Below are positions 1-64,000 of a stretch of DNA of 64,000 bases, piece after piece. The stretch covers positions 248,001-312,000 of the forward strand of contig JAIQEW010000011.1 in NCBI GenBank assembly GCA_020073605.1, in the 5' to 3' direction. This DNA is from Terriglobia bacterium. Lineage in GTDB: Bacteria; Acidobacteriota; Terriglobia; Acidiferrales; UBA7541. Positions within the stretch are counted from its first letter, which is position 1. Every line of letters starts with the position of its first letter. The notes beneath the pieces were generated by a model that made no database searches, was not told where the DNA came from, and worked only from the letters and a program-made list of their open reading frames with translations. Made by a program: the position numbers and the translations under genes.

Positions 1-903
1 AATGTATTGCGCCACCGTCGATTTGCCTTGTCCCGGCGCGCCTTCGAGAACGACCTTCGGAAAGCGGGATGCGGTACGACGGCGTAGCAGAAAGGCTGCC
101 GCCCCCACCGGTTCGTCTTCGCGTACTGCGGAATGGAATTGGAGGGCGTAGTTCTGCGCGCTATCTGCTTCTGCGTAGTCGAAATTATCGCTGAACTGAA
201 TCGGCGTCTGCGACGCTTCGCGAAAGTGTTTTGCAAATTCTCCATCCCGCGGTAAAAGCGGAACGTCAATGAATAGCTCGAGAAGTTTGTTCTGGAGCTC
301 GACTTGTTTAAAGCGCACCTCCTCGTCGACTTCATACTGTTGTCGAAGAAATGCCAAGATCGACGAAGTTCGGCGCTCGCGATGTTCACTCAGGCCCGAT
401 TCGACGATCGCTCTCAGTATGTCGGGACCTGACATTAGTTCTGGGTAGACCCATTTCAGCGACCACGTGATGTCTAGCCGTCTGTTGACGTCATCTCGCC
501 ACCAGCACATGGCTGGTACTTTGAGGTGCTCGCTGAGGATCTCATTTACTTTATCTATGCTTCCACTTTCGAGGTGCCCTGTACCGGGGACGTTTGTCAG
601 AAGGTAGTATCCGCGGGCGCCCTTTGGTATGAGCTTCGAGAGTTTTGGCGCCTCCTCTTTAACAATTCCCAGAAGCCACTTGTGGGGATCTGGTTCGGCA
701 AGCGGCTTGTGGAGAAACTTGACTTGATAGACTGAAAACGGCGCCGATTTCTTAGCACGCATGGCTCTAACAGCGTCCCGGCCACCATCAGCTTGTCCGA
801 TAGGAAAGCATTGCATGTCAGGGTGCTCCCTAGCGAGCAACGACTGACACAGCTGCTGGAATCGGTCCGGGCCAAGATTTTCTAGAGGATAGTCCACAGA
901 CAT
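1..903 (-). CDS. PD-(D/E)XK nuclease-like / NACHT-type (STAND) ATPase, N-terminal part
   Basis: This is the first 301 codons of a larger protein that runs off the left edge, so the C-terminal part is unseen. The start is ATG at 903, with an in-frame TAG two codons upstream. Residues about 8-63 look like a Mrr/PD-(D/E)XK nuclease fold: a helix with F15/L18, then GGRD (D43), then Q60-V61-K62 as the QxK motif. At residues 288-296 there is a clear Walker A motif (GAPGQGKST) preceded by a hydrophobic strand, as in NACHT and other STAND NTPases. This nuclease-NTPase architecture is known among bacterial antiphage NACHT/Avs-like proteins, where target sensing by the missing C-terminal repeats would activate the nuclease. 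Codon use is more A+T-rich than in the neighbours, suggesting acquisition. The NACHT label rests on Walker A and context only, because Walker B and the sensor lie outside the window. Confidence 0.75.
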   Translation of the reverse strand, partial: MSVDYPLENLGPDRFQQLCQSLLAREHPDMQCFPIGQADGGRDAVRAMRAKKSAPFSVYQVKFLHKPLAEPDPHKWLLGIVKEEAPKLSKLIPKGARGYYLLTNVPGTGHLESGSIDKVNEILSEHLKVPAMCWWRDDVNRRLDITWSLKWVYPELMSGPDILRAIVESGLSEHRERRTSSILAFLRQQYEVDEEVRFKQVELQNKLLELFIDVPLLPRDGEFAKHFREASQTPIQFSDNFDYAEADSAQNYALQFHSAVREDEPVGAAAFLLRRRTASRFPKVVLEGAPGQGKSTVAQYI

Positions 904-1122
904 TTCCTATTCAGAGGGAAGGCGGGTGGCCCAGGCTTTCGCGTTTCTGGACACTCGGCTCGCTCACGAACACCGCAGGGCATGATACCATCGCGGCACT
1001 TCACTTGAGGGTACGTTGTTGCGGGTGCCGCATGCTCGGTTTGTGAGCGTGGGGATTTTCGGTCTTCTGTCATGCCGAAACGCGTTGAATGCATCTACAA
1101 AAAGCACGAACCGGAGGACCAT

Positions 1123-1147
1123 GCCGCGCTAAAGAACGCGGCGCTAC
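1123..1147. repeat. Dispersed palindromic repeat, family B copy 1
   Basis: GCCGCG and CGCGGC arms enclose CTAAAGAA and are followed by GCTAC. The same layout, with arms that vary but stay complementary, recurs at 1284, 13174 and 13265. Compensating arm changes point to a selected hairpin. Confidence 0.75.
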
Positions 1148-1152
1148 GAAGG

Positions 1153-1206
1153 CAACAGCAGGTCCCTCGTCGGCCAGAGTGCGGCCTCGCTCGGGATGAC
1201 AACGTA
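1153..1206. repeat. Dispersed intergenic repeat, family C copy 1
   Basis: Begins with AACAGCAGGTCCCTCG and ends with GCTCGGGATGACAACGTA. The same start and end blocks occur at about 8637-8720 and 15394-15480, with variable middles. All copies are intergenic and non-coding. Confidence 0.6.
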
Positions 1207-1283
1207 AAGAGAAGACGCCCTCCTTCCGCCGAGGGCGGCGGATGCACAATTCGCGCATGGGAGGCATGCGCCACTAGAAAGAT

Positions 1284-1309
1284 GCCGGGCTAAAGGACCC
1301 GGCGCTACG
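1284..1309. repeat. Dispersed palindromic repeat, family B copy 2
   Basis: Arms GCCGGG and CCCGGC enclose CTAAAGGA, followed by GCTACG. It is identical over 26 bases to the copy at 13265-13290, about 12 kb away. Confidence 0.8.
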
Positions 1310-1381
1310 TTGGAATCTTCAAGAAAGAGTCTAAGCAGGGCGCGGCGGGCGACCCTGGATTTCCTCCTCTGGCCCTTGCCC

Positions 1382-1933
1382 TTACTCGTCCACATCCTCG
1401 AGCGTGATCTCCTTGATAAATTTCAAGAAATCTCCCTCGCGCAGCTTCCGGCAAAGCTCGATCAATGTTCCCTGTTGCCGGTAGCTGAGGACGCGCATAT
1501 GCGCCTTCGCCACCTTCGCCTGATGCGGCACCACGCTCTCGACGAACTTCGCGCCCGCCGGCGTCAGGCTTACCATGCCGATTCGCCGTCCCTCCCTCCG
1601 TTTCCCTCGAAGAGCGATCGGTATGCGGCTTTCCCTGGTCGGCCGAAGCGGAAGCGTCACGATTTCCTGGCGCACGCATCCCGATTTCTCCAGGCTAAGG
1701 ATCGTGGCCGCCATATTCGCCCGCTCGCGCATGCGTCGCTCGGCGGCCTTCACGATGCTCATCGGACCTTCGCGGTGCAGCATCAAGAGCAGCCGGAATT
1801 CCTCGGTCGTGATGCCGAACGTTTCGAGCGGACCCCGCAGCTCCTTCCGGATCCAGTCCGCCGTGTCCACCAGATCGAGATAGGCCGCGAAAGCTCGCTG
1901 CGTCTTCTCTTTTTGCCTCGGCCGGTCGCTCAT
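1382..1933 (-). CDS. MarR-family transcriptional regulator
   Basis: A 183-residue protein with a central winged-helix region: helices around EEFRLLLMLHREGPMSI and RRMRERANMAATILSLEKSG are the typical MarR recognition part. A basic wing (RPTRESRIP...RGKRREGRR) and the LTPAGAKFVE motif that precedes the long dimerisation helix follow. I chose ATG 1933 (MSDRPRQ) over the upstream ATG at 1951 because the extra six residues look non-conserved. It probably acts as a dimeric repressor or sensor. The target is unknown; the MFS transporter upstream on the same strand, about 140 bases away, is the obvious candidate. The wing is longer than usual. Confidence 0.8.
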   Translation of the reverse strand: MSDRPRQKEKTQRAFAAYLDLVDTADWIRKELRGPLETFGITTEEFRLLLMLHREGPMSIVKAAERRMRERANMAATILSLEKSGCVRQEIVTLPLRPTRESRIPIALRGKRREGRRIGMVSLTPAGAKFVESVVPHQAKVAKAHMRVLSYRQQGTLIELCRKLREGDFLKFIKEITLEDVDE

Positions 1934-2072
1934 CCACAAAAGGCTACACAAAAGCTCGCCTTTTGGGGGTTTTCATCCCCGTAAAGACGGCTTATGGGAG
2001 CATGGACCATGCTGCCGTTGCAGCGTTGAAAAAGGCCTCGCCCGGGCGCTCGTTCTACTTTGTGATTTGGTT

Positions 2073-3320
2073 CTACTTTGTGACGTCGATGTCGAGCAGA
2101 TTGCGGTCCGGCAGAGTGAGCGCCCACCACAGCATGGCGCCGAACACGGGGACGATCCCTGCGAAGAGAAACGCGTTGGCGTAGTGCTTCATGTCGAACA
2201 TGTGTCCGAGGCTCGGCAGCACCGCTGCGACGACGGCGGACCACGAACCCGCGCCAATCCCCGCGACGAGGCCGGTCTGCTCCTTCGGATAGGCGAGCGC
2301 GCTGGTCCGCAGCGAGACGACCACGAACCCGGACGCGATGAACATCGCCCAGAACATCAGCCCCAGCACGACCGTGGAATTTCTGAATTCCGGCACGGCG
2401 ATCAGCGGCAGGCCGAGCACGGCATACGTCAGAAAGAGCCACGAGGGCCGCGGGTTGTTTGCCGCAAAACGGTCCGCGAACCAGCCCCAGAAGAAATAGC
2501 CGATCTCCCAGCCGAGCGGAGGAATCCAGAGGACGCGCCCGAGCTCGCCCTGCGTGAAGCCGAGCACCTGCGAAAGGTAGAGCGGCGCGAGATAGAGAAT
2601 CAGTCCGATGGGCAGCGCGCCCAGCGCGTACGCCGCGACCAAGCTCCAGAATCGCCGCTCGGCAGGATTCGGCAGCGTGATGCGCTGGGTCTGCCGGCTG
2701 GACACGACCGCCGAGAAATCGATCGTCGTGCGCCAGAGCAGCACCCACAGCAGCCCCGCCACGCCCGTGACGATGAAAGCCCGGCGCCATCCGTAGGCCA
2801 GCGCGATAGGCGTCACGATCAAGGGCGTGATGATCGCGCCGAGCGATCCGCCGCTATACGCGACGGCGATGCCGCGCGATTGCTGCCGCGGCGGCAGCCA
2901 ATCCATCGCGGTGCGCAGGCCGCCGGGAAACGTGGCGCCCTCGCCGAATCCCAGCACAGCGCGCGCCACGGCGAAGCCGAGAAATCCCGCGAGCACGGCG
3001 TGCGCGCCGCAGGCGATGGTCCACACGGTGACCGCCAGAGCCATCCCGCGGCGCAGCCCGACGCGGTCGAGGATCGCGCCCCACATCGGATTTCCGAGCA
3101 TGTACGCCACGCTGAACGCGCTCACGATCTGGCCGTATCTTTGGGCGTTGAGCTTCAGATCGGCAAGGATCATCGGCGAAAGCACGGCGAGGATTTGCCG
3201 GTCCATGTAGCTGAGCAGCGAACAGGCCAGCATCATCACGACCGGCCACCACGGCTTCCACGCGGCGCGCGGAGGCGCGGCTGGAAAGTGGCCCGGTGTT
3301 GTTTCGGTGGTCTGGGTCAT
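2073..3320 (-). CDS. Major facilitator superfamily transporter
   Basis: A 415-residue, roughly 12-helix inner-membrane protein. The N-terminal signature is like the anion:cation symporter/hexuronate branch of the MFS: LLSYMDRQILAVLSP in TM1, GAILDRVGLRRGMALAV in the loop 2-3 motif, and VLGFGEGATFPGGLRTAMDWLPPRQQSR near TM4. The second half contains WFADRFAANNPRPS, the repeat of the loop motif. Substrate cannot be told from sequence; this branch often carries sugar acids or other organic anions. It stands alone apart from the MarR gene downstream on the same strand, which may control it. Confidence 0.85.
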   Translation of the reverse strand: MTQTTETTPGHFPAAPPRAAWKPWWPVVMMLACSLLSYMDRQILAVLSPMILADLKLNAQRYGQIVSAFSVAYMLGNPMWGAILDRVGLRRGMALAVTVWTIACGAHAVLAGFLGFAVARAVLGFGEGATFPGGLRTAMDWLPPRQQSRGIAVAYSGGSLGAIITPLIVTPIALAYGWRRAFIVTGVAGLLWVLLWRTTIDFSAVVSSRQTQRITLPNPAERRFWSLVAAYALGALPIGLILYLAPLYLSQVLGFTQGELGRVLWIPPLGWEIGYFFWGWFADRFAANNPRPSWLFLTYAVLGLPLIAVPEFRNSTVVLGLMFWAMFIASGFVVVSLRTSALAYPKEQTGLVAGIGAGSWSAVVAAVLPSLGHMFDMKHYANAFLFAGIVPVFGAMLWWALTLPDRNLLDIDVTK

Positions 3321-3401
3321 CGCGCGAGGGACGAGGGATGATACCGCAGGCGAGTTATCGCACGCCGCGATCTTTTGGTGGCGCGGGCTGAGTCTTGTGG
3401 G

Positions 3402-3917
3402 CTATTTCTTGGGCGGATATTTCTCGAACGACTTCTTCACCATGTCGTCGAGCTTGCCGGCGATTTTCGCGGGATCGCTTTTTTCCTCGCTGGCGACGGC
3501 GCGCCAGACCAGCGAGCGCGTCGCCGGATCCCTCAGATCGATCACCAGCGTGCCCTCGCTGTACGGCACTCTCACTACGCGAGTGCCGCGGCCGTACCAT
3601 CCCGCGGGATAGGTCTCGATTTCGGATTTGCGGGCCGATCCGAAGTGATAGACGACGCTCACGTCGGCATGCCCGGGCGACTCCGTCAGGCCTTTCGCCG
3701 TCAGATCCTTCACGATGTCGGCCTCGATCTGCTTTTTTACCAGCTCGCTATTCAGCGCGGGATTCTTGCTGTTCAATTCGCCGCTGCGGATCGCGAACGT
3801 TTTGAACTTGCTGAAATCGGCGGTCCGATCGAATTCGACCGTCACTTTCTGCGCGAGCGCGCCGCGAGCGGCAAGCAAGCTGAGGATGAGCACTCCCATG
3901 ATTTGCGATCTTCGCAT
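3402..3917 (-). CDS. DUF4136-type secreted protein
   Basis: A 171-residue exported protein. ATG 3917 was chosen because it is preceded by a strong ribosome-binding site (AGGAGG, 9 bases upstream) and starts a clear signal peptide (MRRSQIMGVLILSLLAARGALA). The mature part begins VTVEFDRTADFSKFKTFA and includes SEGTLVIDLRDPATRSLVWRA, hallmarks of the DUF4136 family of periplasmic/lipoprotein-like proteins. There is no lipobox cysteine. Function is unknown in this family. It is transcribed towards the MFS gene, about 80 bases away. Confidence 0.8.
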   Translation of the reverse strand: MRRSQIMGVLILSLLAARGALAQKVTVEFDRTADFSKFKTFAIRSGELNSKNPALNSELVKKQIEADIVKDLTAKGLTESPGHADVSVVYHFGSARKSEIETYPAGWYGRGTRVVRVPYSEGTLVIDLRDPATRSLVWRAVASEEKSDPAKIAGKLDDMVKKSFEKYPPKK

Positions 3918-4177
3918 CGGGTGAAACCTCCTGATGAAAACGCATCCACCGAGAGGCAGTGTATCAAGAGCGTGGGATGTTGCGCACAGCCGGTGCGCTG
4001 AGTGATACCGGGCGGCCCACTCGCAGCAAGCAGGCCATTGCCGCTTCGACATTTGCGGAGTTGCAACGCGCTGCGGCCGCACTATACTCACACCGGCTTG
4101 GCCTGAGCGGTGTGGCGAAGGGCACGGCGGTCCACTCGGCTTCGGGCACGCAATCATCTTCCAACGGAGGCAAGCGC

Positions 4178-4717
4178 ATGAGTCTCGTGATCTTCGGCCA
4201 GCCCGACAACGGCATCATCCAGACGGCGTACGTCGTGAAAGATATCCGCGAAGCGATTGACCACTGGGTGAAGGAGCTACACGTCGGGCCGTGGTTCCTG
4301 ATCGAGCACTTCCAGGGCGAGGACGCGAAATATCGCGGGAAGCCGTCGGAAGCCGACGCCGCGCTGGCCATGAGCTTCGCCGGCCACATGAACATCGAGC
4401 TGATCCAGCAGTATAACGACGCGCCGTCCGTCTATCGCGAGACGATCGACAAGCGCGGCTACGGATTCCACCACTGGGGCGTCGCCACGACGACTTTCGA
4501 CCGCGACCACGCGCGCTATCGGGACGCGGGTTACGAGGAAGGCTTTTCCGCGCGCGTGCCCAGCGGAGGCCGCGTCGCGTACATGGATACCACCGCGCAC
4601 CTGCCGGGGATGGTCGAGCTGATCGAGCTGGGCGCTGCGTTCGACCCCGTCTTCGGCCGCTTTTACGCCGCCACCATCGGCTGGGACGGCAAAGATCCCA
4701 TCCGCTCGTTTATGTGA
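4178..4717 (+). CDS. VOC (glyoxalase/epimerase-like) protein
   Basis: A 179-residue cytosolic protein of the vicinal oxygen chelate fold. ATG 4178 follows GGAGG at 4166-4170. The N-terminal beta-alpha-beta unit (IQTAYVVKDIREAIDHWVKELHVGPWF) and the later GYGFHHWGVATTTFDRDHARYRDAGYEE segment match the Glyoxalase_4 type that includes methylmalonyl-CoA epimerase relatives. Possible metal ligands are H (in the GFHHWG motif) and E (in MVELIELG near the C-terminus). Substrate is unknown. It is flanked by unrelated minus-strand genes, so it is monocistronic. Confidence 0.8.
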   Translation: MSLVIFGQPDNGIIQTAYVVKDIREAIDHWVKELHVGPWFLIEHFQGEDAKYRGKPSEADAALAMSFAGHMNIELIQQYNDAPSVYRETIDKRGYGFHHWGVATTTFDRDHARYRDAGYEEGFSARVPSGGRVAYMDTTAHLPGMVELIELGAAFDPVFGRFYAATIGWDGKDPIRSFM

Positions 4718-4766
4718 GCTCGACTCGACCGGGAGTTGCAGCGCGCGCGAAGGCGGGCGCCGCGCT

Positions 4767-5591
4767 TCAATACTTGACGAAGAAGTACGCGGACATGGCG
4801 AAACCGATCACGATGACCAGCCAGCGGACGTGCTGCGGATTCATCTTCTGGGCAAGATAGGCGCCGCCGTACCCGCCCGCCACCGCGCCCACCAGCATCA
4901 GCAGCGCCTGCGGCCAGGCGATCACGCGCGCCAGGATGAACGTGACGGCCGCGACGCCGTTGACGACGCTCACCAGCATCGTCTTCATCCCATTCATCGC
5001 GTGGATGTTTTCGATGCCGAGCAGCGCGAGCAGCGACAGCATCAGGATGCCCGAACCGGCGCCGAAATATCCCACGTAGACAGAGACGATCAGCTCCAGG
5101 AACAGCACGACGGCAACGAGCGTGCGCGGAATTTTTGTCTGATAGGACGTCTCGCCGGCGTCGGGGGCGGGATGATGCCCGGCGCGACTGCGGACCCAGG
5201 CCGTCATCCGGCCGCTGAAAACGAACAGCAGCGTGGCTACCAAGAGCAGCCAAGGAATGAGGCGCAGGAAAGTCTGCTGAGGAGTGCCGAGCAGAATCCG
5301 CGCCCCAAGAACGCCGCCGATCACTCCGGTTACGACCAGAGGCACCAGGAAGCGGCGAGATTCCGGGCCGAACGAGTTGCGATACGCCACGGTGCTCGCC
5401 ATCGTTCCGGGAAAGAGCGCGACGGTGTTGGTGGCGTTGGCGGCGATCGGCGCCATCCCGGTGAAAAGGAGCGCCGGAAAGGAGATGAAGCTGCCGCCTC
5501 CTGCCACGGAATTGACGGCCCCGGCGACCAAGGCAGCGAAAAAGAGGAAGAGATGATGGCTGAGTGTCAAACGCCAGAATACCGCGCGCAC
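4767..5591 (-). CDS. TauE/SafE (TSUP) family membrane permease
   Basis: A 274-residue protein with about eight membrane segments in two halves. The first half holds LVAGAVNSVAGGGSFISFPALLFTGM and ANATNTVALFPG, the second half YFGAGSGILMLSLLALLGIENIHAMNGMKTML. The G-G-S/G and N-x-T motifs are those of sulfite/sulfonate/organosulfur exporters of the TSUP family. It is likely a proton-driven exporter or importer of small anions; the substrate cannot be inferred. No sulfur-metabolism genes lie nearby. Confidence 0.85.
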   Translation of the reverse strand: MRAVFWRLTLSHHLFLFFAALVAGAVNSVAGGGSFISFPALLFTGMAPIAANATNTVALFPGTMASTVAYRNSFGPESRRFLVPLVVTGVIGGVLGARILLGTPQQTFLRLIPWLLLVATLLFVFSGRMTAWVRSRAGHHPAPDAGETSYQTKIPRTLVAVVLFLELIVSVYVGYFGAGSGILMLSLLALLGIENIHAMNGMKTMLVSVVNGVAAVTFILARVIAWPQALLMLVGAVAGGYGGAYLAQKMNPQHVRWLVIVIGFAMSAYFFVKY

Positions 5592-5984
5592 GATTCGATG
5601 TCACCTTCGTTGAATCGCCTGAAGCTGGGAACCTCGAATACTTGCTGCGGATGAAGCTGCGCAATGGAGGGCGTTCCGCAGAACCGTCCGGAATGCACAC
5701 GCCGCACTTCGCGCCGCCATTCACGGCGGGGTTGAAACCCCGCCCTTCCACCTTCGCTTCGGAGGCAGATCAGAGCTTCGCGCGCGGCGGAAAACATAAG
5801 CAAGATTCTAATTAGCCCAGTGGACACTAGGCTAGTACTCATAAATTGCACTTTGCGAAACTTCGCAATCGATCGAGGCAGGAAAGCTTTGCCGATGGCG
5901 GACAGTTGGACGTAGAATCCGCAGCAGTCAAGAAGCCGAGATGGAAATCCCGGCCACAACCAAATTCGGACCCTGGGAACAATC
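5592..5984. other. Intergenic region with a hairpin repeat
   Basis: No gene is visible in these 393 bases, which separate divergent genes. They contain the family A hairpin (5721-5749). The last 150 bases would hold the promoter of the sugar-binding-fold gene, but I see no convincing -35/-10 pair. Confidence 0.6.
5721..5749. repeat. Dispersed palindromic repeat, family A copy 1
   Basis: Nine-base arms GGCGGGGTT and AACCCCGCC separated by GA. The surrounding 29 bases are identical to 29824-29852. It would fold into a strong hairpin. Confidence 0.8.
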
Positions 5985-6902
5985 GTGAAAAAATGGAAAT
6001 GCGTACTGTCGGTTGCCGGCGACAACATCTACTTGCGCGAACAGACGGTCGCGGCGAAAGCCACGGCGCAACGCCTGGGCGTGGAACTAGAAGTCGTGAA
6101 CGCGGAAATGGACCCGGTGAATCAGGGCCAACAATTGCTGAAATTCGTGCAATCGCCAGCCGCATCACGGCCGGACGGCATCCTTGTCGAGCCTGTGACC
6201 GCCGCGGGACTACCGCGCGTGGCTGAGGAGGCGGTCGCCGCGGGAATCGGGTGGGTGGTGAGCAATGCGCTGGTGGAATACCTCGGGGCGCTCCGCAAGA
6301 AAGCGAAGGTTCCGGTGTTCCTGGTGTCGCAGGACCACGTGGAGGTGGGGCGGATTCAAGGGCGGCAGATCGGCGCGCTTTTGCCGGAAGGCGGTTCGGT
6401 CCTCTATCTACGCGGACCGTCGATGAGTTCGGTTGCGTCGAAGCGGTTCGAGGGATTGGACGGCGTCAAACCCAAGAACGTCGAGGTGAAAAGCTTGAAG
6501 GTTCAGGGTTCGACGTCGGAGAGCGCTTACACGGCGGTGTGTTCGTGGCTGAGTCTTTCGACGGTGCGGCCGGAGGCGACGCACCTGATCATGTCGCAAA
6601 ATGCGGACTTCATTTTTGGAGCGAGGAAAGCGTTCGAGACAAACGCGGCGGAGACGGATCGAATGAAATGGCTGGCCCTGCCGTGCGCGGGCGCGGGTAT
6701 TCCAAGCCAGATCAAGCCGCTGGTGGATCAAGGAATATTGTGTGCGGCGGTGTTGACTTCGTTGACGATGGATACGGCGCTGCCGATGCTGGTGCAAGGG
6801 ATGAGGGACGGGACGCAGCCGCGAGAACAGACGTTTGTCGAAGCGCACTCGTATCCGAGCCTGGAAGAACTCGCAAAGAAGCGGATCGGTGCAAAGAAGT
6901 AG
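5985..6902 (+). CDS. Type I periplasmic-binding-fold protein without signal peptide
   Basis: A 305-residue protein of the Peripla_BP_4 type (ribose/xylose-binding protein and LacI ligand-domain fold). Recognisable are QTVAAKATAQRLGVELEVVNAEMDPVNQGQQ (helix 1/strand 2), DGILVEPVTAAGLPRVAEEAVAAGIGWVVSN, VEVGRIQGRQIGALLPEGGSVLYLRGP and a final EELAKKRIGAKK. It starts with GTG 5985 directly at beta-strand 1 and has neither a signal peptide nor an N-terminal helix-turn-helix. So it looks cytoplasmic, and it is neither an exported ABC component nor a LacI repressor. No permease or ATPase genes are adjacent. Role unknown. Confidence 0.75.
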   Translation: MKKWKCVLSVAGDNIYLREQTVAAKATAQRLGVELEVVNAEMDPVNQGQQLLKFVQSPAASRPDGILVEPVTAAGLPRVAEEAVAAGIGWVVSNALVEYLGALRKKAKVPVFLVSQDHVEVGRIQGRQIGALLPEGGSVLYLRGPSMSSVASKRFEGLDGVKPKNVEVKSLKVQGSTSESAYTAVCSWLSLSTVRPEATHLIMSQNADFIFGARKAFETNAAETDRMKWLALPCAGAGIPSQIKPLVDQGILCAAVLTSLTMDTALPMLVQGMRDGTQPREQTFVEAHSYPSLEELAKKRIGAKK

Positions 6903-6997
6903 TAGCTTGGCAGCCGGCTCACTGCCGCGCGGCGGCTACGATTGACGGCAATTCTACGAGTCAAGTATTCTGGTGGGAGTCTGAATCGGGGGAATCC

Positions 6998-7192
6998 TTG
7001 AATTCTCGGCGAAAGTTTCAATCCCTCATGGCGCTGGGCATAATGGCTCTGTCGGCGGGCTCAACGGTCCTGGTGTTCGAGCGCCGGCATGGCAACGTGG
7101 CGGATGCCACCGCCGGATTCCTTTACGGCGTGGCCATCGCGCTGATAATCATGGGGATCTACCGGCGCAATCATCCCAAGACCTGCGCCTGA
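6998..7192 (+). CDS. Small two-helix membrane protein
   Basis: Sixty-four residues if TTG 6998 is used, which has a GGGGGA ribosome-binding site five bases upstream; 54 residues if the internal ATG 7028 is used. It contains two hydrophobic stretches (MALGIMALSAGSTVLVF and TAGFLYGVAIALIIMGIY) and a basic tail. I do not recognise a family. The stop lies 10 bases before the ribBA-like gene, so the two may be co-transcribed. Confidence 0.5.
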   Translation: MNSRRKFQSLMALGIMALSAGSTVLVFERRHGNVADATAGFLYGVAIALIIMGIYRRNHPKTCA

Positions 7193-7202
7193 AGAAGCTG
7201 AC

Positions 7203-8411
7203 ATGAGCGAACGCAAATTTCCATTCGCGACGGTCGAAGAGGCCATCGAAGACATCCGCCAGGGCCGCATGATCGTGCTCGTGGACGACGAGGATCGCGA
7301 GAACGAAGGCGACCTGACCATGGCCGCGGAAAAGATCACGCCCGACGCCATCAATTTCATGACCAAGTACGGGCGCGGACTGATCTGCGTCTCACTCACC
7401 GAGCAGCGCTGCGATGCGCTGGACCTGAAGCCGATTTCGCCGCGCAACACGTCCGCGTTCGGCACGCCCTTCTGTGAACCGATCGACGCGCGCCGCGGCA
7501 CCACCACCGGAATCAGCGCCTGGGACCGCGCGACCACGATCCTGGCGGCCACCGATCCGCACACCAAGCCGGAAGATCTCGCGCGGCCGGGGCACGTGTA
7601 CACGCTGCGGGCGCGGAGGGGCGGCGTGCTGGTGCGCGCGGGACAGACCGAGGCTTCGGTGGACCTGGCGCGGATCGCAGGGCTCGATCCTTCGGGCGTG
7701 ATCTGCGAGATCATGAACGAAGACGGCACGATGGCACGCATCCCGCAGCTCACCGAGTTCTGCCGGGAGCACGGGCTGAAGCTGCTGACCGTCGCGGACC
7801 TGATCCGTTACCGCATGCACCACGAGCGGAACGTGCGGCGGATCGCGGAATCCGTGCTGCCCACCAAGTACGGCGATTTTCGGATGATCGCGTATTCGAG
7901 CGACGTGGACCACGAGCTGCACGTCGCGCTCGTGCGGGGCGACATCGCGGAAGATCAGGCGGACGCCGCGGAGCAGGCCGCGCCGCCGCTCGTGCGCGTC
8001 CATTCGCATTGCCTGACGGGCGATGTGCTGGGCTCAACGGTGTGCGACTGCCGCGAGATGGTCGAGGGATCGCTCAAGGCGATTGCCGAAGAGGACCGCG
8101 GCGTATTCGTCTACCTGCACCACACGGGCCGCGGATTTCGGATCGATTCGCGCACGGAAGAGGGCGCCGCGCTGCCGAAGATCCTTTTCCACCGGCGCGA
8201 GCAGATGGAGCGCGATCCGGGCGCGCAGCGCGTGATCCAGCATGAAAGCGGGATCGGAGCGCAGATTCTGAAAGACCTCGGATTGCGGCGCATTCGCGCG
8301 CTCACGAATCTGCCACGAAAGGTCGTGGCGCTGGAAGGCTACGGCCTGGAAATCACGGACCAGGTTCCGCTCAGGATCAAGCCCGCCAAGGAAAGCCACC
8401 AGGTGCTGTAA
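7203..8411 (+). CDS. ribBA: 3,4-dihydroxy-2-butanone-4-phosphate synthase fused to a degenerate GTP cyclohydrolase II domain
   Basis: A 402-residue riboflavin-pathway protein. The N-terminal RibB domain (about 1-205) is intact: DDEDRENEGDL binds metal and substrate, and RGTTTGISAWDRATT and GVICEIMNEDGTMAR are conserved. It would convert ribulose 5-phosphate to the four-carbon riboflavin precursor. The C-terminal RibA-like domain keeps the zinc cysteines (C270, C281, C283), but the catalytic D-x-R of GTP cyclohydrolase II is replaced by I345-Q346-H347 and the following aromatic by S349. The usual EGRGIGL is TGRGFRI. By eye it therefore resembles RibBX-type fusions, in which the second domain lacks GTP cyclohydrolase activity, and a separate RibA would be expected elsewhere. 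Confidence 0.85.
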   Translation: MSERKFPFATVEEAIEDIRQGRMIVLVDDEDRENEGDLTMAAEKITPDAINFMTKYGRGLICVSLTEQRCDALDLKPISPRNTSAFGTPFCEPIDARRGTTTGISAWDRATTILAATDPHTKPEDLARPGHVYTLRARRGGVLVRAGQTEASVDLARIAGLDPSGVICEIMNEDGTMARIPQLTEFCREHGLKLLTVADLIRYRMHHERNVRRIAESVLPTKYGDFRMIAYSSDVDHELHVALVRGDIAEDQADAAEQAAPPLVRVHSHCLTGDVLGSTVCDCREMVEGSLKAIAEEDRGVFVYLHHTGRGFRIDSRTEEGAALPKILFHRREQMERDPGAQRVIQHESGIGAQILKDLGLRRIRALTNLPRKVVALEGYGLEITDQVPLRIKPAKESHQVL

Positions 8412-8543
8412 TCGCGTCATGCGTGATGTCCCTACCAGCGGAGCGTCCGCATAACTACATGCCGCAAGAGAACCAGCGCATAGGCAGGCGCTCCGCGCCG
8501 TCGTCTTATGTCGGAGCTGAAGCTCCCGCCCCCCTAGACTTCC

Positions 8544-8593
8544 AGGTTCCGCTCTCCATCAAGCCCGCCAAGCAGAGCCACAGGTGCTGTAGG
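8544..8593 (+). repeat. Degenerate duplicate of the ribBA 3' terminus
   Basis: Matches 8361-8411 (the last 16 codons and stop of the ribBA-like gene) at nearly all positions, with five substitutions and one deleted base. It still ends in a stop-like TAG. No other part of the gene is visible beside it, so it is a relic of a partial duplication. Confidence 0.75.
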
Positions 8594-8636
8594 ACGGCGC
8601 TCGAATCATCCGAAAGCCTGCAGGAATTTCAAGGGA

Positions 8637-8720
8637 CAACAGCAGATTCCTCGACTGCGCCGCGCGCCCACCGCTACGCGGTGGGAAGGGCGAAGACGCG
8701 CGGCTCCGCTCGGAATGACA
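8637..8720. repeat. Dispersed intergenic repeat, family C copy 2
   Basis: Begins ACAACAGCAGATTCCTCGAC and ends GGCTCCGCTCGGAATGACA, with the same borders as the units near 1153 and 15394. The centre contains a short inverted repeat (CCACCGC / GCGGTGG). Confidence 0.6.
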
Positions 8721-8737
8721 GGATACGCGGTCCGAGG

Positions 8738-9808
8738 CTATCGGCCGAAAACCAAGACGACGAAAGAATCCGGCACGAGCGTGGGGAAGGGCCGCGGCAT
8801 GTTCGGCGTGGGCGCAGGCGGCGGGCCGAAATCGGCCGTGACGAGATAGACCTCGTGCGTTTTCGGATCGAGCGTCATGGTCCTTGCGCCGCGCTGCGTC
8901 GGCACATTCTCGACGACGCTGTATGCGTCCGGCGAATCTTCGTGGACGACAGTGAGCGTGCCGCTCTGGCCGTTGGACGCGAAGGCATAGCCGGTTTCCG
9001 GGTCGAACGCATCGGCATCGACGCCATCACCGATCGGCGGCGTTGCGACCACCTTGCCGGAATCGGCGTCGATCACGGCCATCATCTGATTGTCGCAGCC
9101 GGCGAAAAGGCGGCGGTGCTTCATGTCGATCGCCAGGCCCGACGGCTCCTTGCAGGGCGCGAGCGGCCAGTGCGCCGTGACGACGAGATTCCGTGAGTCG
9201 ATTTGCACTTCCTCGCTTTTGTCCTCGACGTTGACGTAGATATGCCCGGCGCCGTCGGACACCGCAAATTCCAGCTTGCCCCCGACCGCGATCGTTCCGG
9301 CGACCGCGCCAGTCTTGGCGTCGATCGCCGTGATATCGCCGCTGCGTCCGTTCATCGCGAAGACGCGCGCGGACGCAGGGTCATAGATGATCGCGTCCGG
9401 ATTCTTTCCCGCCTGGGCCTGGCCGATCACCTGAAGAGTCTTGGAATCGAAAATGGAGATCGTCCCGGCCTGTCCATTCGAGGTGAATCCATTGCCGCCG
9501 CCCGTGAGGGCAATGCCGTGCACGCCGGGCGTGTTCGGGATTTCGCCGAGGACCCTCTCGGAATCCACATCGAGGACGACGACTCTCGTCCCGCGGGAGA
9601 TGAAGAGGCGGCGCGTCGGGGAGTCGAACGTAAGGTAGTCCCAGAATCCCTCGCCGCCGAGCTTGATCTTCTTGAGGAGGTGGTAGCCGGAAGCGCCCGG
9701 CGCGGCCGCAGCGCGCGAAGGCCGTGCGGCTCCGATTCCCGCCACGACGATGAAGGCCGCAACCAGGACTGCGAGAACCCCAAAGAAAGAAACGCGCGAT
9801 GATGGCAT
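8738..9808 (-). CDS. Secreted YncE-like beta-propeller protein
   Basis: A 356-residue protein with a signal peptide (MPSSRVSFFGVLAVLVAAFIVVAGIGAA). The mature part is a run of propeller blades of the YVTN/YncE kind: RLFISRGTRVVVLDVDSERVLGEIPNTPG, ISIFDSKTLQVIGQAQAGKNPDAIIYDPASARVF, and DITAIDAKTGAVAGTIAVGGK. Such proteins are periplasmic or secreted with poorly known roles, and some bind DNA or partner proteins. No operon partner is obvious. Confidence 0.8.
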   Translation of the reverse strand: MPSSRVSFFGVLAVLVAAFIVVAGIGAARPSRAAAAPGASGYHLLKKIKLGGEGFWDYLTFDSPTRRLFISRGTRVVVLDVDSERVLGEIPNTPGVHGIALTGGGNGFTSNGQAGTISIFDSKTLQVIGQAQAGKNPDAIIYDPASARVFAMNGRSGDITAIDAKTGAVAGTIAVGGKLEFAVSDGAGHIYVNVEDKSEEVQIDSRNLVVTAHWPLAPCKEPSGLAIDMKHRRLFAGCDNQMMAVIDADSGKVVATPPIGDGVDADAFDPETGYAFASNGQSGTLTVVHEDSPDAYSVVENVPTQRGARTMTLDPKTHEVYLVTADFGPPPAPTPNMPRPFPTLVPDSFVVLVFGR

Positions 9809-9922
9809 GGAGATCTCCTTACGCGGCGGGCTGCGCCGACCGTATTCGCCCGGCTATCGTATGCTGCTGGAGTCGAGGCCGTCAAATAGAGGGTGGACTA
9901 AAGTGCGTTCACATTTCGCGTG

Positions 9923-10240
9923 CTACGGAGATTTCTTAGGCGGCGGGCCGATGGTGACGTAGGGACGGATCTTTTCCAGCTTGCTCTCGGAAATGCCACG
10001 GATTGCGAGCAGGTCCTCGATGCGGCGGAAGCGTCCGCTCTTGGTGCGGAACTCGACGATGGCTTTCGCGGTGGTGGGGCCCACGCCGGGGAGTTGTTCG
10101 AGTTGCTTGATCGTCGCGGTGTTTAAGTCGATGGGATGGGCGGGGGGATTCTTGTTGGCTCGAGAACTCAACGGCAGCACAAGAATGGGTATCAGAAGAA
10201 GACCGATGCAACATGCGCGCAATGCGAAATTAGAGGTCAT
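9923..10240 (-). CDS. ComEA-like helix-hairpin-helix protein
   Basis: A 105-residue exported protein: hydrophobic N-terminus (LRACCIGLLLIPILVLPLSS), then a ComEA-type (HhH)2 domain beginning IDLNTATIKQLEQLPGVGPTTAKAIVEFR and ending LLAIRGISESKLEKIRPYV. The LPGVG and IRGIS hairpins are the DNA-backbone-binding loops. It likely binds DNA in the periplasm, as ComEA does during natural transformation. No other competence genes are in the window. Confidence 0.85.
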   Translation of the reverse strand: MTSNFALRACCIGLLLIPILVLPLSSRANKNPPAHPIDLNTATIKQLEQLPGVGPTTAKAIVEFRTKSGRFRRIEDLLAIRGISESKLEKIRPYVTIGPPPKKSP

Positions 10241-10326
10241 GCGATTCCACCGGCGCCCGCCTGGAAATCGAGGCGGCCGCTACAAAACCAGCGATGTATG
10301 GCGGGCTGTAGCCAAGCACGCTCGCC

Positions 10327-10346
10327 GGGCGCAGCATGCTGCGCCC
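10327..10346. repeat. Perfect 20-base palindrome in intergenic DNA
   Basis: GGGCGCAGCATGCTGCGCCC is its own reverse complement and is followed by CTAC, like the family B units. It lies in the 194-base gap between the ComEA-like gene and the M16 gene; nothing else is visible in that gap. Confidence 0.7.
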
Positions 10347-10434
10347 CTACAAATGCCTCGTGGTCAAACGCCCATGCCAAATGGCCAGGCCCCGCCAAGC
10401 ACCCGCGCTTCCGGCCCGTGCGACGCCAGTTCCT

Positions 10435-11814
10435 CTAGGCTGCGACGTTACCCTGGGCGTTGTACTCCGTGACGGGGCCGAAGAGCGCGGCCTGCTCGGC
10501 GATCTGCGCGCGGTCGCCGACAAGGACAATCTGGGCGTTCGCGGAATCGAAATGGCGGCGCGCGGCGGCAACCACATCTTCCGCGGTGAGGGCGCGAATT
10601 TTCTCGCGATAGCTCTCGAGATAGTCTTCCGGCAACTGGTCGAGATAGACGGTCGAGAGCTGGCCGAGAAGGCCATCCTGCGTGGCGACGCCGAGCGAGA
10701 AAACGCCGGTGAGGTAGCTGCGGGCGCTATCGAGCTCTTCAGGCGTCACCGGGAGCGAACGCATGCGGTCCATTTCATAAAACATTTCGGTGAGCGTGGC
10801 GGCGGCGACTTCGTTGCGCACGGCGGCGTGGACGGTGAAGAAGCCGTGCTGGCGGAGCGCGCTGATGCCGCTGCGCGGGCTGTACGTGTAGCCTTTTTGC
10901 TCGCGGATGTTGATCACCAGGCGCGAATGAAACGCGCCGCCATAAATCGAATTCGCAAGCACCGCGCGATACCAATCGGGATCGCGGCGCGTGATGGCGA
11001 GGTTGCCGACGAGCACCTGCGTCTGCACGGTTCCCGGCATGTGCACGAGATGCACGCGGCGGCCGGATTGTCGCGGCGGGGCGGGCGATTCCGACGGCGC
11101 TGGCTTTGGAGCTTTCCAATCGCCGAACACTTTTTCGACTTGCTCGAGCATGGGGCCGGTCGAAAAGTCGCCGACGACGATCAACAGCGCATCCGACGGG
11201 ACGTAACGCTGGTGATAGAACTCCTCGAGCTGCTCGCGGCGGTACGACGCGACCTGCTCTTCGGTGGGAGCGATGATCGCGTACGGATGCGGGCCAAAAA
11301 GGACGCGGCGCATGCGCTCGTTGGCGAGAAAGCCAGGCGTGGTGCGCTCGATCTTCAACTCCTCGAAGCGCTGGCGGCGCTCGCGTTCGAATTCATCCTC
11401 CGGAAACGAGGCGTTGCGCGCGAGATCGGCGATCAGCGCGAGGATTTCAGCGGAAAATTCCGCGAGGCCGGAGGCGGAGATGGCGCTGGAATCGGCGCCC
11501 GAGCTGGTCCCGAGACCCGCGCCCATGCGGCGCAGGTCCTCTTCGATCTGACGGCTGGGGCGCGAAGTGGTGCCGGTGCGGACGACGGTGGCCGTCATTT
11601 CAGCGAGGCCGGGCGCGCGATGGGCGACGACGGCGTTGCCGCTGCGGAAATAGAGCTGGGCGGAGATTTTCGGAAACGCGCGCGACTCCGCGAGGACGAC
11701 TTGCAGCCCATTTGCGAGCGTGCGAACGGTGCGCTTCGGCCATTCCACCGGACGCTCGGGCGCAAGCGCGGGGGGTGTGCTGCGGCGCGAGATGGATGGC
11801 GCGGGGGCCGTCAT
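10435..11814 (-). CDS. M16-family peptidase homologue, non-catalytic subunit
   Basis: A 459-residue protein with the two M16 domains (Peptidase_M16 about 30-180 and M16_C about 190-370). The zinc motif HxxEH is absent: the equivalent place reads PGLAEMTATVV. The substrate-binding region GYTYSPRSG is kept. This matches the non-catalytic partner of two-subunit M16B proteases and of mitochondrial processing peptidase. Its ATG overlaps the stop of the catalytic subunit by four bases (ATGA), so the pair is translationally coupled. It has no obvious signal peptide, which suggests a cytosolic or membrane-associated complex. Confidence 0.88.
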   Translation of the reverse strand: MTAPAPSISRRSTPPALAPERPVEWPKRTVRTLANGLQVVLAESRAFPKISAQLYFRSGNAVVAHRAPGLAEMTATVVRTGTTSRPSRQIEEDLRRMGAGLGTSSGADSSAISASGLAEFSAEILALIADLARNASFPEDEFERERRQRFEELKIERTTPGFLANERMRRVLFGPHPYAIIAPTEEQVASYRREQLEEFYHQRYVPSDALLIVVGDFSTGPMLEQVEKVFGDWKAPKPAPSESPAPPRQSGRRVHLVHMPGTVQTQVLVGNLAITRRDPDWYRAVLANSIYGGAFHSRLVINIREQKGYTYSPRSGISALRQHGFFTVHAAVRNEVAAATLTEMFYEMDRMRSLPVTPEELDSARSYLTGVFSLGVATQDGLLGQLSTVYLDQLPEDYLESYREKIRALTAEDVVAAARRHFDSANAQIVLVGDRAQIAEQAALFGPVTEYNAQGNVAA

Positions 11815-13127
11815 TGCACACCTCCGAGATTCACCGGGCGTCGGACGAGGACGGCGCGGTTGCGCGGCAAGAGATATTTCTTCGCGACCGACTGCACCTG
11901 CTCGGGCGTGACGGCGAGGAAGCCGTCGAGGATCGTATTCACGCGGTTGGGATCGCCGTCGAAAAGCGTGAAGCAGGCGAGGTAGTGCATCAGGCCGAAG
12001 CGCGGCATGTAGGAGCCCATTCCGCCTTCGAGCATCGAGTAATAGTCCGAGCGGAATTTCACTTTCACGGGATCGAGCTCTTCCAGCGCAATTCCCTTCT
12101 GCTGCAACTCCTCGATGATTTCGTCATAGACGGCGACGGTGCCTTCCGAGGTGAATTCGGGCTTGTGGAAGATGCGCGTGACCATCTGCGTGGGGCCGTT
12201 CGTATCGAACACGTCCGCGCTGCCGTCGGCATCCACGGCGATCTGCTCTTCGAGCACCAGCTTGCGATAGACGCGCCCCGCGCGGCCGCCGTGCAACACG
12301 CGCTCAAGAATCGCGGCGGCGTACCAATCGGGAGTTTCGCGCGGCGGAAGCGTGTAGCCGATGGCGATGGCGGGAAGCGGGCCGAGCTTTTCGTCGACGA
12401 CGCCGCGGCGCTCTTCGGTTTGAGGAGGCTCGGTGACGTCCGCGCGCGGCGGCAGAGCGCCGGCGGGAATATCCTCGAAGTAGCGCTTCGCGAGCGAGAA
12501 CGCTTCGGCGGGCTCGAAATCGCCCAGCATCAGGAGCACCGCGTTGTTCGGCGCGTAGTAGGTGCGAAAGAAACTTTGCACGTCGGCGAGCGTGGCGGCG
12601 TCGAGATCGGCGAAATCGCCGTAGAAATTGTGCGCGTTGGGCCAGTTGCGGAACGCGACGGGCGGCAAATCGAGCCAGGGGAATCCGCCGTAGGGCTGGT
12701 TCATGACGTTGACGCGGACCTCTTCCTTCACCACGTCGCGCTGATTGCGAAGATTTTCGTCGTCCACTTTGAGGGCCCGCATGCGGTCGGCTTCGAGCCA
12801 GAGAACGCGCTCGAGCGCGTTCGACGGAACGGCTTCGAAATAGTTGGTGATGTCGTAGTTCGTGGTGCCATTGAGCAGGCCGCCCGAGGAATTGACCAGG
12901 CGGATGTGTTCCATCTTTCCGGCGTTTTCCGAGCCCTGAAACATCATGTGCTCAAAAAGATGCGCGAATCCGCTGCGGCCGCGCGGCTCGAGACGAAAAC
13001 CGATCTGATAGTACACGCCGACCGTAACGACGGGCGCGGAGCGGTCAGGCGAAGCGACGACGCGCAGGCCGTTGGCGAGCGTGGTGTGCTCGACCGGGAT
13101 GTGCAGCTTCTTAGGTGCTGGATTCAA
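11811..13127 (-). CDS. M16-family zinc peptidase, catalytic subunit
   Basis: A 438-residue insulinase/M16B protein. The zinc-binding motif is HLFEHMMF near residue 67, with the third ligand expected about 75 residues later around RDVVKEEVRVN. It is the first gene of a two-gene operon with the inactive homologue. Such heterodimers degrade peptides or process small proteins. There is no convincing signal peptide. Confidence 0.9.
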   Translation of the reverse strand: MNPAPKKLHIPVEHTTLANGLRVVASPDRSAPVVTVGVYYQIGFRLEPRGRSGFAHLFEHMMFQGSENAGKMEHIRLVNSSGGLLNGTTNYDITNYFEAVPSNALERVLWLEADRMRALKVDDENLRNQRDVVKEEVRVNVMNQPYGGFPWLDLPPVAFRNWPNAHNFYGDFADLDAATLADVQSFFRTYYAPNNAVLLMLGDFEPAEAFSLAKRYFEDIPAGALPPRADVTEPPQTEERRGVVDEKLGPLPAIAIGYTLPPRETPDWYAAAILERVLHGGRAGRVYRKLVLEEQIAVDADGSADVFDTNGPTQMVTRIFHKPEFTSEGTVAVYDEIIEELQQKGIALEELDPVKVKFRSDYYSMLEGGMGSYMPRFGLMHYLACFTLFDGDPNRVNTILDGFLAVTPEQVQSVAKKYLLPRNRAVLVRRPVNLGGVQ

Positions 13128-13173
13128 CGAAAGCCTCCGAGAGATTTCTTGTCAGTTGCCATGGGCAAAGCAT

Positions 13174-13198
13174 GCCGCGCTGAAGACCGCGGCGCTAC
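13174..13198. repeat. Dispersed palindromic repeat, family B copy 3
   Basis: Arms GCCGCG and CGCGGC around CTGAAGAC, followed by GCTAC. It lies upstream of the M16 operon. Confidence 0.7.
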
Positions 13199-13264
13199 AC
13201 TTAGATCTTCAACAATCCCCGAAAATGCGGCGCTGACCTGCTCGACTGCGCACAGGGCAAGCGT

Positions 13265-13290
13265 GCCGGGCTAAAGGACCCGGCGCTACG
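13265..13290. repeat. Dispersed palindromic repeat, family B copy 4
   Basis: Identical over 26 bases to 1284-1309. It ends two bases before the stop codon of the DUF2520 gene and could fold at that transcript's 3' end. Confidence 0.8.
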
Positions 13291-13291
13291 T

Positions 13292-14152
13292 TCAAACCTT
13301 CAGCGCGCGCTTGAGCTGCTTGGCCGCCGACGCAGGCCGCTTCGAAAGGACGCGTGCGGCGAGATGCGCGAGCGCCGCATACGCTTCCTGCACTTCGCGC
13401 GGATGGCGCTTGAGCGCCCCGGCGTGCGTGGCGATGACTGCGTAATCGCCGCGCGAGAGCGGGCCGGTCCAGGCAGTGCGCGGCCCGAGCCGCTCCACAT
13501 TATCGAGCATTTGGCGGGTCAAAGGTAGGAGCGTCTGCATGGCGCGGCGGCGGGTGAAGCCGATCCGCACGAGCATCCGCACCGCCGATTCGATCAGCGG
13601 GAAGCCGCTGCCCGCGACGAGCACGGCCGTTGCGTGGTACACGGGCTTGTCGCGGCCTTCGATTACGACGGGCACGCCGCCGAGGGCTCGCGCGATGTTT
13701 TGGGCCGCGCGGCGCGCCTTCGGATCGCCCTCGACAGCAAAGATGACGCCGGAGAGCTTCGGCGTGACAGTGCCGCTAAAAGTCTGCATCGGATGAAGGG
13801 AGCCGGTAGCGGCTCCGAGGCGTGCAAGCGGAGCCAGGACGCTGCGATCGAGAGTGCCGCTCGTGTGCAGGACGATCTTGCCTCGCCAACCCTTGCCTCC
13901 GACTTCCGCCAGCGCGCGGGCGACGCCTGCGAGCTTGTCATCGGGCGTGGTCAGAAGAATCACGTCCGCGGAGGCGGCGTCGATCGTGATGCCGCTGCGT
14001 GCGAGGCCGGCGCCGATCGCCTGAACGGCGGCGCGCGAAGTGGCCGCCGAGCGCGTGACGACCGCGCCGATGCGCCAGCCGAGTTGGCGGAGGCGTTTGC
14101 CGAGGGTTTTCCCCACGCGCCCCGCGCCGACGATGGAAATAGTGCGTGCCAT
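13292..14152 (-). CDS. Rossmann-fold DUF2520 protein
   Basis: A 286-residue protein. ATG 14152 was chosen because it opens the Rossmann strand ARTISIVGAGRVGKTLGKRLRQLG, with the GxGxxG dinucleotide motif. The middle holds DVILLTTPDDKLAGVARAL and GSLHPMQTFSG, typical of the F420-dependent oxidoreductase-like plus DUF2520 architecture. The C-terminal half is helical (RRRAMQTLLPLTRQMLDNVERLG). It is a probable NAD(P)-dependent dehydrogenase of unknown substrate; in other bacteria relatives sit beside pantothenate genes, but none is seen here. It is divergent from the glycosyltransferase gene, 68 bases away. Confidence 0.8.
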   Translation of the reverse strand: MARTISIVGAGRVGKTLGKRLRQLGWRIGAVVTRSAATSRAAVQAIGAGLARSGITIDAASADVILLTTPDDKLAGVARALAEVGGKGWRGKIVLHTSGTLDRSVLAPLARLGAATGSLHPMQTFSGTVTPKLSGVIFAVEGDPKARRAAQNIARALGGVPVVIEGRDKPVYHATAVLVAGSGFPLIESAVRMLVRIGFTRRRAMQTLLPLTRQMLDNVERLGPRTAWTGPLSRGDYAVIATHAGALKRHPREVQEAYAALAHLAARVLSKRPASAAKQLKRALKV

Positions 14153-14220
14153 GTTGGTCCAGAGTTGGAACGGAGCTAGGATAGCGTGATCGCTCTCATT
14201 GCGGTGGAGGAAATTGCGCT

Positions 14221-15375
14221 TTGCACATTTTCTGGGCTGCGCTGCTGGGCACCGTCGCTTTCTTCTGGATCTTAGGGGTCGTCGAGCTGGCGCTGGGAGT
14301 ACGGCTGATCCCATCGCTCGAAGGCACCGCTCCTCTTGCGGATTCGAAGTGCCCTTCGGTCTCGGTCCTTTTTGCGGGGCGTGATGAGGCCGACAAGATA
14401 TCCGACGCGCTCGAGACGATGCTGGGCCTCGACTATCCGCGCTACGAAGTGATCGCGGTCGATGACCGCTCCGGGGACGGCACGGGAGCCATCATCGAAG
14501 CCGCCGCGCGGAAGGATGCGCGGCTAAAGCCGGTGCGAATCGATGAGCTGCCGGCGGGCTGGCTCGGGAAACCTCATGCGCTTCTGGCGGCGTACGAGCG
14601 ATCGAGCGGCGAGTGGCTTGTCTTTACCGATGCGGACGTGCACTTCCGGCCGGACCTGCTGCGGCGTGCGATCGCGCTGGCGGAAAATAACGGCTGGGAT
14701 CATCTGACACTTTTGGCCGCGCCCAAGATGTTCACGCCGGGCGAAAAGATCGTGATGACATTTTTCGGAATGGGCTTCCTGATGGGGACGCGGCCCTGGC
14801 AGGCAAGCAACCGGAGCTCGGGGGGCTATACGGGCGTGGGCGCGTTCCAACTGATCCGGCGCAGCGCCTACGAGAAGATGGGCACTCACAGGCGGCTCGC
14901 GATGGAAGTGATCGACGACATGAAGCTGGGGAAACTCGTCAAAGAGGCGGGGTTCCACTCGGGCGTGGCGCGCGCGGGAGATGCCGTGAGCGTCCACTGG
15001 CACGCGGGATTGGGCAACACGATTCGCGGAACGACCAAGAACTTCTTCGCCGCGTCGGGATACAGGCTGTGGCTCACGGCTGTACAAACGTGTGGGCTGC
15101 TGCTGATGTGTGTTTTTCCGGTCGTGGCGCTTCCATTCGCACGCGGCTGGCCGCTGGTGTTCGCGTCGATTGCCGTCGGATTGCCGCTATTCGTGGCAAC
15201 CGGGGTGGCCATAAACATTAAGGCGCCGCTCGTGTACGCGCTGACGTATCCCGTCGGGGCGCTGATTTTCGCGTGGATGCTGACGCGTTCGACGATTGTG
15301 ACGTTGAGGCAGGGCGGGATCGTGTGGCGCGGGACGTTTTACCCGCTGGAGGAGTTGAAGCGTGGGGTGGTATGA
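14221..15375 (+). CDS. Family 2 glycosyltransferase, membrane-anchored
   Basis: A 384-residue protein, starting at TTG 14221 with GGAGG 10 bases upstream. An N-terminal membrane helix precedes a GT-A domain: VSVLFAGRDEADKI, YEVIAVDDRSGDGTG, and the metal-binding DxD in VFTDADVHFRPD. The acceptor-side motif appears as MEVIDDMKLGKLVKEAG. The C-terminus has three to four membrane helices. It probably transfers a nucleotide sugar to a lipid or cell-surface acceptor at the inner membrane. Hopanoid-associated HpnB proteins have a similar layout, but I cannot assign that. Confidence 0.82.
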   Translation: MHIFWAALLGTVAFFWILGVVELALGVRLIPSLEGTAPLADSKCPSVSVLFAGRDEADKISDALETMLGLDYPRYEVIAVDDRSGDGTGAIIEAAARKDARLKPVRIDELPAGWLGKPHALLAAYERSSGEWLVFTDADVHFRPDLLRRAIALAENNGWDHLTLLAAPKMFTPGEKIVMTFFGMGFLMGTRPWQASNRSSGGYTGVGAFQLIRRSAYEKMGTHRRLAMEVIDDMKLGKLVKEAGFHSGVARAGDAVSVHWHAGLGNTIRGTTKNFFAASGYRLWLTAVQTCGLLLMCVFPVVALPFARGWPLVFASIAVGLPLFVATGVAINIKAPLVYALTYPVGALIFAWMLTRSTIVTLRQGGIVWRGTFYPLEELKRGVV

Positions 15376-15393
15376 GGGCGAGAGTTTCGAAAA

Positions 15394-15480
15394 CCAAAAG
15401 CAGATCCCTCGACTGCGTTCCGCGCCCGCGAGAACCGCGGGAAAGACAAAGGCCCGCGGAACTCCGCTCGGGATGACAAT
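15394..15480. repeat. Dispersed intergenic repeat, family C copy 3
   Basis: Begins CAAAAGCAGATCCCTCGACT and ends CTCCGCTCGGGATGACAAT, with an internal inverted repeat (CCGCGG-containing). It fills most of the 134-base gap between the glycosyltransferase gene and uvrB. Confidence 0.65.
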
Positions 15481-15509
15481 GTAGCGGATGGGCGACGCGG
15501 CTGGCGCCC

Positions 15510-17621
<2,112 letters not shown>

Positions 17622-17684
17622 GGGCCGGGCACCTCAGCGCGGATAATGGGCGCTGCCTAAACTTTCTATTATAGCGCAATCAAT

Positions 17685-18206
17685 TCAGGGCTTCAGCTGG
17701 ACCAGGGGAATCGAAATGCGCGCATCGCGCAGCCCATTCGTGTTCGCAGGCACCTTGCCCAATACCATGGCGATCTCATCGCAGTCCGCAAGTTTCGGGC
17801 AATGGACGCAGTCCTTGTAGATTTTGTCCGGCAGATCTTGCCGCCGGGCAACTTCGAAGCCCAGGCGGCCGAAGAAATCGGGTATTCGCGTAAACAAGCA
17901 GACACAGCTGACCGTGTGCCGTCGCGCCTCTTCCAAGAGGGCATTTACCAAAGACCGTCCGACCCCGTGACCCTTGTGCTGCGGGGAAACGGCGATCGAG
18001 CGGATTTCGGCAAGGTGCGTTCCATAAAGATGAAGAGCTCCGCAGCCGGCGATCCGGCCGTCTTCTTCAGCGACAATGAAATCGCGAACGTTTTCGCACA
18101 GCTCGGGCATGCTCCGAGGAAGCAGCGTGCCTTCCTCGGCGTAGGGCTGGATGATTGCGTGGATTTGCTCCACGTCCGGGAGCACGGCGTTGCGCGTTCG
18201 CACCAT
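17685..18206 (-). CDS. GNAT N-acetyltransferase, short ArgA-like
   Basis: A 173-residue acetyltransferase. The opening RNAVLPDVEQIHAIIQPYAEEGTLLPRS and the acetyl-CoA loop VSPQHKGHGVGRSLVNALLEEAR match the short, kinase-less N-acetylglutamate synthases found in actinobacteria and others. Four cysteines near the C-terminus (SCVCLFTR and KDCVHCPKLADC) are typical of that group. It would acetylate glutamate as the first step of arginine biosynthesis, but no arg genes are adjacent, so the exact substrate is a family inference. Confidence 0.78.
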   Translation of the reverse strand: MVRTRNAVLPDVEQIHAIIQPYAEEGTLLPRSMPELCENVRDFIVAEEDGRIAGCGALHLYGTHLAEIRSIAVSPQHKGHGVGRSLVNALLEEARRHTVSCVCLFTRIPDFFGRLGFEVARRQDLPDKIYKDCVHCPKLADCDEIAMVLGKVPANTNGLRDARISIPLVQLKP

Positions 18207-18329
18207 TGATATTCAGAGGAATAATTATGCAGGACTGCGCATAAGTATTCTGTTTCTCCTCGAAGAGTATCACAGATGGAATGCGAGCGCTATTTGCCGC
18301 GGCGCGAAATGCGCCGGGAAGCCCCCAAA

Positions 18330-19289
18330 CTACATTTGATTGGGCAGCAGCGCGATCTCAGAATGGCTCTCGACGCGGCCCTTGTGATGGATGCTCGAGC
18401 CGGTGCTGGCGCTGGTGATTGCGTAGTCCACGTCCTGCGTGCTGGTCTGCGTCGAATTCACTAGCAACCCGGTCGAGAGCGAGATCGAATCGAGGCTTTC
18501 GCCGGAACCCGTCCACGAACCCGAAGTGCGCAGGCCGTTGCGGCGATAGTCCTCCGGCGTCGCATCGGGATGGACGGAACCGCGGCGCAAAATCTTGAAG
18601 TGCGTAAGGATCACGGCGCACTCCGATGCGCTGCCGGATGAATTGCACGGCTCGTTGCGCAGATAAGCCGATTCGGTGCGCCAGACGAGGCCCGACAGCG
18701 GCGCGCCGGAGAGCGGCCGCTCGCTGCTCCATTTCTGCCCGATGGAAATGCCGTCGCGTGGGAAGCCGGAGCCCGAAGAGAGCACTTCGAGCCAGGAGAC
18801 GACAGGCTCGGCCGCCGAGCGATCCGTGAAGACCTCCTCAAGCCCCTGGAAGTCGCCGAGCTCGCCGCCGGGCTTCATGGTGAACTCGATGGAATGGCCT
18901 TCGAGGCGGGCATACTGGTCGCCGAGAGAGGCCGCATCAGGATCGAATGCGTCGGTTTCCGATTCGGCGCTGGATTTTTCGTAGGTGGCCCGGAGCCGCA
19001 CGGCACCCGCAGCGGGCGTGGGCTGAGCGTCGAGCACGTCCAAGCGGACAAGCAGATGAATCGCCTGGCTCGATTGGGTGCCACTCTCGGGATTGACGAT
19101 GGGAGTGGTGGTCTTCCCCGTCGTGGTGCTACGAGACTCGATCCGGTAGCGAAGAGTCTGGCCCGGAGTGAACCGCGGCGCCAAACGCACGCGCTGGTTC
19201 GCGGCGGGGGATGCGATGACGATCACACCGAGGAGAAGCGCAACCGAAAAAACGGACTTCCGCAGCGCGCGACGGGAGTTGAGCCGCAT
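18330..19289 (-). CDS. Exported protein of unknown function
   Basis: A 319-residue protein. ATG 19289 starts a signal peptide (RRALRKSVFSVALLLGVIVIASPAANQ). The mature part is rich in beta strand: LAPRFTPGQTLRYRIESRSTTT near the start and FTMKPGGELGDFQGLEE in the middle, resembling the DUF6263-like secreted proteins of acidobacteria and planctomycetes. No catalytic motif is visible. Two cysteines (about 15 residues apart, in NEPCNSSGSASECAV) could form a disulfide. It lies 128 bases downstream of the AsmA-like gene. Confidence 0.65.
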   Translation of the reverse strand: MRLNSRRALRKSVFSVALLLGVIVIASPAANQRVRLAPRFTPGQTLRYRIESRSTTTGKTTTPIVNPESGTQSSQAIHLLVRLDVLDAQPTPAAGAVRLRATYEKSSAESETDAFDPDAASLGDQYARLEGHSIEFTMKPGGELGDFQGLEEVFTDRSAAEPVVSWLEVLSSGSGFPRDGISIGQKWSSERPLSGAPLSGLVWRTESAYLRNEPCNSSGSASECAVILTHFKILRRGSVHPDATPEDYRRNGLRTSGSWTGSGESLDSISLSTGLLVNSTQTSTQDVDYAITSASTGSSIHHKGRVESHSEIALLPNQM

Positions 19290-19417
19290 CGAACGAACGC
19301 TAGCACACGGCCGGGAGCGAGGCAAACAGGGACAGGGGCGAGGGATGAGGCGTGAGGGATGCGGGCGAAGAGAGAAACGGAAACACGGAGGTCGCGGAGT
19401 GCACGGAGAATTTGTGT

Positions 19418-22039
19418 CTAGCGCGCGCGGCGTGGAGCCGTTGAAGTGCGCTCGACTTGAGGGGCGGCCAGCGGCCCGGTGAGGCGGAATGCCGGCCCCG
19501 CCTGACTGGAATAGGACGACTTCACCTGAAGGCGCAGGTCGAGATTGCGATTGAAGCCGGCCTTGCCCGAGCCTTCGATCGTGCCGTCCATTATCGTGAG
19601 AGCCAAATTCTGAAATTCGATATCGCCACGAGCGCACGAGAACGCCGCGGAACCCGCGAGGAATCGAGTGGGTTGGCGATCCTGCGGGAGGCCGGCCAAG
19701 GACCTCCAGATATCGACGTTGCGCAGTTCGGGACTCGCCACGCGCATGTCCCCCTGGCAGGTGAGCGAAGCGGTGAGGTCCGCGCGAGCGGCTCCGCGCG
19801 CGTCGATGGAGATGTGCCCGGCGGCAGATTTTGCAGTGAAGCCCGCGAAGCCGGGAATCGCAGCGATCAACGAAGGCACATCCACGCGGGCAAAATCGAG
19901 GTCCGCGTGATAGATGGGCGTGGAACCGAGGTCCGCATCGAACGAACCTCCGACCGTTCCACGGTAAAACTGCCCACTCGCATCCTCAAGCGTGAGGTGG
20001 CGCCCTTCGATTTTCAGGTCCCCCTGCAAGCCACCGACGGATACGGGAGCGGCGATGAGCTGGCCGAGCGAAAGGCGCCCACTCGCCTGAAAATCTTCCG
20101 GCGCGGCGCCGGGAGCCGACCGCGAATTCAGGAAAGGAAGCATGCGGTCGAGAAAACTTTCTCGCCAGCGCGGATTCAGCCAGCGATCGAGCTCCACTGT
20201 CGCGAGGCGGTCCGCCGAGAGCGCGAATTGCCAGTGGGCAGCGGGATCGCGACGATCGAGCGTCCCGGTCCAGCGCGCTCCGAACGCTTGCGCCGATTCG
20301 AGCGTGACGTGCACGGAGCCCGGCTTCCATTCGGTGCGGGCGTTGATCTGGCCGACGGGCAAATTCAAGAACGGCGCGCGCAGGATGGCAACACCGGGTC
20401 CCGCACCCCAGTCGATGGACCCTGCAGGCTTGGCTCGCCACGGAAGGTCCGAGCCCTGCCATCGCAGGTCGGCGCTCACGGGTCCCGAGATATCCCATCC
20501 ACGAGCGATGCTCCAGCCGAAAGCACCGGCGGCGGCAACGACGTCGTGCACATCCGAGACACTTCCGGAGATGCGCATCACGTTCGAGACGGCGCGCCCA
20601 CCCTTCGCAGAGGATTCAAACCGCAGACCGTTCTCCGGCGTACCGAAGGAAAGCGCAACAGGCAGCAGCGAGACAAGACCGTGGTCGTAGCGGAGCTGAA
20701 CTTGCCCCAGATGAGCGGGGCGCCGAAGGCCCCCGCCGGCAAGAGTGATTCCGTCGCTGAAGACGAGGGCGTTGACAACGTGTGGGGGCCAGTCCGCGGC
20801 GACGCCTCGAACCGTGGCCTGTCCTCGAAGAGAGACATCATCCGCGATGCCCGGATGAAACGCACGGGCCCAGGAAAGAAGATCGCCTACGTCGACTTCG
20901 GACGACGAAAGCTCCAAGTAAACTGGCGGGGAAAGTTGCTTGACCGGGAATCGGGGGTGAGCCCAAGAAATTCTTCCGGACATGCGAGCTTTGGAGTGCG
21001 GGGCCTCGAGCGTGAGATCCTGGAACGCAACCAGCGAATCGAGAGGATTCCAGCTCACACTTGCGATCAGATTCACGGAGGGGTTGTCCGGGCGCGACGG
21101 GAGATCCCAGCGATGGACCTGTTGCAATGCAACGCGCCCCTGAACGGTCCAGCTCTCCTCGTGGTCTTGAGTGCGCGCGCTCATCGAGAGAGCCAGCCCG
21201 CCGCGGATACCACGATCGTCGGCGGCCACGAGCCGAAGCACGTCGGACACGGAGGCGTCCGACCAGGAAACATCGAGCGCCGCGGGGCGAAGCCGTGAGG
21301 ACGTTCCACCTACCTCGCCAGACACGTGAATCGTGCCGGCCTGCTGCATGACGACGGCGGCTCGCCAGGGAGTCGCCCGAAGGTCCATGCGCCAGCGCCC
21401 CGGGCGGTCCGTCGCGACCGTGCCGCTCACGCCAACAAACGCCAGCGGCAGCTTTTCGTCTCCGACCTTGAAATTGATGCGCCCGCCGTCCACGTCGATC
21501 CTGCGAAAGCGCGGGGCCAAGGACGCAGGGGCCACCGGGCCGACGAAATTGCCGGCTGCGGGCATCCCGGAGGGCCGGGGAAGCCATGCGGTGAGATTCC
21601 AATCGCCGTCGGCGCCGCGGACCAGATTGAGGCTCGGGCGGATCAAGGAAAGCGTTCCGAATTCGAGGCGGCCGCGAAGCAGGCTTCGCCAACGAAGGCG
21701 GAGCACCATCGACTCCGCTCGCAAGAAGTACTCATTGCCGAAACGGGGGTCTTCACCAACGCTGACGGACCGGGCCTCAAGAACCAACCCGCCCCAGAAA
21801 CTGAAATCGTAGCTGCCGACCTCGACGGGCCGTCCGAATGCAGCCTCGATCCGCGCGGTCAGGCTTCGATGGAGGCGCGTATGCTGAATGGCGACGGAGA
21901 TCGCCTCGGCAGCGAGCCACAGGGAGAGCAGCACGAGGAGAATCCACTTCGCCCAGCGCGTCCATGCGCGGAGCCGCGACGACGGAGCCTGATCGGGATG
22001 CTCGGCGCGCGTGGTGGATTCCAGATGAGTTTCCGACAT
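19418..22039 (-). CDS. AsmA-family envelope protein
   Basis: An 873-residue protein with an N-terminal membrane anchor (WILLVLLSLWLAAEAISVAI, about 33-52). A long periplasmic part follows, starting IEAAFGRPVEVGSYDFSFWGGLVLEARSVSV, the AsmA/chorein-like N-terminal motif. The C-terminal region (SAAGHISIDARGAARADLTA... NLALTIMDGTIEGSGKAGF) is the AsmA_2-like domain. Such proteins bridge the periplasm and are implicated in phospholipid transfer to the outer membrane. It sits 54 bases downstream of lepB, so the two envelope genes may be co-transcribed. Confidence 0.85.
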   Translation of the reverse strand: MSETHLESTTRAEHPDQAPSSRLRAWTRWAKWILLVLLSLWLAAEAISVAIQHTRLHRSLTARIEAAFGRPVEVGSYDFSFWGGLVLEARSVSVGEDPRFGNEYFLRAESMVLRLRWRSLLRGRLEFGTLSLIRPSLNLVRGADGDWNLTAWLPRPSGMPAAGNFVGPVAPASLAPRFRRIDVDGGRINFKVGDEKLPLAFVGVSGTVATDRPGRWRMDLRATPWRAAVVMQQAGTIHVSGEVGGTSSRLRPAALDVSWSDASVSDVLRLVAADDRGIRGGLALSMSARTQDHEESWTVQGRVALQQVHRWDLPSRPDNPSVNLIASVSWNPLDSLVAFQDLTLEAPHSKARMSGRISWAHPRFPVKQLSPPVYLELSSSEVDVGDLLSWARAFHPGIADDVSLRGQATVRGVAADWPPHVVNALVFSDGITLAGGGLRRPAHLGQVQLRYDHGLVSLLPVALSFGTPENGLRFESSAKGGRAVSNVMRISGSVSDVHDVVAAAGAFGWSIARGWDISGPVSADLRWQGSDLPWRAKPAGSIDWGAGPGVAILRAPFLNLPVGQINARTEWKPGSVHVTLESAQAFGARWTGTLDRRDPAAHWQFALSADRLATVELDRWLNPRWRESFLDRMLPFLNSRSAPGAAPEDFQASGRLSLGQLIAAPVSVGGLQGDLKIEGRHLTLEDASGQFYRGTVGGSFDADLGSTPIYHADLDFARVDVPSLIAAIPGFAGFTAKSAAGHISIDARGAARADLTASLTCQGDMRVASPELRNVDIWRSLAGLPQDRQPTRFLAGSAAFSCARGDIEFQNLALTIMDGTIEGSGKAGFNRNLDLRLQVKSSYSSQAGPAFRLTGPLAAPQVERTSTAPRRAR

Positions 22040-22093
22040 CGTGGGTTACGGTGCAGCAAACGCCGGCATTCAGCCGCGCGGCCGGCGGCAGGA

Positions 22094-22903
22094 TCAGTGG
22101 ACCTCGCGCAGCATGCGATTCCAGCGCGTGCGGCTGGAAACATGAGCCAGAGTTTCCTCGAATCCGCGAAACGCGCCGAGCAGGCTCCGGTCGCTGTAAT
22201 CCTCGGCCGTCGCTTCGACCGACCAATAGATCACGATCGGCCTTCCCATGATCGCGCGGCGATCGACGAAACCCCAGTAGCGGCTGTCCCAACTGCGGTC
22301 GCGGTTGTCGCCCATCACGAAGTAATGATCCGCGGGGACAACGAGATCGCCATTCTGAACCGAATTCATGATCTGCCCAGCCCATTCTGGACGCAAGCCG
22401 AATCTCGAGAAGCCGTCATCGGCAGGGGGAAAGTTGTCGGCAAAAGGATCGCCCGCCGCGGGATCGTGAACCACGTACGGCTCGGCCAGGCGGCTCCCGT
22501 TGACGTAGACCTTTTGCTCAGCGATGCGGATGCGATCTCCGGGCAAGCCGATCACGCGCTTGACGTAATGCGGATGATCGTCATAGGGAAACTTGAAGAC
22601 TACGATGTCGCCGCGGCGGACCGGCCTATAGGGGAGCAACTTTTCATACCAGGCGCCGCGCCCCTCGAAAAGGAACTTGTTCACGAGCAGATGGTCGCCG
22701 ACCAGAAGCGTCGGTTCCATGGATTGCGAAGGAATCTTGAAGGCTTGAAGGATGAACGTGGTGCCGAAAAGCGCGAGGAGAATCGTGACAAGCAGCGATT
22801 CGAAGAAATCCGCGAGCGAGCCCTTTGGATACTGGGATTGCGTGGCTTCCGACGCGAGCGCCGGGACCGCGGCAGAATCCACAAGTGAAGCTTCCGCTTC
22901 CAT
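22094..22903 (-). CDS. lepB: Signal peptidase I
   Basis: A 269-residue membrane serine protease that removes signal peptides from exported proteins. One membrane helix (about 36-54) precedes box B with catalytic Ser61 (IPSQSMEPTL). Catalytic Lys115 lies in DHPHYVKRVIGLPGD, and box E is MGDNRDRSWDSRYWGFV. It is 10 bases downstream of rnc, an arrangement (lepB next to rnc) common in bacteria, although usually in the order lepB-rnc. Here rnc comes first. Confidence 0.95.
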   Translation of the reverse strand: MEAEASLVDSAAVPALASEATQSQYPKGSLADFFESLLVTILLALFGTTFILQAFKIPSQSMEPTLLVGDHLLVNKFLFEGRGAWYEKLLPYRPVRRGDIVVFKFPYDDHPHYVKRVIGLPGDRIRIAEQKVYVNGSRLAEPYVVHDPAAGDPFADNFPPADDGFSRFGLRPEWAGQIMNSVQNGDLVVPADHYFVMGDNRDRSWDSRYWGFVDRRAIMGRPIVIYWSVEATAEDYSDRSLLGAFRGFEETLAHVSSRTRWNRMLREVH

Positions 22904-22912
22904 CGATTTCCT

Positions 22913-23617
22913 TCAGGCGGTCTCGCCGCCGCTTTCGAGAGATTCGAGCGCCAGCCGCGCGGCCGCCTGCTCCGCTTCCTTCTTGCTGCGGCCCTCGGAT
23001 GCGGAGAGCCGGTGGCCCTCGTGCCAGACTTCGACCTCAAACGTCTTTTGGTGCTCGGGCCCGGATTCGCCGCGGACGCGATACACGACCGTTCCCAGCC
23101 CGCGCTGCTGAAGCCACTCCTGCAACGAGGACTTGTGGTCGGGGCGTTCGAGCCCTTCCACGCCGCCTTCCAAAGCGGGGTCGAGCAAGCTGCGGCGCAG
23201 GAAAGCCGCCGCGGCCTCAAGGCCCGCGTCGAGATAGATGGCGCCGACGATCGCTTCATACGCGTCGGCCAGCAGCCTCTTCTTTTCGCGCCCGCCCGTT
23301 TTTTCCTCGCCGGGACCCAGGCGCAAGTGGCGGCCCAGTTTCAATTGCTGCGCAGCCGTGTGAATGGACGCGGCGCTCACCAGCCGCGCCAGGCCTTTCG
23401 AAAGCTTCCCCGCATCCCAGTGAGGAAACGAATCACAGAGCTGCTTGCTCGCGACCAGGCCGAGAACGCGGTCACCCAGGAATTCGAGGCGCTCGTTGTC
23501 AACGCCACCGGCATTCTGCCGGTGCGACCGGTGCGTGAGCGCACGCTCGAGGCGTTCGGGATGCTCGAAGCGATGGCCGAGAATCGCTTCAAGTTCCCCG
23601 CGCTCTTCCGCGGTCAT
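22913..23617 (-). CDS. rnc: Ribonuclease III
   Basis: A 234-residue double-strand-specific RNase used in rRNA and mRNA processing. The signature NERLEFLGDRVLGL (about 41-54, with the acidic catalytic residues) and a second acidic cluster (LLADAYEAIVGAIYLD) form the active site. A dsRNA-binding domain follows (HKSSLQEWLQQRGLG to SKKEAEQAAARLALESL). ATG 23617 fits the family start better than the upstream ATG 23722, which lies inside the preceding gene. The gene is sandwiched tightly between a TPR gene and lepB. Confidence 0.95.
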   Translation of the reverse strand: MTAEERGELEAILGHRFEHPERLERALTHRSHRQNAGGVDNERLEFLGDRVLGLVASKQLCDSFPHWDAGKLSKGLARLVSAASIHTAAQQLKLGRHLRLGPGEEKTGGREKKRLLADAYEAIVGAIYLDAGLEAAAAFLRRSLLDPALEGGVEGLERPDHKSSLQEWLQQRGLGTVVYRVRGESGPEHQKTFEVEVWHEGHRLSASEGRSKKEAEQAAARLALESLESGGETA

Positions 23618-23637
23618 GGCGGGATCGCCTTTTCGAG

Positions 23638-24507
23638 CTACTTCGATGACGCCGCCTGTTTCCGCGCGGCATCCGCGCTCTGCTTGCAGCGATCCTGAAG
23701 GCCTCCGGGCATCTGGCTGCAATGATCGTAGGCGTCCGCCGCTTCGCCATAGCGATGGAGGTTCTGGAGGCCGAATCCCAGCACAAAGAGATCCGTTGGA
23801 TCAGGCATGCTGGGGCCTTGCGTGGCCAGCTGCAATTCCTTAACGGAGTCCTCAAACTGCTGGTGGCGGAAGTACACGAGGCCCAGGCCGCTGTGGGCCT
23901 GGGACAACTGGCTGGCCTTCGCAGATGCAAACTGGTCGTCCGTCATATTCTCCGGCTTGGGCATCGTGCCGAGAATCTGGATGGCGTGCTTCTCGTAGCT
24001 TTCGGCTTTGTCCAGTTTCTTCGCCGCGTCGGGATCATTCGCGTCGTAGGCGTGCGGAATCACCCAGCCAACCGTGGCGAGAATGGCGACGTTGTCCGCG
24101 TCGAGGGCGAGCGCCTTGTCCGCGCTGTCATAGAAATTCTTCCAGTCCTGCTTGGCGAAGTAGGCTTGCACGAGTCCCGCATAGACCGACTCGTTATACC
24201 GGCTCGTCGGATACTTCTGGACAAAATCCTGACCGAGCTGGATTCGTTTGTCGGAATCCTGTGCGGAGGTGTCGAAAAAGGCCTTGTATGACGCCTCCTC
24301 CGCAGGATCCAGTTTCGGCGCCGCCGGCGCGACTCCCTGCCCGAGTGTCTGTTCTTTCAGTTTTTGGTCCTGTTCCGCTTGCTGCTCTTTGGCCGGGATC
24401 ATATTTGGATTGGTGCCTTGCGCGCGGCTGATCGGCAGCAGTGCGAGCACTCCGGCGAGCGCGAGTGCCAGGGTGCGAACTATTTCAGATAGCGATCGAA
24501 GTTTCAT
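23638..24507 (-). CDS. Secreted TPR-type protein, paralogue 1
   Basis: A 289-residue protein with a signal peptide (TLALALAGVLALLPISRAQG) and about four TPR-like helix pairs: SRYNESVYAGLVQAYFAKQDW, NFYDSADKALALDADN and QAHSGLGLVYFRHQQFEDSVKEL. The C-terminus carries GGLQDRCKQSAD. It is clearly a paralogue of the next gene upstream (24551-25411), sharing the same order of motifs. It is probably a periplasmic scaffold. Function is unknown. It lies 20 bases upstream of rnc. Confidence 0.75.
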   Translation of the reverse strand: MKLRSLSEIVRTLALALAGVLALLPISRAQGTNPNMIPAKEQQAEQDQKLKEQTLGQGVAPAAPKLDPAEEASYKAFFDTSAQDSDKRIQLGQDFVQKYPTSRYNESVYAGLVQAYFAKQDWKNFYDSADKALALDADNVAILATVGWVIPHAYDANDPDAAKKLDKAESYEKHAIQILGTMPKPENMTDDQFASAKASQLSQAHSGLGLVYFRHQQFEDSVKELQLATQGPSMPDPTDLFVLGFGLQNLHRYGEAADAYDHCSQMPGGLQDRCKQSADAARKQAASSK

Positions 24508-24550
24508 GCTCCGGTTTCCTTTTCGGTGTCGAGTATTTGCTCATCATTTC

Positions 24551-25411
24551 TTACCTAATCTGCTTTTTCGCTTCGGCTTCGTTCTGCTTGCAACGATCCT
24601 GGAGACCACCCGAAACAAGACTGCAACGATTGAACGCATCTGCGGCTTCGCTAAAGCGTTTCAAATTCTGGAGGTCGATCCCCAAGACATACAGATCCGC
24701 CTGGTCGGGAGTCGGCGTGGATTGCGTGGCCAGCAGAAGCTCCTTTTCGGAATTATCGTAGTCATCGCGGCGGAAATACACGAGACCCAGAGCGCTGTGA
24801 GCTTGACTGGCCTTAAGGACTTTGGATGCGGCGAATTGAGCGTCCGTCATTTCGGCCGGTTTGGGCATTTTGTCCAAAACCACGATGGCATGCTTCCCGT
24901 ACGTTTCAGCCTTGTCCAATTGTTTGTCAGCGTCCGGATCGCTTGGATTGTAGATGTGCGGGATTACCCAGCCAACTGTGGTGAGGACATCCACATCATC
25001 GGGCTTGAGCGCCAACGCCTTGTCCGCGGTCGCATAGAAATCCTTCCAATCCTGTTTGGCGTAGTAGGCATTCGCGAGTCCTGAATCCACCGCTTCGGCA
25101 AACACGCTCGCGGGGAACTTCTGAAGGAATTCATTGCCGAGCCGGATCTTCTTGTCGGGGTCCCCCGGGTTGACATGGAAGAAAGCGTCGTACGCGGCTT
25201 GCTCCCTGGGATCGACGTGGAGATTCGCCTGCTTTTGCACGTCGGTCAACAAGTGCAATTCCTGTTGCATGGAGTTGACCTGGCTCATCGAGGGAGTCTG
25301 CGCCGGCCCCGGCTGGGGCGTCTGGGCTCGAGACGCGGATCCAAATAGAAAAGCGGCGACAAACGCTACAACGAGAGCTCGAATTGCAAAACGCAGGCAC
25401 GAGAGTTTCAT
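24551..25411 (-). CDS. Secreted TPR-type protein, paralogue 2
   Basis: A 286-residue protein; ATG 25411 begins a signal peptide (RFAIRALVVAFVAAFLFGSASRAQ). The body repeats the layout of its neighbour: DPREQAAYDAFFHVNPGDPDKKIRLG, AYYAKQDWKDFYATADKALALKPDD, VGWVIPHIYNPSDPDADKQLDKAE and GGLQDRCKQNEAE. The tandem arrangement, 43 bases apart, shows a local gene duplication. Function is unknown. Confidence 0.75.
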   Translation of the reverse strand: MKLSCLRFAIRALVVAFVAAFLFGSASRAQTPQPGPAQTPSMSQVNSMQQELHLLTDVQKQANLHVDPREQAAYDAFFHVNPGDPDKKIRLGNEFLQKFPASVFAEAVDSGLANAYYAKQDWKDFYATADKALALKPDDVDVLTTVGWVIPHIYNPSDPDADKQLDKAETYGKHAIVVLDKMPKPAEMTDAQFAASKVLKASQAHSALGLVYFRRDDYDNSEKELLLATQSTPTPDQADLYVLGIDLQNLKRFSEAADAFNRCSLVSGGLQDRCKQNEAEAKKQIR

Positions 25412-25474
25412 GGTAGTTCGTCCTCCCCACTTATCGGATATTGCCAGAACGACCCTGGGCATGAGGCGGCTTGC

Positions 25475-27118
25475 TCAAGGCTGCGTTTGCTTGTCTTCGT
25501 CCGTGCGCGCCGCGGGCTTGTAAGCCATCTCGACGCCGCTCTGTGCCGCCGTACGCGCGGATTCCGGAGCTCCATTCACCGCCAGAGCTGCGCGGTATTC
25601 GTTCACTGCCAAATCGCGATCGTCCTCGAGATCGTGGATTCGGCCGAGATACACGTGAGACCAGGCCACAATTGCCGGGTCCGCGGCTGGCGCCGAATCC
25701 GCCTGGACTGTCGCGGCACTCGTCCCGGAAGCGAGCTGCTCGAAAAGCTCCCGGGCGCGGTCCCCCTGGCCGGAGAGCACCGACGCGATAGCCAGGCCAT
25801 ACAGCGCGCGCGGATTGTTGGGATACTTTGCGAGCGCCGTTTGAAATGTCGCGGTGGCGGCCGAAGCATCCCTCTGCGCGATCTGGCGATCACCTTCCGC
25901 CAGCCAGCGATCCAGCTCCGAGGGTGGAGCGTTCTCCGACGCGTTCTGCTCGGTTGCAGAAGCGGTCTCCGCAGTGGCAAAAGTGACGCCCTGCAGACGC
26001 TTCTTCTCGGCCTGGACGTCGATGCCCGCGATCAGGTCGGGAAAATAGTACGACATAGCGGGTTCGGCCTTTTCGAATTTCTGGAGCTGAGCGACGAAAG
26101 GACGCACGAGGACAAAGCCTGATTGGTCCGCGTCCTGAAGAGCCGATTGGAGCTGCTCCGGCGAAAGATGGCGGAGGCGCAACTCCACAGCCTTGATCAG
26201 GCACTCATCCGCCAGCGCGACGAAATCGTCGTGGTACTCGACCGGAAGCCGCGGAGCGCTGGCCGCCACGTTGAGAAGCGCCCGCTTGGTTTCCACGGCC
26301 GTCCGGTAGCGCAGCACAAGAGGGTCGAGCATGAAATGCAGATAGGCGTGCTGGACGGCGCTCACGGACGTGTCGGAGGCCGATCCAACCACGATCGCGT
26401 AATCGCTCCCGGAATTGCGGAAATTCGTCCGGGCGCCCACGAGCGGTTCGACGTACACGGTGAAGGCGCGGCCATTCGCCGGCTTTACGATCTCTCGCAG
26501 GTAACCGTTGGAAACCGCCACGATCTTGCGGAGCGATGCCCGATAGCGATCGATGGCCGGCTCGGACTCCGGTTCAACCTTGGCCCAGCGGGTTTCAAGC
26601 TGTGCTTCCCGGTAAAAGTTTGCCAGAAGCTCCTGGAATCCCTCGATCGTGAGCATGTCCGGCGGAAGCAACTCGCGGTTGCTCTGAAACTGGAACTGGG
26701 GTGGCGGGCCGACGTATAGAGCGAAAGTGATATAGCGGGAGAGAGTGTCAGATGAATTGGCGAGGGCGTGGTCGCGATAGAACTGGCGCACTGCTTCCGC
26801 GGCTGGTCCCTGCATTCTAAGGAGATCGCCACGGAGCGCCAGGCGCGCAGGCATCTCCGAGAGAGTGCTCGCATCCGCGTCAAATCCCGCGGCCTCCAAC
26901 GCGCACATCGTCGCAAAGACCTGCGGACTCGCTTCCACGCCGACGCCGAAGTCGCTGGCGGACACGGCGCGCTGCTGGGCATATGCCGGTTGGGCGGCCG
27001 CGCCAACGCCGATCAGAAGAGCCAGGAGAGCAGAGGTGGCATATGCGCAGACAGACCTTTGAATGGACCTACTCGTCAACGCCTGAGCCCCCTCTTGCTG
27101 AGCGCGCAGCTTCCCCAT
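25475..27118 (-). CDS. Secreted protein with zincin-like HAYLH motif and C-terminal TPRs
   Basis: A 547-residue exported protein; the hydrophobic stretch ATSALLALLIGVGAAAQPAYA (about 27-47) would be the signal peptide. At mid-length it has VQHAYLHFMLDPL, which resembles a metallopeptidase HExxH helix with the glutamate replaced by alanine. A later DECLIKAVELRLRH could supply a third ligand position. The last 130 residues contain TPR-like repeats (AATATFQTALAKYPNNPRALYGLAIASVLSG). I do not recognise the family. It lies upstream of the two TPR paralogues, 63 bases away, so a shared periplasmic function is plausible. Confidence 0.65.
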   Translation of the reverse strand: MGKLRAQQEGAQALTSRSIQRSVCAYATSALLALLIGVGAAAQPAYAQQRAVSASDFGVGVEASPQVFATMCALEAAGFDADASTLSEMPARLALRGDLLRMQGPAAEAVRQFYRDHALANSSDTLSRYITFALYVGPPPQFQFQSNRELLPPDMLTIEGFQELLANFYREAQLETRWAKVEPESEPAIDRYRASLRKIVAVSNGYLREIVKPANGRAFTVYVEPLVGARTNFRNSGSDYAIVVGSASDTSVSAVQHAYLHFMLDPLVLRYRTAVETKRALLNVAASAPRLPVEYHDDFVALADECLIKAVELRLRHLSPEQLQSALQDADQSGFVLVRPFVAQLQKFEKAEPAMSYYFPDLIAGIDVQAEKKRLQGVTFATAETASATEQNASENAPPSELDRWLAEGDRQIAQRDASAATATFQTALAKYPNNPRALYGLAIASVLSGQGDRARELFEQLASGTSAATVQADSAPAADPAIVAWSHVYLGRIHDLEDDRDLAVNEYRAALAVNGAPESARTAAQSGVEMAYKPAARTDEDKQTQP

Positions 27119-27227
27119 CCGCGCGCCGCTTCCGCAGAATCCACAGCTACATTCAAACTCTAGCGAGCGGACGAAGCGGAGTCAAGATTCGCAGAAGAAA
27201 CCACGGCCTGGCGGCTTCGACTGAAAA

Positions 27228-27926
27228 TCAGCCGTGGACGCGGACCTCGCTGAAACTCAGCAGGACGCGCCCGCCGCCCATCGGACGCCCGAAACCCAGT
27301 TGGGGGCGGAAGCGGGAGAACAAGAGAACCTGATCGAGCTGGCGCCGGACCGCGGCATCGTTCGGTCCAGAAAGAATCTTGTAGAAGAGAACCTCGCCCT
27401 GAGCATTGAGCGTGGCCTCCAGCAGCAGCGCGCCGGAATTGGCGCGACCATCCGTTTCACCGATGCCAGGGAGCGGGAAAGGAGCGAGGCTTTCGAGTTG
27501 CGCGGGCTGGACCAGGTTCAGAGGCGAATCGTCCGGCACAACGCCGCTCAGGGGCATCCCCACAAGCATGCTCTGCACGACAAGGACAAAAACGGCCACA
27601 GCCGTCAGAACTCCGCCGGTGGCAGGCACCGCGAGCGGCCTCACGATGTTTTGCGAAATCAGAACCGCGCGCGACCACAGACGGCTGACGCCCTCCCAGC
27701 GGGAGCGCGCCTGGGATGCCTGCACGCGAATTCGCATAGCGAGTCCGTCGGGCGGCGTCACTGCGGCAACATTGGCCAGATGAGTGGCCATCAAGCGATA
27801 ACGTTCCAGCTGCCGCCTGCAATCTCCGCAAGAATCGAGATGCTCGCGCAGGCGCACCCGCTCCGACGGGCGGATCGCTCCGTCGAGGTAACCCGGAAGG
27901 CAACGCTGCGATTCGCGGCAGTTCAT
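27228..27926 (-). CDS. Zinc-finger anti-sigma factor with C-terminal TonB-like domain
   Basis: A 232-residue membrane protein. The N-terminus is a zf-HC2 anti-sigma domain: CRESQRCLPGYLDGAI, then the zinc motif HLDSCGDC (H-x3-C-x2-C). One membrane helix follows (GGVLTAVAVFVLVVQSMLVGM, about 110-130). The periplasmic tail ends ALLLEATLNAQGEVLFYKILSG and FSRFRPQLGFGRPMGGGRVLLSF, which looks like a TonB C-terminal fold. It overlaps the sigma gene by four bases, so it most likely holds that sigma factor at the membrane until an envelope signal arrives. Confidence 0.82.
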   Translation of the reverse strand: MNCRESQRCLPGYLDGAIRPSERVRLREHLDSCGDCRRQLERYRLMATHLANVAAVTPPDGLAMRIRVQASQARSRWEGVSRLWSRAVLISQNIVRPLAVPATGGVLTAVAVFVLVVQSMLVGMPLSGVVPDDSPLNLVQPAQLESLAPFPLPGIGETDGRANSGALLLEATLNAQGEVLFYKILSGPNDAAVRRQLDQVLLFSRFRPQLGFGRPMGGGRVLLSFSEVRVHG

Positions 27927-28729
27927 TGCCCGCCTCCGTGCATTTCCGCGAGCCCACCGGCGGCTGCGGGAAGAGCGCCCACGGCTTCAGAGCCTTCCAC
28001 AAATCGAACTCTCTGCCGGCGGCGCGACGCGCCCCGCGCCACATGAATCGGCGCTTCAGCAATTTCGTGCTGAGGCGCGTGCAGGATCGGATCGAGAATT
28101 TCCTTGAGGATTCGCCGGCCGCGCAAAATGCGTGATTTTACGGTTCCCACGGATACTTCCATCACTTCAGCGATCTCCTCGTAGGAAAGCCCTTCAAGAT
28201 CTCTCAGGATTACCGCGCTGCGAAACAGCGGCGGGACTTCCGCCAGCGCCCGGCGCACCGTCGTCTGCGTTTCGTGCGCGGCGCACTGTTCGAACGGGGT
28301 AGCCTCGGCGTCCTGCAACTCGAACATCGGGCCGTGCTCCGTCTCTTCGGCGTCAATTGAAACCTGCTGCCGGTGGTGCCGCCAGCACCAGCGGCGATGG
28401 TTCAGCGCCTGCCGCACGGAAACGCGATACAGCCAGGTCTTCAGCGAACTGCTGCGGCGGAAGCCATGAATCCCGCGAAATACGCGGAGAAAAACTTCCT
28501 GCGTCACGTCGGCGGCGTCGGCAGCGTCGGAGAGGATTCCGTACACCAGGTTGTACACGCTGGCGTGATAGTAAGTGACGAGATAATCGAACGCTGATTC
28601 GGAGCCGGCTTGAAGCTCCGTCACCAGCTCCGCTTCGTCACGTCCCCACGGCAGACTGTGCGCCAGTTCGGCCATCGCGTGCACCGCGCTCCCAAGGGCG
28701 TCTTTCGAATTAGACACCGGCTCGCCCAT
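27923..28729 (-). CDS. ECF-type RNA polymerase sigma factor
   Basis: A 268-residue sigma-70 family protein. Region 2 is SAFDYLVTYYHASVYNLVYGILSDAADAADVTQEVFLRVFRGI, followed by KTWLYRVSVRQALNHRR. Region 4 is AVILRDLEGLSYEEIAEVMEVSVGTVKSRILRGRRILKEIL. A longer than usual linker (acidic, around EETEHGPMFELQDAEAT) and about 50 extra C-terminal residues are present. It is co-translated with the zinc-finger anti-sigma gene. Target promoters are unknown; autoregulation and control of the downstream secreted-protein genes would be typical. Confidence 0.92.
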   Translation of the reverse strand: MGEPVSNSKDALGSAVHAMAELAHSLPWGRDEAELVTELQAGSESAFDYLVTYYHASVYNLVYGILSDAADAADVTQEVFLRVFRGIHGFRRSSSLKTWLYRVSVRQALNHRRWCWRHHRQQVSIDAEETEHGPMFELQDAEATPFEQCAAHETQTTVRRALAEVPPLFRSAVILRDLEGLSYEEIAEVMEVSVGTVKSRILRGRRILKEILDPILHAPQHEIAEAPIHVARGASRRRQRVRFVEGSEAVGALPAAAGGLAEMHGGGQ

Positions 28730-28815
28730 CTATGTTGCTAAGGATAGCAGAAATATCACGGGGAAGTGATGAACCGAAAGTACCAGCCCGGGACACAGCG
28801 TAAGTTGTTGAAAAG

Positions 28816-28854
<39 letters not shown>

Positions 28855-28904
28855 CGAATCGTAAATCTAACGCTCTGCCGCGTCTATGCTATGATCCGTC
28901 AAAG

Positions 28905-29147
28905 ATGACCACATTGGAAGCAGCCTACAGCAATGACCCAAAGGTGGTCGCCCGTATCGGAGATGTTGTCATGGGACCCGGTGACGTGCGAGCAATCGTC
29001 ATCGCGATTGACGGAATGTTCGTGACCATTCTGGGAATCGGGACCAGCAAAGATACCGGGGAGACGTTTGTCCTGCCTTCACGCTGGACCGACAAGTGCC
29101 CAGCAGACCGCTGCTACTACCTGGAAAAGCAAACGCTGAGTCTCTAA
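28905..29147 (+). CDS. Small hypothetical protein in tRNA-bounded islet
   Basis: Eighty residues, no signal peptide and no membrane segment. It is beta-rich (VVARIGDVVMGPGDVRAIVIAIDGMF) with a C-terminal RWTDKCPADRCYYLEK carrying two cysteines. I see no ribosome-binding site; a TATGAT-like -10 lies 10-15 bases before the ATG, so a nearly leaderless message is possible. Family not recognised. It is followed 17 bases later by the DUF805 gene. Confidence 0.55.
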   Translation: MTTLEAAYSNDPKVVARIGDVVMGPGDVRAIVIAIDGMFVTILGIGTSKDTGETFVLPSRWTDKCPADRCYYLEKQTLSL

Positions 29148-29164
29148 GCCCTGGCGTCCAAAAC

Positions 29165-29497
29165 ATGACGAATATCTTCACGTTGAAGGGTCGTCTAACT
29201 GGTGGACGATTTTTCGCGTGGTATCTGCCCACTGTCCTTCTTGGAGTCGTTTTGAAATTCGACCTTGTGGCAAGCCCTTGGGATAGCATCATTGCCTTGC
29301 TATATCTTATCAGCCTGCCAGTGGCAGTAATCGCAGCAGTTCGTCGGTCTCACGACCTCGGGCACAGTGGTTGGTTTGCCCTTATCACCCTTATTCCCTT
29401 TGTCGGGTGGTACTTAGTTTTCAAACAGGGCCAGCCTGGTGAGAATAAGTACGGCCCTCCACCAAGTCGGAAGTCCGACGTACAGTCAGCCGGGTAA
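29165..29497 (+). CDS. DUF805-type membrane protein
   Basis: A 110-residue inner-membrane protein of the DUF805 kind: FTLKGRLTGGRFFAWYLPTVLLGVVL at the start, the conserved AAVRRSHDLGHSGWFALI centre, and LIPFVGWYLVFKQGQPGENKYGP at the end. Three or four membrane helices. Family function is unknown; members are frequent on phage-like and accessory DNA. It is the second gene of the tRNA-bounded islet. Confidence 0.8.
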   Translation: MTNIFTLKGRLTGGRFFAWYLPTVLLGVVLKFDLVASPWDSIIALLYLISLPVAVIAAVRRSHDLGHSGWFALITLIPFVGWYLVFKQGQPGENKYGPPPSRKSDVQSAG

Positions 29498-29612
29498 ACT
29501 CTACTGGACAAAGAAATCTGGATGAAGTCCGGCGAGGTGCCCGGGCACACCATCGGAGATGGTCACAGGGTTGCGGTAGAGAGAATACAAGAGATGTTGG
29601 TCTAAAGTTAAT

Positions 29613-29688
<76 letters not shown>

Positions 29689-29715
29689 ACCGAAAGGAAA
29701 ACGACAGCGATTGCT

Positions 29716-29745
29716 TTTATAGCACCCAGAGACGCGAAGCGTCAA
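29716..29745 (-). promoter_or_regulatory. Promoter of tRNA-Ala
   Basis: On the minus strand, TTGACG (29745-29740) and TATAAA (29721-29716) are separated by 18 bases, and a TG one base before the -10 makes it an extended -10 element. It lies 28 bases upstream of the tRNA 5' end. Confidence 0.7.
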
Positions 29746-29786
29746 ACGAGGCGCGAACCAGAGCATGTCGAAAACTCATCTTCATG

Positions 29787-29810
29787 ACCTCAGGGGTTGA
29801 AACCCCTGAG
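29787..29810. repeat. Perfect palindrome, family A variant
   Basis: Eleven-base arms CCTCAGGGGTT and AACCCCTGAGG separated by GA. The core is shared with the family A hairpins at 5721 and 29824, but the outer arm bases differ and remain complementary. Confidence 0.8.
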
Positions 29811-29823
29811 GTAATCAAGCGAC

Positions 29824-29852
29824 TCACGGCGGGGTTGAAACCCCGCCCTTCC
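29824..29852. repeat. Dispersed palindromic repeat, family A copy 2
   Basis: Identical over 29 bases to 5721-5749, with the hairpin at 29828-29847. It lies 14 bases after the variant palindrome and just upstream of the MBL-fold gene. Confidence 0.8.
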
Positions 29853-29884
29853 GCCTTTCAACAAACTGCTAGAATACGTCCGCA

Positions 29885-31285
29885 ATGGCGAAGATCACTT
29901 TTCTGGGCGCGGCGGGAACGGTGACCGGCTCGAAGTACCTGATCGAAGCAGGGGGCAAGCGGCTGCTGGTGGACTGCGGGCTGTTTGAAGGCTCAAAGCA
30001 ACTGAAGCAGCGCAACTGGGATGAGCTCCCCATCGACCCGGCGACGATCGATTGGGTGCTGCTGACGCACGCGCACATCGACCACACGGGCTATCTGCCG
30101 CGGCTTGCGCGGAGCGGGTTTCGCGGGCCGATCTATGCCAACGCGGCTACGCAAGAACTTTGCGCGCTCCTGCTTCCCGATTCCGCACACATACAGGAAG
30201 AAGACGCGCAATACGCGGCGAAGAAGGGTTACAGCGCGCACAAGCCTCCGCTGCCTCTTTATACCGTTGCGGAATCGCATGCGGCGCTTCAGCAATTCCG
30301 GATGATTCCGCGCGCCGAACCGTTCACGATCAGCCCGCAATTTTCCGTCCGGCCGCACGACGCGGGACACATTCTTGGATCGACCTGGCTCGAGCTGACG
30401 ATTATGGAAAACGGGAAGCAGACGCTGGTGGTTTTCTCCGGCGACGTTGGCCGCTACGATCAGCCCATCCTGAAGGATCCAGAATCGCCCGCGCGCGCCG
30501 ATTTTCTGCTGTGCGAATCGACATACGGCGACCGGGACCATCCGGCCGGTTCGGTCCTGGATGAGTTGGCGGAAATCGTCAATGCAACCGCGAAGCGCGG
30601 CGGAGCGGTCGTGATTCCGGCGTTCGCCGTCGGCAGGACGCAGATGCTGATGTATTACCTCCGCCAACTCGAGGAGCAGCAGCGCATCCCGCATCTGCCG
30701 GTGTTCGTGGACAGCCCGATGGCGATCAACGTAACGGGCCTCTACATGAACCATCACGAAGACCACGACGCGGATTTCAGACAGCAGGAAGCGACCGGGA
30801 GTCACGATCCGCTGAACTGCCATGAAGTCCACATGACGCGCAGCGTGGAAGAATCGAAGAAGATCAACGACGTCGTCGCGCCCTGCATCATCATCTCAGC
30901 GAGCGGGATGATCACGGGAGGGCGCATCAAGCACCATCTGGCAAAGCGGCTGCCGGATTCAAGAAGCACGGTCCTGCTCGTTGGGTTCCAGGCTGAAGGC
31001 TCGGGCGGGCGCGCGCTGCTGGATGGCGCGAAGTATTTGCGCATTCACAACGAACAGATTCCCGTGCGGGCGAAGATTATCGAGGTTGGACAACTCTCCG
31101 CGCACGCGGGGAAAAGCGAATTGCTACGATGGCTTTCCGGTTTTCAGGCTCCGCCCAAGCAGACGTTTCTGGTGCACGGCGAACCGAGCGGGCTTAACGG
31201 GCTGCGCGACGCCATCGCGAGCCAATACCGCTGGCCGGTGACGATCCCTGCGTATCAGCAGTCGTTTGACTTGGGCGCGATGTGA
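29885..31285 (+). CDS. MBL-fold beta-CASP protein (CPSF/RNase J-like)
   Basis: A 466-residue metallo-beta-lactamase-fold protein. The metal-binding motif is LLTHAHIDHTGYLPRL (about 57-72). Further ligands are in PHDAGHILGSTWLEL and VFSGDVGRYDQP. The beta-CASP region contains CESTYGDRDHP, IPAFAVGRTQ and ISASGMITGGRIKHHL, ending with VHGEPSG. This is the bacterial class related to CPSF-type RNA nucleases, so an RNA-processing role is likely but unproven. It is monocistronic. Confidence 0.88.
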   Translation: MAKITFLGAAGTVTGSKYLIEAGGKRLLVDCGLFEGSKQLKQRNWDELPIDPATIDWVLLTHAHIDHTGYLPRLARSGFRGPIYANAATQELCALLLPDSAHIQEEDAQYAAKKGYSAHKPPLPLYTVAESHAALQQFRMIPRAEPFTISPQFSVRPHDAGHILGSTWLELTIMENGKQTLVVFSGDVGRYDQPILKDPESPARADFLLCESTYGDRDHPAGSVLDELAEIVNATAKRGGAVVIPAFAVGRTQMLMYYLRQLEEQQRIPHLPVFVDSPMAINVTGLYMNHHEDHDADFRQQEATGSHDPLNCHEVHMTRSVEESKKINDVVAPCIIISASGMITGGRIKHHLAKRLPDSRSTVLLVGFQAEGSGGRALLDGAKYLRIHNEQIPVRAKIIEVGQLSAHAGKSELLRWLSGFQAPPKQTFLVHGEPSGLNGLRDAIASQYRWPVTIPAYQQSFDLGAM

Positions 31286-31318
31286 CCGGGTGCTTCATCG
31301 AGCAGCGGACTCTGCCGC

Positions 31319-32518
31319 TCACTTCGCAATCTTGAGTTTGGCGAGGCGCTCGGCGGCGGCCTGAAATGTCTTTTCCGTTTTGCAGAACGTGAAGCGGAGG
31401 TGTGTGCGGCCGTCCGCCGGATTGTGGTAGAAGCTCGATCCCGGCACGGCGGCCACGCCGATATCGGTCACAAGATACTTCGCGAACGCGACGTCATCCG
31501 GAAAACCGAACGCGGAAATATCCGTCATGATGTAGTAGGCGCCGCGAGGCTTGAAACAGCGGAAACCTGCGCTCGTCAAAATTCCTAGCAGGCGATCGCG
31601 GCGCGCGAGGTAGTCGCGCGCGAGCGATTCGTAGTAGCTCGAAGGCGATTGCAACGCCACTGCTCCTGCCTCCTGCAACGGCGCCGCCGCCCCAACCGTG
31701 ACGAAGTCGTGCACCTTGCGGATCGCCGCGGTCACTTCCGGCGATGCGATGGCCCAGCCGACCCGCCAGCCCGTGACGCTGTAGGTCTTCGAAAGCGCGT
31801 TGATCGTGATCGTGCGGTCGCGCATCCCATCGAGCGAGGCGAGCGAAATGTGCCGCGCGCCGTCGTAGAGCATGTGTTCGTAGATCTCGTCCGTGATGGC
31901 GAATGTGTTCCACCGCACGCAGAGATCGCGAATGCACTCGAACTCGGCGCGCTCGAACACTTTTCCGGTGGGATTGTTCGGCGTGTTCAGGATGATCGCC
32001 TTCGTCGAAGGGCCAAACGCGGCGGCCAGCTCCTCTGGGTCGAACGTCCAATCGGGAGGACGAAGCTTCACGTAACGAGGCGTTGCGCCGGAGAGAATGG
32101 CATCGGGGCCGTAATTTTCATAGAACGGCTCGAACACGACGACTTCGTCGCCCGGATTGATGATGGCCATCATGGAGGAGATCATCGCTTCGGTGGAGCC
32201 GCAGCAGACGGTGATCTCGCGCTCGGGATCGACGGTGACGCCCTGCATGCGCTGGAAGTTTTCGGCGATGGCGTCGCGAAACTTCTTCGCGCCCCACGTG
32301 ATGGCGTACTGATTGATGTCCGCGGCAATCGCTTCCTGCGCGGCGCGCTTGATTTCGGCGGGCGCGGGAAAATCGGGATAACCCTGCGAGAGATTAACGG
32401 CGCCGTGACGAAACGCCAAGCGCGTCATTTCACGGATTACCGATTCGGTGAAAAGCTCGGCTTTGGAGGAGAGTTTCGGGCTAATGGCCGTGGCGCGTCC
32501 GGGCTGGGCTGAATTCAC
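31319..32518 (-). CDS. PLP-dependent class I/II aminotransferase
   Basis: A 399-residue fold-type I aminotransferase, close in look to the kynurenine/methionine/glutamine aminotransferases. It has LSQGYPDFPAP, the NTPNNPTGKVF segment, DEIYEHMLYDG, the PLP lysine in INALSKTYSVTGWRVGW, and the substrate-carboxylate arginine in HLRFTFC. GTG 32518 is used as start; it has GGAG upstream and lies inside the 3' end of the lytic transglycosylase gene (38-base overlap). It transfers an amino group to 2-oxoglutarate or a related keto acid; amino acid preference cannot be told. Confidence 0.88.
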   Translation of the reverse strand: MNSAQPGRATAISPKLSSKAELFTESVIREMTRLAFRHGAVNLSQGYPDFPAPAEIKRAAQEAIAADINQYAITWGAKKFRDAIAENFQRMQGVTVDPEREITVCCGSTEAMISSMMAIINPGDEVVVFEPFYENYGPDAILSGATPRYVKLRPPDWTFDPEELAAAFGPSTKAIILNTPNNPTGKVFERAEFECIRDLCVRWNTFAITDEIYEHMLYDGARHISLASLDGMRDRTITINALSKTYSVTGWRVGWAIASPEVTAAIRKVHDFVTVGAAAPLQEAGAVALQSPSSYYESLARDYLARRDRLLGILTSAGFRCFKPRGAYYIMTDISAFGFPDDVAFAKYLVTDIGVAAVPGSSFYHNPADGRTHLRFTFCKTEKTFQAAAERLAKLKIAK

Positions 32519-34694
32519 TTTGCGCTCCGTAGAGGCGGCGATAGATGTCCGCGTTGCGCGTCACGATCTCGACATACTGGCGCGTTTCGGTGAACGGAAT
32601 CGAGTCCACGAATTCCGCCTTGTCGCGATAGGTCTGACCGGCCGTCCAGAACGCCACGCGGTCTTCCCCGGCATTGTACGCGGCCAGCGCCGATTCGACG
32701 CCGCCAAACTGCTTGCGCAAAGAGGCGAAATAGGCCGTGCCGAGCCGGACATTGTAGTCCGGATCGACAAGCCGCGCCTGTGAATAGCGGAGGTTCTCCT
32801 GCTTCGCCAGGCGGCGGGCCGTCGGCCCGATCAGCTGCATCAAGCCGATGGCATTCTTGCCGGAACGCGCCTCGGGCTCGAACGCGGATTCCTGATGGAT
32901 CAGCCCGGCGACGATCATCGGGTCGAGGCCCTGACGGGCGGACCATTTTCGAATCGAAGACTCGAACGGCAGCGCATACGCGACGCGCCAGACGTCGCGC
33001 GGCACAACCGATACCGGCTGCGACTCAAGCTGCGGAAAGACCTGCCGGACCGTGACAACCGCCGCGCCATAGTGGCCGGCATCGACGGCGGATTGCGCGG
33101 CCTGAAGCAGCAAGCGCGGCTCGCCCGTCGCGGCATAGCCTGCGCGCAATTCAAGTTCGGCCGAGGAATCAAACGCGATCGAACGAAGCGCGTCGGCGCG
33201 CGATTGGCGGCCGGCGGCGGCCGGAGGAATCGGCCCGTCCAATTTGGGCGCGGCCGAGACCGGCGGAACAAAGGCGAGTACGTCCGATTTTTCCGCCGTC
33301 CCTACGCCAAGGTCGCGCAGGCGCTCGGAGGCGAGACCCTGAAAATAGTTTTGAGGATAGCGCTCGATCAACTTCGCGTAGTAGCCGCGCGCGAGCGCTG
33401 GAGTTCCGGCTTCCTCGGACAGACGGCCGAGCCAGTAGAGCGCGTCAGGAGTGTACTGCGATCCGGGAAAGCGCCGCAGATGCGCTTGCAGCATTTCCGC
33501 GGATTCGGGCTGGCGCTTCAGAACTGCGGTCCAGGCGACGCGCCATTGCGCGGAAACCGCGTTCGGCGACGCCGAAAAACTTTCTTCGAAGCGCTTGTAG
33601 TAACTTGCCGCGCGGTCGCGGTCGAGCTGCACCCAGAAGTAATTTCCGGCGAGAAAAAGGGCCGCTTCAGCCCAGTGGCTGGAGGGTGCGCGCGCGACCG
33701 CGGATTCGACCGCGGCAACCATCTGCGTATCCTGCTGCTGCGCGCGATAGTAATCCGCGAGCGAAGCGAAACGCTCGGCGTCGACATCGGGATCATTGGG
33801 AATCAGTGCGGTCATCTCCGAGGGTCCCGCGCCTAGCCCAGCGCTACATTCCAGAATGCGCAGTTGCGCGCGCTCACGATCGGCGCCCGAGAGCTCAGGC
33901 AGCAGCTCGGCATATTCGTTGCGAGCATCTCTCCAGTTCTTCGCCGCAAAAAGCGACGCAGCGTGGGCGACACGCTGATCGAGCGGCAGCGCAGGATATT
34001 CCGCGCCGAGCGTGCTGCGCAGGAAACCAAGCTTCGTGGCCGCCTGGCGAGCCTGTTCGCTCGTGGGGAAGCGCGTGTACACGGCCTGATAATCGGCCAC
34101 CGCGTCGAGAGGTTTACCGGCCTGCTCGCGAGCTTCCGCGCGCAGGAAAAGCAGCGCGGGCCTTTGCGGAGTAGAAGCATACGCATCAAGAGCGGCCACG
34201 GCCTCGGCGGGCTGGTGCCCCGCGAGCGCGGCGTCGCCGAGCGACTGGAGCGCCTGGTCGGTCATCACCGAATCCGGAAAATCGACCCGGAATCTCTTGA
34301 GCCCGGCGAGCGCATCGGCGCTGCGGCCGAGGGCCAGATCGGTTTCGGCAGACCAATAGGCTGCGTAGTCAGCGAGCAGCGGATCGCCCTTGGCGCGCGC
34401 GAGCCATTTCGCGGCCTGCGCGTAGTTCCCTTTGCCGTAGTCGAAGTACCCGAGGGCAAGCGCCGCGCGCACGCCGAGAGCGCCGGAAGATTTTTGCGTC
34501 GCAATATTGCTGAGCTGGGCGTAGGCCGGCGAAGGATTGCTCTGCCTCAGCGCGCGCGAAAGTTTCTCGAGCTGCTTCGGCGTGACGGCGGCTTTGCGTA
34601 CGGGCTCTGCCGCGGAGTTCGGGTGCGCAAAGCAGACCGAAGACACCAGCAGCAATACTCCGGCGGAGAAAGCGAGGCGGCCTGCAAATCTCAT
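32481..34694 (-). CDS. Soluble lytic murein transglycosylase with TPR-like N-terminal part
   Basis: A 737-residue exported protein. ATG 34694 begins the signal peptide (RLAFSAGVLLLVSSVCFA). The long middle is a superhelix of TPR-like repeats, as in Slt70. The C-terminal SLT domain has the catalytic glutamate in GLIHQESAFEPEARSGKNAIGLMQL and the later LGTAYFASLRKQFGGVESALAAYNAGEDRV motif. It cleaves peptidoglycan glycan strands in the periplasm with formation of 1,6-anhydro ends. It is 10 bases downstream of the 242-residue hypothetical gene and overlaps the aminotransferase gene. Confidence 0.92.
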   Translation of the reverse strand: MRFAGRLAFSAGVLLLVSSVCFAHPNSAAEPVRKAAVTPKQLEKLSRALRQSNPSPAYAQLSNIATQKSSGALGVRAALALGYFDYGKGNYAQAAKWLARAKGDPLLADYAAYWSAETDLALGRSADALAGLKRFRVDFPDSVMTDQALQSLGDAALAGHQPAEAVAALDAYASTPQRPALLFLRAEAREQAGKPLDAVADYQAVYTRFPTSEQARQAATKLGFLRSTLGAEYPALPLDQRVAHAASLFAAKNWRDARNEYAELLPELSGADRERAQLRILECSAGLGAGPSEMTALIPNDPDVDAERFASLADYYRAQQQDTQMVAAVESAVARAPSSHWAEAALFLAGNYFWVQLDRDRAASYYKRFEESFSASPNAVSAQWRVAWTAVLKRQPESAEMLQAHLRRFPGSQYTPDALYWLGRLSEEAGTPALARGYYAKLIERYPQNYFQGLASERLRDLGVGTAEKSDVLAFVPPVSAAPKLDGPIPPAAAGRQSRADALRSIAFDSSAELELRAGYAATGEPRLLLQAAQSAVDAGHYGAAVVTVRQVFPQLESQPVSVVPRDVWRVAYALPFESSIRKWSARQGLDPMIVAGLIHQESAFEPEARSGKNAIGLMQLIGPTARRLAKQENLRYSQARLVDPDYNVRLGTAYFASLRKQFGGVESALAAYNAGEDRVAFWTAGQTYRDKAEFVDSIPFTETRQYVEIVTRNADIYRRLYGAQSEFSPARTRHGH

Positions 34695-34704
34695 GGCTGC
34701 TATT

Positions 34705-35433
34705 TTACTGCCGCAGGACGGGCGAGGGATAGGGGTAGTCTCCGACGGCCTGCAAATCGCCCTCGGCGAGGATCTCCACCAACCAATGGTGGAAGTAATC
34801 CACGGGATGGTCCTGGATCGCGCGGAAGCGGCGGTCATATTCCTTGCGTGCTTTATCGATATCACTGCGCAACCGATTACAGATGTCCCTATTCTCACGG
34901 CCCAATCGAACGTCCTTGGGCCTCAATAGTTTGATGTCTTGCATGGCCACTTTGGCTACCCGGTTGGCCCGGCGGTGGAGGTCTTTCAGCTCGTCCGACA
35001 GGCTGGCGACATCGAAGGCCGCAGTTTCCGCAACCGCCGCTTCCACCGGCTCTTCAGGCTCGGCGACTGGCGGCTCCTCGATCGCAGCAGCATGCACGGG
35101 AATCTCGGCGGGCGACTCCTCGACTTCCGCAACGGCGGAAGCCTTTGCGCCGGCATGCTCGTCCGAGCCATGCTGCTCGCGCGGATTCAGCGCGACGGCC
35201 ACGAAGTTCGAAAGCACGGACAACCCCGCGGCGAGCGCGGACGCCGCGGTCTGCGCGCGGAGCATCGCGGGCAGAGCATTGCTTGGGCGGCTGGACGAGC
35301 ACGCCGCCACAAGATCGGCGTACGCCTGGTGCAGCTCATCCGCCGTGCGTTGCAGCGGAGCGAGATTGTCGCGCAAGGCCCGAGAAACGGCCTCTTCGAG
35401 GGCCTGTTCGAGAGATTTTTGCCGCTCTTTCAA
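34705..35433 (-). CDS. Hypothetical alanine/glutamate-rich coiled-coil protein
   Basis: A 242-residue soluble protein starting at TTG 35433 with GGGGA upstream. The N-terminal helix (KERQKSLEQALEEAVSRALRDNLAPLQRTADELHQAYADLV) is coiled-coil-like, followed by a low-complexity A/E/P linker (about 95-140). The C-terminal domain is charged (LKDLHRRANRVAKVAMQDIKLLRPKDVRLGRENRDICNRL). I do not recognise it. It precedes the lytic transglycosylase gene closely and may share its transcript. Confidence 0.6.
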   Translation of the reverse strand: MKERQKSLEQALEEAVSRALRDNLAPLQRTADELHQAYADLVAACSSSRPSNALPAMLRAQTAASALAAGLSVLSNFVAVALNPREQHGSDEHAGAKASAVAEVEESPAEIPVHAAAIEEPPVAEPEEPVEAAVAETAAFDVASLSDELKDLHRRANRVAKVAMQDIKLLRPKDVRLGRENRDICNRLRSDIDKARKEYDRRFRAIQDHPVDYFHHWLVEILAEGDLQAVGDYPYPSPVLRQ

Positions 35434-35615
35434 GGGTTTCCCCTACCTTTTGCGATTATGGAAACCGTATCTCGGGGTGTCAACGGACATTCCTCGCGCA
35501 TGTTCCTGAGTATGCAGGGCATGCCCGAGCAGAGCGGCGGGCGGGTTCAGGTTTCGCTTGCCTTCCCCGGGGCTGGTTCGTATCTTCGAGGCGCCAAGCG
35601 GGAGTCCCCAGCCCC

Positions 35616-36119
35616 ATGCTGACGGCCAAGCAGATACAAGAGCTCCTGAAGCTGCAACCTCTCCCCATCGAAGGCGGATACTTCGTCGAGACGTACAGGT
35701 CGAAATTCACCCTGGCGCAGTCATCGCTTCCGCCCTCCTATCCGGGCGAGCGGGCGCTCTCGACGGCGATCTATTACATGCTCACTCCGGACACCTTCTC
35801 CGCCATGCACCGGCTCAAGGGAGACGAGGTCTACCACTTCTATTTGGGCGATCCGGTCGAGATGCTGGTGCTGAAACCGGACGGAACCGCGGAAGCGATT
35901 CTGCTGGGACAAGGCATCGCGTCAGGCATGCGCCTGCAGCATGTCGTCCCAGCGGGGGCGTGGCAGGGCTCGCGTCTCGCTCCCGGCGGGAAATACGCGC
36001 TGATGGGCACCACGATGGGGCCCGGATTTGACCCGCAAGACTACGAGCCGGGCAAGCGCGAAGAGTTAAGCGCCAGGTACGCCGCATATGCCCCTCTGAT
36101 TGCTTTCCTTACCAGGTGA
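35616..36119 (+). CDS. DUF985/Cupin_5 family protein
   Basis: A 167-residue single-domain cupin. ATG 35616 opens the family start (TAKQIQELLKLQPLPIEGGYFVETYRS). The conserved TAIYYMLTPDTFSAMHRLKGDEVYHFYLGDPVEMLVL and the later GTTMGPGFDPQDYEPGKREEL are signature segments. The histidine and glutamate positions of a cupin metal site are present. Enzymatic role is unknown. It stands between a divergent gene and ssrA. Confidence 0.85.
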   Translation: MLTAKQIQELLKLQPLPIEGGYFVETYRSKFTLAQSSLPPSYPGERALSTAIYYMLTPDTFSAMHRLKGDEVYHFYLGDPVEMLVLKPDGTAEAILLGQGIASGMRLQHVVPAGAWQGSRLAPGGKYALMGTTMGPGFDPQDYEPGKREELSARYAAYAPLIAFLTR

Positions 36120-36202
36120 CGTGCTTCCGTCTTCATTAGGCACTCGATCTATTCACGCCTCGAAAGCGCGAATTCAGCGCTCAGCAGGCACAAGCTCCAA
36201 AA

Positions 36203-36211
36203 TGCTATAAT
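36203..36211 (+). promoter_or_regulatory. Extended -10 promoter of ssrA
   Basis: TGCTATAAT is a consensus extended -10 box ending 12 bases before the mature tmRNA 5' end. I see no good -35, which extended -10 promoters tolerate. Confidence 0.7.
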
Positions 36212-36223
36212 GGGGTTACCAAC

Positions 36224-36577
36224 GGGGGCGACACGGTTTCGACGGAAGCTGTCGCGGCTCGAAGGCATGCCGGGCCCCACCTGCCCGCAATCGGGTGGAA
36301 ATAGACAACTGGCAACTCACAGTTGGCTCTCGCAGCCTAACCAAAAGTAAGCTGCGCGTCTCCCCAGGCGTCACCTACGCGCTTGGGATGAGGCGTCACA
36401 CAGTAGGCTGGCCATCGCGTTTCGGTCCGTAATGCGGCGGCGAGATCATCGGACTAGCCGGCGGCGCGTCTTGCCCGCTCTGAGTTCCGTCGGCGAAACC
36501 TTCGGAACGGGATAAGCATGTAGTCTTCGAGTTGTAAGGCTTCTCGGACGGGGGTTCAACTCCCCCCGCCTCCACCA
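36224..36577 (+). ncRNA. ssrA: tmRNA (transfer-messenger RNA)
   Basis: A 354-base one-piece tmRNA that rescues stalled ribosomes with SmpB. The 5' end GGGGGCG pairs with CGCCTCC near the 3' end and includes the alanine-type G-U pair; the CCA is encoded. The tag reading frame ends at TAA 36338-36340 and its last eight residues read NSQLALAA. With the upstream codons from 36305 it would be 11 residues (TTGNSQLALAA), but the exact resume codon is uncertain. The T arm TTCAA is at the 3' end. The last 21 bases are duplicated downstream at 36937. Confidence 0.95.
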
Positions 36578-36639
36578 TTTCCGACGAAGGAAAGGGTGTC
36601 CCGAGCGAAGCCCGCAGTGCGGGCGAGCCGAGGGGCACC

Positions 36640-36931
36640 TGGTTCCTTGATGTTCTTCTGCTAAGTCCTCGAGTGTGCGGACCGCTCACTCTACATCGGA
36701 GTCACAGAGGATCCGGCACAGCGAGTGCAGCACCACAATGAAGGCAAGGGCTCCGAATGGACCGCAGCGCGCCGGCCTGTAAGGCTGGTCTGGACCGAGG
36801 AGCACTCAACGCTATCATCGGCGCGCAAGCGAGAAAACCAGTTGAAGCACTGGAGTCGCGCGAAAAAGGCTGCCCTCGTCGGGGGTTCCCCTCGACTACG
36901 CTCGGGACAAACTCAGGTCAAGAGCACCTGA
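36640..36931 (+). pseudogene. GIY-YIG nuclease-like gene, broken
   Basis: The frame ending at 36931 encodes VLECADRSLYIGVTED (the YIG part), then QHHNEGKGSEWTAARRPVRLVW and a typical basic end HWSRAKKAALV, all characteristic of short single-domain GIY-YIG proteins (UPF0213-like). The beginning (WFLDVLL) is in another frame, and a TAA at about 36662 precedes the YIG part. There is no proper start codon, so the gene appears frameshifted. The C-terminus runs into repeat sequence. Confidence 0.7.
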
Positions 36932-36936
36932 GTTTG
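36908..36936. repeat. Perfect 11-base inverted repeat next to the tmRNA-end copy
   Basis: CAAACTCAGGT and ACCTGAGTTTG are separated by seven bases and touch the left border of the 36937 repeat. There is no T tract, so it is not a typical terminator. Confidence 0.75.
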
Positions 36937-36960
36937 CAACTCCCCCCGCCTCCACCATTT
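36937..36960 (+). repeat. att-like copy of the tmRNA 3' end
   Basis: Identical over 24 bases to 36557-36580 (T-arm end, acceptor 3' strand, CCA and three following bases). Confidence 0.8.
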
Positions 36961-37040
36961 TTTCGGTCTGGGAAAGTTTAGTCCTGAGCGGGTCCGCGTA
37001 TCGCGCGAATCGAAGGGCAACAATCAACGAGCGGCGGAGG

Positions 37041-37433
37041 CTAGGATTTCGCCCGGCGGTTGCGCGGCCGGGCCATTTTTTCGGCCATGAGGAGCAGCAG
37101 TTGGCGGTCGCCGTTTTCAATGCGGCCGAGAAGCTCACCGAAGCGGCCGAGGAGGCGCCGATCCTTCGCCGAGCTCTTGCGCGCAGCGCCCTTCGAGCCA
37201 TTCAGGTCGGGAAAGATGGGTTTCTCCGGCGGCTGCTCGGAATCGTGGAACAGTTGATAGAGAGGGATTTCCATGGCGCGTGCGAGCTTCTCCAGCGTTT
37301 GGAGAGTAGGCACGCTGTGACCGTTCTCGATCCGCGAGATGTAGGAGCGCAGGAGACCTGTGCGCTTCTGAACTTCTCCCTGCGAGAGATGCTTCCCCTC
37401 CCGCACGGCTCGCAACCTCTCGGCTAGGCTCAT
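37041..37433 (-). CDS. XRE-family helix-turn-helix regulator
   Basis: A 130-residue DNA-binding protein. The N-terminal HTH_3 domain (about 5-60) reads LRAVREGKHLSQGEVQKRTGLLRSYISRIENGHSVPTLQTLEKLARAM. A charged linker and a C-terminal helix rich in L/M (GRIENGDRQLLLLMAEKMARPRNRR) follow and may dimerise. It lies 60 bases downstream of the 124-residue hypothetical gene on the same strand. Next to the ssrA scar, it could be residual accessory DNA. Confidence 0.88.
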   Translation of the reverse strand: MSLAERLRAVREGKHLSQGEVQKRTGLLRSYISRIENGHSVPTLQTLEKLARAMEIPLYQLFHDSEQPPEKPIFPDLNGSKGAARKSSAKDRRLLGRFGELLGRIENGDRQLLLLMAEKMARPRNRRAKS

Positions 37434-37493
37434 GTGTGATTCGCTCCCGCGCTGCGAAAGGCAACTAACAGCTTCTAGAAGAAACCCCTCCGG

Positions 37494-37868
37494 TCATTTC
37501 AACGGATACAGCTTGAGCCAATCCGGGATTGCCTTGGAAAGGGCCGACGAATCCTCGAAAAACAGGCGGCTGCGCGTCTGGTTGAGCGTTTTCACCTGAA
37601 CCGAGCAGGGTTGAAACGGGTACGGGCGGGCGATCGATACAAGCCACTCCTCGTCTTTTGGGGGCTCTCCGATGCAATCGCGAATTGCGTGCTCGATATT
37701 TCCTCTGGTGTCGGAATCCCAGAAGCCGTCAAAATGCATTTTGAGCCCCATCGGGCAGTAGTGTCCCCGTTGAATGCCTCGGACCAATTCAGGCAATCGT
37801 CTTCCCCTAAAACATGTCGCACCGGGCTTCAACGTGGCTGTGATTGGCAGCACAATAGTCTGTGACAT
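37494..37868 (-). CDS. Hypothetical protein upstream of the HTH gene
   Basis: A 124-residue soluble protein. Visible segments are LPELVRGIQRGHYCPMGLKMHFDGFWDSD, an acidic IGEPPKDEEWLVSIARPYPFQPCSV, and a C-terminal SKAIPDWLKLYP. Three cysteines and two conserved-looking H/D positions occur, but I recognise no family. Its position upstream of an XRE-type gene suggests a two-gene regulatory module. Confidence 0.55.
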   Translation of the reverse strand: MSQTIVLPITATLKPGATCFRGRRLPELVRGIQRGHYCPMGLKMHFDGFWDSDTRGNIEHAIRDCIGEPPKDEEWLVSIARPYPFQPCSVQVKTLNQTRSRLFFEDSSALSKAIPDWLKLYPLK

Positions 37869-38252
37869 GGATCACAGACTCACTCGCCGGCGGCGCAGCG
37901 TGCCTGGCTTCGCTGAAAGTTTCGTCCTGGGCCCGGCACGACACGGCGAAGGCAGTAGCATCGCGTGGACGGCGCCCTACCAGTAACCCTTTGATTATGC
38001 TGAGGACAATTCGAAAAACGACGCCGCGAGCACATGCTAGCCTTTTAGGGATCGCGAGTGGTGGTTATGAAGCCTTCTTCCCTCAATCGCCAAGGGCCCC
38101 CTTTGCGCGAATCCCGGGGGAAACTCCGTCCGGAGGGACTGTCGTGTGCGTGCGACCCAGCTCCAAGCAACTTGCGGACAGCTCGTAACTCCCTCAGACA
38201 CACAGTACCTATACGATCCAATCATTTTCGGGCGAATGATTCCCTGCCCAAG
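37869..38252. other. Intergenic region upstream of the TonB/YfiR operon
   Basis: These 384 bases separate the divergent hypothetical gene and the receptor gene. Reading frames cross it but none has a credible start or family motif. The promoter of the five-gene signalling operon should lie here; I see no convincing -35/-10 pair. Confidence 0.5.
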
Positions 38253-40265
38253 ATGGCCGCAGGCAGCTTCGCCATTCTCCTCGCGCTTATTGCGCCGCTC
38301 CATGGGAGCGCAGCACAGACGACGCAAACCGATCAGCAGCCTTCCGAGAATCTGAAGCAACTCAGCCTGGAGCAACTCGGGACGGTTGAGGTGACCTCTG
38401 TTTCCAAGGACCCCCAGCAGGTTCAGAAGACGCCCACAGCAATCTTTGTCATCACGCAGGAGGACATCCGGCGTTCCGGAGCCACGAGCATACCGGAGGC
38501 CTTGCGTCTGGCGCCGGGTGTGGAGGTGGCGCGCACGGATGGGAATCATTGGTCCGTCGCGATTCGCGGATTTGCCGGCCAGTTTTCAAAGTCCCTGCTG
38601 GTGTTGATTGACGGCCGGAGCGTCTACACACCGCTCTTTTCCGGAGTGTATTGGGACGCGCAGAACGTGATGCTCGAGGACGTGGAGCGAATCGAGGTGA
38701 TCCGCGGGCCGGGCGGCACGATCTGGGGAGCCAACGCGGTCAACGGTGTGATCAACATCATCACGAAGAGTTCAAAGGACACCCACGGCGCCCTGGCCAC
38801 GCTGGGTAGCGGAAGTGTGGACCAAGGAACGGGCGCCTTCCGCTACGGCGGCACGGCAGGGAAAGATTTCAACTATCGCATCTACAGCATGGGTTCAATT
38901 CGCGGCTCGGAGTTTCACTCCGATGGGGACGGATTCGACCACTTCCGGATGGGGCAGTTGGGGTTCCGGACGGACTGGACGAGCGGCGAGAAGGACTCCT
39001 TCACAGTGCAAGGCGACATCTACCGCGCGGAGAGCGGAGAAAGAACGTTTCTGGCTTCGTTCAATCCCCCTCAGGAGACACAACCGGACGCCAAGTCGTA
39101 CCTCTCCGGAGGGAATCTGGTGGCGCGCTGGCAGCATGCGACGGGAGAAGGCACCGACATACAGATCCAAGCGTACTTCGACCGCACCAACCGGCAAGAC
39201 CTTTTGCTGGGTGAGACGCGTGATACGTTCGACGTCGACTTCGTCCAGCATGCGCGCCTGCATGAGAACCACGAGTTGACCTGGGGCCTGGGAGTAAGGG
39301 CGAGCCCGAGCAATTTCATTCAGACGTCCGGGGGCGTGAATTTTCTGCCTGCCAAGCAGACCGACACCATCTACAGCGGCTTCGTGCAGTACGAACTCCC
39401 GATCGTGCGCGACAAGCTCACGCTGACGGCGGGAACCAAGCTGGAGCACAACAACTTCAGCGGCTTTGAATACCAGCCCGGCATACGGCTGCTGTGGACG
39501 CCGACAAATCGCCAGTCGGTGTGGGCAGCCGTGACGCGGGCCGTCAGGACGCCGTCGCGCGTGGACCAGAACGTTCAGTTCGCCATCTTCGTGACCGACT
39601 TGCCTCCGCCGGTCTTCTTCGAGATCGTCGGAAATCCGAAGCTGAAGGCGGAGCAGTTGATCGGGTATGAGGCGGGATACCGGACGCAGGTCAGCCGCAA
39701 CCTATACGTGGATTTCACCACGTTTTACAACACGTATCGCGACCTGCAGGGCTACGGGCCAATCTCGCTCGTTGAGTCGCCTGACATTATCTCCCTCGTC
39801 CTTCCCTATGCCAACGTGATCGAGGGCAGTACGGTAGGCACGGAAATCGCCCCCGATTGGAAGATCACGCCGTGGTGGCAGGTGCGTGGCTCCTATTCGT
39901 TCCTCCATATGGATCTGAAGGACAAACCGGGATTCACGGATACGGGCAACATACTGGCCTCTTATGAGGGTTCGAGCCCCAGCCATCTCGTGGGTTTCCA
40001 GTCGCTCTTCAATTTGCCGAAACACTTCGAGCTCGATCAATCGTACCGATACGCGAGCGCGCTTCCTGCGCAAGCCGTGGGCTCGTACAGCGCCGTTGAC
40101 GTCCGGCTGGGATGGCATGTCGGACTTGGAGAAGGAGAAGGTCTCGATCTTTCGGTGATCGGTCAGAACCTCTTGCAGCCCTCTCACCAGGAATTTGGAG
40201 GGGATCCCGGACCCCTGGTGGGGATCAAGAGAAGTGTCTACGGAAAAATCACGTGGAGAAGGTGA
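38253..40265 (+). CDS. TonB-dependent outer-membrane receptor
   Basis: A 670-residue protein; ATG 38253 starts a signal peptide (AAGSFAILLALIAPLHGSAAQ), though no ribosome-binding site is clear. The mature start LKQLSLEQLGTVEVTSVSK is followed by the plug domain (PTAIFVITQEDIRRSGATSIPEALRLAPGVEVAR, VEVIRGP-like IEVIRGPGGTIWGANAVNGVINIITK). A 22-strand barrel ending in SVYGKITWRR comes next. This subfamily is often found next to YfiR and signalling kinases. It may act as importer or as outer-membrane sensor for the operon. Its TGA overlaps the yfiR-like ATG by one base, indicating translational coupling. Confidence 0.9.
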   Translation: MAAGSFAILLALIAPLHGSAAQTTQTDQQPSENLKQLSLEQLGTVEVTSVSKDPQQVQKTPTAIFVITQEDIRRSGATSIPEALRLAPGVEVARTDGNHWSVAIRGFAGQFSKSLLVLIDGRSVYTPLFSGVYWDAQNVMLEDVERIEVIRGPGGTIWGANAVNGVINIITKSSKDTHGALATLGSGSVDQGTGAFRYGGTAGKDFNYRIYSMGSIRGSEFHSDGDGFDHFRMGQLGFRTDWTSGEKDSFTVQGDIYRAESGERTFLASFNPPQETQPDAKSYLSGGNLVARWQHATGEGTDIQIQAYFDRTNRQDLLLGETRDTFDVDFVQHARLHENHELTWGLGVRASPSNFIQTSGGVNFLPAKQTDTIYSGFVQYELPIVRDKLTLTAGTKLEHNNFSGFEYQPGIRLLWTPTNRQSVWAAVTRAVRTPSRVDQNVQFAIFVTDLPPPVFFEIVGNPKLKAEQLIGYEAGYRTQVSRNLYVDFTTFYNTYRDLQGYGPISLVESPDIISLVLPYANVIEGSTVGTEIAPDWKITPWWQVRGSYSFLHMDLKDKPGFTDTGNILASYEGSSPSHLVGFQSLFNLPKHFELDQSYRYASALPAQAVGSYSAVDVRLGWHVGLGEGEGLDLSVIGQNLLQPSHQEFGGDPGPLVGIKRSVYGKITWRR

Positions 40266-40906
40266 TGCTGACCGCACCTACCACGTCCGTTCGATACGGA
40301 AAGACTTTTCGATACTATTCGCGGTGTCATATTCCCAGGCGGCTCCTTTTTTGTATGGCGGGGCTTGCGGCGATCGTGTCCTGGGTGTTCTTCGCAGGCC
40401 CTTCTCTGCACGCGCAACAACCCAAACCGAGTGAATACCAGGTCAAGGCCGCCTATATCTACAATTTCGGACGTTTCGTCACGTGGCCGGCGAACGCCAC
40501 GGCGGAACAGGATGGCTCCTTTGCCATCTGCGTGCTGGGCAAGGACCCTTTCGGTCCCGTTCTCGATTCAACTCTTGCCGGAGAGTCCCTGGACGGCAAG
40601 CCAGTGGCAATCCGGCGGTTACAGAAGCCGCAAGACGCTCCCGGTTGCCGGATTCTCTTCATCAACTCGACGGAAGAAAATCATCTCCACGAAATTCTGA
40701 CCGCGCTCGACGACGAGGCGATATTGACGGTCAGCGACATGCCGGACTTCTCGCGGCGGGGCGGCATGATTCAGTTTGTGCTGGACGGCGAAAGGGTTCG
40801 CTTTGAGGTCAACCTGGCGAGGGCGGAGAACGCCAAACTGACGCTCAGCTCCGAACTGCTCAAAGTGGCCGCTTCGGTGAGAAAAAGCGCCCGTTCTGGA
40901 TACTGA
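40265..40906 (+). CDS. YfiR-family (DUF4154) periplasmic protein
   Basis: A 213-residue exported protein; the hydrophobic stretch [24 protein letters not shown] (about 28-51) directs export. The mature domain begins [20 protein letters not shown], the hallmark of YfiR/DUF4154, and continues [26 protein letters not shown], and [25 protein letters not shown] at the end. In Pseudomonas, YfiR is a periplasmic repressor that binds the sensor of the diguanylate cyclase YfiN. Here the next gene is a membrane histidine kinase with a CHASE8-like sensor instead, starting three bases after this stop. Confidence 0.9.
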
Positions 40907-40908
40907 CG

Positions 40909-42357
40909 ATGCTGGAAACGCAGGACCATTCGATCTCTCGAAAGCTCACGTGGATGAACATGTTCGTGAGCGGCGCGGCCCTGCTGCTTGCGTGCGCGGC
41001 GTTCATCGGCTACGAGAGGCTCACGTTCCGGGAGACGATGGTCCGAAATCTTTCCACGCAGGCCCAGATCGTCGGTTCGAATAGCGTTTCCGCGCTGGTG
41101 TTCAACGACCCGCAATCCGCGGAAAACACGCTGTCGGCGTTGAAAGCCGCTCCCAATGTTCTGTCCGCCGTGATCTACGGGCCCGACGGCCGGCCGTTTG
41201 CCAGCTACTCGCGCGATCGAGACAGCCAGGTCCCCACGTTGCCGGCGGTCCCAGCGGGCCAGGCGGAAGCTTACTGGATAACCGACAAACAAGTTGTACT
41301 GGTGCGATCGATCGTTTTCGGAGGCAAGCCGACCGGAACGGTGTACATCCGGTCGGACGTGCAGGAACTCAATCAGCGTCTGAAGCGATACGCCGGAATC
41401 GCGGGCATCGTGCTGGCGGTGTCTCTTCTGGCGGCGCTGGTCGTCTCATCCATCTTCCGGAGATCGGTCGCCGAGCCCATCGTGCGCCTGGCGGACATCG
41501 CAAAGAGAGTCTCTCGCGAGAAGAACTACTCGGTCCGCGCCACACCGATCCGCAGCCAAGGCGAGCTGGCCATCTTGATCGATTCCTTCAACGAGATGCT
41601 GGCGCAGATCGACCAAAACGAGAAGGATCTGCGCAAGGCTCACGACGAACTCGAGCAGCGCGTGCAGGAGCGCACGGCCGAGCTCGCAGCCGCGAACAAG
41701 GAGCTGGAAGCGTTCTCCTATTCCGTGTCGCACGACTTGCGCGCGCCGCTCCGGAGCATCGACGGGTTCAGTCAGGCGCTTCTGGAGGACTATGCGGACA
41801 AGCTCGATCCGGCGGGAAGGGACTGCCTCAAGCGCGTGCGTTCCGCGACTCAGCGAATGTCGCAGCTGATTGACGATCTGCTGAATCTCTCCCGCGTGAC
41901 GCGGGCCGAGATGCGCCGGGAGAAGGTCGATCTTAGCGCCCTGGCCCGTTCCATCACCGAAGAGCTTAGAAAAGGAGACCCGGCCCGCCGCGTGGAACTC
42001 ACGATCAGCGATGGCCTCATGGCCGACGCGGATTCGCGGCTACTGAGAGTCGTAATGGAAAATCTTCTTGGAAACGCGTGGAAATACACGTCAACACACG
42101 ATCACGCCCAGATTGAATTCGGGCAGGCGAAGCACAATGGCCGGCCGGCATATTTCGTGCGCGACGACGGGGCCGGCTTCGATCCGCGCTACGTCGGGCG
42201 CCTTTTCGGGGCGTTCCAGCGGCTTCACGGGGCAACGGAATTTCCCGGAACCGGAATCGGGCTTGCGACGGTGCAGAGAATTATCCATAGGCACGGCGGG
42301 GACGTTTGGGCGGAAGGCGCCGTGGAACATGGCGCCACATTTTACTTTACGCTGTGA
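40909..42357 (+). CDS. Membrane histidine kinase with CHASE8-like sensor
   Basis: A 482-residue sensor kinase. TM1 is about 18-38 and TM2 about 161-183. The periplasmic part ([40 protein letters not shown]) matches the CHASE8 domain known from YfiN-type cyclases. HAMP (about 184-240), a short coiled coil, and HisKA with His275 ([18 protein letters not shown]) follow. The HATPase has N box [12 protein letters not shown] and G box DDGAGFD...[12 protein letters not shown]. The kinase part resembles phytochrome-type kinases that pair with single-domain regulators, which fits the next gene. YfiR from the preceding gene is the likely periplasmic ligand (inference). Confidence 0.9.
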
Positions 42358-42387
42358 CGAACCAGTCTTCAGGAGAGGGCGAACACA

Positions 42388-42834
42388 ATGGAAAACGGGG
42401 TCATTCTGCTGGTTGAGGACAATCCGGACGACGAAGCGCTGACGCTGCGGGCGCTGCGGAAGAACAACATCAAGAACGAAGTCGTCGTCGCCCGCGACGG
42501 CGCCGAAGCACTGGATTACCTCTTCGGCACCGGAGCGCACGCCGGACGAGACACGGGTGCGCTGCCCCAAGTCGTCTTGTTGGATTTGAAGCTTCCGAAA
42601 ATAGACGGCTTGAATGTCCTGCGGCAGATTCGGGCCGACAAGCGCGCGAAATTGCTTCCCGTGGTGATTTTAACCTCCTCCGTTGAAGAGCAAGACCGCA
42701 TGCAGGGCTACGATCTGGGGGCGAACAGTTACGTCCGGAAGCCGGTCGACTTTAATCAGTTTATCGAGGCGGTTCGCCAGCTCGGATTGTACTGGCTGAT
42801 TCTGAATCAGCCCCCGCCGGCAAGGAGAGCGTAG
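42388..42834 (+). CDS. Single-domain response regulator (Rcp1-like)
   Basis: A 148-residue receiver with no output domain. Acidic pocket E10/D11 (ILLVEDNPDDEALTLRALRKNNI), phosphoacceptor Asp66 (VVLLDLKLPKIDG), then T/S in ILTSSVEEQD and Lys in SYVRKPVDFNQF. The pattern is that of Rcp1-type regulators paired with phytochrome-like kinases. It would receive phosphate from His275 of the upstream kinase and pass it on, probably to the hybrid kinase encoded directly downstream (stop and next ATG are adjacent). Confidence 0.92.
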   Translation: MENGVILLVEDNPDDEALTLRALRKNNIKNEVVVARDGAEALDYLFGTGAHAGRDTGALPQVVLLDLKLPKIDGLNVLRQIRADKRAKLLPVVILTSSVEEQDRMQGYDLGANSYVRKPVDFNQFIEAVRQLGLYWLILNQPPPARRA

Positions 42835-44400
42835 ATGAGCACAACTCTGCGGTTGCTGATGATCGAGGACTCCGAGGACGACGCCACGCTGCTTCTCCGC
42901 GAGTTGCAGCGCGGAGGCTTCGACGTCTTGCACGAGCGGGTGGACACGGCCGCCGCCATGAGCGAGGCCCTCGCCAGAGAGGAGTGGGACCTCGTCGTCT
43001 CGGACCATTCGATGCCCCACTTCTCGGGCATCGACGCGCTGAATATCTTGAGGGCCAGGAGAGCTGATGTCCCGTTTATTTTCGTGTCAGGGACGATCGG
43101 CGAGGAAACGGCGGTCAGCGCCCTGAAGGGCGGCGCGCAAGACTACCTGATGAAAACCAACCTGAAGCGGTTGGTTCCTGCGATTCAGCGCGAACTCCGC
43201 GAAGCAGCGGAGCGGCGCGAGCGCAAACGGTTGGAGCTACAGGTGCAGCAATTGCAGAAGTTCGAGGCGATCGGGCGGCTCGCCGGAGGCATCGCACACG
43301 ACTTCAACAACGTGGTCGGCGCGATTATGGGATGGGCGGACCTCGGCTACGAAGAAACACAGGCGGACTCCCACAGTCACGATCGTTTTCACAAAATCCG
43401 CGAACAGGCGAACCGGGCCGCGAGGCTCACCTCCCAACTGCTGGCTTTCGCGCGCCGGCAGGTCCTTCAGAAGAAGAAGATCAACATCAACGAGGTCGTG
43501 GAGGAAGGAACGAGCCTCCTCCAGAGAGTGATTGGCGAAAACATCGAAATTCGACGCAACCTTGCCGCCGACCTGCGTGTCGCGCTGGCCGATCCCACGC
43601 AGATCGACCAGGTGGTCGTGAATCTGTGCCTGAACGCCCGGGATGCCATGCCGAAGGGCGGACGATTGACGATTGAAACCAAGAACGTCGAGATCGGCGA
43701 AGACTTTTGCCGCATCTACACGTACGGCCGGCCCGGCAGCTACGTCCTGCTGACGATATCGGATACGGGCACCGGCATGGACGCCGCCACGGTGGAGCAC
43801 ATTTTCGAACCTTTCTTTACCACCAAAGAGGTCGGAAGAGGCACCGGCCTCGGACTCTCCACCGTATACGGAGTCGTGAAGCAGCACGATGGCATGATCA
43901 ACGTGGAAAGCGAGCCGAGCAAAGGGACCACGTTCCGCATCTACCTTCCCGCCCACAGCGGCACGGCGGAGCGGCGCGAGGCCGAGCGCAAGGAATCGCC
44001 TCGCAAGGGCAGCGAGAGGATCCTTCTCGCCGAGGATCACGACGGACTTCGGGAAGCAGCCCAGGAAATGCTGGAGGGCCTTGGATACCATCTGGTCCTC
44101 GCATCGAATGGATTGGAGGCCGTCGAGCGCTTCAAGGCCGACTACAACGGAATCGACATGGTTATTCTGGATGTGGTGATGCCCGGGCTGGACGGTCCGG
44201 AAGCTTACACGCAAATGTGCGAGATTCGGCCCAATCTGGGAGTGCTCTTTACGACCGGCTACACCAGCGAATTGGAGGCTCTGTCGTCGCTGATGCAAAA
44301 GGGCGCGTCAATGCTTCAGAAACCGTATGATTCGAAAAGCCTCAGCCAGATGATTCGGTCCGTGCTCGACCGCGAAACCGCGTCCCACAGAGGCAACTGA
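42835..44400 (+). CDS. Hybrid histidine kinase, receiver-HisKA-HATPase-receiver
   Basis: A 521-residue soluble protein. The N-terminal receiver has Asp57 (LVVSDHSMPHFSGIDAL). A coiled coil leads to HisKA with His155 (GRLAGGIAHDFNNVVGAI), a HATPase (VVNLCLNARDAMPKGG, DTGTGMD, GTGLGLSTVYGVV), and a second receiver with Asp446 (MVILDVVMPGLDG). It has no membrane segment and no DNA-binding output, so signalling probably ends in protein interaction or in a regulator encoded elsewhere. It is the last gene of the operon. Confidence 0.92.
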   Translation: MSTTLRLLMIEDSEDDATLLLRELQRGGFDVLHERVDTAAAMSEALAREEWDLVVSDHSMPHFSGIDALNILRARRADVPFIFVSGTIGEETAVSALKGGAQDYLMKTNLKRLVPAIQRELREAAERRERKRLELQVQQLQKFEAIGRLAGGIAHDFNNVVGAIMGWADLGYEETQADSHSHDRFHKIREQANRAARLTSQLLAFARRQVLQKKKININEVVEEGTSLLQRVIGENIEIRRNLAADLRVALADPTQIDQVVVNLCLNARDAMPKGGRLTIETKNVEIGEDFCRIYTYGRPGSYVLLTISDTGTGMDAATVEHIFEPFFTTKEVGRGTGLGLSTVYGVVKQHDGMINVESEPSKGTTFRIYLPAHSGTAERREAERKESPRKGSERILLAEDHDGLREAAQEMLEGLGYHLVLASNGLEAVERFKADYNGIDMVILDVVMPGLDGPEAYTQMCEIRPNLGVLFTTGYTSELEALSSLMQKGASMLQKPYDSKSLSQMIRSVLDRETASHRGN

Positions 44401-44565
44401 TCAAGAAACGATTGCTATCGGGATTCATCCTACATCCAACCTGCAGCTTGCACGGCCTTCGCAGAATTGCCCACTTGCGCTTCGCGCATTCTCAAATAAG
44501 ATAGTGCGGTGAAAAATTCGTCCATTCGCCACAATCCGCGAGGCGTCGCAACCGAAGGGGGAAGG

Positions 44566-46464
44566 ATGACGAGAACGATCCGCAAGGGTGCGTTGCCGTT
44601 CGTGTTCGCTGCCGCGGCGTTGCTCGTCTCGGGCGCGCGGCTCCCGGCGCAGAAGCTCCCGACCCCGATTCGCGTCGAGGTCGATACCACGCGCGCGCCA
44701 CAAAAGATTCTGCACACGCACCTGCAAATCCCGGTGCAGCCGGGGCCGCTCGTCCTCTGCTACCCGAAATGGATTCCGGGAGAACACATGCCCAGCGGCC
44801 CAATCATCAACATGGCCGGCCTGAAATTCACGGCGGCGGGCAAGACCATCCCGTGGCGCCGCGACTTATTGGATATGTTCGCGTTTCATCTCGAGATTCC
44901 GCAAGGCGTGACTTCACTCGATGTGGCTTTCGATTTTCTGCTCTCAGGGTCTGCGTCCGGCTTCTCCGCCGGATCTTCCGCTACGGCCTTCCTTAACATT
45001 CTGAGCTGGAATCAACTGGTGCTCTATCCGCAGGGCTATGCGGTCAAGGACCTGACGTACACGGCAAGCCTCCGTCTGCCGGCGGGCTGGAAGTTCGGGA
45101 CTGCGCTGCCCGTCGCCAAGCAGGATGGCGACACGATCGATTTCGCTCCCGTCCCGCTCAGCACGCTCGTGGATTCTCCCGTGATCGCAGGCCGGTATTT
45201 CCGGGCCATCCAGCTCACGCCGGGACAGAATCCTCCGCATGAAATGGATATCGCCGCGGACAGCGCCGGAGCGCTCGCAATGACTCCGGAGACGGAAAAG
45301 CACTTTCGCCAGCTCGTCGCCGAAGCCGGCGCTCTCTTCGGGACGCGCCACTACCGCGACTACCATTTCCTGCTCACGCTCAGCGACTCGGTGGCGCACT
45401 TCGGCCTCGAACACCACGAGTCGAGCGACGACCGCACGAACGAGAAATCCTTGATCGATGACGCGAACCGCATCGCCGACGCCGATTTGCTCCCCCACGA
45501 GTTTGTCCATTCGTGGAACGGCAAGTATCGCCGTCCCGCCGGCCTCGCCACGCCGGATTACGACCAGCCAATGAAGGACGACCTGGTGTGGGTTTACGAG
45601 GGCCTCACCGAGTACCTCGGGGATGTACTCACGGCGCGCAGCGGACTCTTGAATTTGGATCAGGCACACGCGTACCTTGCGCGTCTCGCTGCGTTGTACG
45701 ACCTCGAGCCGGGGCGCGCATGGAGGCCGCTGCAGGATACGGCTGACGCGGCAGTGTTCCTCTACGACTCCGAGACGGAGTGGTCCAACTGGCGGCGCTC
45801 CGTGGATTTCTACGATGAAGGCGAACTTCTCTGGCTCGACGTGGATACCACGCTGCGCCGCCTGACCAAGGACCAGAAATCCATCAACGATTTCTGTCGC
45901 GTGTTTCACGGCGGGCCCGGCGGCGAGCCTGCGTTGAAGACGTACACATTCGACGACATCGTTGCGACTTTGAACGGCCTCGCGCCCTACGATTGGGCCG
46001 GCTTCCTTCGCGCGCGGCTCGATTCCACCTCGCCCAACACTCCGGTCGAGGCGATCGAAAACAGCGGATGGAAGCTGGTGTACAACGATCGGCCGAACGA
46101 GATCGAGGAAAACAGGGAGACCGTGACCAAGTCGGTGAACCTGAGATCCTCAATCGGATTGCTGCTTTGGGATGACGGGATGGTGGGCGACGTGATCTAC
46201 GACGGTCCTGCTTACAAGGCCGGAATCGGGCCGGGAATGAAAATCACGGGAGTGAACGGCCAGCAATACTCAGCCGGGGTGCTGAAGGAAGCAATTACGG
46301 CCGCGGCTACAACCACCGCACCCATTCAATTGCTGGTAACGAACGGCGCGGAGTACAAGACGTACGCGGTCGATTATCACGGTGGAATGCGATATCCGCA
46401 TCTCGAACGCGACGCGAGCCGGCCCAATTACCTCGACGAAATCCTTCATCCTCTGGAGCCGTGA
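44566..46464 (+). CDS. M61-family (glycyl aminopeptidase-like) metallopeptidase
   Basis: A 632-residue exported peptidase. ATG 44566 was preferred to the upstream GTG 44509 because it starts the signal peptide (TRTIRKGALPFVFAAAALLVSGARLPAQ) and follows GGGGGAAGG. The zinc motif is LLPHEFVHSWNG (His311, Glu312, His315), and the later GLTEYLGD supplies the third ligand. The N-terminal domain is the M61 beta-domain (IRVEVDTTRAPQKILHTHLQIPV). The C-terminus is a PDZ domain (GDVIYDGPAYKAGIGPGMKITGVNGQQ). Such enzymes digest peptides in the periplasm. Confidence 0.92.
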   Translation: MTRTIRKGALPFVFAAAALLVSGARLPAQKLPTPIRVEVDTTRAPQKILHTHLQIPVQPGPLVLCYPKWIPGEHMPSGPIINMAGLKFTAAGKTIPWRRDLLDMFAFHLEIPQGVTSLDVAFDFLLSGSASGFSAGSSATAFLNILSWNQLVLYPQGYAVKDLTYTASLRLPAGWKFGTALPVAKQDGDTIDFAPVPLSTLVDSPVIAGRYFRAIQLTPGQNPPHEMDIAADSAGALAMTPETEKHFRQLVAEAGALFGTRHYRDYHFLLTLSDSVAHFGLEHHESSDDRTNEKSLIDDANRIADADLLPHEFVHSWNGKYRRPAGLATPDYDQPMKDDLVWVYEGLTEYLGDVLTARSGLLNLDQAHAYLARLAALYDLEPGRAWRPLQDTADAAVFLYDSETEWSNWRRSVDFYDEGELLWLDVDTTLRRLTKDQKSINDFCRVFHGGPGGEPALKTYTFDDIVATLNGLAPYDWAGFLRARLDSTSPNTPVEAIENSGWKLVYNDRPNEIEENRETVTKSVNLRSSIGLLLWDDGMVGDVIYDGPAYKAGIGPGMKITGVNGQQYSAGVLKEAITAAATTTAPIQLLVTNGAEYKTYAVDYHGGMRYPHLERDASRPNYLDEILHPLEP

Positions 46465-46508
46465 AGCTCGCGGATTCCCGCGGCGTTCGCACCCCGGGAA
46501 TTTAGGCG

Positions 46509-47564
46509 TCAGACTTCTTCCCGCGCGATCGCTTCCGGCTTGGGAGCCTCGCTGGCAATGCGCCGGTGTGCAAGTATCGTGTAACCCGCCACGAGCGCCA
46601 CTCCAACCACCCACCAGATCAGGCCCGTCTTGAGCCGCCCCTGGGCCGCCATCGTCCCCGAGACGGTCAGGCCTCCGTACATCGGGTTCATGCTCGTGGG
46701 CAGCACGGTGGGATAGAGGACGAAAGCAATACTCGCGATCATCCCGATCAGGTAGGCGCATGAGGCGCGCAGTGCCATCCGGGTTTGCAATTCATGGACG
46801 AACCACTTGATCCCCAGGAGCCCTGCTATGGCCAGCACGGCGAAGATGAATCCCCACGGGTACACGCGAAACCTCGGGACCAATCGCGGCAGCAGGCGGG
46901 AAGTCGTGAACGTGATTGCCACTGTGAGCAGCGCCACCAACCACCAAAGCTGAGAGGCAATCCTCAGGGCGCGCTCGCGCAATTCTTCTCCGAACTCGGC
47001 CGCCAGCCGCACCGCTCCATGAAGCGCCAGCGCCCCGAAAGCCGTGGCGGCCAGCAAGAGCGTGTACGAGTCGAGGATTCCGGTCTGTCCGGCGGGATGA
47101 AAGTTCGTCCAGAGCGGCTCGGAAAAGTGCCCACGCGCGTCGAGCGGAACCCCTCGAACGACGTTGCCGAGCAGGACGCCATACGACAGGGCAAGAAGAA
47201 TGCTTGCAACCGCGAAGCACGCATCGAAAACAGCGGCCCACGGCCGGCCGCTTATGTGCCCGCGAAAGACCTCGGCAACCGCGCGAACGACCAGAAGCGC
47301 CAGAATCAGCACGAAAATCGCATGAAACCCGGTGTAGGCCGCAGCGAACGCCGAGGGAAACGCGAACCAGAGCGTGGCGCCCGTAGCCAGAAGCCACACC
47401 TCGTCCCGGCGCCACAGGGGGCCGGCTGTGGCGACCACGGTGCGACGCTCAGCATCGCCGCTCGCGATCCATGGATACAAGATGCCAGCGCCGATAGCCG
47501 ACCCATCCAAAACCACGTACGCTGCGAGCAAAATAGCAACGAGGCAGAACCAGATGATTCCCAT
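46509..47564 (-). CDS. cydB: Cytochrome bd oxidase subunit II, orphan
   Basis: A 351-residue inner-membrane protein of about nine helices. ATG 47564 begins the family start (GIIWFCLVAILLAAYVVLDGSAIGAGIL). The conserved RRTVVATAGPLWRRDEVWLLATGATLWFAFPSAFA and HAIFVLILALLVVRAVAEVFRG are typical of CydB/AppB/CioB. It would form a quinol oxidase with CydA, which binds the hemes. No cydA lies beside it: the neighbours are two peptidase genes. Either cydA is elsewhere or this is a stray copy. Confidence 0.88.
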   Translation of the reverse strand: MGIIWFCLVAILLAAYVVLDGSAIGAGILYPWIASGDAERRTVVATAGPLWRRDEVWLLATGATLWFAFPSAFAAAYTGFHAIFVLILALLVVRAVAEVFRGHISGRPWAAVFDACFAVASILLALSYGVLLGNVVRGVPLDARGHFSEPLWTNFHPAGQTGILDSYTLLLAATAFGALALHGAVRLAAEFGEELRERALRIASQLWWLVALLTVAITFTTSRLLPRLVPRFRVYPWGFIFAVLAIAGLLGIKWFVHELQTRMALRASCAYLIGMIASIAFVLYPTVLPTSMNPMYGGLTVSGTMAAQGRLKTGLIWWVVGVALVAGYTILAHRRIASEAPKPEAIAREEV

Positions 47565-47740
47565 GTCGTCGGTTACCTCAAGGCGTTGCAACGATCGCGG
47601 CGCGCCTTCGGCCGCGATTTCCCGCAGAGTATCATGCGGACACACCACGGCAGCCCGCTTCGCTTGGAAACTGTAACCAGAAGTGCAATCATTTCCATGC
47701 TTCTTTGAGGCCGGCCGCAAGCGGTCGTTGTGGAGGAAAA

Positions 47741-49792
47741 ATGAACCTGAAGACCCGCTCTTTGATTGCGGTGATCGCGGTAACGCTCGCCGGAGCTGCG
47801 GCACACGCGCAGGCGCCTGAAAAGCGCGCCATCACGTTCAAGGATCTGATCTCGATGCATCGCGTGACCGATCCGCAGATTTCGCCCGACGGACAGTGGG
47901 TGGCGTACAGCGTGGCGACGCCCGACATGGAAGCGAACCGCCTCGTACACGACATCTGGATCGTGCCGGTCTCGGGTGGCGAGTCGCGGCAATTGACGCA
48001 CGACGGCAACGCGGAGCGGCCGCGCTGGTCGCCGGACAGCAAGAGGATCGCGTTTCTTTCCTCGCGCGACGGCGCTCCGCAAGTCTATTCGCTCCCGGCC
48101 GATGGCGGCGAGGCGGTCAAGGTCACCTCGATTTCGACGGGCGCGGACAACGAACTCTGGTCGCCGGACGGGAAATGGATTGCGTTCGTTTCGAGCGTCT
48201 ATCCCGATTGCAAGGACGACGCCTGCAACGCCGCGCGCGACGCGGAGAACGCCAAGAGCAAAGTAAAGGCGCGCATCTACGAAAGACTTCTCTATCGCCA
48301 CTGGAACACGTGGTCGGAAGGCAAGCGCAGCCACCTTTTAATCGTGCCGGCCGAAGGCGGCGCCGCACGCGATCTCACGCCCGGCGCGGACTACGACGTG
48401 CCGCCATTCAGCCTCGGTGGACCGGAAGCGATTGCGTTTTCGCCGGACAGCCTGGAACTTTGCTTTACTGCCAACGCCGACAAGGACGAAGCGATCAGCA
48501 CGAACGGCGATCTCTGGACCGTGCCCGCGAGCGGCGCGAGCGAGCCCAAGAGAATCACTTCCAATCCCGGCGATGATTGGGGGCCCGCCTATTCGCCCGA
48601 CGGAAAATGGATCGCCTATCGCGCGCAGTTGCAGGCGGGCTACGAAAGCGACCGCTGGCGGCTCATGCTCTACGAACGCAAGAACGGCAAGAGCGTGAAC
48701 CGGACGGAGGCATTCGACCGGAACGTCAACGCTATCGCGTGGTCGGCGGACAGCAAGACAGTCTACTTCCAGACGGAGGAGAAATTCGAGCTGCCGATTT
48801 ACGCTGTCGCGGCGAGCGTCGGCGTGCCGAAGCGAATCCTCTCTCACGGCTCGAACGAAGAGTTCGTGCTCAGCCGCGACGGCCGCACGATCGTCTTCAC
48901 GCGCACGAGCCTCGCCATGCCCTCGGAAATCTTCGCGGCGAATTCCGACGGCACGGAGGTCCGCCAGCTCACGCACCAGAATGGCGCGCTTCTCGCGCAG
49001 CTCGATCTGCCCACGGCGGAGTCGTTCTGGTTCACAGGAGCGGAGGACACGCAGGTGCAAGGCCTGCTGCTTCGCCCGCCGCATTTCGATCCCAAGAAAA
49101 AGTATCCGATGCTGCTGCTGATCCACGGCGGGCCGCAGGTCGAATGGGACGACGCCTGGGGCTACCGCTGGAATCCGCAGCTGATGACTGCGCCGGGCTA
49201 CGTCGCGCTGCTTATCAATCCGCGAGGCTCACCGGGCTACGGCAGCAAGTTTGTGGAGGAAATCAGCCGCGACTGGGGCGGAAAGGTCTACGAGGATCTG
49301 CGAATCGGCGTGGACAAGGCCGTTTCGAAATACCCGTTCATCGACGGCTCGCGCGTGGCGGCGGCCGGAGGCTCCTACGGCGGCTACATGGTGGATTGGA
49401 TCGCCACTCACTCGGGCCGTTTCAAGTGCCTCATCAGCCATGCGGGGCCCTGGGACGAAGTGAGCATGTACGGCGCGACCGAAGAGCTCTGGTTCCCGGA
49501 GTGGGAGTTCGGCGGAACGCCGTGGGCCAACCCGGAGTTCTACAAGAAATGGTCGTCGAGCGAGTTCGCGGGGGCTCTCGGAAAATACAAGACTCCGACT
49601 CTGGTGATTGCCGGCGAGCTTGATTATCGCGTGCCCTACACGCAGAGCCTCGAATTCTTCACGGCGCTCCAGCGACAGGGCGTGCCTTCCAAGCTCATGA
49701 TCTTCCCCGACGAGGGACACTGGATTCTGAAGCCGCAGAACAGCGAGCTTTGGTACAAGACGTTTCTCGACTGGCTGGCAAAGTATCTGTAG
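47741..49792 (+). CDS. S9-family serine peptidase (acylaminoacyl/dipeptidyl type)
   Basis: A 683-residue exported peptidase. ATG 47741 has GGAGG upstream and a signal peptide (LKTRSLIAVIAVTLAGAAAHAQ). The N-terminal two thirds are beta-propeller repeats (PQISPDGQWVAYSV, PRWSPDSKRIAFLSS, LWSPDGKWIAFVSS). The C-terminal alpha/beta hydrolase carries Ser545 in AAGGSYGGYMVDW, with Asp in GELDYRVPY and His in DEGHWILKP. It cleaves short peptides from their N-termini. Confidence 0.93.
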   Translation: MNLKTRSLIAVIAVTLAGAAAHAQAPEKRAITFKDLISMHRVTDPQISPDGQWVAYSVATPDMEANRLVHDIWIVPVSGGESRQLTHDGNAERPRWSPDSKRIAFLSSRDGAPQVYSLPADGGEAVKVTSISTGADNELWSPDGKWIAFVSSVYPDCKDDACNAARDAENAKSKVKARIYERLLYRHWNTWSEGKRSHLLIVPAEGGAARDLTPGADYDVPPFSLGGPEAIAFSPDSLELCFTANADKDEAISTNGDLWTVPASGASEPKRITSNPGDDWGPAYSPDGKWIAYRAQLQAGYESDRWRLMLYERKNGKSVNRTEAFDRNVNAIAWSADSKTVYFQTEEKFELPIYAVAASVGVPKRILSHGSNEEFVLSRDGRTIVFTRTSLAMPSEIFAANSDGTEVRQLTHQNGALLAQLDLPTAESFWFTGAEDTQVQGLLLRPPHFDPKKKYPMLLLIHGGPQVEWDDAWGYRWNPQLMTAPGYVALLINPRGSPGYGSKFVEEISRDWGGKVYEDLRIGVDKAVSKYPFIDGSRVAAAGGSYGGYMVDWIATHSGRFKCLISHAGPWDEVSMYGATEELWFPEWEFGGTPWANPEFYKKWSSSEFAGALGKYKTPTLVIAGELDYRVPYTQSLEFFTALQRQGVPSKLMIFPDEGHWILKPQNSELWYKTFLDWLAKYL

Positions 49793-49883
49793 CGAGGATC
49801 CCGAGGACTCCGTATTTCTTCGGATTGACACTCGCTGCACCAGGTAGCATCGTTGGGCCCTCTAATTCCCTCGGAGGGCTACG

Positions 49884-50567
49884 ATGCAGCCGTCGAGGCG
49901 CCACTGTATCTGTGCATCGCTCGCGCTGCTGGCACTTTCTGTGTGCCCTCCGCGAGCGCGTGCCGATAGTCTGACCATCACCAGCTCGCCGCCCGGCGCG
50001 ACAGTCGAGATCAACGGTCTCGTATCGGGCACGACGCCTTACAAGACCGAATTTCCGGGCGGGTATTTTCACAAGACCCACTCCGTATTTGGCTCCCGCC
50101 TCGACCATTCGATGATCGTGCGAGTTTCGATGGATGGCTACCTGTCACGACAAGTCACGCTCACCGACGGCCCATTTCAGTGGGTTGCGGTCAACGGCCG
50201 CCATCACGGGAGCTACTTCCTGCTGAAATCGGCCCATTTCGAAGTCAAGCTCGAGCCCGCCCCGTTCGCTGGCATGCCGGTCGAGACAATCGACGGAGAG
50301 GGCCCGCTGCCGCCGGCCTCGGAGGCCGCATTTCGGGAAGATCGCGGTGAAGCGCGCTCCGATGCCGGCAGCGTGACGATCGCCTCGGACCCGCCCGGCG
50401 CGGACATCTATGTGGACGAGAAATTCGTGGGGCAGACTCCCTCGACCATCCACCTGGCCAGCGGCCCCCATCGCATCGAAGTGAAATCGCGGGGTCGACA
50501 GGGCTGGGAGCGCAATCTCGAAGTCCTGAAGGATAGCCAGCTTACGCTGCACCCCGTTCTCGAGTAG
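49884..50567 (+). CDS. Secreted protein with two PEGA repeats
   Basis: A 227-residue exported protein (signal peptide HCICASLALLALSVCPPRARA). Two PEGA motifs are visible: LTITSSPPGATVEINGLVSGTTPYKTEFPGG near the start and VTIASDPPGADIYVDEKFVGQTPSTIHLASGPHRIEV near the end. PEGA domains are extracellular beta modules of S-layer and envelope proteins. Function unknown. It follows the S9 peptidase by 91 bases and may be monocistronic. Confidence 0.82.
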   Translation: MQPSRRHCICASLALLALSVCPPRARADSLTITSSPPGATVEINGLVSGTTPYKTEFPGGYFHKTHSVFGSRLDHSMIVRVSMDGYLSRQVTLTDGPFQWVAVNGRHHGSYFLLKSAHFEVKLEPAPFAGMPVETIDGEGPLPPASEAAFREDRGEARSDAGSVTIASDPPGADIYVDEKFVGQTPSTIHLASGPHRIEVKSRGRQGWERNLEVLKDSQLTLHPVLE

Positions 50568-50704
50568 TCACCTTAAAGATCGCCGCTCGCCTCGCGCCCC
50601 GCCAAAGCTATCAACACCGCACAGAGCGCAGAATCGAAGTTGACATCTCCGCGGGTAACTTCTGTAATGAACTGCATCCGACACATGCGCACCCCGCCTC
50701 CATC

Positions 50705-52318
50705 GTGGCCGTGAAACACTCCGGCGAAAGCCCCGCGCCTCGAAGGGAATCGCGGCGCTTCGCATTTCTGGTTGCGGCGGGAATATTCCTAAGCCGCATC
50801 GCTGGGCTGATTCGCGATCGCGTGTTCGCGCACTATTTCGGGAATTCCGATGCGGCGGATGCCTTCCGGGCGGCGTTCCGCATTCCCAATTTCCTGCAAA
50901 ACCTGTTTGGAGAAGGAGTCCTCTCCGCCTCGTTCATTCCCGTGTACGCCAGCCTGCTGGCGCGAGAGGACGACAAAGAGGCGCGGCGCGTCGCCGGGGC
51001 CATCGCGGGATTGCTCGCGCTGACGACTTCGATCCTCGTGCTCATCGGGGTCGCCACGACGCCCTTTCTAATCGACGCGATCGCGCCGGGCTTTCACGGC
51101 GATAAACGCGAATTGACGATCCGCCTCGTGCGCATTCTCTTCCCCGGAGCCGGACTGCTCGTCTTCTCCGCGTGGTGCCTTGGAATTCTCAACAGCCATC
51201 GTAAGTTCTTCCTTTCCTACACGGCGCCCGTGATCTGGAACGCGGCGATGATCGCCACGCTGCTGCAATTCGGACGCCGCTATCCGCAAGCGCCGCTCGC
51301 GGAAATTCTGGCGTGGGGATCGGTGGTGGGCAGCGCGCTGCAAGTGGGAGTGCAATTGCCGGTTGTACTGCGGCTCTTGCGCACGCTGCGCCTTTCGCTG
51401 AGCTATCAAGCGGAAAATGTGAAGACGGTGGTGCGCAATTTCTTCCCTGTCTTCATCGGCCGCGGAGTCGTGCAGATCAGCGCCTACGTGGACGTCTGGC
51501 TGGCCAGCCTCGTTCAAGTCACCGGCGCCGTCTCCGCGCTGTCGTACGCGCAGACGCTTTACACGCTGCCCGTGAGCCTTTTCGGGATGTCCGTCTCGGC
51601 TGCCGAGCTCCCGCAGATGTCCGGCGCACTCGGCGGCGAAGCGGAAGTGGCCGAGGTGCTTCGCGGGCGGCTCAATGGAGGCCTGCGCGAGATTGCGTTC
51701 TTCGTGGTGCCTTCCGCCGCCGCTTTTCTGATCCTGGGCGACGTGATTGTTGGCGCCATCTACCGCACCGGACAATTCGTACAGGCGGATGTGACGTACG
51801 TCTGGGGCATCCTCGCAGGCGCAACGGTCGGCCTGCTCGCCTCGACGCTCGGGCGGCTGTATTCTTCGACGTATTACGCGCTGCGCGATACACGTACACC
51901 GCTGCGCTACGCCATCGTGCGCGTGATCCTGACGACCGCGCTGGGCTATCTCGGCGCGATCACGCTGCCACCCAGGTTAGGACTCGATGCACGCTGGGGA
52001 GTGGCAGGTCTCACGATCTCCGCCGGAATCGCCTCGTGGGTTGAGTTCCACCTCTTGCGGCGCACGCTGAATCGCCGGATCGGCTCGACGGGACTTCCCG
52101 GAGAATATCTCGTGAAGGTCTGGCTCGCGGCTCTCGCGGGCGCAGGAACCGGGTGGGCGATCCACCACTTCTTCGGGCATCACTCGCCCGTTCTTTTGGC
52201 GATCATCGTCCTGGGACCGTACGGAGTGGTCTATCTCGGCGCGGCGTGGATGCTGGGAGTTCCCGAGGCGCGGGCATTTCTGGGGCGGATCATCAAGTCG
52301 GCGAGATCACGCAGTTAG
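50705..52318 (+). CDS. murJ: Lipid II flippase MurJ
   Basis: A 537-residue MOP/MVF-family membrane protein with about 14 helices. GTG 50705 start. Characteristic segments are LSRIAGLIRDRVFAHYFGNSDAADAFRAAFRIPNFLQNLFGEGVLSASFIPVYA at the N-terminus and LYSSTYYALRDTRTPLRYAIVRV late in the protein. It flips the peptidoglycan precursor lipid II across the inner membrane. The gene is not linked to other peptidoglycan synthesis genes here. Confidence 0.93.
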   Translation: MAVKHSGESPAPRRESRRFAFLVAAGIFLSRIAGLIRDRVFAHYFGNSDAADAFRAAFRIPNFLQNLFGEGVLSASFIPVYASLLAREDDKEARRVAGAIAGLLALTTSILVLIGVATTPFLIDAIAPGFHGDKRELTIRLVRILFPGAGLLVFSAWCLGILNSHRKFFLSYTAPVIWNAAMIATLLQFGRRYPQAPLAEILAWGSVVGSALQVGVQLPVVLRLLRTLRLSLSYQAENVKTVVRNFFPVFIGRGVVQISAYVDVWLASLVQVTGAVSALSYAQTLYTLPVSLFGMSVSAAELPQMSGALGGEAEVAEVLRGRLNGGLREIAFFVVPSAAAFLILGDVIVGAIYRTGQFVQADVTYVWGILAGATVGLLASTLGRLYSSTYYALRDTRTPLRYAIVRVILTTALGYLGAITLPPRLGLDARWGVAGLTISAGIASWVEFHLLRRTLNRRIGSTGLPGEYLVKVWLAALAGAGTGWAIHHFFGHHSPVLLAIIVLGPYGVVYLGAAWMLGVPEARAFLGRIIKSARSRS

Positions 52319-52371
52319 AGAGGCTGGACCCACGTCTGCGCTCGGCTGGGAAGGAGCGCAGCGGCGCGGCC

Positions 52372-53034
52372 TTAGAATTTGTAGACGACGCTGATGGAAG
52401 CTTGCGGGCTGTACTGATATGTGCTGAAAAGACGCGTTCCGATCATATCCGCTGACACGCGATACGCGATCTTCGAGTGCTTCGGCCCGATATCGGCTCC
52501 GCCTCCCACCACGTAGGCGAATGCCGTCTGGCTGCCGAACGCCGTCTGTGGCAGGAAGTGCACCATCCCGACCAGGCCGTGGGCCCACAATTCCACCGCG
52601 TGGGGCGCCGCCCACCGGAACCTCGGCCCGCCCGTCGCGAGCGCCAACTTGGAGCAGCTGCAGCCGCCCACGGATCCCCACGCGCCCTCAAATTCGCCTT
52701 CACCGCCGATCCATTTCCCCTTCGGATAGTAAACCATTCCGATGTTGATACCGTTCATGTCCGCGGTTACACCCGGAACGACGTAGAAACGGATAAACGT
52801 GTAGCCGCCCGACACCTGCCAGTTGAAGTTCTCGAAGACGCCGTACACGGTCGGCTGCTGCGCTGCGGGCCGGCTCGACGGCAGCGCGAGCGCAGGCGAC
52901 GAGCCTAGCGCGGCTGTGACGGGCGTTCCGGGATCGGCCGATGCGAGGAGCGGAGAACTCTGCGAATTCACCTGTGCCCCCGCGCCAGCTGCAAAAAGAA
53001 GGACCACCCCAAGCAGAAATGCAGTGTATCTCAT
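52372..53034 (-). CDS. Outer-membrane beta-barrel protein
   Basis: A 220-residue protein with signal peptide (MRYTAFLLGVVLLFAAGAGAQ), a low-complexity A/S/P stretch, then a barrel of about eight strands (VYGVFENFNWQVSGGYTFIRFYV to ASISVVYKF). The C-terminal phenylalanine and alternating pattern form a BAM insertion signal. It resembles OmpA-like porins of acidobacteria. It is convergent with murJ. Function unknown. Confidence 0.72.
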   Translation of the reverse strand: MRYTAFLLGVVLLFAAGAGAQVNSQSSPLLASADPGTPVTAALGSSPALALPSSRPAAQQPTVYGVFENFNWQVSGGYTFIRFYVVPGVTADMNGINIGMVYYPKGKWIGGEGEFEGAWGSVGGCSCSKLALATGGPRFRWAAPHAVELWAHGLVGMVHFLPQTAFGSQTAFAYVVGGGADIGPKHSKIAYRVSADMIGTRLFSTYQYSPQASISVVYKF

Positions 53035-53316
53035 CGCCTATCTCCCCTCAGCTCCCCCCGCCTCTCGCCTGCCTCTCTAACTTTGAACGAGAGCGGGTTG
53101 GCGTGTCCATCCTAAATACAGTGATGTGAGAGAGAGAGTTACCTATAGGTTGCCTCAATCATTCGTCAGGGCAGGCCATGATGGCGCCGCACTGCCGGCG
53201 GCACAAAAGCTCAATCCGGTTTGGAGGCATATGTTAGAATCGGGGTCTGCATTGGAGCGCCGAAGTCTGCTTGGATCGAATGTATTTGATTCCTAGGAAG
53301 TTAGAGGCTGAGACGC

Positions 53317-53796
53317 ATGAGTAAGGAGCAGCGCTGGGACGCCGACCGAGCCTTATCCCTCATTCGGGAATTGGCGCATCTACCGGGAGCTCTCCTCCCG
53401 ATTCTTCACGCCCTGCAAGACGAGTTTGGGTACGTGGACAAGGCTGCCGTTCCGCTCATCGCGGACGCACTCAATCTTTCCCACGCCGAAGTGCATGGCG
53501 TGATCAGTTTCTATCACGATTTTCGCCATACCCCTGCCGGAAAGCATGTTCTGAAGATGTGCCGCGCCGAAGCTTGCCAGTCGATGGGTTGCGATAAGAC
53601 GATCCGGCACGTTGAAAATCGGCTGGGGGTTCGTCTCGGCGAGACGACCGGAGACGGCGGCTTCACCGTGGATGCCGTCTACTGCCTTGGCAACTGCGCG
53701 CTTTCTCCCGCGGTCATGCTCGATGGCAAGCTGTACGGCCGAGTATCGCCGGAAGTCGCCGAATTCCTGATCGAAAGCGCCCAGAGGCACTCATGA
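53317..53796 (+). CDS. fdsG: NAD-dependent formate dehydrogenase, gamma (NuoE-like) subunit
   Basis: A 159-residue thioredoxin-like [2Fe-2S] protein. The four cluster cysteines are seen in CRAEACQSMGC and YCLGNC. It passes electrons within the soluble NADH-linked formate dehydrogenase complex. The gene order gamma, beta, alpha, delta matches fdsGBAD of Cupriavidus/Rhodobacter. The stop overlaps the next ATG by four bases. A NuoE of complex I is less likely because the alpha and delta genes follow. Confidence 0.92.
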   Translation: MSKEQRWDADRALSLIRELAHLPGALLPILHALQDEFGYVDKAAVPLIADALNLSHAEVHGVISFYHDFRHTPAGKHVLKMCRAEACQSMGCDKTIRHVENRLGVRLGETTGDGGFTVDAVYCLGNCALSPAVMLDGKLYGRVSPEVAEFLIESAQRHS

Positions 53797-55385
53797 GCGT
53801 AAAAGTCTACGTTCCGTGCGATGCTGCGACCGTTTCGGTCGGCGCGGATGCTGTCGCTAAAGCGATCGCGGAACAGATTGCAACGCGGCGGCTTGGCGCG
53901 TCTCTGGTTCGCAATGGTTCGCGCGGCATGTTCTGGCTTGAGCCGCTCGTCGAGGTCGAAACGCCTCAAGGCCGCATCGCCTATGGCCCCGTGTCGGTGG
54001 ATGCGGTTGCAGGTCTGTTCGATGCCGGATTCCTCGAGGGTAAACCTCACGCGCTTCGTCTGGGCCCCACTGAAGAGATTCCATTCTTGAAGCGCCAGGA
54101 GCGGCTGACCTTCGCGCGCTGCGGCATCACCGATCCTCTCTCGCTTTCGGATTACGTGAGCCACGGCGGATACCGCGGACTCGAAAAAGCTCTCAAGCTC
54201 ACGCCGCAGGCGATTGTGGAAGAGGTCACGAACTCCGGACTTCGCGGGCGCGGCGGCGCGGGATTCCCCACCGGAATTAAGTGGCGCACCGTTCTCAACG
54301 CTCCAGCGGAACAGAAATACATCGTCTGCAACGCGGATGAGGGCGATAGCGGCACCTACGCCGATCGCATGATCATCGAAGGCGATCCGTTCGTGCTGAT
54401 CGAAGGCATGACCATCGCGGGAATCGCCGTCGGAGCCACGAGCGGATACATCTACCTTCGCTCCGAGTACCCCCACGCGTTTCGCACTCTCCGGCGCGCA
54501 ATCGCGATCGCTTACGACAAGGGCTATCTCGGCGAGAATGTCGCCGGAAGCGGAAAAAGATTCGATCTCGACGTGCGCCTCGGCGCCGGAGCCTACATCT
54601 GCGGCGAAGAAACGTCGCTACTCGAAAGCCTGGAAGGCAAGCGCGGCCAGATTCGCTTCAAGCCGCCGCTGCCCGCCATCGAGGGACTGTTCGGCAAGCC
54701 GACCGTGGTCAACAACGTGATCTCGCTCGCCACCGTGCCGATTATTCTCGACAAAGGCGGCGAGTATTACAAAAACTTCGGAATGGGAAGATCTCGCGGC
54801 ACTTTGACAATCCAGCTTGCCGGGAACATCAAACACGGCGGATTGGTGGAGAAAGCGTTCGGCCTGACTCTGCGCGAAGCAATCTACGATTTCGGCGGCG
54901 GTACGGCCTCGGGACGCCCGCTGCGAGCCGTGCAAGTCGGCGGCCCATTGGGCGCATACTTTCCTGAATCGCTTCTCGATACGCCGCTCGACTACGAGGC
55001 GTTCATCGAGCGAAAGGGCATGCTCGGGCATGGCGGAATCGTGGTATTCGACGATACCGTCGATCTCGCCCGGCAAGCGCGCTTTGCGATGGAGTTCTGC
55101 GCGGTCGAGAGCTGCGGCAAGTGCACGCCCTGCCGCGTCGGCTCCACGCGCGGCGTCGAGGTGATCAACAGGATCATCGCGAACGAGAACCGCGAGCAGA
55201 ATCTTGAGCTGCTCGGGGACTTGTGCGAAGTGCTGATGGACGGCTCGCTTTGCGCGCTCGGCGGGCTCATTCCCTTCCCGGTGCAGAGCGCGATTCGCCA
55301 TTTTCCGGAAGATTTTCAGAAGCCGGCGCCTCCTCCGCCGGCAAGCGGGTCCAGTAAGGTTCAGGAGACACAATCATGGCGCTGA
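53793..55385 (+). CDS. fdsB: NAD-dependent formate dehydrogenase, beta (NuoF-like) subunit
   Basis: A 530-residue flavoprotein. An N-terminal thioredoxin-like domain (SVKVYVPCDAATVSVGADAVA) is followed by the FMN/NAD domain (GLRGRGGAGFPTGIKW, GAGAYICGEETSLLESLEGKRG) and a [4Fe-4S] motif ESCGKCTPCRVGSTRG. It reduces NAD+ with electrons from formate. It overlaps the alpha gene by 10 bases. The N-terminal domain is the feature that separates FdsB from NuoF. Confidence 0.93.
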   Translation: MSVKVYVPCDAATVSVGADAVAKAIAEQIATRRLGASLVRNGSRGMFWLEPLVEVETPQGRIAYGPVSVDAVAGLFDAGFLEGKPHALRLGPTEEIPFLKRQERLTFARCGITDPLSLSDYVSHGGYRGLEKALKLTPQAIVEEVTNSGLRGRGGAGFPTGIKWRTVLNAPAEQKYIVCNADEGDSGTYADRMIIEGDPFVLIEGMTIAGIAVGATSGYIYLRSEYPHAFRTLRRAIAIAYDKGYLGENVAGSGKRFDLDVRLGAGAYICGEETSLLESLEGKRGQIRFKPPLPAIEGLFGKPTVVNNVISLATVPIILDKGGEYYKNFGMGRSRGTLTIQLAGNIKHGGLVEKAFGLTLREAIYDFGGGTASGRPLRAVQVGGPLGAYFPESLLDTPLDYEAFIERKGMLGHGGIVVFDDTVDLARQARFAMEFCAVESCGKCTPCRVGSTRGVEVINRIIANENREQNLELLGDLCEVLMDGSLCALGGLIPFPVQSAIRHFPEDFQKPAPPPPASGSSKVQETQSWR

Positions 55386-58219
55386 TTCGAGAAGTCGATT
55401 ACGGGACCCCGAAGCAAGTTTCCGACACGCTCGTGACGCTGGAGATCGACGGGAAGCCGGTCACCGTGCCGGCCGGCACGTCGGTGATGCGCGCGGCGGC
55501 CGAAGTGGGTGTTCAGATACCCAAGCTTTGCGCCAGCGATAACCTGAAAGCTTTCGGCTCCTGTCGCCTCTGCCTGGTCGAAGTGGAAGGGCGGAAGGGT
55601 ACGCCCGCCTCCTGCACGACTCCCGCCGAGCAAGGCATGAAGGTGCGGACGCAATCGCCCAAACTTGCCAAGCTGCGCCTGGGCGTGATGGAACTCTATG
55701 CCTCGGACTTTCCGCCCGAATTGCTCAAGCCCTCCGCAGGCGTGAACTCCGAGTTTCAGGAGATGGCCGTGGCCGTCGGCCTGAGCAAGGTCCGTTACGG
55801 TTACTCCGGCAAGAATCATCAGAACGCCGAAAAGGACGAGTCGAATCCGTACTTCTCCTTCGATCCCTCCAAGTGCATCGTCTGCTCGCGCTGCGTGCGC
55901 GCGTGCGATGAGGTGCAGGGCACTTTGGCGCTTACCATCGACGGGCGAGGCTTCGCTTCCCAGGTTTCAGCCGGCGACAAGCCCTTCCTCGAATCGGAGT
56001 GCGTTTCCTGCGGCGCGTGCGTGCAGGCCTGTCCGACGGATAGCCTTCTGGAAAAGACCGTGATCGCGAAAGGCCGGCCGGATCGCAGCGTGGTTACGAC
56101 GTGCGCCTACTGCGGCGTGGGCTGCTCCTTCAAGGCCGAGTTGCGGGGCAATGAGGTCGTCCGCATGATGCCATTCAAGGACGGCAAAGCGAATCACGGC
56201 CACTCGTGCGTGAAAGGCCGCTTCGCGTGGGGCTACGCCACCCACAAAGACCGCATTACGAAGCCCATGGTCCGCGCCAAGATCACCGATCCGTGGCGCG
56301 AAGTGAGCTGGGAAGAAGCCATCGGCCACGCCGCCAGCGAATTCAAGCGGATCCAGGCAAAATACGGGCGCGATTCGATCGGCGGCATCACTTCTTCGCG
56401 CTGCACGAACGAAGAGACTTACCTGGTCCAGAAGATGGTCCGCGCCGCCTTCGGCAACAATAACACCGACACGTGCGCACGCGTCTGCCACTCGCCTACG
56501 GGCTATGGTATGAATACGACGCTTGGCACCTCCGCCGGAACTCAGAACTTCGACTCGATCGAAGCGGCCGACGTAGTCATGATCATCGGCGCGAATCCCA
56601 CGGACGCCCATCCGGTGTTTGCGTCGCAAATGAAACGCAGGCTGCGGGAGGGCGCCCGGCTCATCATTCTCGATCCGCGCCGAATTGACCTGGTCAAGTC
56701 GCCGCACATCCAGGCCGACTATCACTTGCCTTTGCTGCCGGGCACGAACGTGGCAATGATCAACGCTCTCGCTCACGTGGTGGTAACGGAAGGCCTGGTG
56801 GACGAAGCTTTTGTGAAGGAGCGCTGCGACGTCGCGGCGTTCGAACAGTGGCGCAAGTTCATCGCTGAGGAGCGTAACTCGCCCGAAGTCGCGGAAAAAT
56901 TCACCGGCGTGCCCGCGGCGGACGTTCGAGCGGCCGCGCGGATGTACGCGACTGGCGGAAACGCGGCGATCTACTATGGACTGGGCGTCACCGAGCACAG
57001 CCAGGGATCGACCATGGTAATGGGGATGTGCAATTTGGCCATGGCCACCGGCAACCTCGGCAAAAACGGCGTCGGTATCAATCCTCTGCGGGGGCAGAAT
57101 AACGTGCAGGGCTCCTGCGACATGGGATCATTCCCTCACGAATTCCCCGGATACCGCCATGTCTCCCAAACCGCCGTGCGCGAATCATTCGAAGCCGCGT
57201 GGAAAGTGGCACTCCAGTCCGAGCCCGGCCTGCGCATTCCGAATATGATCGACGCGGCTGTCGACGGCACCTTCAAGGGCATCTACATTCAGGGCGAGGA
57301 TATCGTTCAGTCCGACCCGAACACGCAGCATATTTCCGGCGGTCTGGCTGCTATGGAGTGCGTTGTCGTCCAGGATTTGTTCCTGAATGAGACCGCAAGC
57401 TACGCCCACGTGTTCCTGCCCGGCTCGACCTTCCTGGAAAAGGACGGCACCTTCACGAACGCGGAGCGCCGCATCAGCCGCGTCCGCAAGGCCATCGAAC
57501 CCATGGCCGGCTTGGGCGACTGGGAAGCGACCATTGCGCTCTCTGCAGCCATGGGATATCCGATGCATTACAACCATCCGTCCGAGATAATGGACGAGAT
57601 CGCGCGACTTACTCCGACTTTTAAGGGCGTCAGCTTTGAGAAGATCGAGCAGCTCGGCAGTATTCAGTGGCCCTGCAATGACAAGGCCCCCGAGGGCACT
57701 CCCGTGATGCACATCGGCGGGTTCGTCCGCGGCAAGGGCCGGTTCATGATTACCGAATTCGTACCCACCGACGAGCGGACGACCGGCCGCTTCCCGCTGA
57801 TCCTGACCACGGGGCGCATCCTGTCGCAATACAACGTCGGCGCCCAAACTCGCCGGACGGACAACAACGTTTGGCACGACATGGACGTGCTCGAGATTCA
57901 TCCGTCCGACGCAGAAAATCGCGGCATTAAGGAAGGCGACCTGGTTTCGCTCGCGAGCCGCTCGGGGGAAATCACTCTGCCTGCCCGCATCTCGGAGCGC
58001 ATGCAACCGGGCGTCGTCTATACCACGTTCCACCATGCGATGACCGGCGCGAACGTCGTCACGACCGAGTTTTCGGACTGGGCTACGAACTGCCCCGAAT
58101 ACAAGGTGACGGCGGTGCAGGTGCAGCTCGCGAGACACCTATCCGAATGGCAGGAGCACTACCGCGAGACGCGCCGCTTGACCACACGGATCGAGCGGGA
58201 ATCCACCGCAAACGACTGA
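55376..58219 (+). CDS. fdsA: NAD-dependent formate dehydrogenase, alpha (catalytic molybdopterin) subunit
   Basis: A 947-residue molybdenum or tungsten bis-MGD enzyme subunit that oxidises formate to CO2. N-terminal [2Fe-2S] domain (CASDNLKAFGSCRLCLVEVEG), two [4Fe-4S] motifs (CIVCSRCVRAC, CVSCGACVQACP), a further cluster in CAYCGVGC, then the catalytic domain. The active-site residue is cysteine in TCARVCHSPTGYG, not selenocysteine. The C-terminal domain reads TTGRILSQYNVGAQTRR. Length is normal. A chaperone (FdhD/FdsC) would be needed but is not in the window. Confidence 0.95.
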   Translation: MALIREVDYGTPKQVSDTLVTLEIDGKPVTVPAGTSVMRAAAEVGVQIPKLCASDNLKAFGSCRLCLVEVEGRKGTPASCTTPAEQGMKVRTQSPKLAKLRLGVMELYASDFPPELLKPSAGVNSEFQEMAVAVGLSKVRYGYSGKNHQNAEKDESNPYFSFDPSKCIVCSRCVRACDEVQGTLALTIDGRGFASQVSAGDKPFLESECVSCGACVQACPTDSLLEKTVIAKGRPDRSVVTTCAYCGVGCSFKAELRGNEVVRMMPFKDGKANHGHSCVKGRFAWGYATHKDRITKPMVRAKITDPWREVSWEEAIGHAASEFKRIQAKYGRDSIGGITSSRCTNEETYLVQKMVRAAFGNNNTDTCARVCHSPTGYGMNTTLGTSAGTQNFDSIEAADVVMIIGANPTDAHPVFASQMKRRLREGARLIILDPRRIDLVKSPHIQADYHLPLLPGTNVAMINALAHVVVTEGLVDEAFVKERCDVAAFEQWRKFIAEERNSPEVAEKFTGVPAADVRAAARMYATGGNAAIYYGLGVTEHSQGSTMVMGMCNLAMATGNLGKNGVGINPLRGQNNVQGSCDMGSFPHEFPGYRHVSQTAVRESFEAAWKVALQSEPGLRIPNMIDAAVDGTFKGIYIQGEDIVQSDPNTQHISGGLAAMECVVVQDLFLNETASYAHVFLPGSTFLEKDGTFTNAERRISRVRKAIEPMAGLGDWEATIALSAAMGYPMHYNHPSEIMDEIARLTPTFKGVSFEKIEQLGSIQWPCNDKAPEGTPVMHIGGFVRGKGRFMITEFVPTDERTTGRFPLILTTGRILSQYNVGAQTRRTDNNVWHDMDVLEIHPSDAENRGIKEGDLVSLASRSGEITLPARISERMQPGVVYTTFHHAMTGANVVTTEFSDWATNCPEYKVTAVQVQLARHLSEWQEHYRETRRLTTRIERESTAND

Positions 58220-58222
58220 GAC

Positions 58223-58432
58223 ATGGAATCCGAGAACATGGTGCACATGGCGAATCAGATCGCCCTCTTCTTCGCCAGCTATCCCAAGGACGAAGCGGTT
58301 GCGGGCGTGACGGACCACTTCAAGAAGTTCTGGGAACCGCGCATGCGGAAACAGATCGTCGAATACGTCGCGCACGGCGGGGGTGGGCTGCACGAACTCG
58401 CTCTCGAAGCTGTAAAGCACCTCAGTAACTAG
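58223..58432 (+). CDS. fdsD: Formate dehydrogenase delta subunit
   Basis: Sixty-nine residues, starting three bases after fdsA. The pattern MVHMANQIALFFASYPKDEAVAGVTDHFKKFWEPRMRKQI and the helical end match FdsD, the small stabilising subunit. Last gene of the operon. Confidence 0.88.
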   Translation: MESENMVHMANQIALFFASYPKDEAVAGVTDHFKKFWEPRMRKQIVEYVAHGGGGLHELALEAVKHLSN

Positions 58433-58479
58433 AATCCCGTTCTTTTGCGGGTCGAATAGCCGGCGCGGCCTGCATGCAG

Positions 58480-59457
58480 CTACAGCGTCGACTGCTTCTT
58501 GCAGAACTCCACGATGCGCGCCTCCGACCAGAATCTTTCCTCGCCCGTTTCCCGCGAGACGAACCCGCAGTGTCCGCCGTGGCGCGGAGCGATGATCCGA
58601 ATGTTCGGATTTCCGCGAATGGCTGCATGCCCGAACGTTGAAAATGGAACGAAGGGATCATCCTGCGCGGTCAGGATCAGGGTGGGCCGCCGGATTGCCT
58701 CCAGCACGTGCATGGCGCTCGAACGAGCGTAGTAGTCGTCCGCGCCTTCGAAGCCGCAGAAGCGCGCCGTGATGATTTCGTCGAAATCGCGCACGGTCCG
58801 GATGCGGCTCATCCGGCCGAGCGAATAGATATCCGGAAACAGCCGCGCCTTGCGCCGCATCCGGCCCTTCAGCCGCCGCACGAAGTGCCGTTCGTAATGG
58901 AAATTTCGCGGCTCGCCAAGGGCGTTCACGCAGGCCGCCAAATCGAAGCAAGGCGCCACGGCCACAAACCCGCGAAGCGCTTCGGGCACGGAGTCCCCGA
59001 ATTCGCCCGCCATCTTCAGCACCAGGTTCCCGCCCATGGAAAATCCTGCCGCGAATACCTTCGGCAGCCGGTCGCGCTCGATGAGTTCGAGCAGGACCGC
59101 GCGGATATCGCCGCTCCGGCCGGAGTGGTAGAGCGTCGGCGTCAGGCCTTCCGTGCCACCGCAATTCCGCTGGTTGAGCCGCACCACGTTGAAGCCCGCG
59201 ATGCCTGCTTTCTCGGCCGTGCCGAGCATGTACCCGGAATCGCTCGAGCCTTCGAGACCGTGCAGCAGTACGAGCGTGGGATGCTTGCGCGGCTCCTTCT
59301 CCCAGTGGCAGTCGGCGCGCACCTGCGTTCCCGGCTCGACCTCGAAGAGCCTCGGCACGCTCGCAGGCAGTTGCGGAAAGCGGCGTGGCAAGAACGCGGC
59401 CACGATGGTCATCAGGTGGGCGTTGCGAAGGGCTGTGTGCGGCTGAAAGTCTTTCAC
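58480..59457 (-). CDS. YheT-like alpha/beta hydrolase
   Basis: A 325-residue alpha/beta hydrolase (UPF0017/ABHD1-3 type). The oxyanion part is VLLHGLEGSSDSGYM, the nucleophile Ser lies in AAGFSMGGNLVLKMAGE, and the conserved LNQRNCGGTEGLTPTLYHSG is typical of the family. The catalytic Asp is in TAQDDPFVP and the His in RHGGHCGF. It is a probable esterase/hydrolase of unknown substrate. It is convergent with the fds operon. Confidence 0.88.
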   Translation of the reverse strand: MKDFQPHTALRNAHLMTIVAAFLPRRFPQLPASVPRLFEVEPGTQVRADCHWEKEPRKHPTLVLLHGLEGSSDSGYMLGTAEKAGIAGFNVVRLNQRNCGGTEGLTPTLYHSGRSGDIRAVLLELIERDRLPKVFAAGFSMGGNLVLKMAGEFGDSVPEALRGFVAVAPCFDLAACVNALGEPRNFHYERHFVRRLKGRMRRKARLFPDIYSLGRMSRIRTVRDFDEIITARFCGFEGADDYYARSSAMHVLEAIRRPTLILTAQDDPFVPFSTFGHAAIRGNPNIRIIAPRHGGHCGFVSRETGEERFWSEARIVEFCKKQSTL

Positions 59458-59563
59458 TGCATTCTATGGTAGGCACTGCGAGGCCCGCGCGCAACCCTCG
59501 CGGAAGCGCAAAGCGATAGGCGAGTAAAGACACGCGTACAGCGGGGCGCGGAGGGAACGCAGC

Positions 59564-59794
59564 CTAGCCGAAGATTCTAAGCCACGCCCATTCGAGCATC
59601 GCCAGCCCGGCAAATCCGGCGGCCATGTAAGCAGCCAGATAGAGAACCAGGACGGCAACGGCAGCGATCGAATTCTTCAGCGTGGGCTGCCCCGGCAGCG
59701 ACGCCGGAAGCTCCTCGACCATGTTGCGGGACCGGGTGGCGACAGGCGGCAGGAAGGTGCTGACCGCCTCGCTCATTCCAAAGTGCTCGTTCAT
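59564..59794 (-). CDS. Small single-helix membrane protein
   Basis: A 76-residue protein, starting at ATG 59794 (MNEHFGMSEAVSTFLPPV). It has a hydrophilic N-terminal half and one long hydrophobic stretch SIAAVAVLVLYLAAYMAAGFAGLAML. I recognise no family. It sits between the hydrolase and fbp genes on the same strand. Confidence 0.45.
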   Translation of the reverse strand: MNEHFGMSEAVSTFLPPVATRSRNMVEELPASLPGQPTLKNSIAAVAVLVLYLAAYMAAGFAGLAMLEWAWLRIFG

Positions 59795-59930
59795 GGCCCG
59801 AGTGTATCCAGCGCCCGAAGAACAATCCAATTCAACTTTGCGCTCGAACGAATCACTTTTCGAGATGGATGGCCGGGCGGCCGATCCGGCTAGGGTGCTT
59901 CGTCCCGTTTCGAAAGCGTGACCTTACGAT

Positions 59931-60977
59931 TCAGCGAGCCTGACTTGCAAGATTCGCGGGGTCACGACTGAAATCGGTGCAAAACTTGTCGTAGAGCGCA
60001 ACGTCCTGCGTGCTTCCCATGACGATGGGAGCCCGGTCGTGGAGAGAGCTGGCCTGGACGTCCAGCGCGTTTTGCGCTCCAGTCGTGGCAGCGCCTCCGG
60101 CCTGGGCCATGATGAAAGCCATGGGAGCCACTTCGTAGAGGAGGCGTAGTTTCGGTTTTGGCTTTTGCGGATTGCTGCAATCGGCGGGATAAAGGAAGAC
60201 GCCTCCATAGAGCAGCGTGCGATGGAAGTCGGCCACCAGTGAGCCGATGTAGCGCAATGAGTAAGGCCGGCCGGTGGCGGCGTCCTTCTGCTTCAGATAC
60301 TCGATGTATCTCCGCGTCGGCTCGTCCCAGGAGGCTACGTTGCCTTCATTGATGCTGTAATACTTGCCTTTGGGCGGGGTGACGATTCGCTCGTGCGAGA
60401 GGATGAACTCTCCGATGCTCGGCTCCAGAGTAAAGCCGTAGACGCCCTCCCCGGTGGTGTAAACGATCATGGTGCTCGACCCGTAGAGAAAATAGCCGGC
60501 CGCGATCTGCTCGGATCCTTTCCGGAGGCAATCTCCCAGCGTGCCGTCCCCGGAAGAAGAAATTCGGCGATGGACGGAGAAGATCGTGCCGATGCTGACA
60601 TTCGCCTCGATATTCGAGGATCCGTCCAGCGGGTCGTAGAGCAATACGTATTGCCCCTTGGGAAACCTTGCTGGAATCGGGATGAGGTCGGGGCTTTCCT
60701 CGGAGACCATGACGCAGAGGTGGCCGCCGTGATCCATGGCCCTGTAGATCGTGTCCTGCGCAATCGAGTCCAGTCGCTTTACCAGGTCTCCCGTGACATT
60801 GGACTCGCCGGTCCCTCCGAAGATGTCCGCCAGCCCCCCGCGGTTCACCTGGTGGGAGATCACCTTGGCGGCGAGTGTCAGGTCCCAGAGCAGGCCCGTC
60901 AGGTCGCCGGTCGCGTGCGGGTGGGCGCGCTCCCGTTCGAGGATGTGCCGCTGGACTGTAACCATTGGTTTTGACAT
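59931..60977 (-). CDS. fbp: Class 1 fructose-1,6-bisphosphatase
   Basis: A 348-residue enzyme that hydrolyses fructose 1,6-bisphosphate in gluconeogenesis. The active site is YVLLYDPLDGSSNIEANVSIGTIFSVHRR (metal-binding DPxDGSSN). Also seen are EESPDLIPIP, the Y/R-rich RYIGSLVADFHRTLLYGGVFLYPAD segment and PMAFIMAQAGGAATTG. Normal length. It is divergent from guaB. Confidence 0.95.
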   Translation of the reverse strand: MSKPMVTVQRHILERERAHPHATGDLTGLLWDLTLAAKVISHQVNRGGLADIFGGTGESNVTGDLVKRLDSIAQDTIYRAMDHGGHLCVMVSEESPDLIPIPARFPKGQYVLLYDPLDGSSNIEANVSIGTIFSVHRRISSSGDGTLGDCLRKGSEQIAAGYFLYGSSTMIVYTTGEGVYGFTLEPSIGEFILSHERIVTPPKGKYYSINEGNVASWDEPTRRYIEYLKQKDAATGRPYSLRYIGSLVADFHRTLLYGGVFLYPADCSNPQKPKPKLRLLYEVAPMAFIMAQAGGAATTGAQNALDVQASSLHDRAPIVMGSTQDVALYDKFCTDFSRDPANLASQAR

Positions 60978-61095
60978 GGGAAGTTCCTCTAGCCGGAATT
61001 TCGATCTTAACCGTGTTCCTCGCGCATCCTACGCCTCTGCCGCCATCGACACAACGAATTTGCCACGCGAGCAGGCCGCCGGCGCGCACGCCTTC

Positions 61096-61124
61096 TTGAT
61101 TTCGCGCGAAGATGGGCCTAGAAT
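61096..61124 (+). promoter_or_regulatory. Probable guaB promoter
   Basis: TTGATT and TAGAAT separated by 17 bases. Transcription would start near 61131, giving an approximately 80-base leader with a hairpin. Confidence 0.5.
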
Positions 61125-61169
61125 TACGAATGGTTCATGACGGTCTTCTTCGACAAGGTAATCTTTTCC

Positions 61170-61206
61170 AAGCCCGGCGAATCTGGCTGGGCTTTCGTGT
61201 TTTTGG
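61170..61206 (+). terminator. Terminator-like hairpin in the guaB leader
   Basis: AAGCCCGGC pairs with GCTGGGCTT (one G-T pair), followed by TCGTGTTTTT. It ends just before the GGGGGGAT ribosome-binding site of guaB and well downstream of the probable promoter, so it could act as an attenuator. Confidence 0.55.
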
Positions 61207-61212
61207 GGGGAT

Positions 61213-62733
61213 ATGCCCATGAGTAGAGAAGCTCTGTTTGTGGCGACGCGGGACGAAACCGCCGGCGATCGGATGATCGAAGGCGCGATCCCCGAAGGGC
61301 TGACCTTCGACGACGTCCTGCTCCTGCCGGGCAAGTGCTCCTTTCTTCCCATGCAGGCGGACACGCGCACGTTTATCTCGCGCAAGATTGCGCTGAATAT
61401 CCCCATCGCCGCAGCCGCCATGGATACCGTCACCGACGCGCGCCTGGCCATCGCTATCGCGCGACAGGGCGGAATCGGGTTCGTGCATCGGAACATGACC
61501 ATCGACCGCCAAGCCGAGGAAGTAGACCGCGTGAAGCGCTCGGAAAGCGGCATGATCGTCGATCCCGTGACAATCGGACCCGAGATGTCCGTCCGGCAGG
61601 CGCTGGACATCATGAACAAGTACAAGGTTTCCGGCCTCCCCGTCACGCGGGGGTCCCGCCTCGTAGGCATCCTCACGAACCGCGATTTGCGCTTCGAGCG
61701 CAATCTCGACCAGCCCGTCAGCAACATCATGACGAAGGAGAATCTGGTCACCGTGCCGGTCGGAACGACACTAGACGAAGCCGAGCGAATCCTCCAGCGC
61801 CACCGCATCGAAAAGCTTCTCGTTGTCGACAAGGACTTCAACCTCAAGGGCCTCATCACCGTCAAGGACATCCAGAAGAAGCTCGAGTTCCCCAACGCCA
61901 CGAAGGACGAGCAGGGTCGGCTGCGCGTCGGCGCGGCCATCGGCGCCACCGGGGATTTTCTCGAGCGCGCCGAGGAGATGGCTCGCGAAAAGGTGGACGT
62001 GCTGGCAATCGACACCGCGCACGGCCACACCACGCGCGTGATGGACGCGATCCGCGCGGTGAAGCGCAAATTCCCTGAATTGCAGTTGGTCGCCGGGAAC
62101 GTCGCGACGGCGGAAGGAACGCGTGATCTGATCGCGCTCGGCATCGATGGCCTCAAGGTCGGCATCGGGCCGGGCTCGATCTGCACGACGCGCGTCGTCA
62201 CCGGCGCGGGCGTGCCGCAAATTACGGCGGTCGCCGAATGTTCGCGCGCCGCGCTTGGCAGCGATGTGCCGATCATCGCCGACGGCGGAATCAAGTTCTC
62301 GGGCGACATCACCAAGGCCATCGCTGCGGGGGCGTCGGCGGTAATGATCGGCAGCCTCTTCGCCGGCACCGAGGAATCCCCCGGCGAAACGATTCTCTAC
62401 CAGGGCCGCACGTTCAAGTCCTACCGCGGAATGGGTTCGCTGGGCGCCATGGAGGCGGGTTCGGCCGACCGCTACGCCCAGGAAACGGCCGAGCGCGGCA
62501 AGTCCGTACCCGAAGGGATCGAAGGCCAGGTGCCGTACAAGGGGCCGCTGGCAGGTCTCGTCGATCAACTCGTCGGCGGGCTGCGCAGCGGGATGGGCTA
62601 CTGCGGCACGCCGACTTTGAGGGAACTACAGGAACGCGGCAAGTTCATCCGCATCTCCCAAGCAGGCCTGCGCGAAAGCCACGTCCACGACGTGATCATC
62701 ACACGCGAAGCGCCCAACTACAGGCTCGAGTAA
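61213..62733 (+). CDS. guaB: Inosine-5'-monophosphate dehydrogenase
   Basis: A 506-residue IMPDH that makes XMP from IMP in guanine nucleotide synthesis. N-terminal TIM-barrel part ([13 protein letters not shown]), a tandem CBS domain (about 110-225), then the catalytic loop with Cys324 ([20 protein letters not shown]) and the phosphate-binding [17 protein letters not shown]. The flap is [19 protein letters not shown] 61213 has GGGGGGAT upstream. No guaA is near. Confidence 0.96.
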
Positions 62734-62763
62734 TGCGGCATCGCCCTTCGGGGGCGCGTTAGG

Positions 62764-63237
62764 ATGCGCTGGATCAAGACGTGGTGGCCGGCGCTTGTCT
62801 GGGCCGCGGTCATCTCGATTTTCTCGACCGGCGCCTTCACGTCGGAAAACACCAGCCGCGTCATTCTCCCGGTCCTCCACTGGCTCCTCCCGCACGCCTC
62901 GCACGCCACGCTCGTCTTTATGCATCATGTGATTCGGAAGTGCGGGCACTTCACCGAATACTTCATTCTGAGCCTGCTGATTCTGCGTGGCATCCGCGCC
63001 GGAAGGAACGAGACGCATCTCGCCTGGGCCCTCGCAGCCATCGCGCTCGTCGCCGGCTTCGCGGCGCTCGATGAATTCCACCAGCGGTTCGTGCCGGGGC
63101 GCACTCCGGCCGTGCACGACGTGCTGATCGATACGGCGGGCGGCGCGGCGGCGCAGGTGATCGCGGCCCTCTTCGCTCTGTGGCTTCACGTCCGGCAGCG
63201 GCGAGCGCAAGAGGAAGGCGCCGGCGGAGATGCCTGA
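62764..63237 (+). CDS. VanZ-like membrane protein
   Basis: A 157-residue protein with about four membrane helices. The family motif is HHVIRKCGHFTEYFILSLLILRG and ALDEFHQRFVPGRTPAVHDVLIDTAGGAAAQ. VanZ-like proteins have an unknown biochemical role; the resistance link is limited to a few. It lies 30 bases after guaB and may be co-transcribed. Confidence 0.88.
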   Translation: MRWIKTWWPALVWAAVISIFSTGAFTSENTSRVILPVLHWLLPHASHATLVFMHHVIRKCGHFTEYFILSLLILRGIRAGRNETHLAWALAAIALVAGFAALDEFHQRFVPGRTPAVHDVLIDTAGGAAAQVIAALFALWLHVRQRRAQEEGAGGDA

Positions 63238-63241
63238 AATG

Positions 63242-63277
63242 AAAAAGCCCGCCCCGATACATCGGGACGGGCTTTTG
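63242..63277. terminator. Bidirectional rho-independent terminator
   Basis: AAAAAGCCCG and CGGGCTTTT arms flank an inner CCCCGAT/ATCGGGA stem, with A-rich and T-rich flanks on both sides. It lies between convergent VanZ-like and rplQ genes and serves both. Confidence 0.85.
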
Positions 63278-63298
63278 TAAGCCTGATGCGGACCGCTT

Positions 63299-63739
63299 TT
63301 ACTTCTCGGCTGCGGCCGCTTCCTTTTCTTCCGGAGCTTCTTCCGCGGCGGCCTTCTTCGGTTTCTTTTCCTTCTTCTTCAGTTCCGAGCCGATGAATTC
63401 GAGAATCGCCAGCTCGGCCCCGTCGCCGATCCGCCAGCCGGTGCGGATGATCCGCGTGTAGCCTCCGGGACGGTCTGCGAAGCGCGGCGCGAGATCCGCG
63501 AAGAGCTTCTTCGTCGCGTCCGTGGTCATCAGGAACGCGGCGGCCTGTCGCCGCGCATGGAGCGAATCGCGCTTGCCGAGAGTGATCATGCGCTCGGCAA
63601 TCGGGCGAGCCGCCTTCGCGCGAAGCACCGTCGTGTGGATGCGCTCCTTCTCGATCAGGTTCGTCACCAGATTGCGGAGCGTCGCGCGGCGATGCGCCGG
63701 CTGGCGTCCGAGTTTGCTTCCTGAAACTAAGTGTCTCAT
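63299..63739 (-). CDS. rplQ: 50S ribosomal protein L17
   Basis: A 146-residue L17: [36 protein letters not shown] at the N-terminus and [25 protein letters not shown] in the core. The C-terminus carries a lysine/alanine/glutamate-rich tail (about 25 residues) beyond the usual end. It follows rpoA on the same strand by 28 bases, the standard order. Confidence 0.96.
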
Positions 63740-63767
63740 GTTCCGGTCCGTGGCCCTTTCGAGTGGC

Positions 63768-64000
63768 TTAGATGGACGTCGCTTCCTCGGACGGCGGAGG
63801 AGCGGTCTGGCTCGGCAGCGGCGGCCAAATGACGCGGCCGTGCTCGTCGAACTTCATTCCCAGGCTCAAGCCCATTTTGTGCAGGATGTCCTTGATCTCG
63901 TTCAGCGACTTCCGTCCGAAATTCTTGGTCTTGAGCATTTCGGACTCGGTCTTCTGCACGAGCTCGCGGAGATTCTGAATGTTCGCGTTCTTCAGGCAAT
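63768..64000 (-). CDS. rpoA: RNA polymerase alpha subunit, C-terminal end
   Basis: The last 77 codons of rpoA; the gene continues beyond the right edge. The visible part is the alpha-[53 protein letters not shown]. This domain binds UP elements and activators. It is followed by rplQ. Confidence 0.95.

Follow-up and report, generated by a model that had tools for sequence, protein, structure and literature searches.

The window analysed here, a stretch of 64,000 nucleotides (G000:C8:248001-312000) within a 3.66-Mb genome, begins at its left edge with the first 301 codons of a minus-strand gene. The frame has its ATG at base 903 and is open to base 1. The initial annotation had read these codons as a protein cut off at the window edge, and leftward extension (L002:13097-16000, window positions -2903 to 0) indeed yields an intact, uninterrupted open reading frame of 1268 aa (L002:13097-16903, minus strand; G000:C8:245097-248903), in which GGRD ending in D43, Q60-V61-K62 and GAPGQGKST at residues 288-296 stand at the very residues named there. 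The encoded protein consists of a nuclease domain (residues 1-150), a helical linker, a NACHT module with winged helix (about 270-700) and an all-helical C-terminus (about 720-1268) (Table 1). A sigma-70-like promoter scan upstream of the gene returned no site and an RNA family search of the surrounding island returned none.

Table 1. Features of the nuclease-NACHT locus, its insertion site and two plasmid-borne relatives.
Feature	Location	Strand	Evidence or remark
Nuclease-NACHT gene, first 301 codons	window 1..903	-	ATG at 903, frame open to base 1
Mrr-like PD-(D/E)XK nuclease domain (predicted), residues 1-150	window 454..903	-	AlphaFold2 model, fold matches, Mrr_cat in homologues
Predicted catalytic Asp D43 (DGGRD)	window 775..777	-	99% conserved in 82 homologues
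Predicted catalytic Q60-V61-K62 (QxK)	window 718..726	-	Q60 and K62 each 99%
Helical linker between nuclease and NACHT, residues 151-283	window 55..453	-	model and alignment
Walker A GAPGQGKST, residues 288-296, start of NACHT module	window 16..42	-	alignment; Pfam NACHT in full protein
67-bp direct repeat, right copy	window 1282..1348	+	left copy L002:11747-11813, 99% identical
MarR-like regulator gene	window 1382..1951	-	right edge of low-GC insert; outside the system
MFS transporter gene	window 2073..3320	-	syntenic marker; where the insert is absent, adjoins groEL at about 200 bp
272-aa protein gene	L002:9568-10386		low GC, same insert; one apparent N-terminal transmembrane segment
245-aa apparent membrane protein gene	L002:10748-11485		low GC, same insert; missing from 19 congeners
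REP-associated tyrosine (Y1) transposase (RAYT) gene	L002:12164-12679		beside NACHT gene, amid inverted REP-like repeats
HNH-NACHT plasmid relatives	L007:4647-7322; L008:4662-8108		CBASS-like HNH domain

The gene is part of a low-GC insert of about 8 kb between groEL and the MFS transporter gene. Low GC (about 0.50-0.54) extends in two stretches from groEL (end at L002:9433) to the MarR-like gene (from L002:17382), parted by a transposase/repeat segment with a GC content of 0.58-0.62. The whole nuclease-NACHT gene has a GC content of 0.54 compared with 0.62 for the window genes, none of which falls below it in overall GC, and the A+T-richer codon use proposed at the outset as a sign of acquisition is real, with a GC3 of 0.57 over the 903 bases and 0.59 over the whole gene versus 0.75 +/- 0.06 for 43 other genes of the window. 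The junction of groEL and the MFS gene, compared across L002, L150, L151, L152 and L153, is a variable insertion spot beside groEL, as it measures 8.6 kb here (L002:9433-18073), about 200 bp in two congeners (L150, L153) and about 3.2 kb in two further congeners (G008, G018). Acquisition of the gene, read as a recent one, is supported by the low-GC insert, by the two congeners in which the site is empty and by the patchiness of its phyletic distribution (see below). The RAYT transposase gene and the NACHT gene are bracketed by the 67-bp repeat, which possesses only two full-length copies genome-wide, 5.5 kb apart, besides dispersed shorter REP-like pieces, and which has a putative link to the insertion. 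Among the other products of the insert, the 272-aa protein weakly matches the candidate defence model PDC-M43A of PADLOC (E 7e-6).

A Pfam search of the query gave no match to the N-terminal nuclease region; among 71 homologous N-termini, nine are matched by Mrr_cat (PF04471; best E 1e-4). An AlphaFold2 model covering residues 1-301 was computed from an input of 71 homologues; its block pLDDT is 86-98 across residues 1-150, and the elements follow each other as helix 11-26, strands 30-32, 44-47 and 56-62, helix 73-89, strand 96-103, helix 115-126 and strand 131-134. The predicted alpha-beta-beta-beta-alpha-beta core has the order of PD-(D/E)XK nucleases, with the fold spanning residues 11-150, D43 starting one predicted strand and QVK ending the next. 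Foldseek comparison with the PDB ranked FokI, PaqCI, EcoT38I, EcoO109I, Card1, Mus81 and XPF/Hef among the first entries; the leading matches are mostly nucleases with weak E-values (0.01 to 0.1), listed together with scattered unrelated entries. The N-terminus of the homologue L016 (residues 1-161) additionally matches the PADLOC model Aga_REase-TIR-PNTD1-PNTD2 (E 9e-6). The model thus points to a PD-(D/E)XK domain of the Mrr-like kind with a core fold carrying D and (E/Q)xK. The PD-(D/E)XK-like domain of the initial annotation is thereby located to a predicted fold whose D43 and K62 are 99% conserved, and the full-length protein contains this predicted nuclease fold rather than being an ATPase devoid of one, the outcome that had been named as contrary to the proposal.

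In an alignment of 82 full-length homologues with about 25-50% identity to the query, D43, Q60 and K62 are each kept in 99%, the P-loop PGQGK is present in 100%, and D400, D403 and E404 of the Walker B region DGLDE (residues 400-404, beyond the window) occur in all sequences; in the linker, F198 and D213 are invariant and Q200 is found in 99%. With such near-complete conservation at this level of identity, the motifs are not a chance occurrence. Mean column conservation is 0.44-0.71 over residues 1-750 and drops to 0.26-0.41 over the C-terminus, as is expected for a sensor, to recover at the very end (W1265 in 99% and F1266 in 89% of the 82 homologues).

The central part is a NACHT NTPase with Walker A (288-296) and Walker B (400-404) motifs, for which the full protein scores above the cut-off of Pfam NACHT PF05729 (30.2 versus 26.7 bits). 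The fold from the NACHT module to the C-terminus was modelled on L016, the homologue nearest to the query (50% identity), from residue 270 to its end (mean pLDDT 88.4, pTM 0.83). No meaningful match emerged from searches of PDB sequences, be it with the single protein or with profiles, and matches were obtained by fold comparison only. The best ones were NLRP7, NLRP9, NOD2, NLRC4 and NLRP3 (E 4e-6 to 7e-4). Next after the NLRs came a STAND-TPR protein and then Avs4 (E 9e-3), and the top 20 were structures of the NLR family or complexes containing an NLR. Since TM-scores over the whole length are low (about 0.25), it is most likely the NACHT and winged-helix part, and not the sensor, to which the match applies. 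The model is therefore indicative of an NLR-like fold of the NACHT module. The Walker B motif and C-terminal architecture, for which inspection of the full-length protein had been recommended, are found as DGLDE, an NLR-like winged helix and a long helical C-terminus, the last comprising about 550 aa (residues ~720-1268) that are all alpha-helical and without a Pfam match. The order of effector, central NACHT and C-terminal sensor, with the sensor role being the presumed one, is read from the models of window residues 1-301 and of L016 from residue 270 and from the effector exchange observed in the plasmid relatives L007 and L008.

These two plasmid-encoded relatives align with the query from about residue 174 on, while their N-terminus consists of an HNH_2 (Pfam) domain instead of PD-(D/E)XK. 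The HNH domain of L008 finds its best PADLOC match in an endonuclease 'Effector' model (E 4e-25), besides SAVED_HNH models, and represents a CBASS-type nuclease. That one nuclease has been swapped for another before the same NACHT module is strong evidence that the N-terminus is the effector. The same exchange bears on a Type IV-like restriction function, in which the Mrr-like domain itself would recognise and cut modified foreign DNA while NACHT would only regulate assembly. Such a role would be in line with the Mrr_cat-like nuclease and with the type II restriction enzymes among its predicted fold matches, and yet it is very improbable, as a domain for DNA recognition was not found and the replacement of the nuclease by HNH with retention of NACHT and part of the C-terminus suggests that specificity resides elsewhere than in the nuclease.

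Relatives of the protein are widespread. Searching genome contigs by degenerate pattern returned nothing when the single protein served as the query; with the alignment, 205 relatives in genome contigs were confirmed, of which the best 80 were retained. Full- and part-length relatives together number more than 200 and are spread over more than 10 phyla, with members in Acidobacteriota, Actinomycetota, Bacteroidota, Bacillota, Chloroflexota, Cyanobacteriota, Myxococcota, Pseudomonadota, Rhodothermota, Spirochaetota and Thermodesulfobacteriota and one more in a planctomycete as judged by its record title. In a quick tree the query pairs with L016, the one other acidobacterial sequence, among sequences of Chloroflexota, cyanobacteria and spirochaetes. 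Close to home the family is confined to its own genome, 1 of 61 when counted with 60 relatives and 1 of 396 sampled genomes of the phylum. Weak AAA matches in Pfam and the position of the insert next to groEL might bring to mind an AAA+ ATPase of housekeeping or regulatory function in which the nuclease-like fold is degenerate. Such a protein is difficult to reconcile with this absence, with 99% conservation of the catalytic residues and with the NLR-type fold match; this reading was rejected as extremely improbable. Other observations concern individual records. The Arenicellales chromosome OY282380.1 carries two paralogues of the family (L056, L059) about 14 kb apart, and in L025, L030, L062, L073 and L080 the homologues extend over two or three open frames, representing frameshifted copies or assembly errors. 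A tblastn search of phage records revealed no relative; the IMG/VR contigs L097 and L098 carry the family with homologue scores and ends identical to those in the Sphingomonas and Micromonospora contigs L065 and L084, and are thus probably prophage or misassigned host DNA.

The surroundings of the homologues provide a further line of evidence. A PADLOC scan (E <= 1e-10) of 197 proteins flanking homologues matched PARIS AriA, Gabija GajA, Septu PtuA, Old, IetA/IetS, AbiEii, RmrA and several candidate systems, compared with one match among 50 window genes as a control, which was not genome-matched. As some of the models matched near homologues (mad3, mad8, capP, RtcR) may be generic as well, the association with defence genes is supported rather than proven. 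In plasmid records, an AbiE pair, an Abi family gene and a Lit family gene are annotated beside relatives. Neighbours indicative of defence, which had been suggested as a check, are therefore present around the homologues, whereas a clear defence partner is missing from the neighbourhood in the own genome, as PADLOC recognised none in the own island, where the 272-aa neighbour is a weak candidate match only, and the neighbours in this island have no relatives beside homologues. A multi-gene system was rejected, since no partner gene is shared; the homologues adjoin integrases, and the sole neighbour family common to more than three loci, a tyrosine recombinase, is also the commonest one (6 loci).

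Plasmids contributed 42 more distant relatives, mostly actinobacterial. This frequency on actinobacterial plasmids and the vicinity of integrases, locations where competition between elements is expected, would also be compatible with a nuclease-NACHT switch directed at plasmids or other mobile DNA instead of phages, with a product of their conjugation or replication as the signal. That the best-studied PD-(D/E)XK-NACHT proteins respond to phage (PMC12169576) and that phage systems are among the defence-island neighbours makes this an improbable explanation, less so than restriction by the Mrr-like domain.

An antiphage role, on the other hand, is suggested by the architecture and by the places where relatives occur, and every testable feature of a NACHT STAND protein short of function fits the protein. 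With high probability, the gene was acquired horizontally and encodes, as a single-gene system, an antiphage STAND receptor of the bacterial, NLR-related NACHT kind, which would act by DNA degradation and abortive infection; a search of the literature found no activity or phage test for the family. The combination of nuclease and NACHT as such is already known, and bNACHT clades with PD-(D/E)XK effectors exist. A Mrr-NACHT fusion with the identical named domain combination (gi:68548712), compared here by domain names, was named in passing in 2007, its function not being studied (PMC1913061). Closest in architecture are bNACHT25 and bNACHT32 of clade 6, which likewise join an N-terminal PD-(D/E)XK nuclease to a central NACHT in one protein (PMC12169576), and the PD-(D/E)XK DNase effector that characterizes this clade is predicted at the N-terminus here. 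By description, clade 6 possesses an NCH1 C-terminal domain; the C-terminus here is a long helical array of ~550 aa, and no NCH-type family was among the Pfam matches at E <= 1 with a library that includes NCH3 and in which the inclusion of an NCH1 model is unconfirmed. The protein probably does not belong to clade 6, and the family may already be one of the existing bNACHT clades. Clade 14, whose members end in the short SNaCT domain and lack a discernible effector, was rejected in view of the clear predicted nuclease effector.

The initial annotation had assigned the domain order to NACHT/Avs-type defence proteins, a reading that is correct in its essentials. The NACHT part of this assignment is borne out by the Pfam score and the NLR-like fold, while membership in Avs was not demonstrated, with no PADLOC Avs model matching the query or the homologues L016, L005 and L019 at E <= 1 and Avs chains in the PDB giving no sequence match. 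Avs4 (AVAST type 4) resembles the protein as a long STAND NTPase with a helical-repeat sensor, as reflected by the structural match of the L016 model (E 9e-3), and its N-terminal nuclease is described as Mrr-like; in the fold search, however, Avs4 ranks below the animal NLRP, NOD2 and NLRC4 structures. The animal NLRs (NLRP7, NLRP9, NOD2, NLRC4 and NLRP3) share the switch architecture, a NACHT with helical and winged-helix subdomains. While their C-termini are leucine-rich repeats and their effectors adaptor domains, the protein described here has an alpha-helical array at the C-terminus and a nuclease as effector.

bNACHT25 and bNACHT32 degrade DNA upon MS2 infection, the D48A substitution abolishes their defence, the nuclease aspartate being needed, and the host protein DnaJ is required for sensing by bNACHT25 (PMC12169576). 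By analogy with these two proteins, oligomerisation and DNA degradation most likely occur here as well. In the 1268-aa protein, the resting state would be ADP-bound and autoinhibited, until a product of the phage, or a change that the phage induces, is sensed by the C-terminal array. The NACHT modules would then exchange their nucleotide and oligomerise, which would bring the N-terminal nucleases together. The clustered nucleases would degrade DNA and the phage would be stopped at the cost of the cell, so that the protein is most likely an abortive-infection effector. The C-terminus, with an A-x4-WF motif at its very end, is conserved between Acidobacteriota and phyla as remote as Cyanobacteria, Bacteroidota and Pseudomonadota. 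Tentatively, and with the opposite being the likelier case, the family might be a nuclease-NACHT system of its own, shared between phyla, in which the helical C-terminus is maintained over its whole length because what it senses is either a feature that very different phages have in common or a conserved host process, and not a fast-changing phage protein.

The locus adds a complete, well-conserved and widespread nuclease-NACHT family that was missed by the PADLOC 2023 library. Its intact catalytic residues, its single-gene layout and the natural exchange of HNH for PD-(D/E)XK make it a convenient subject, suited to asking what a bacterial NLR-type sensor recognises and how a NACHT switch drives unrelated nucleases.
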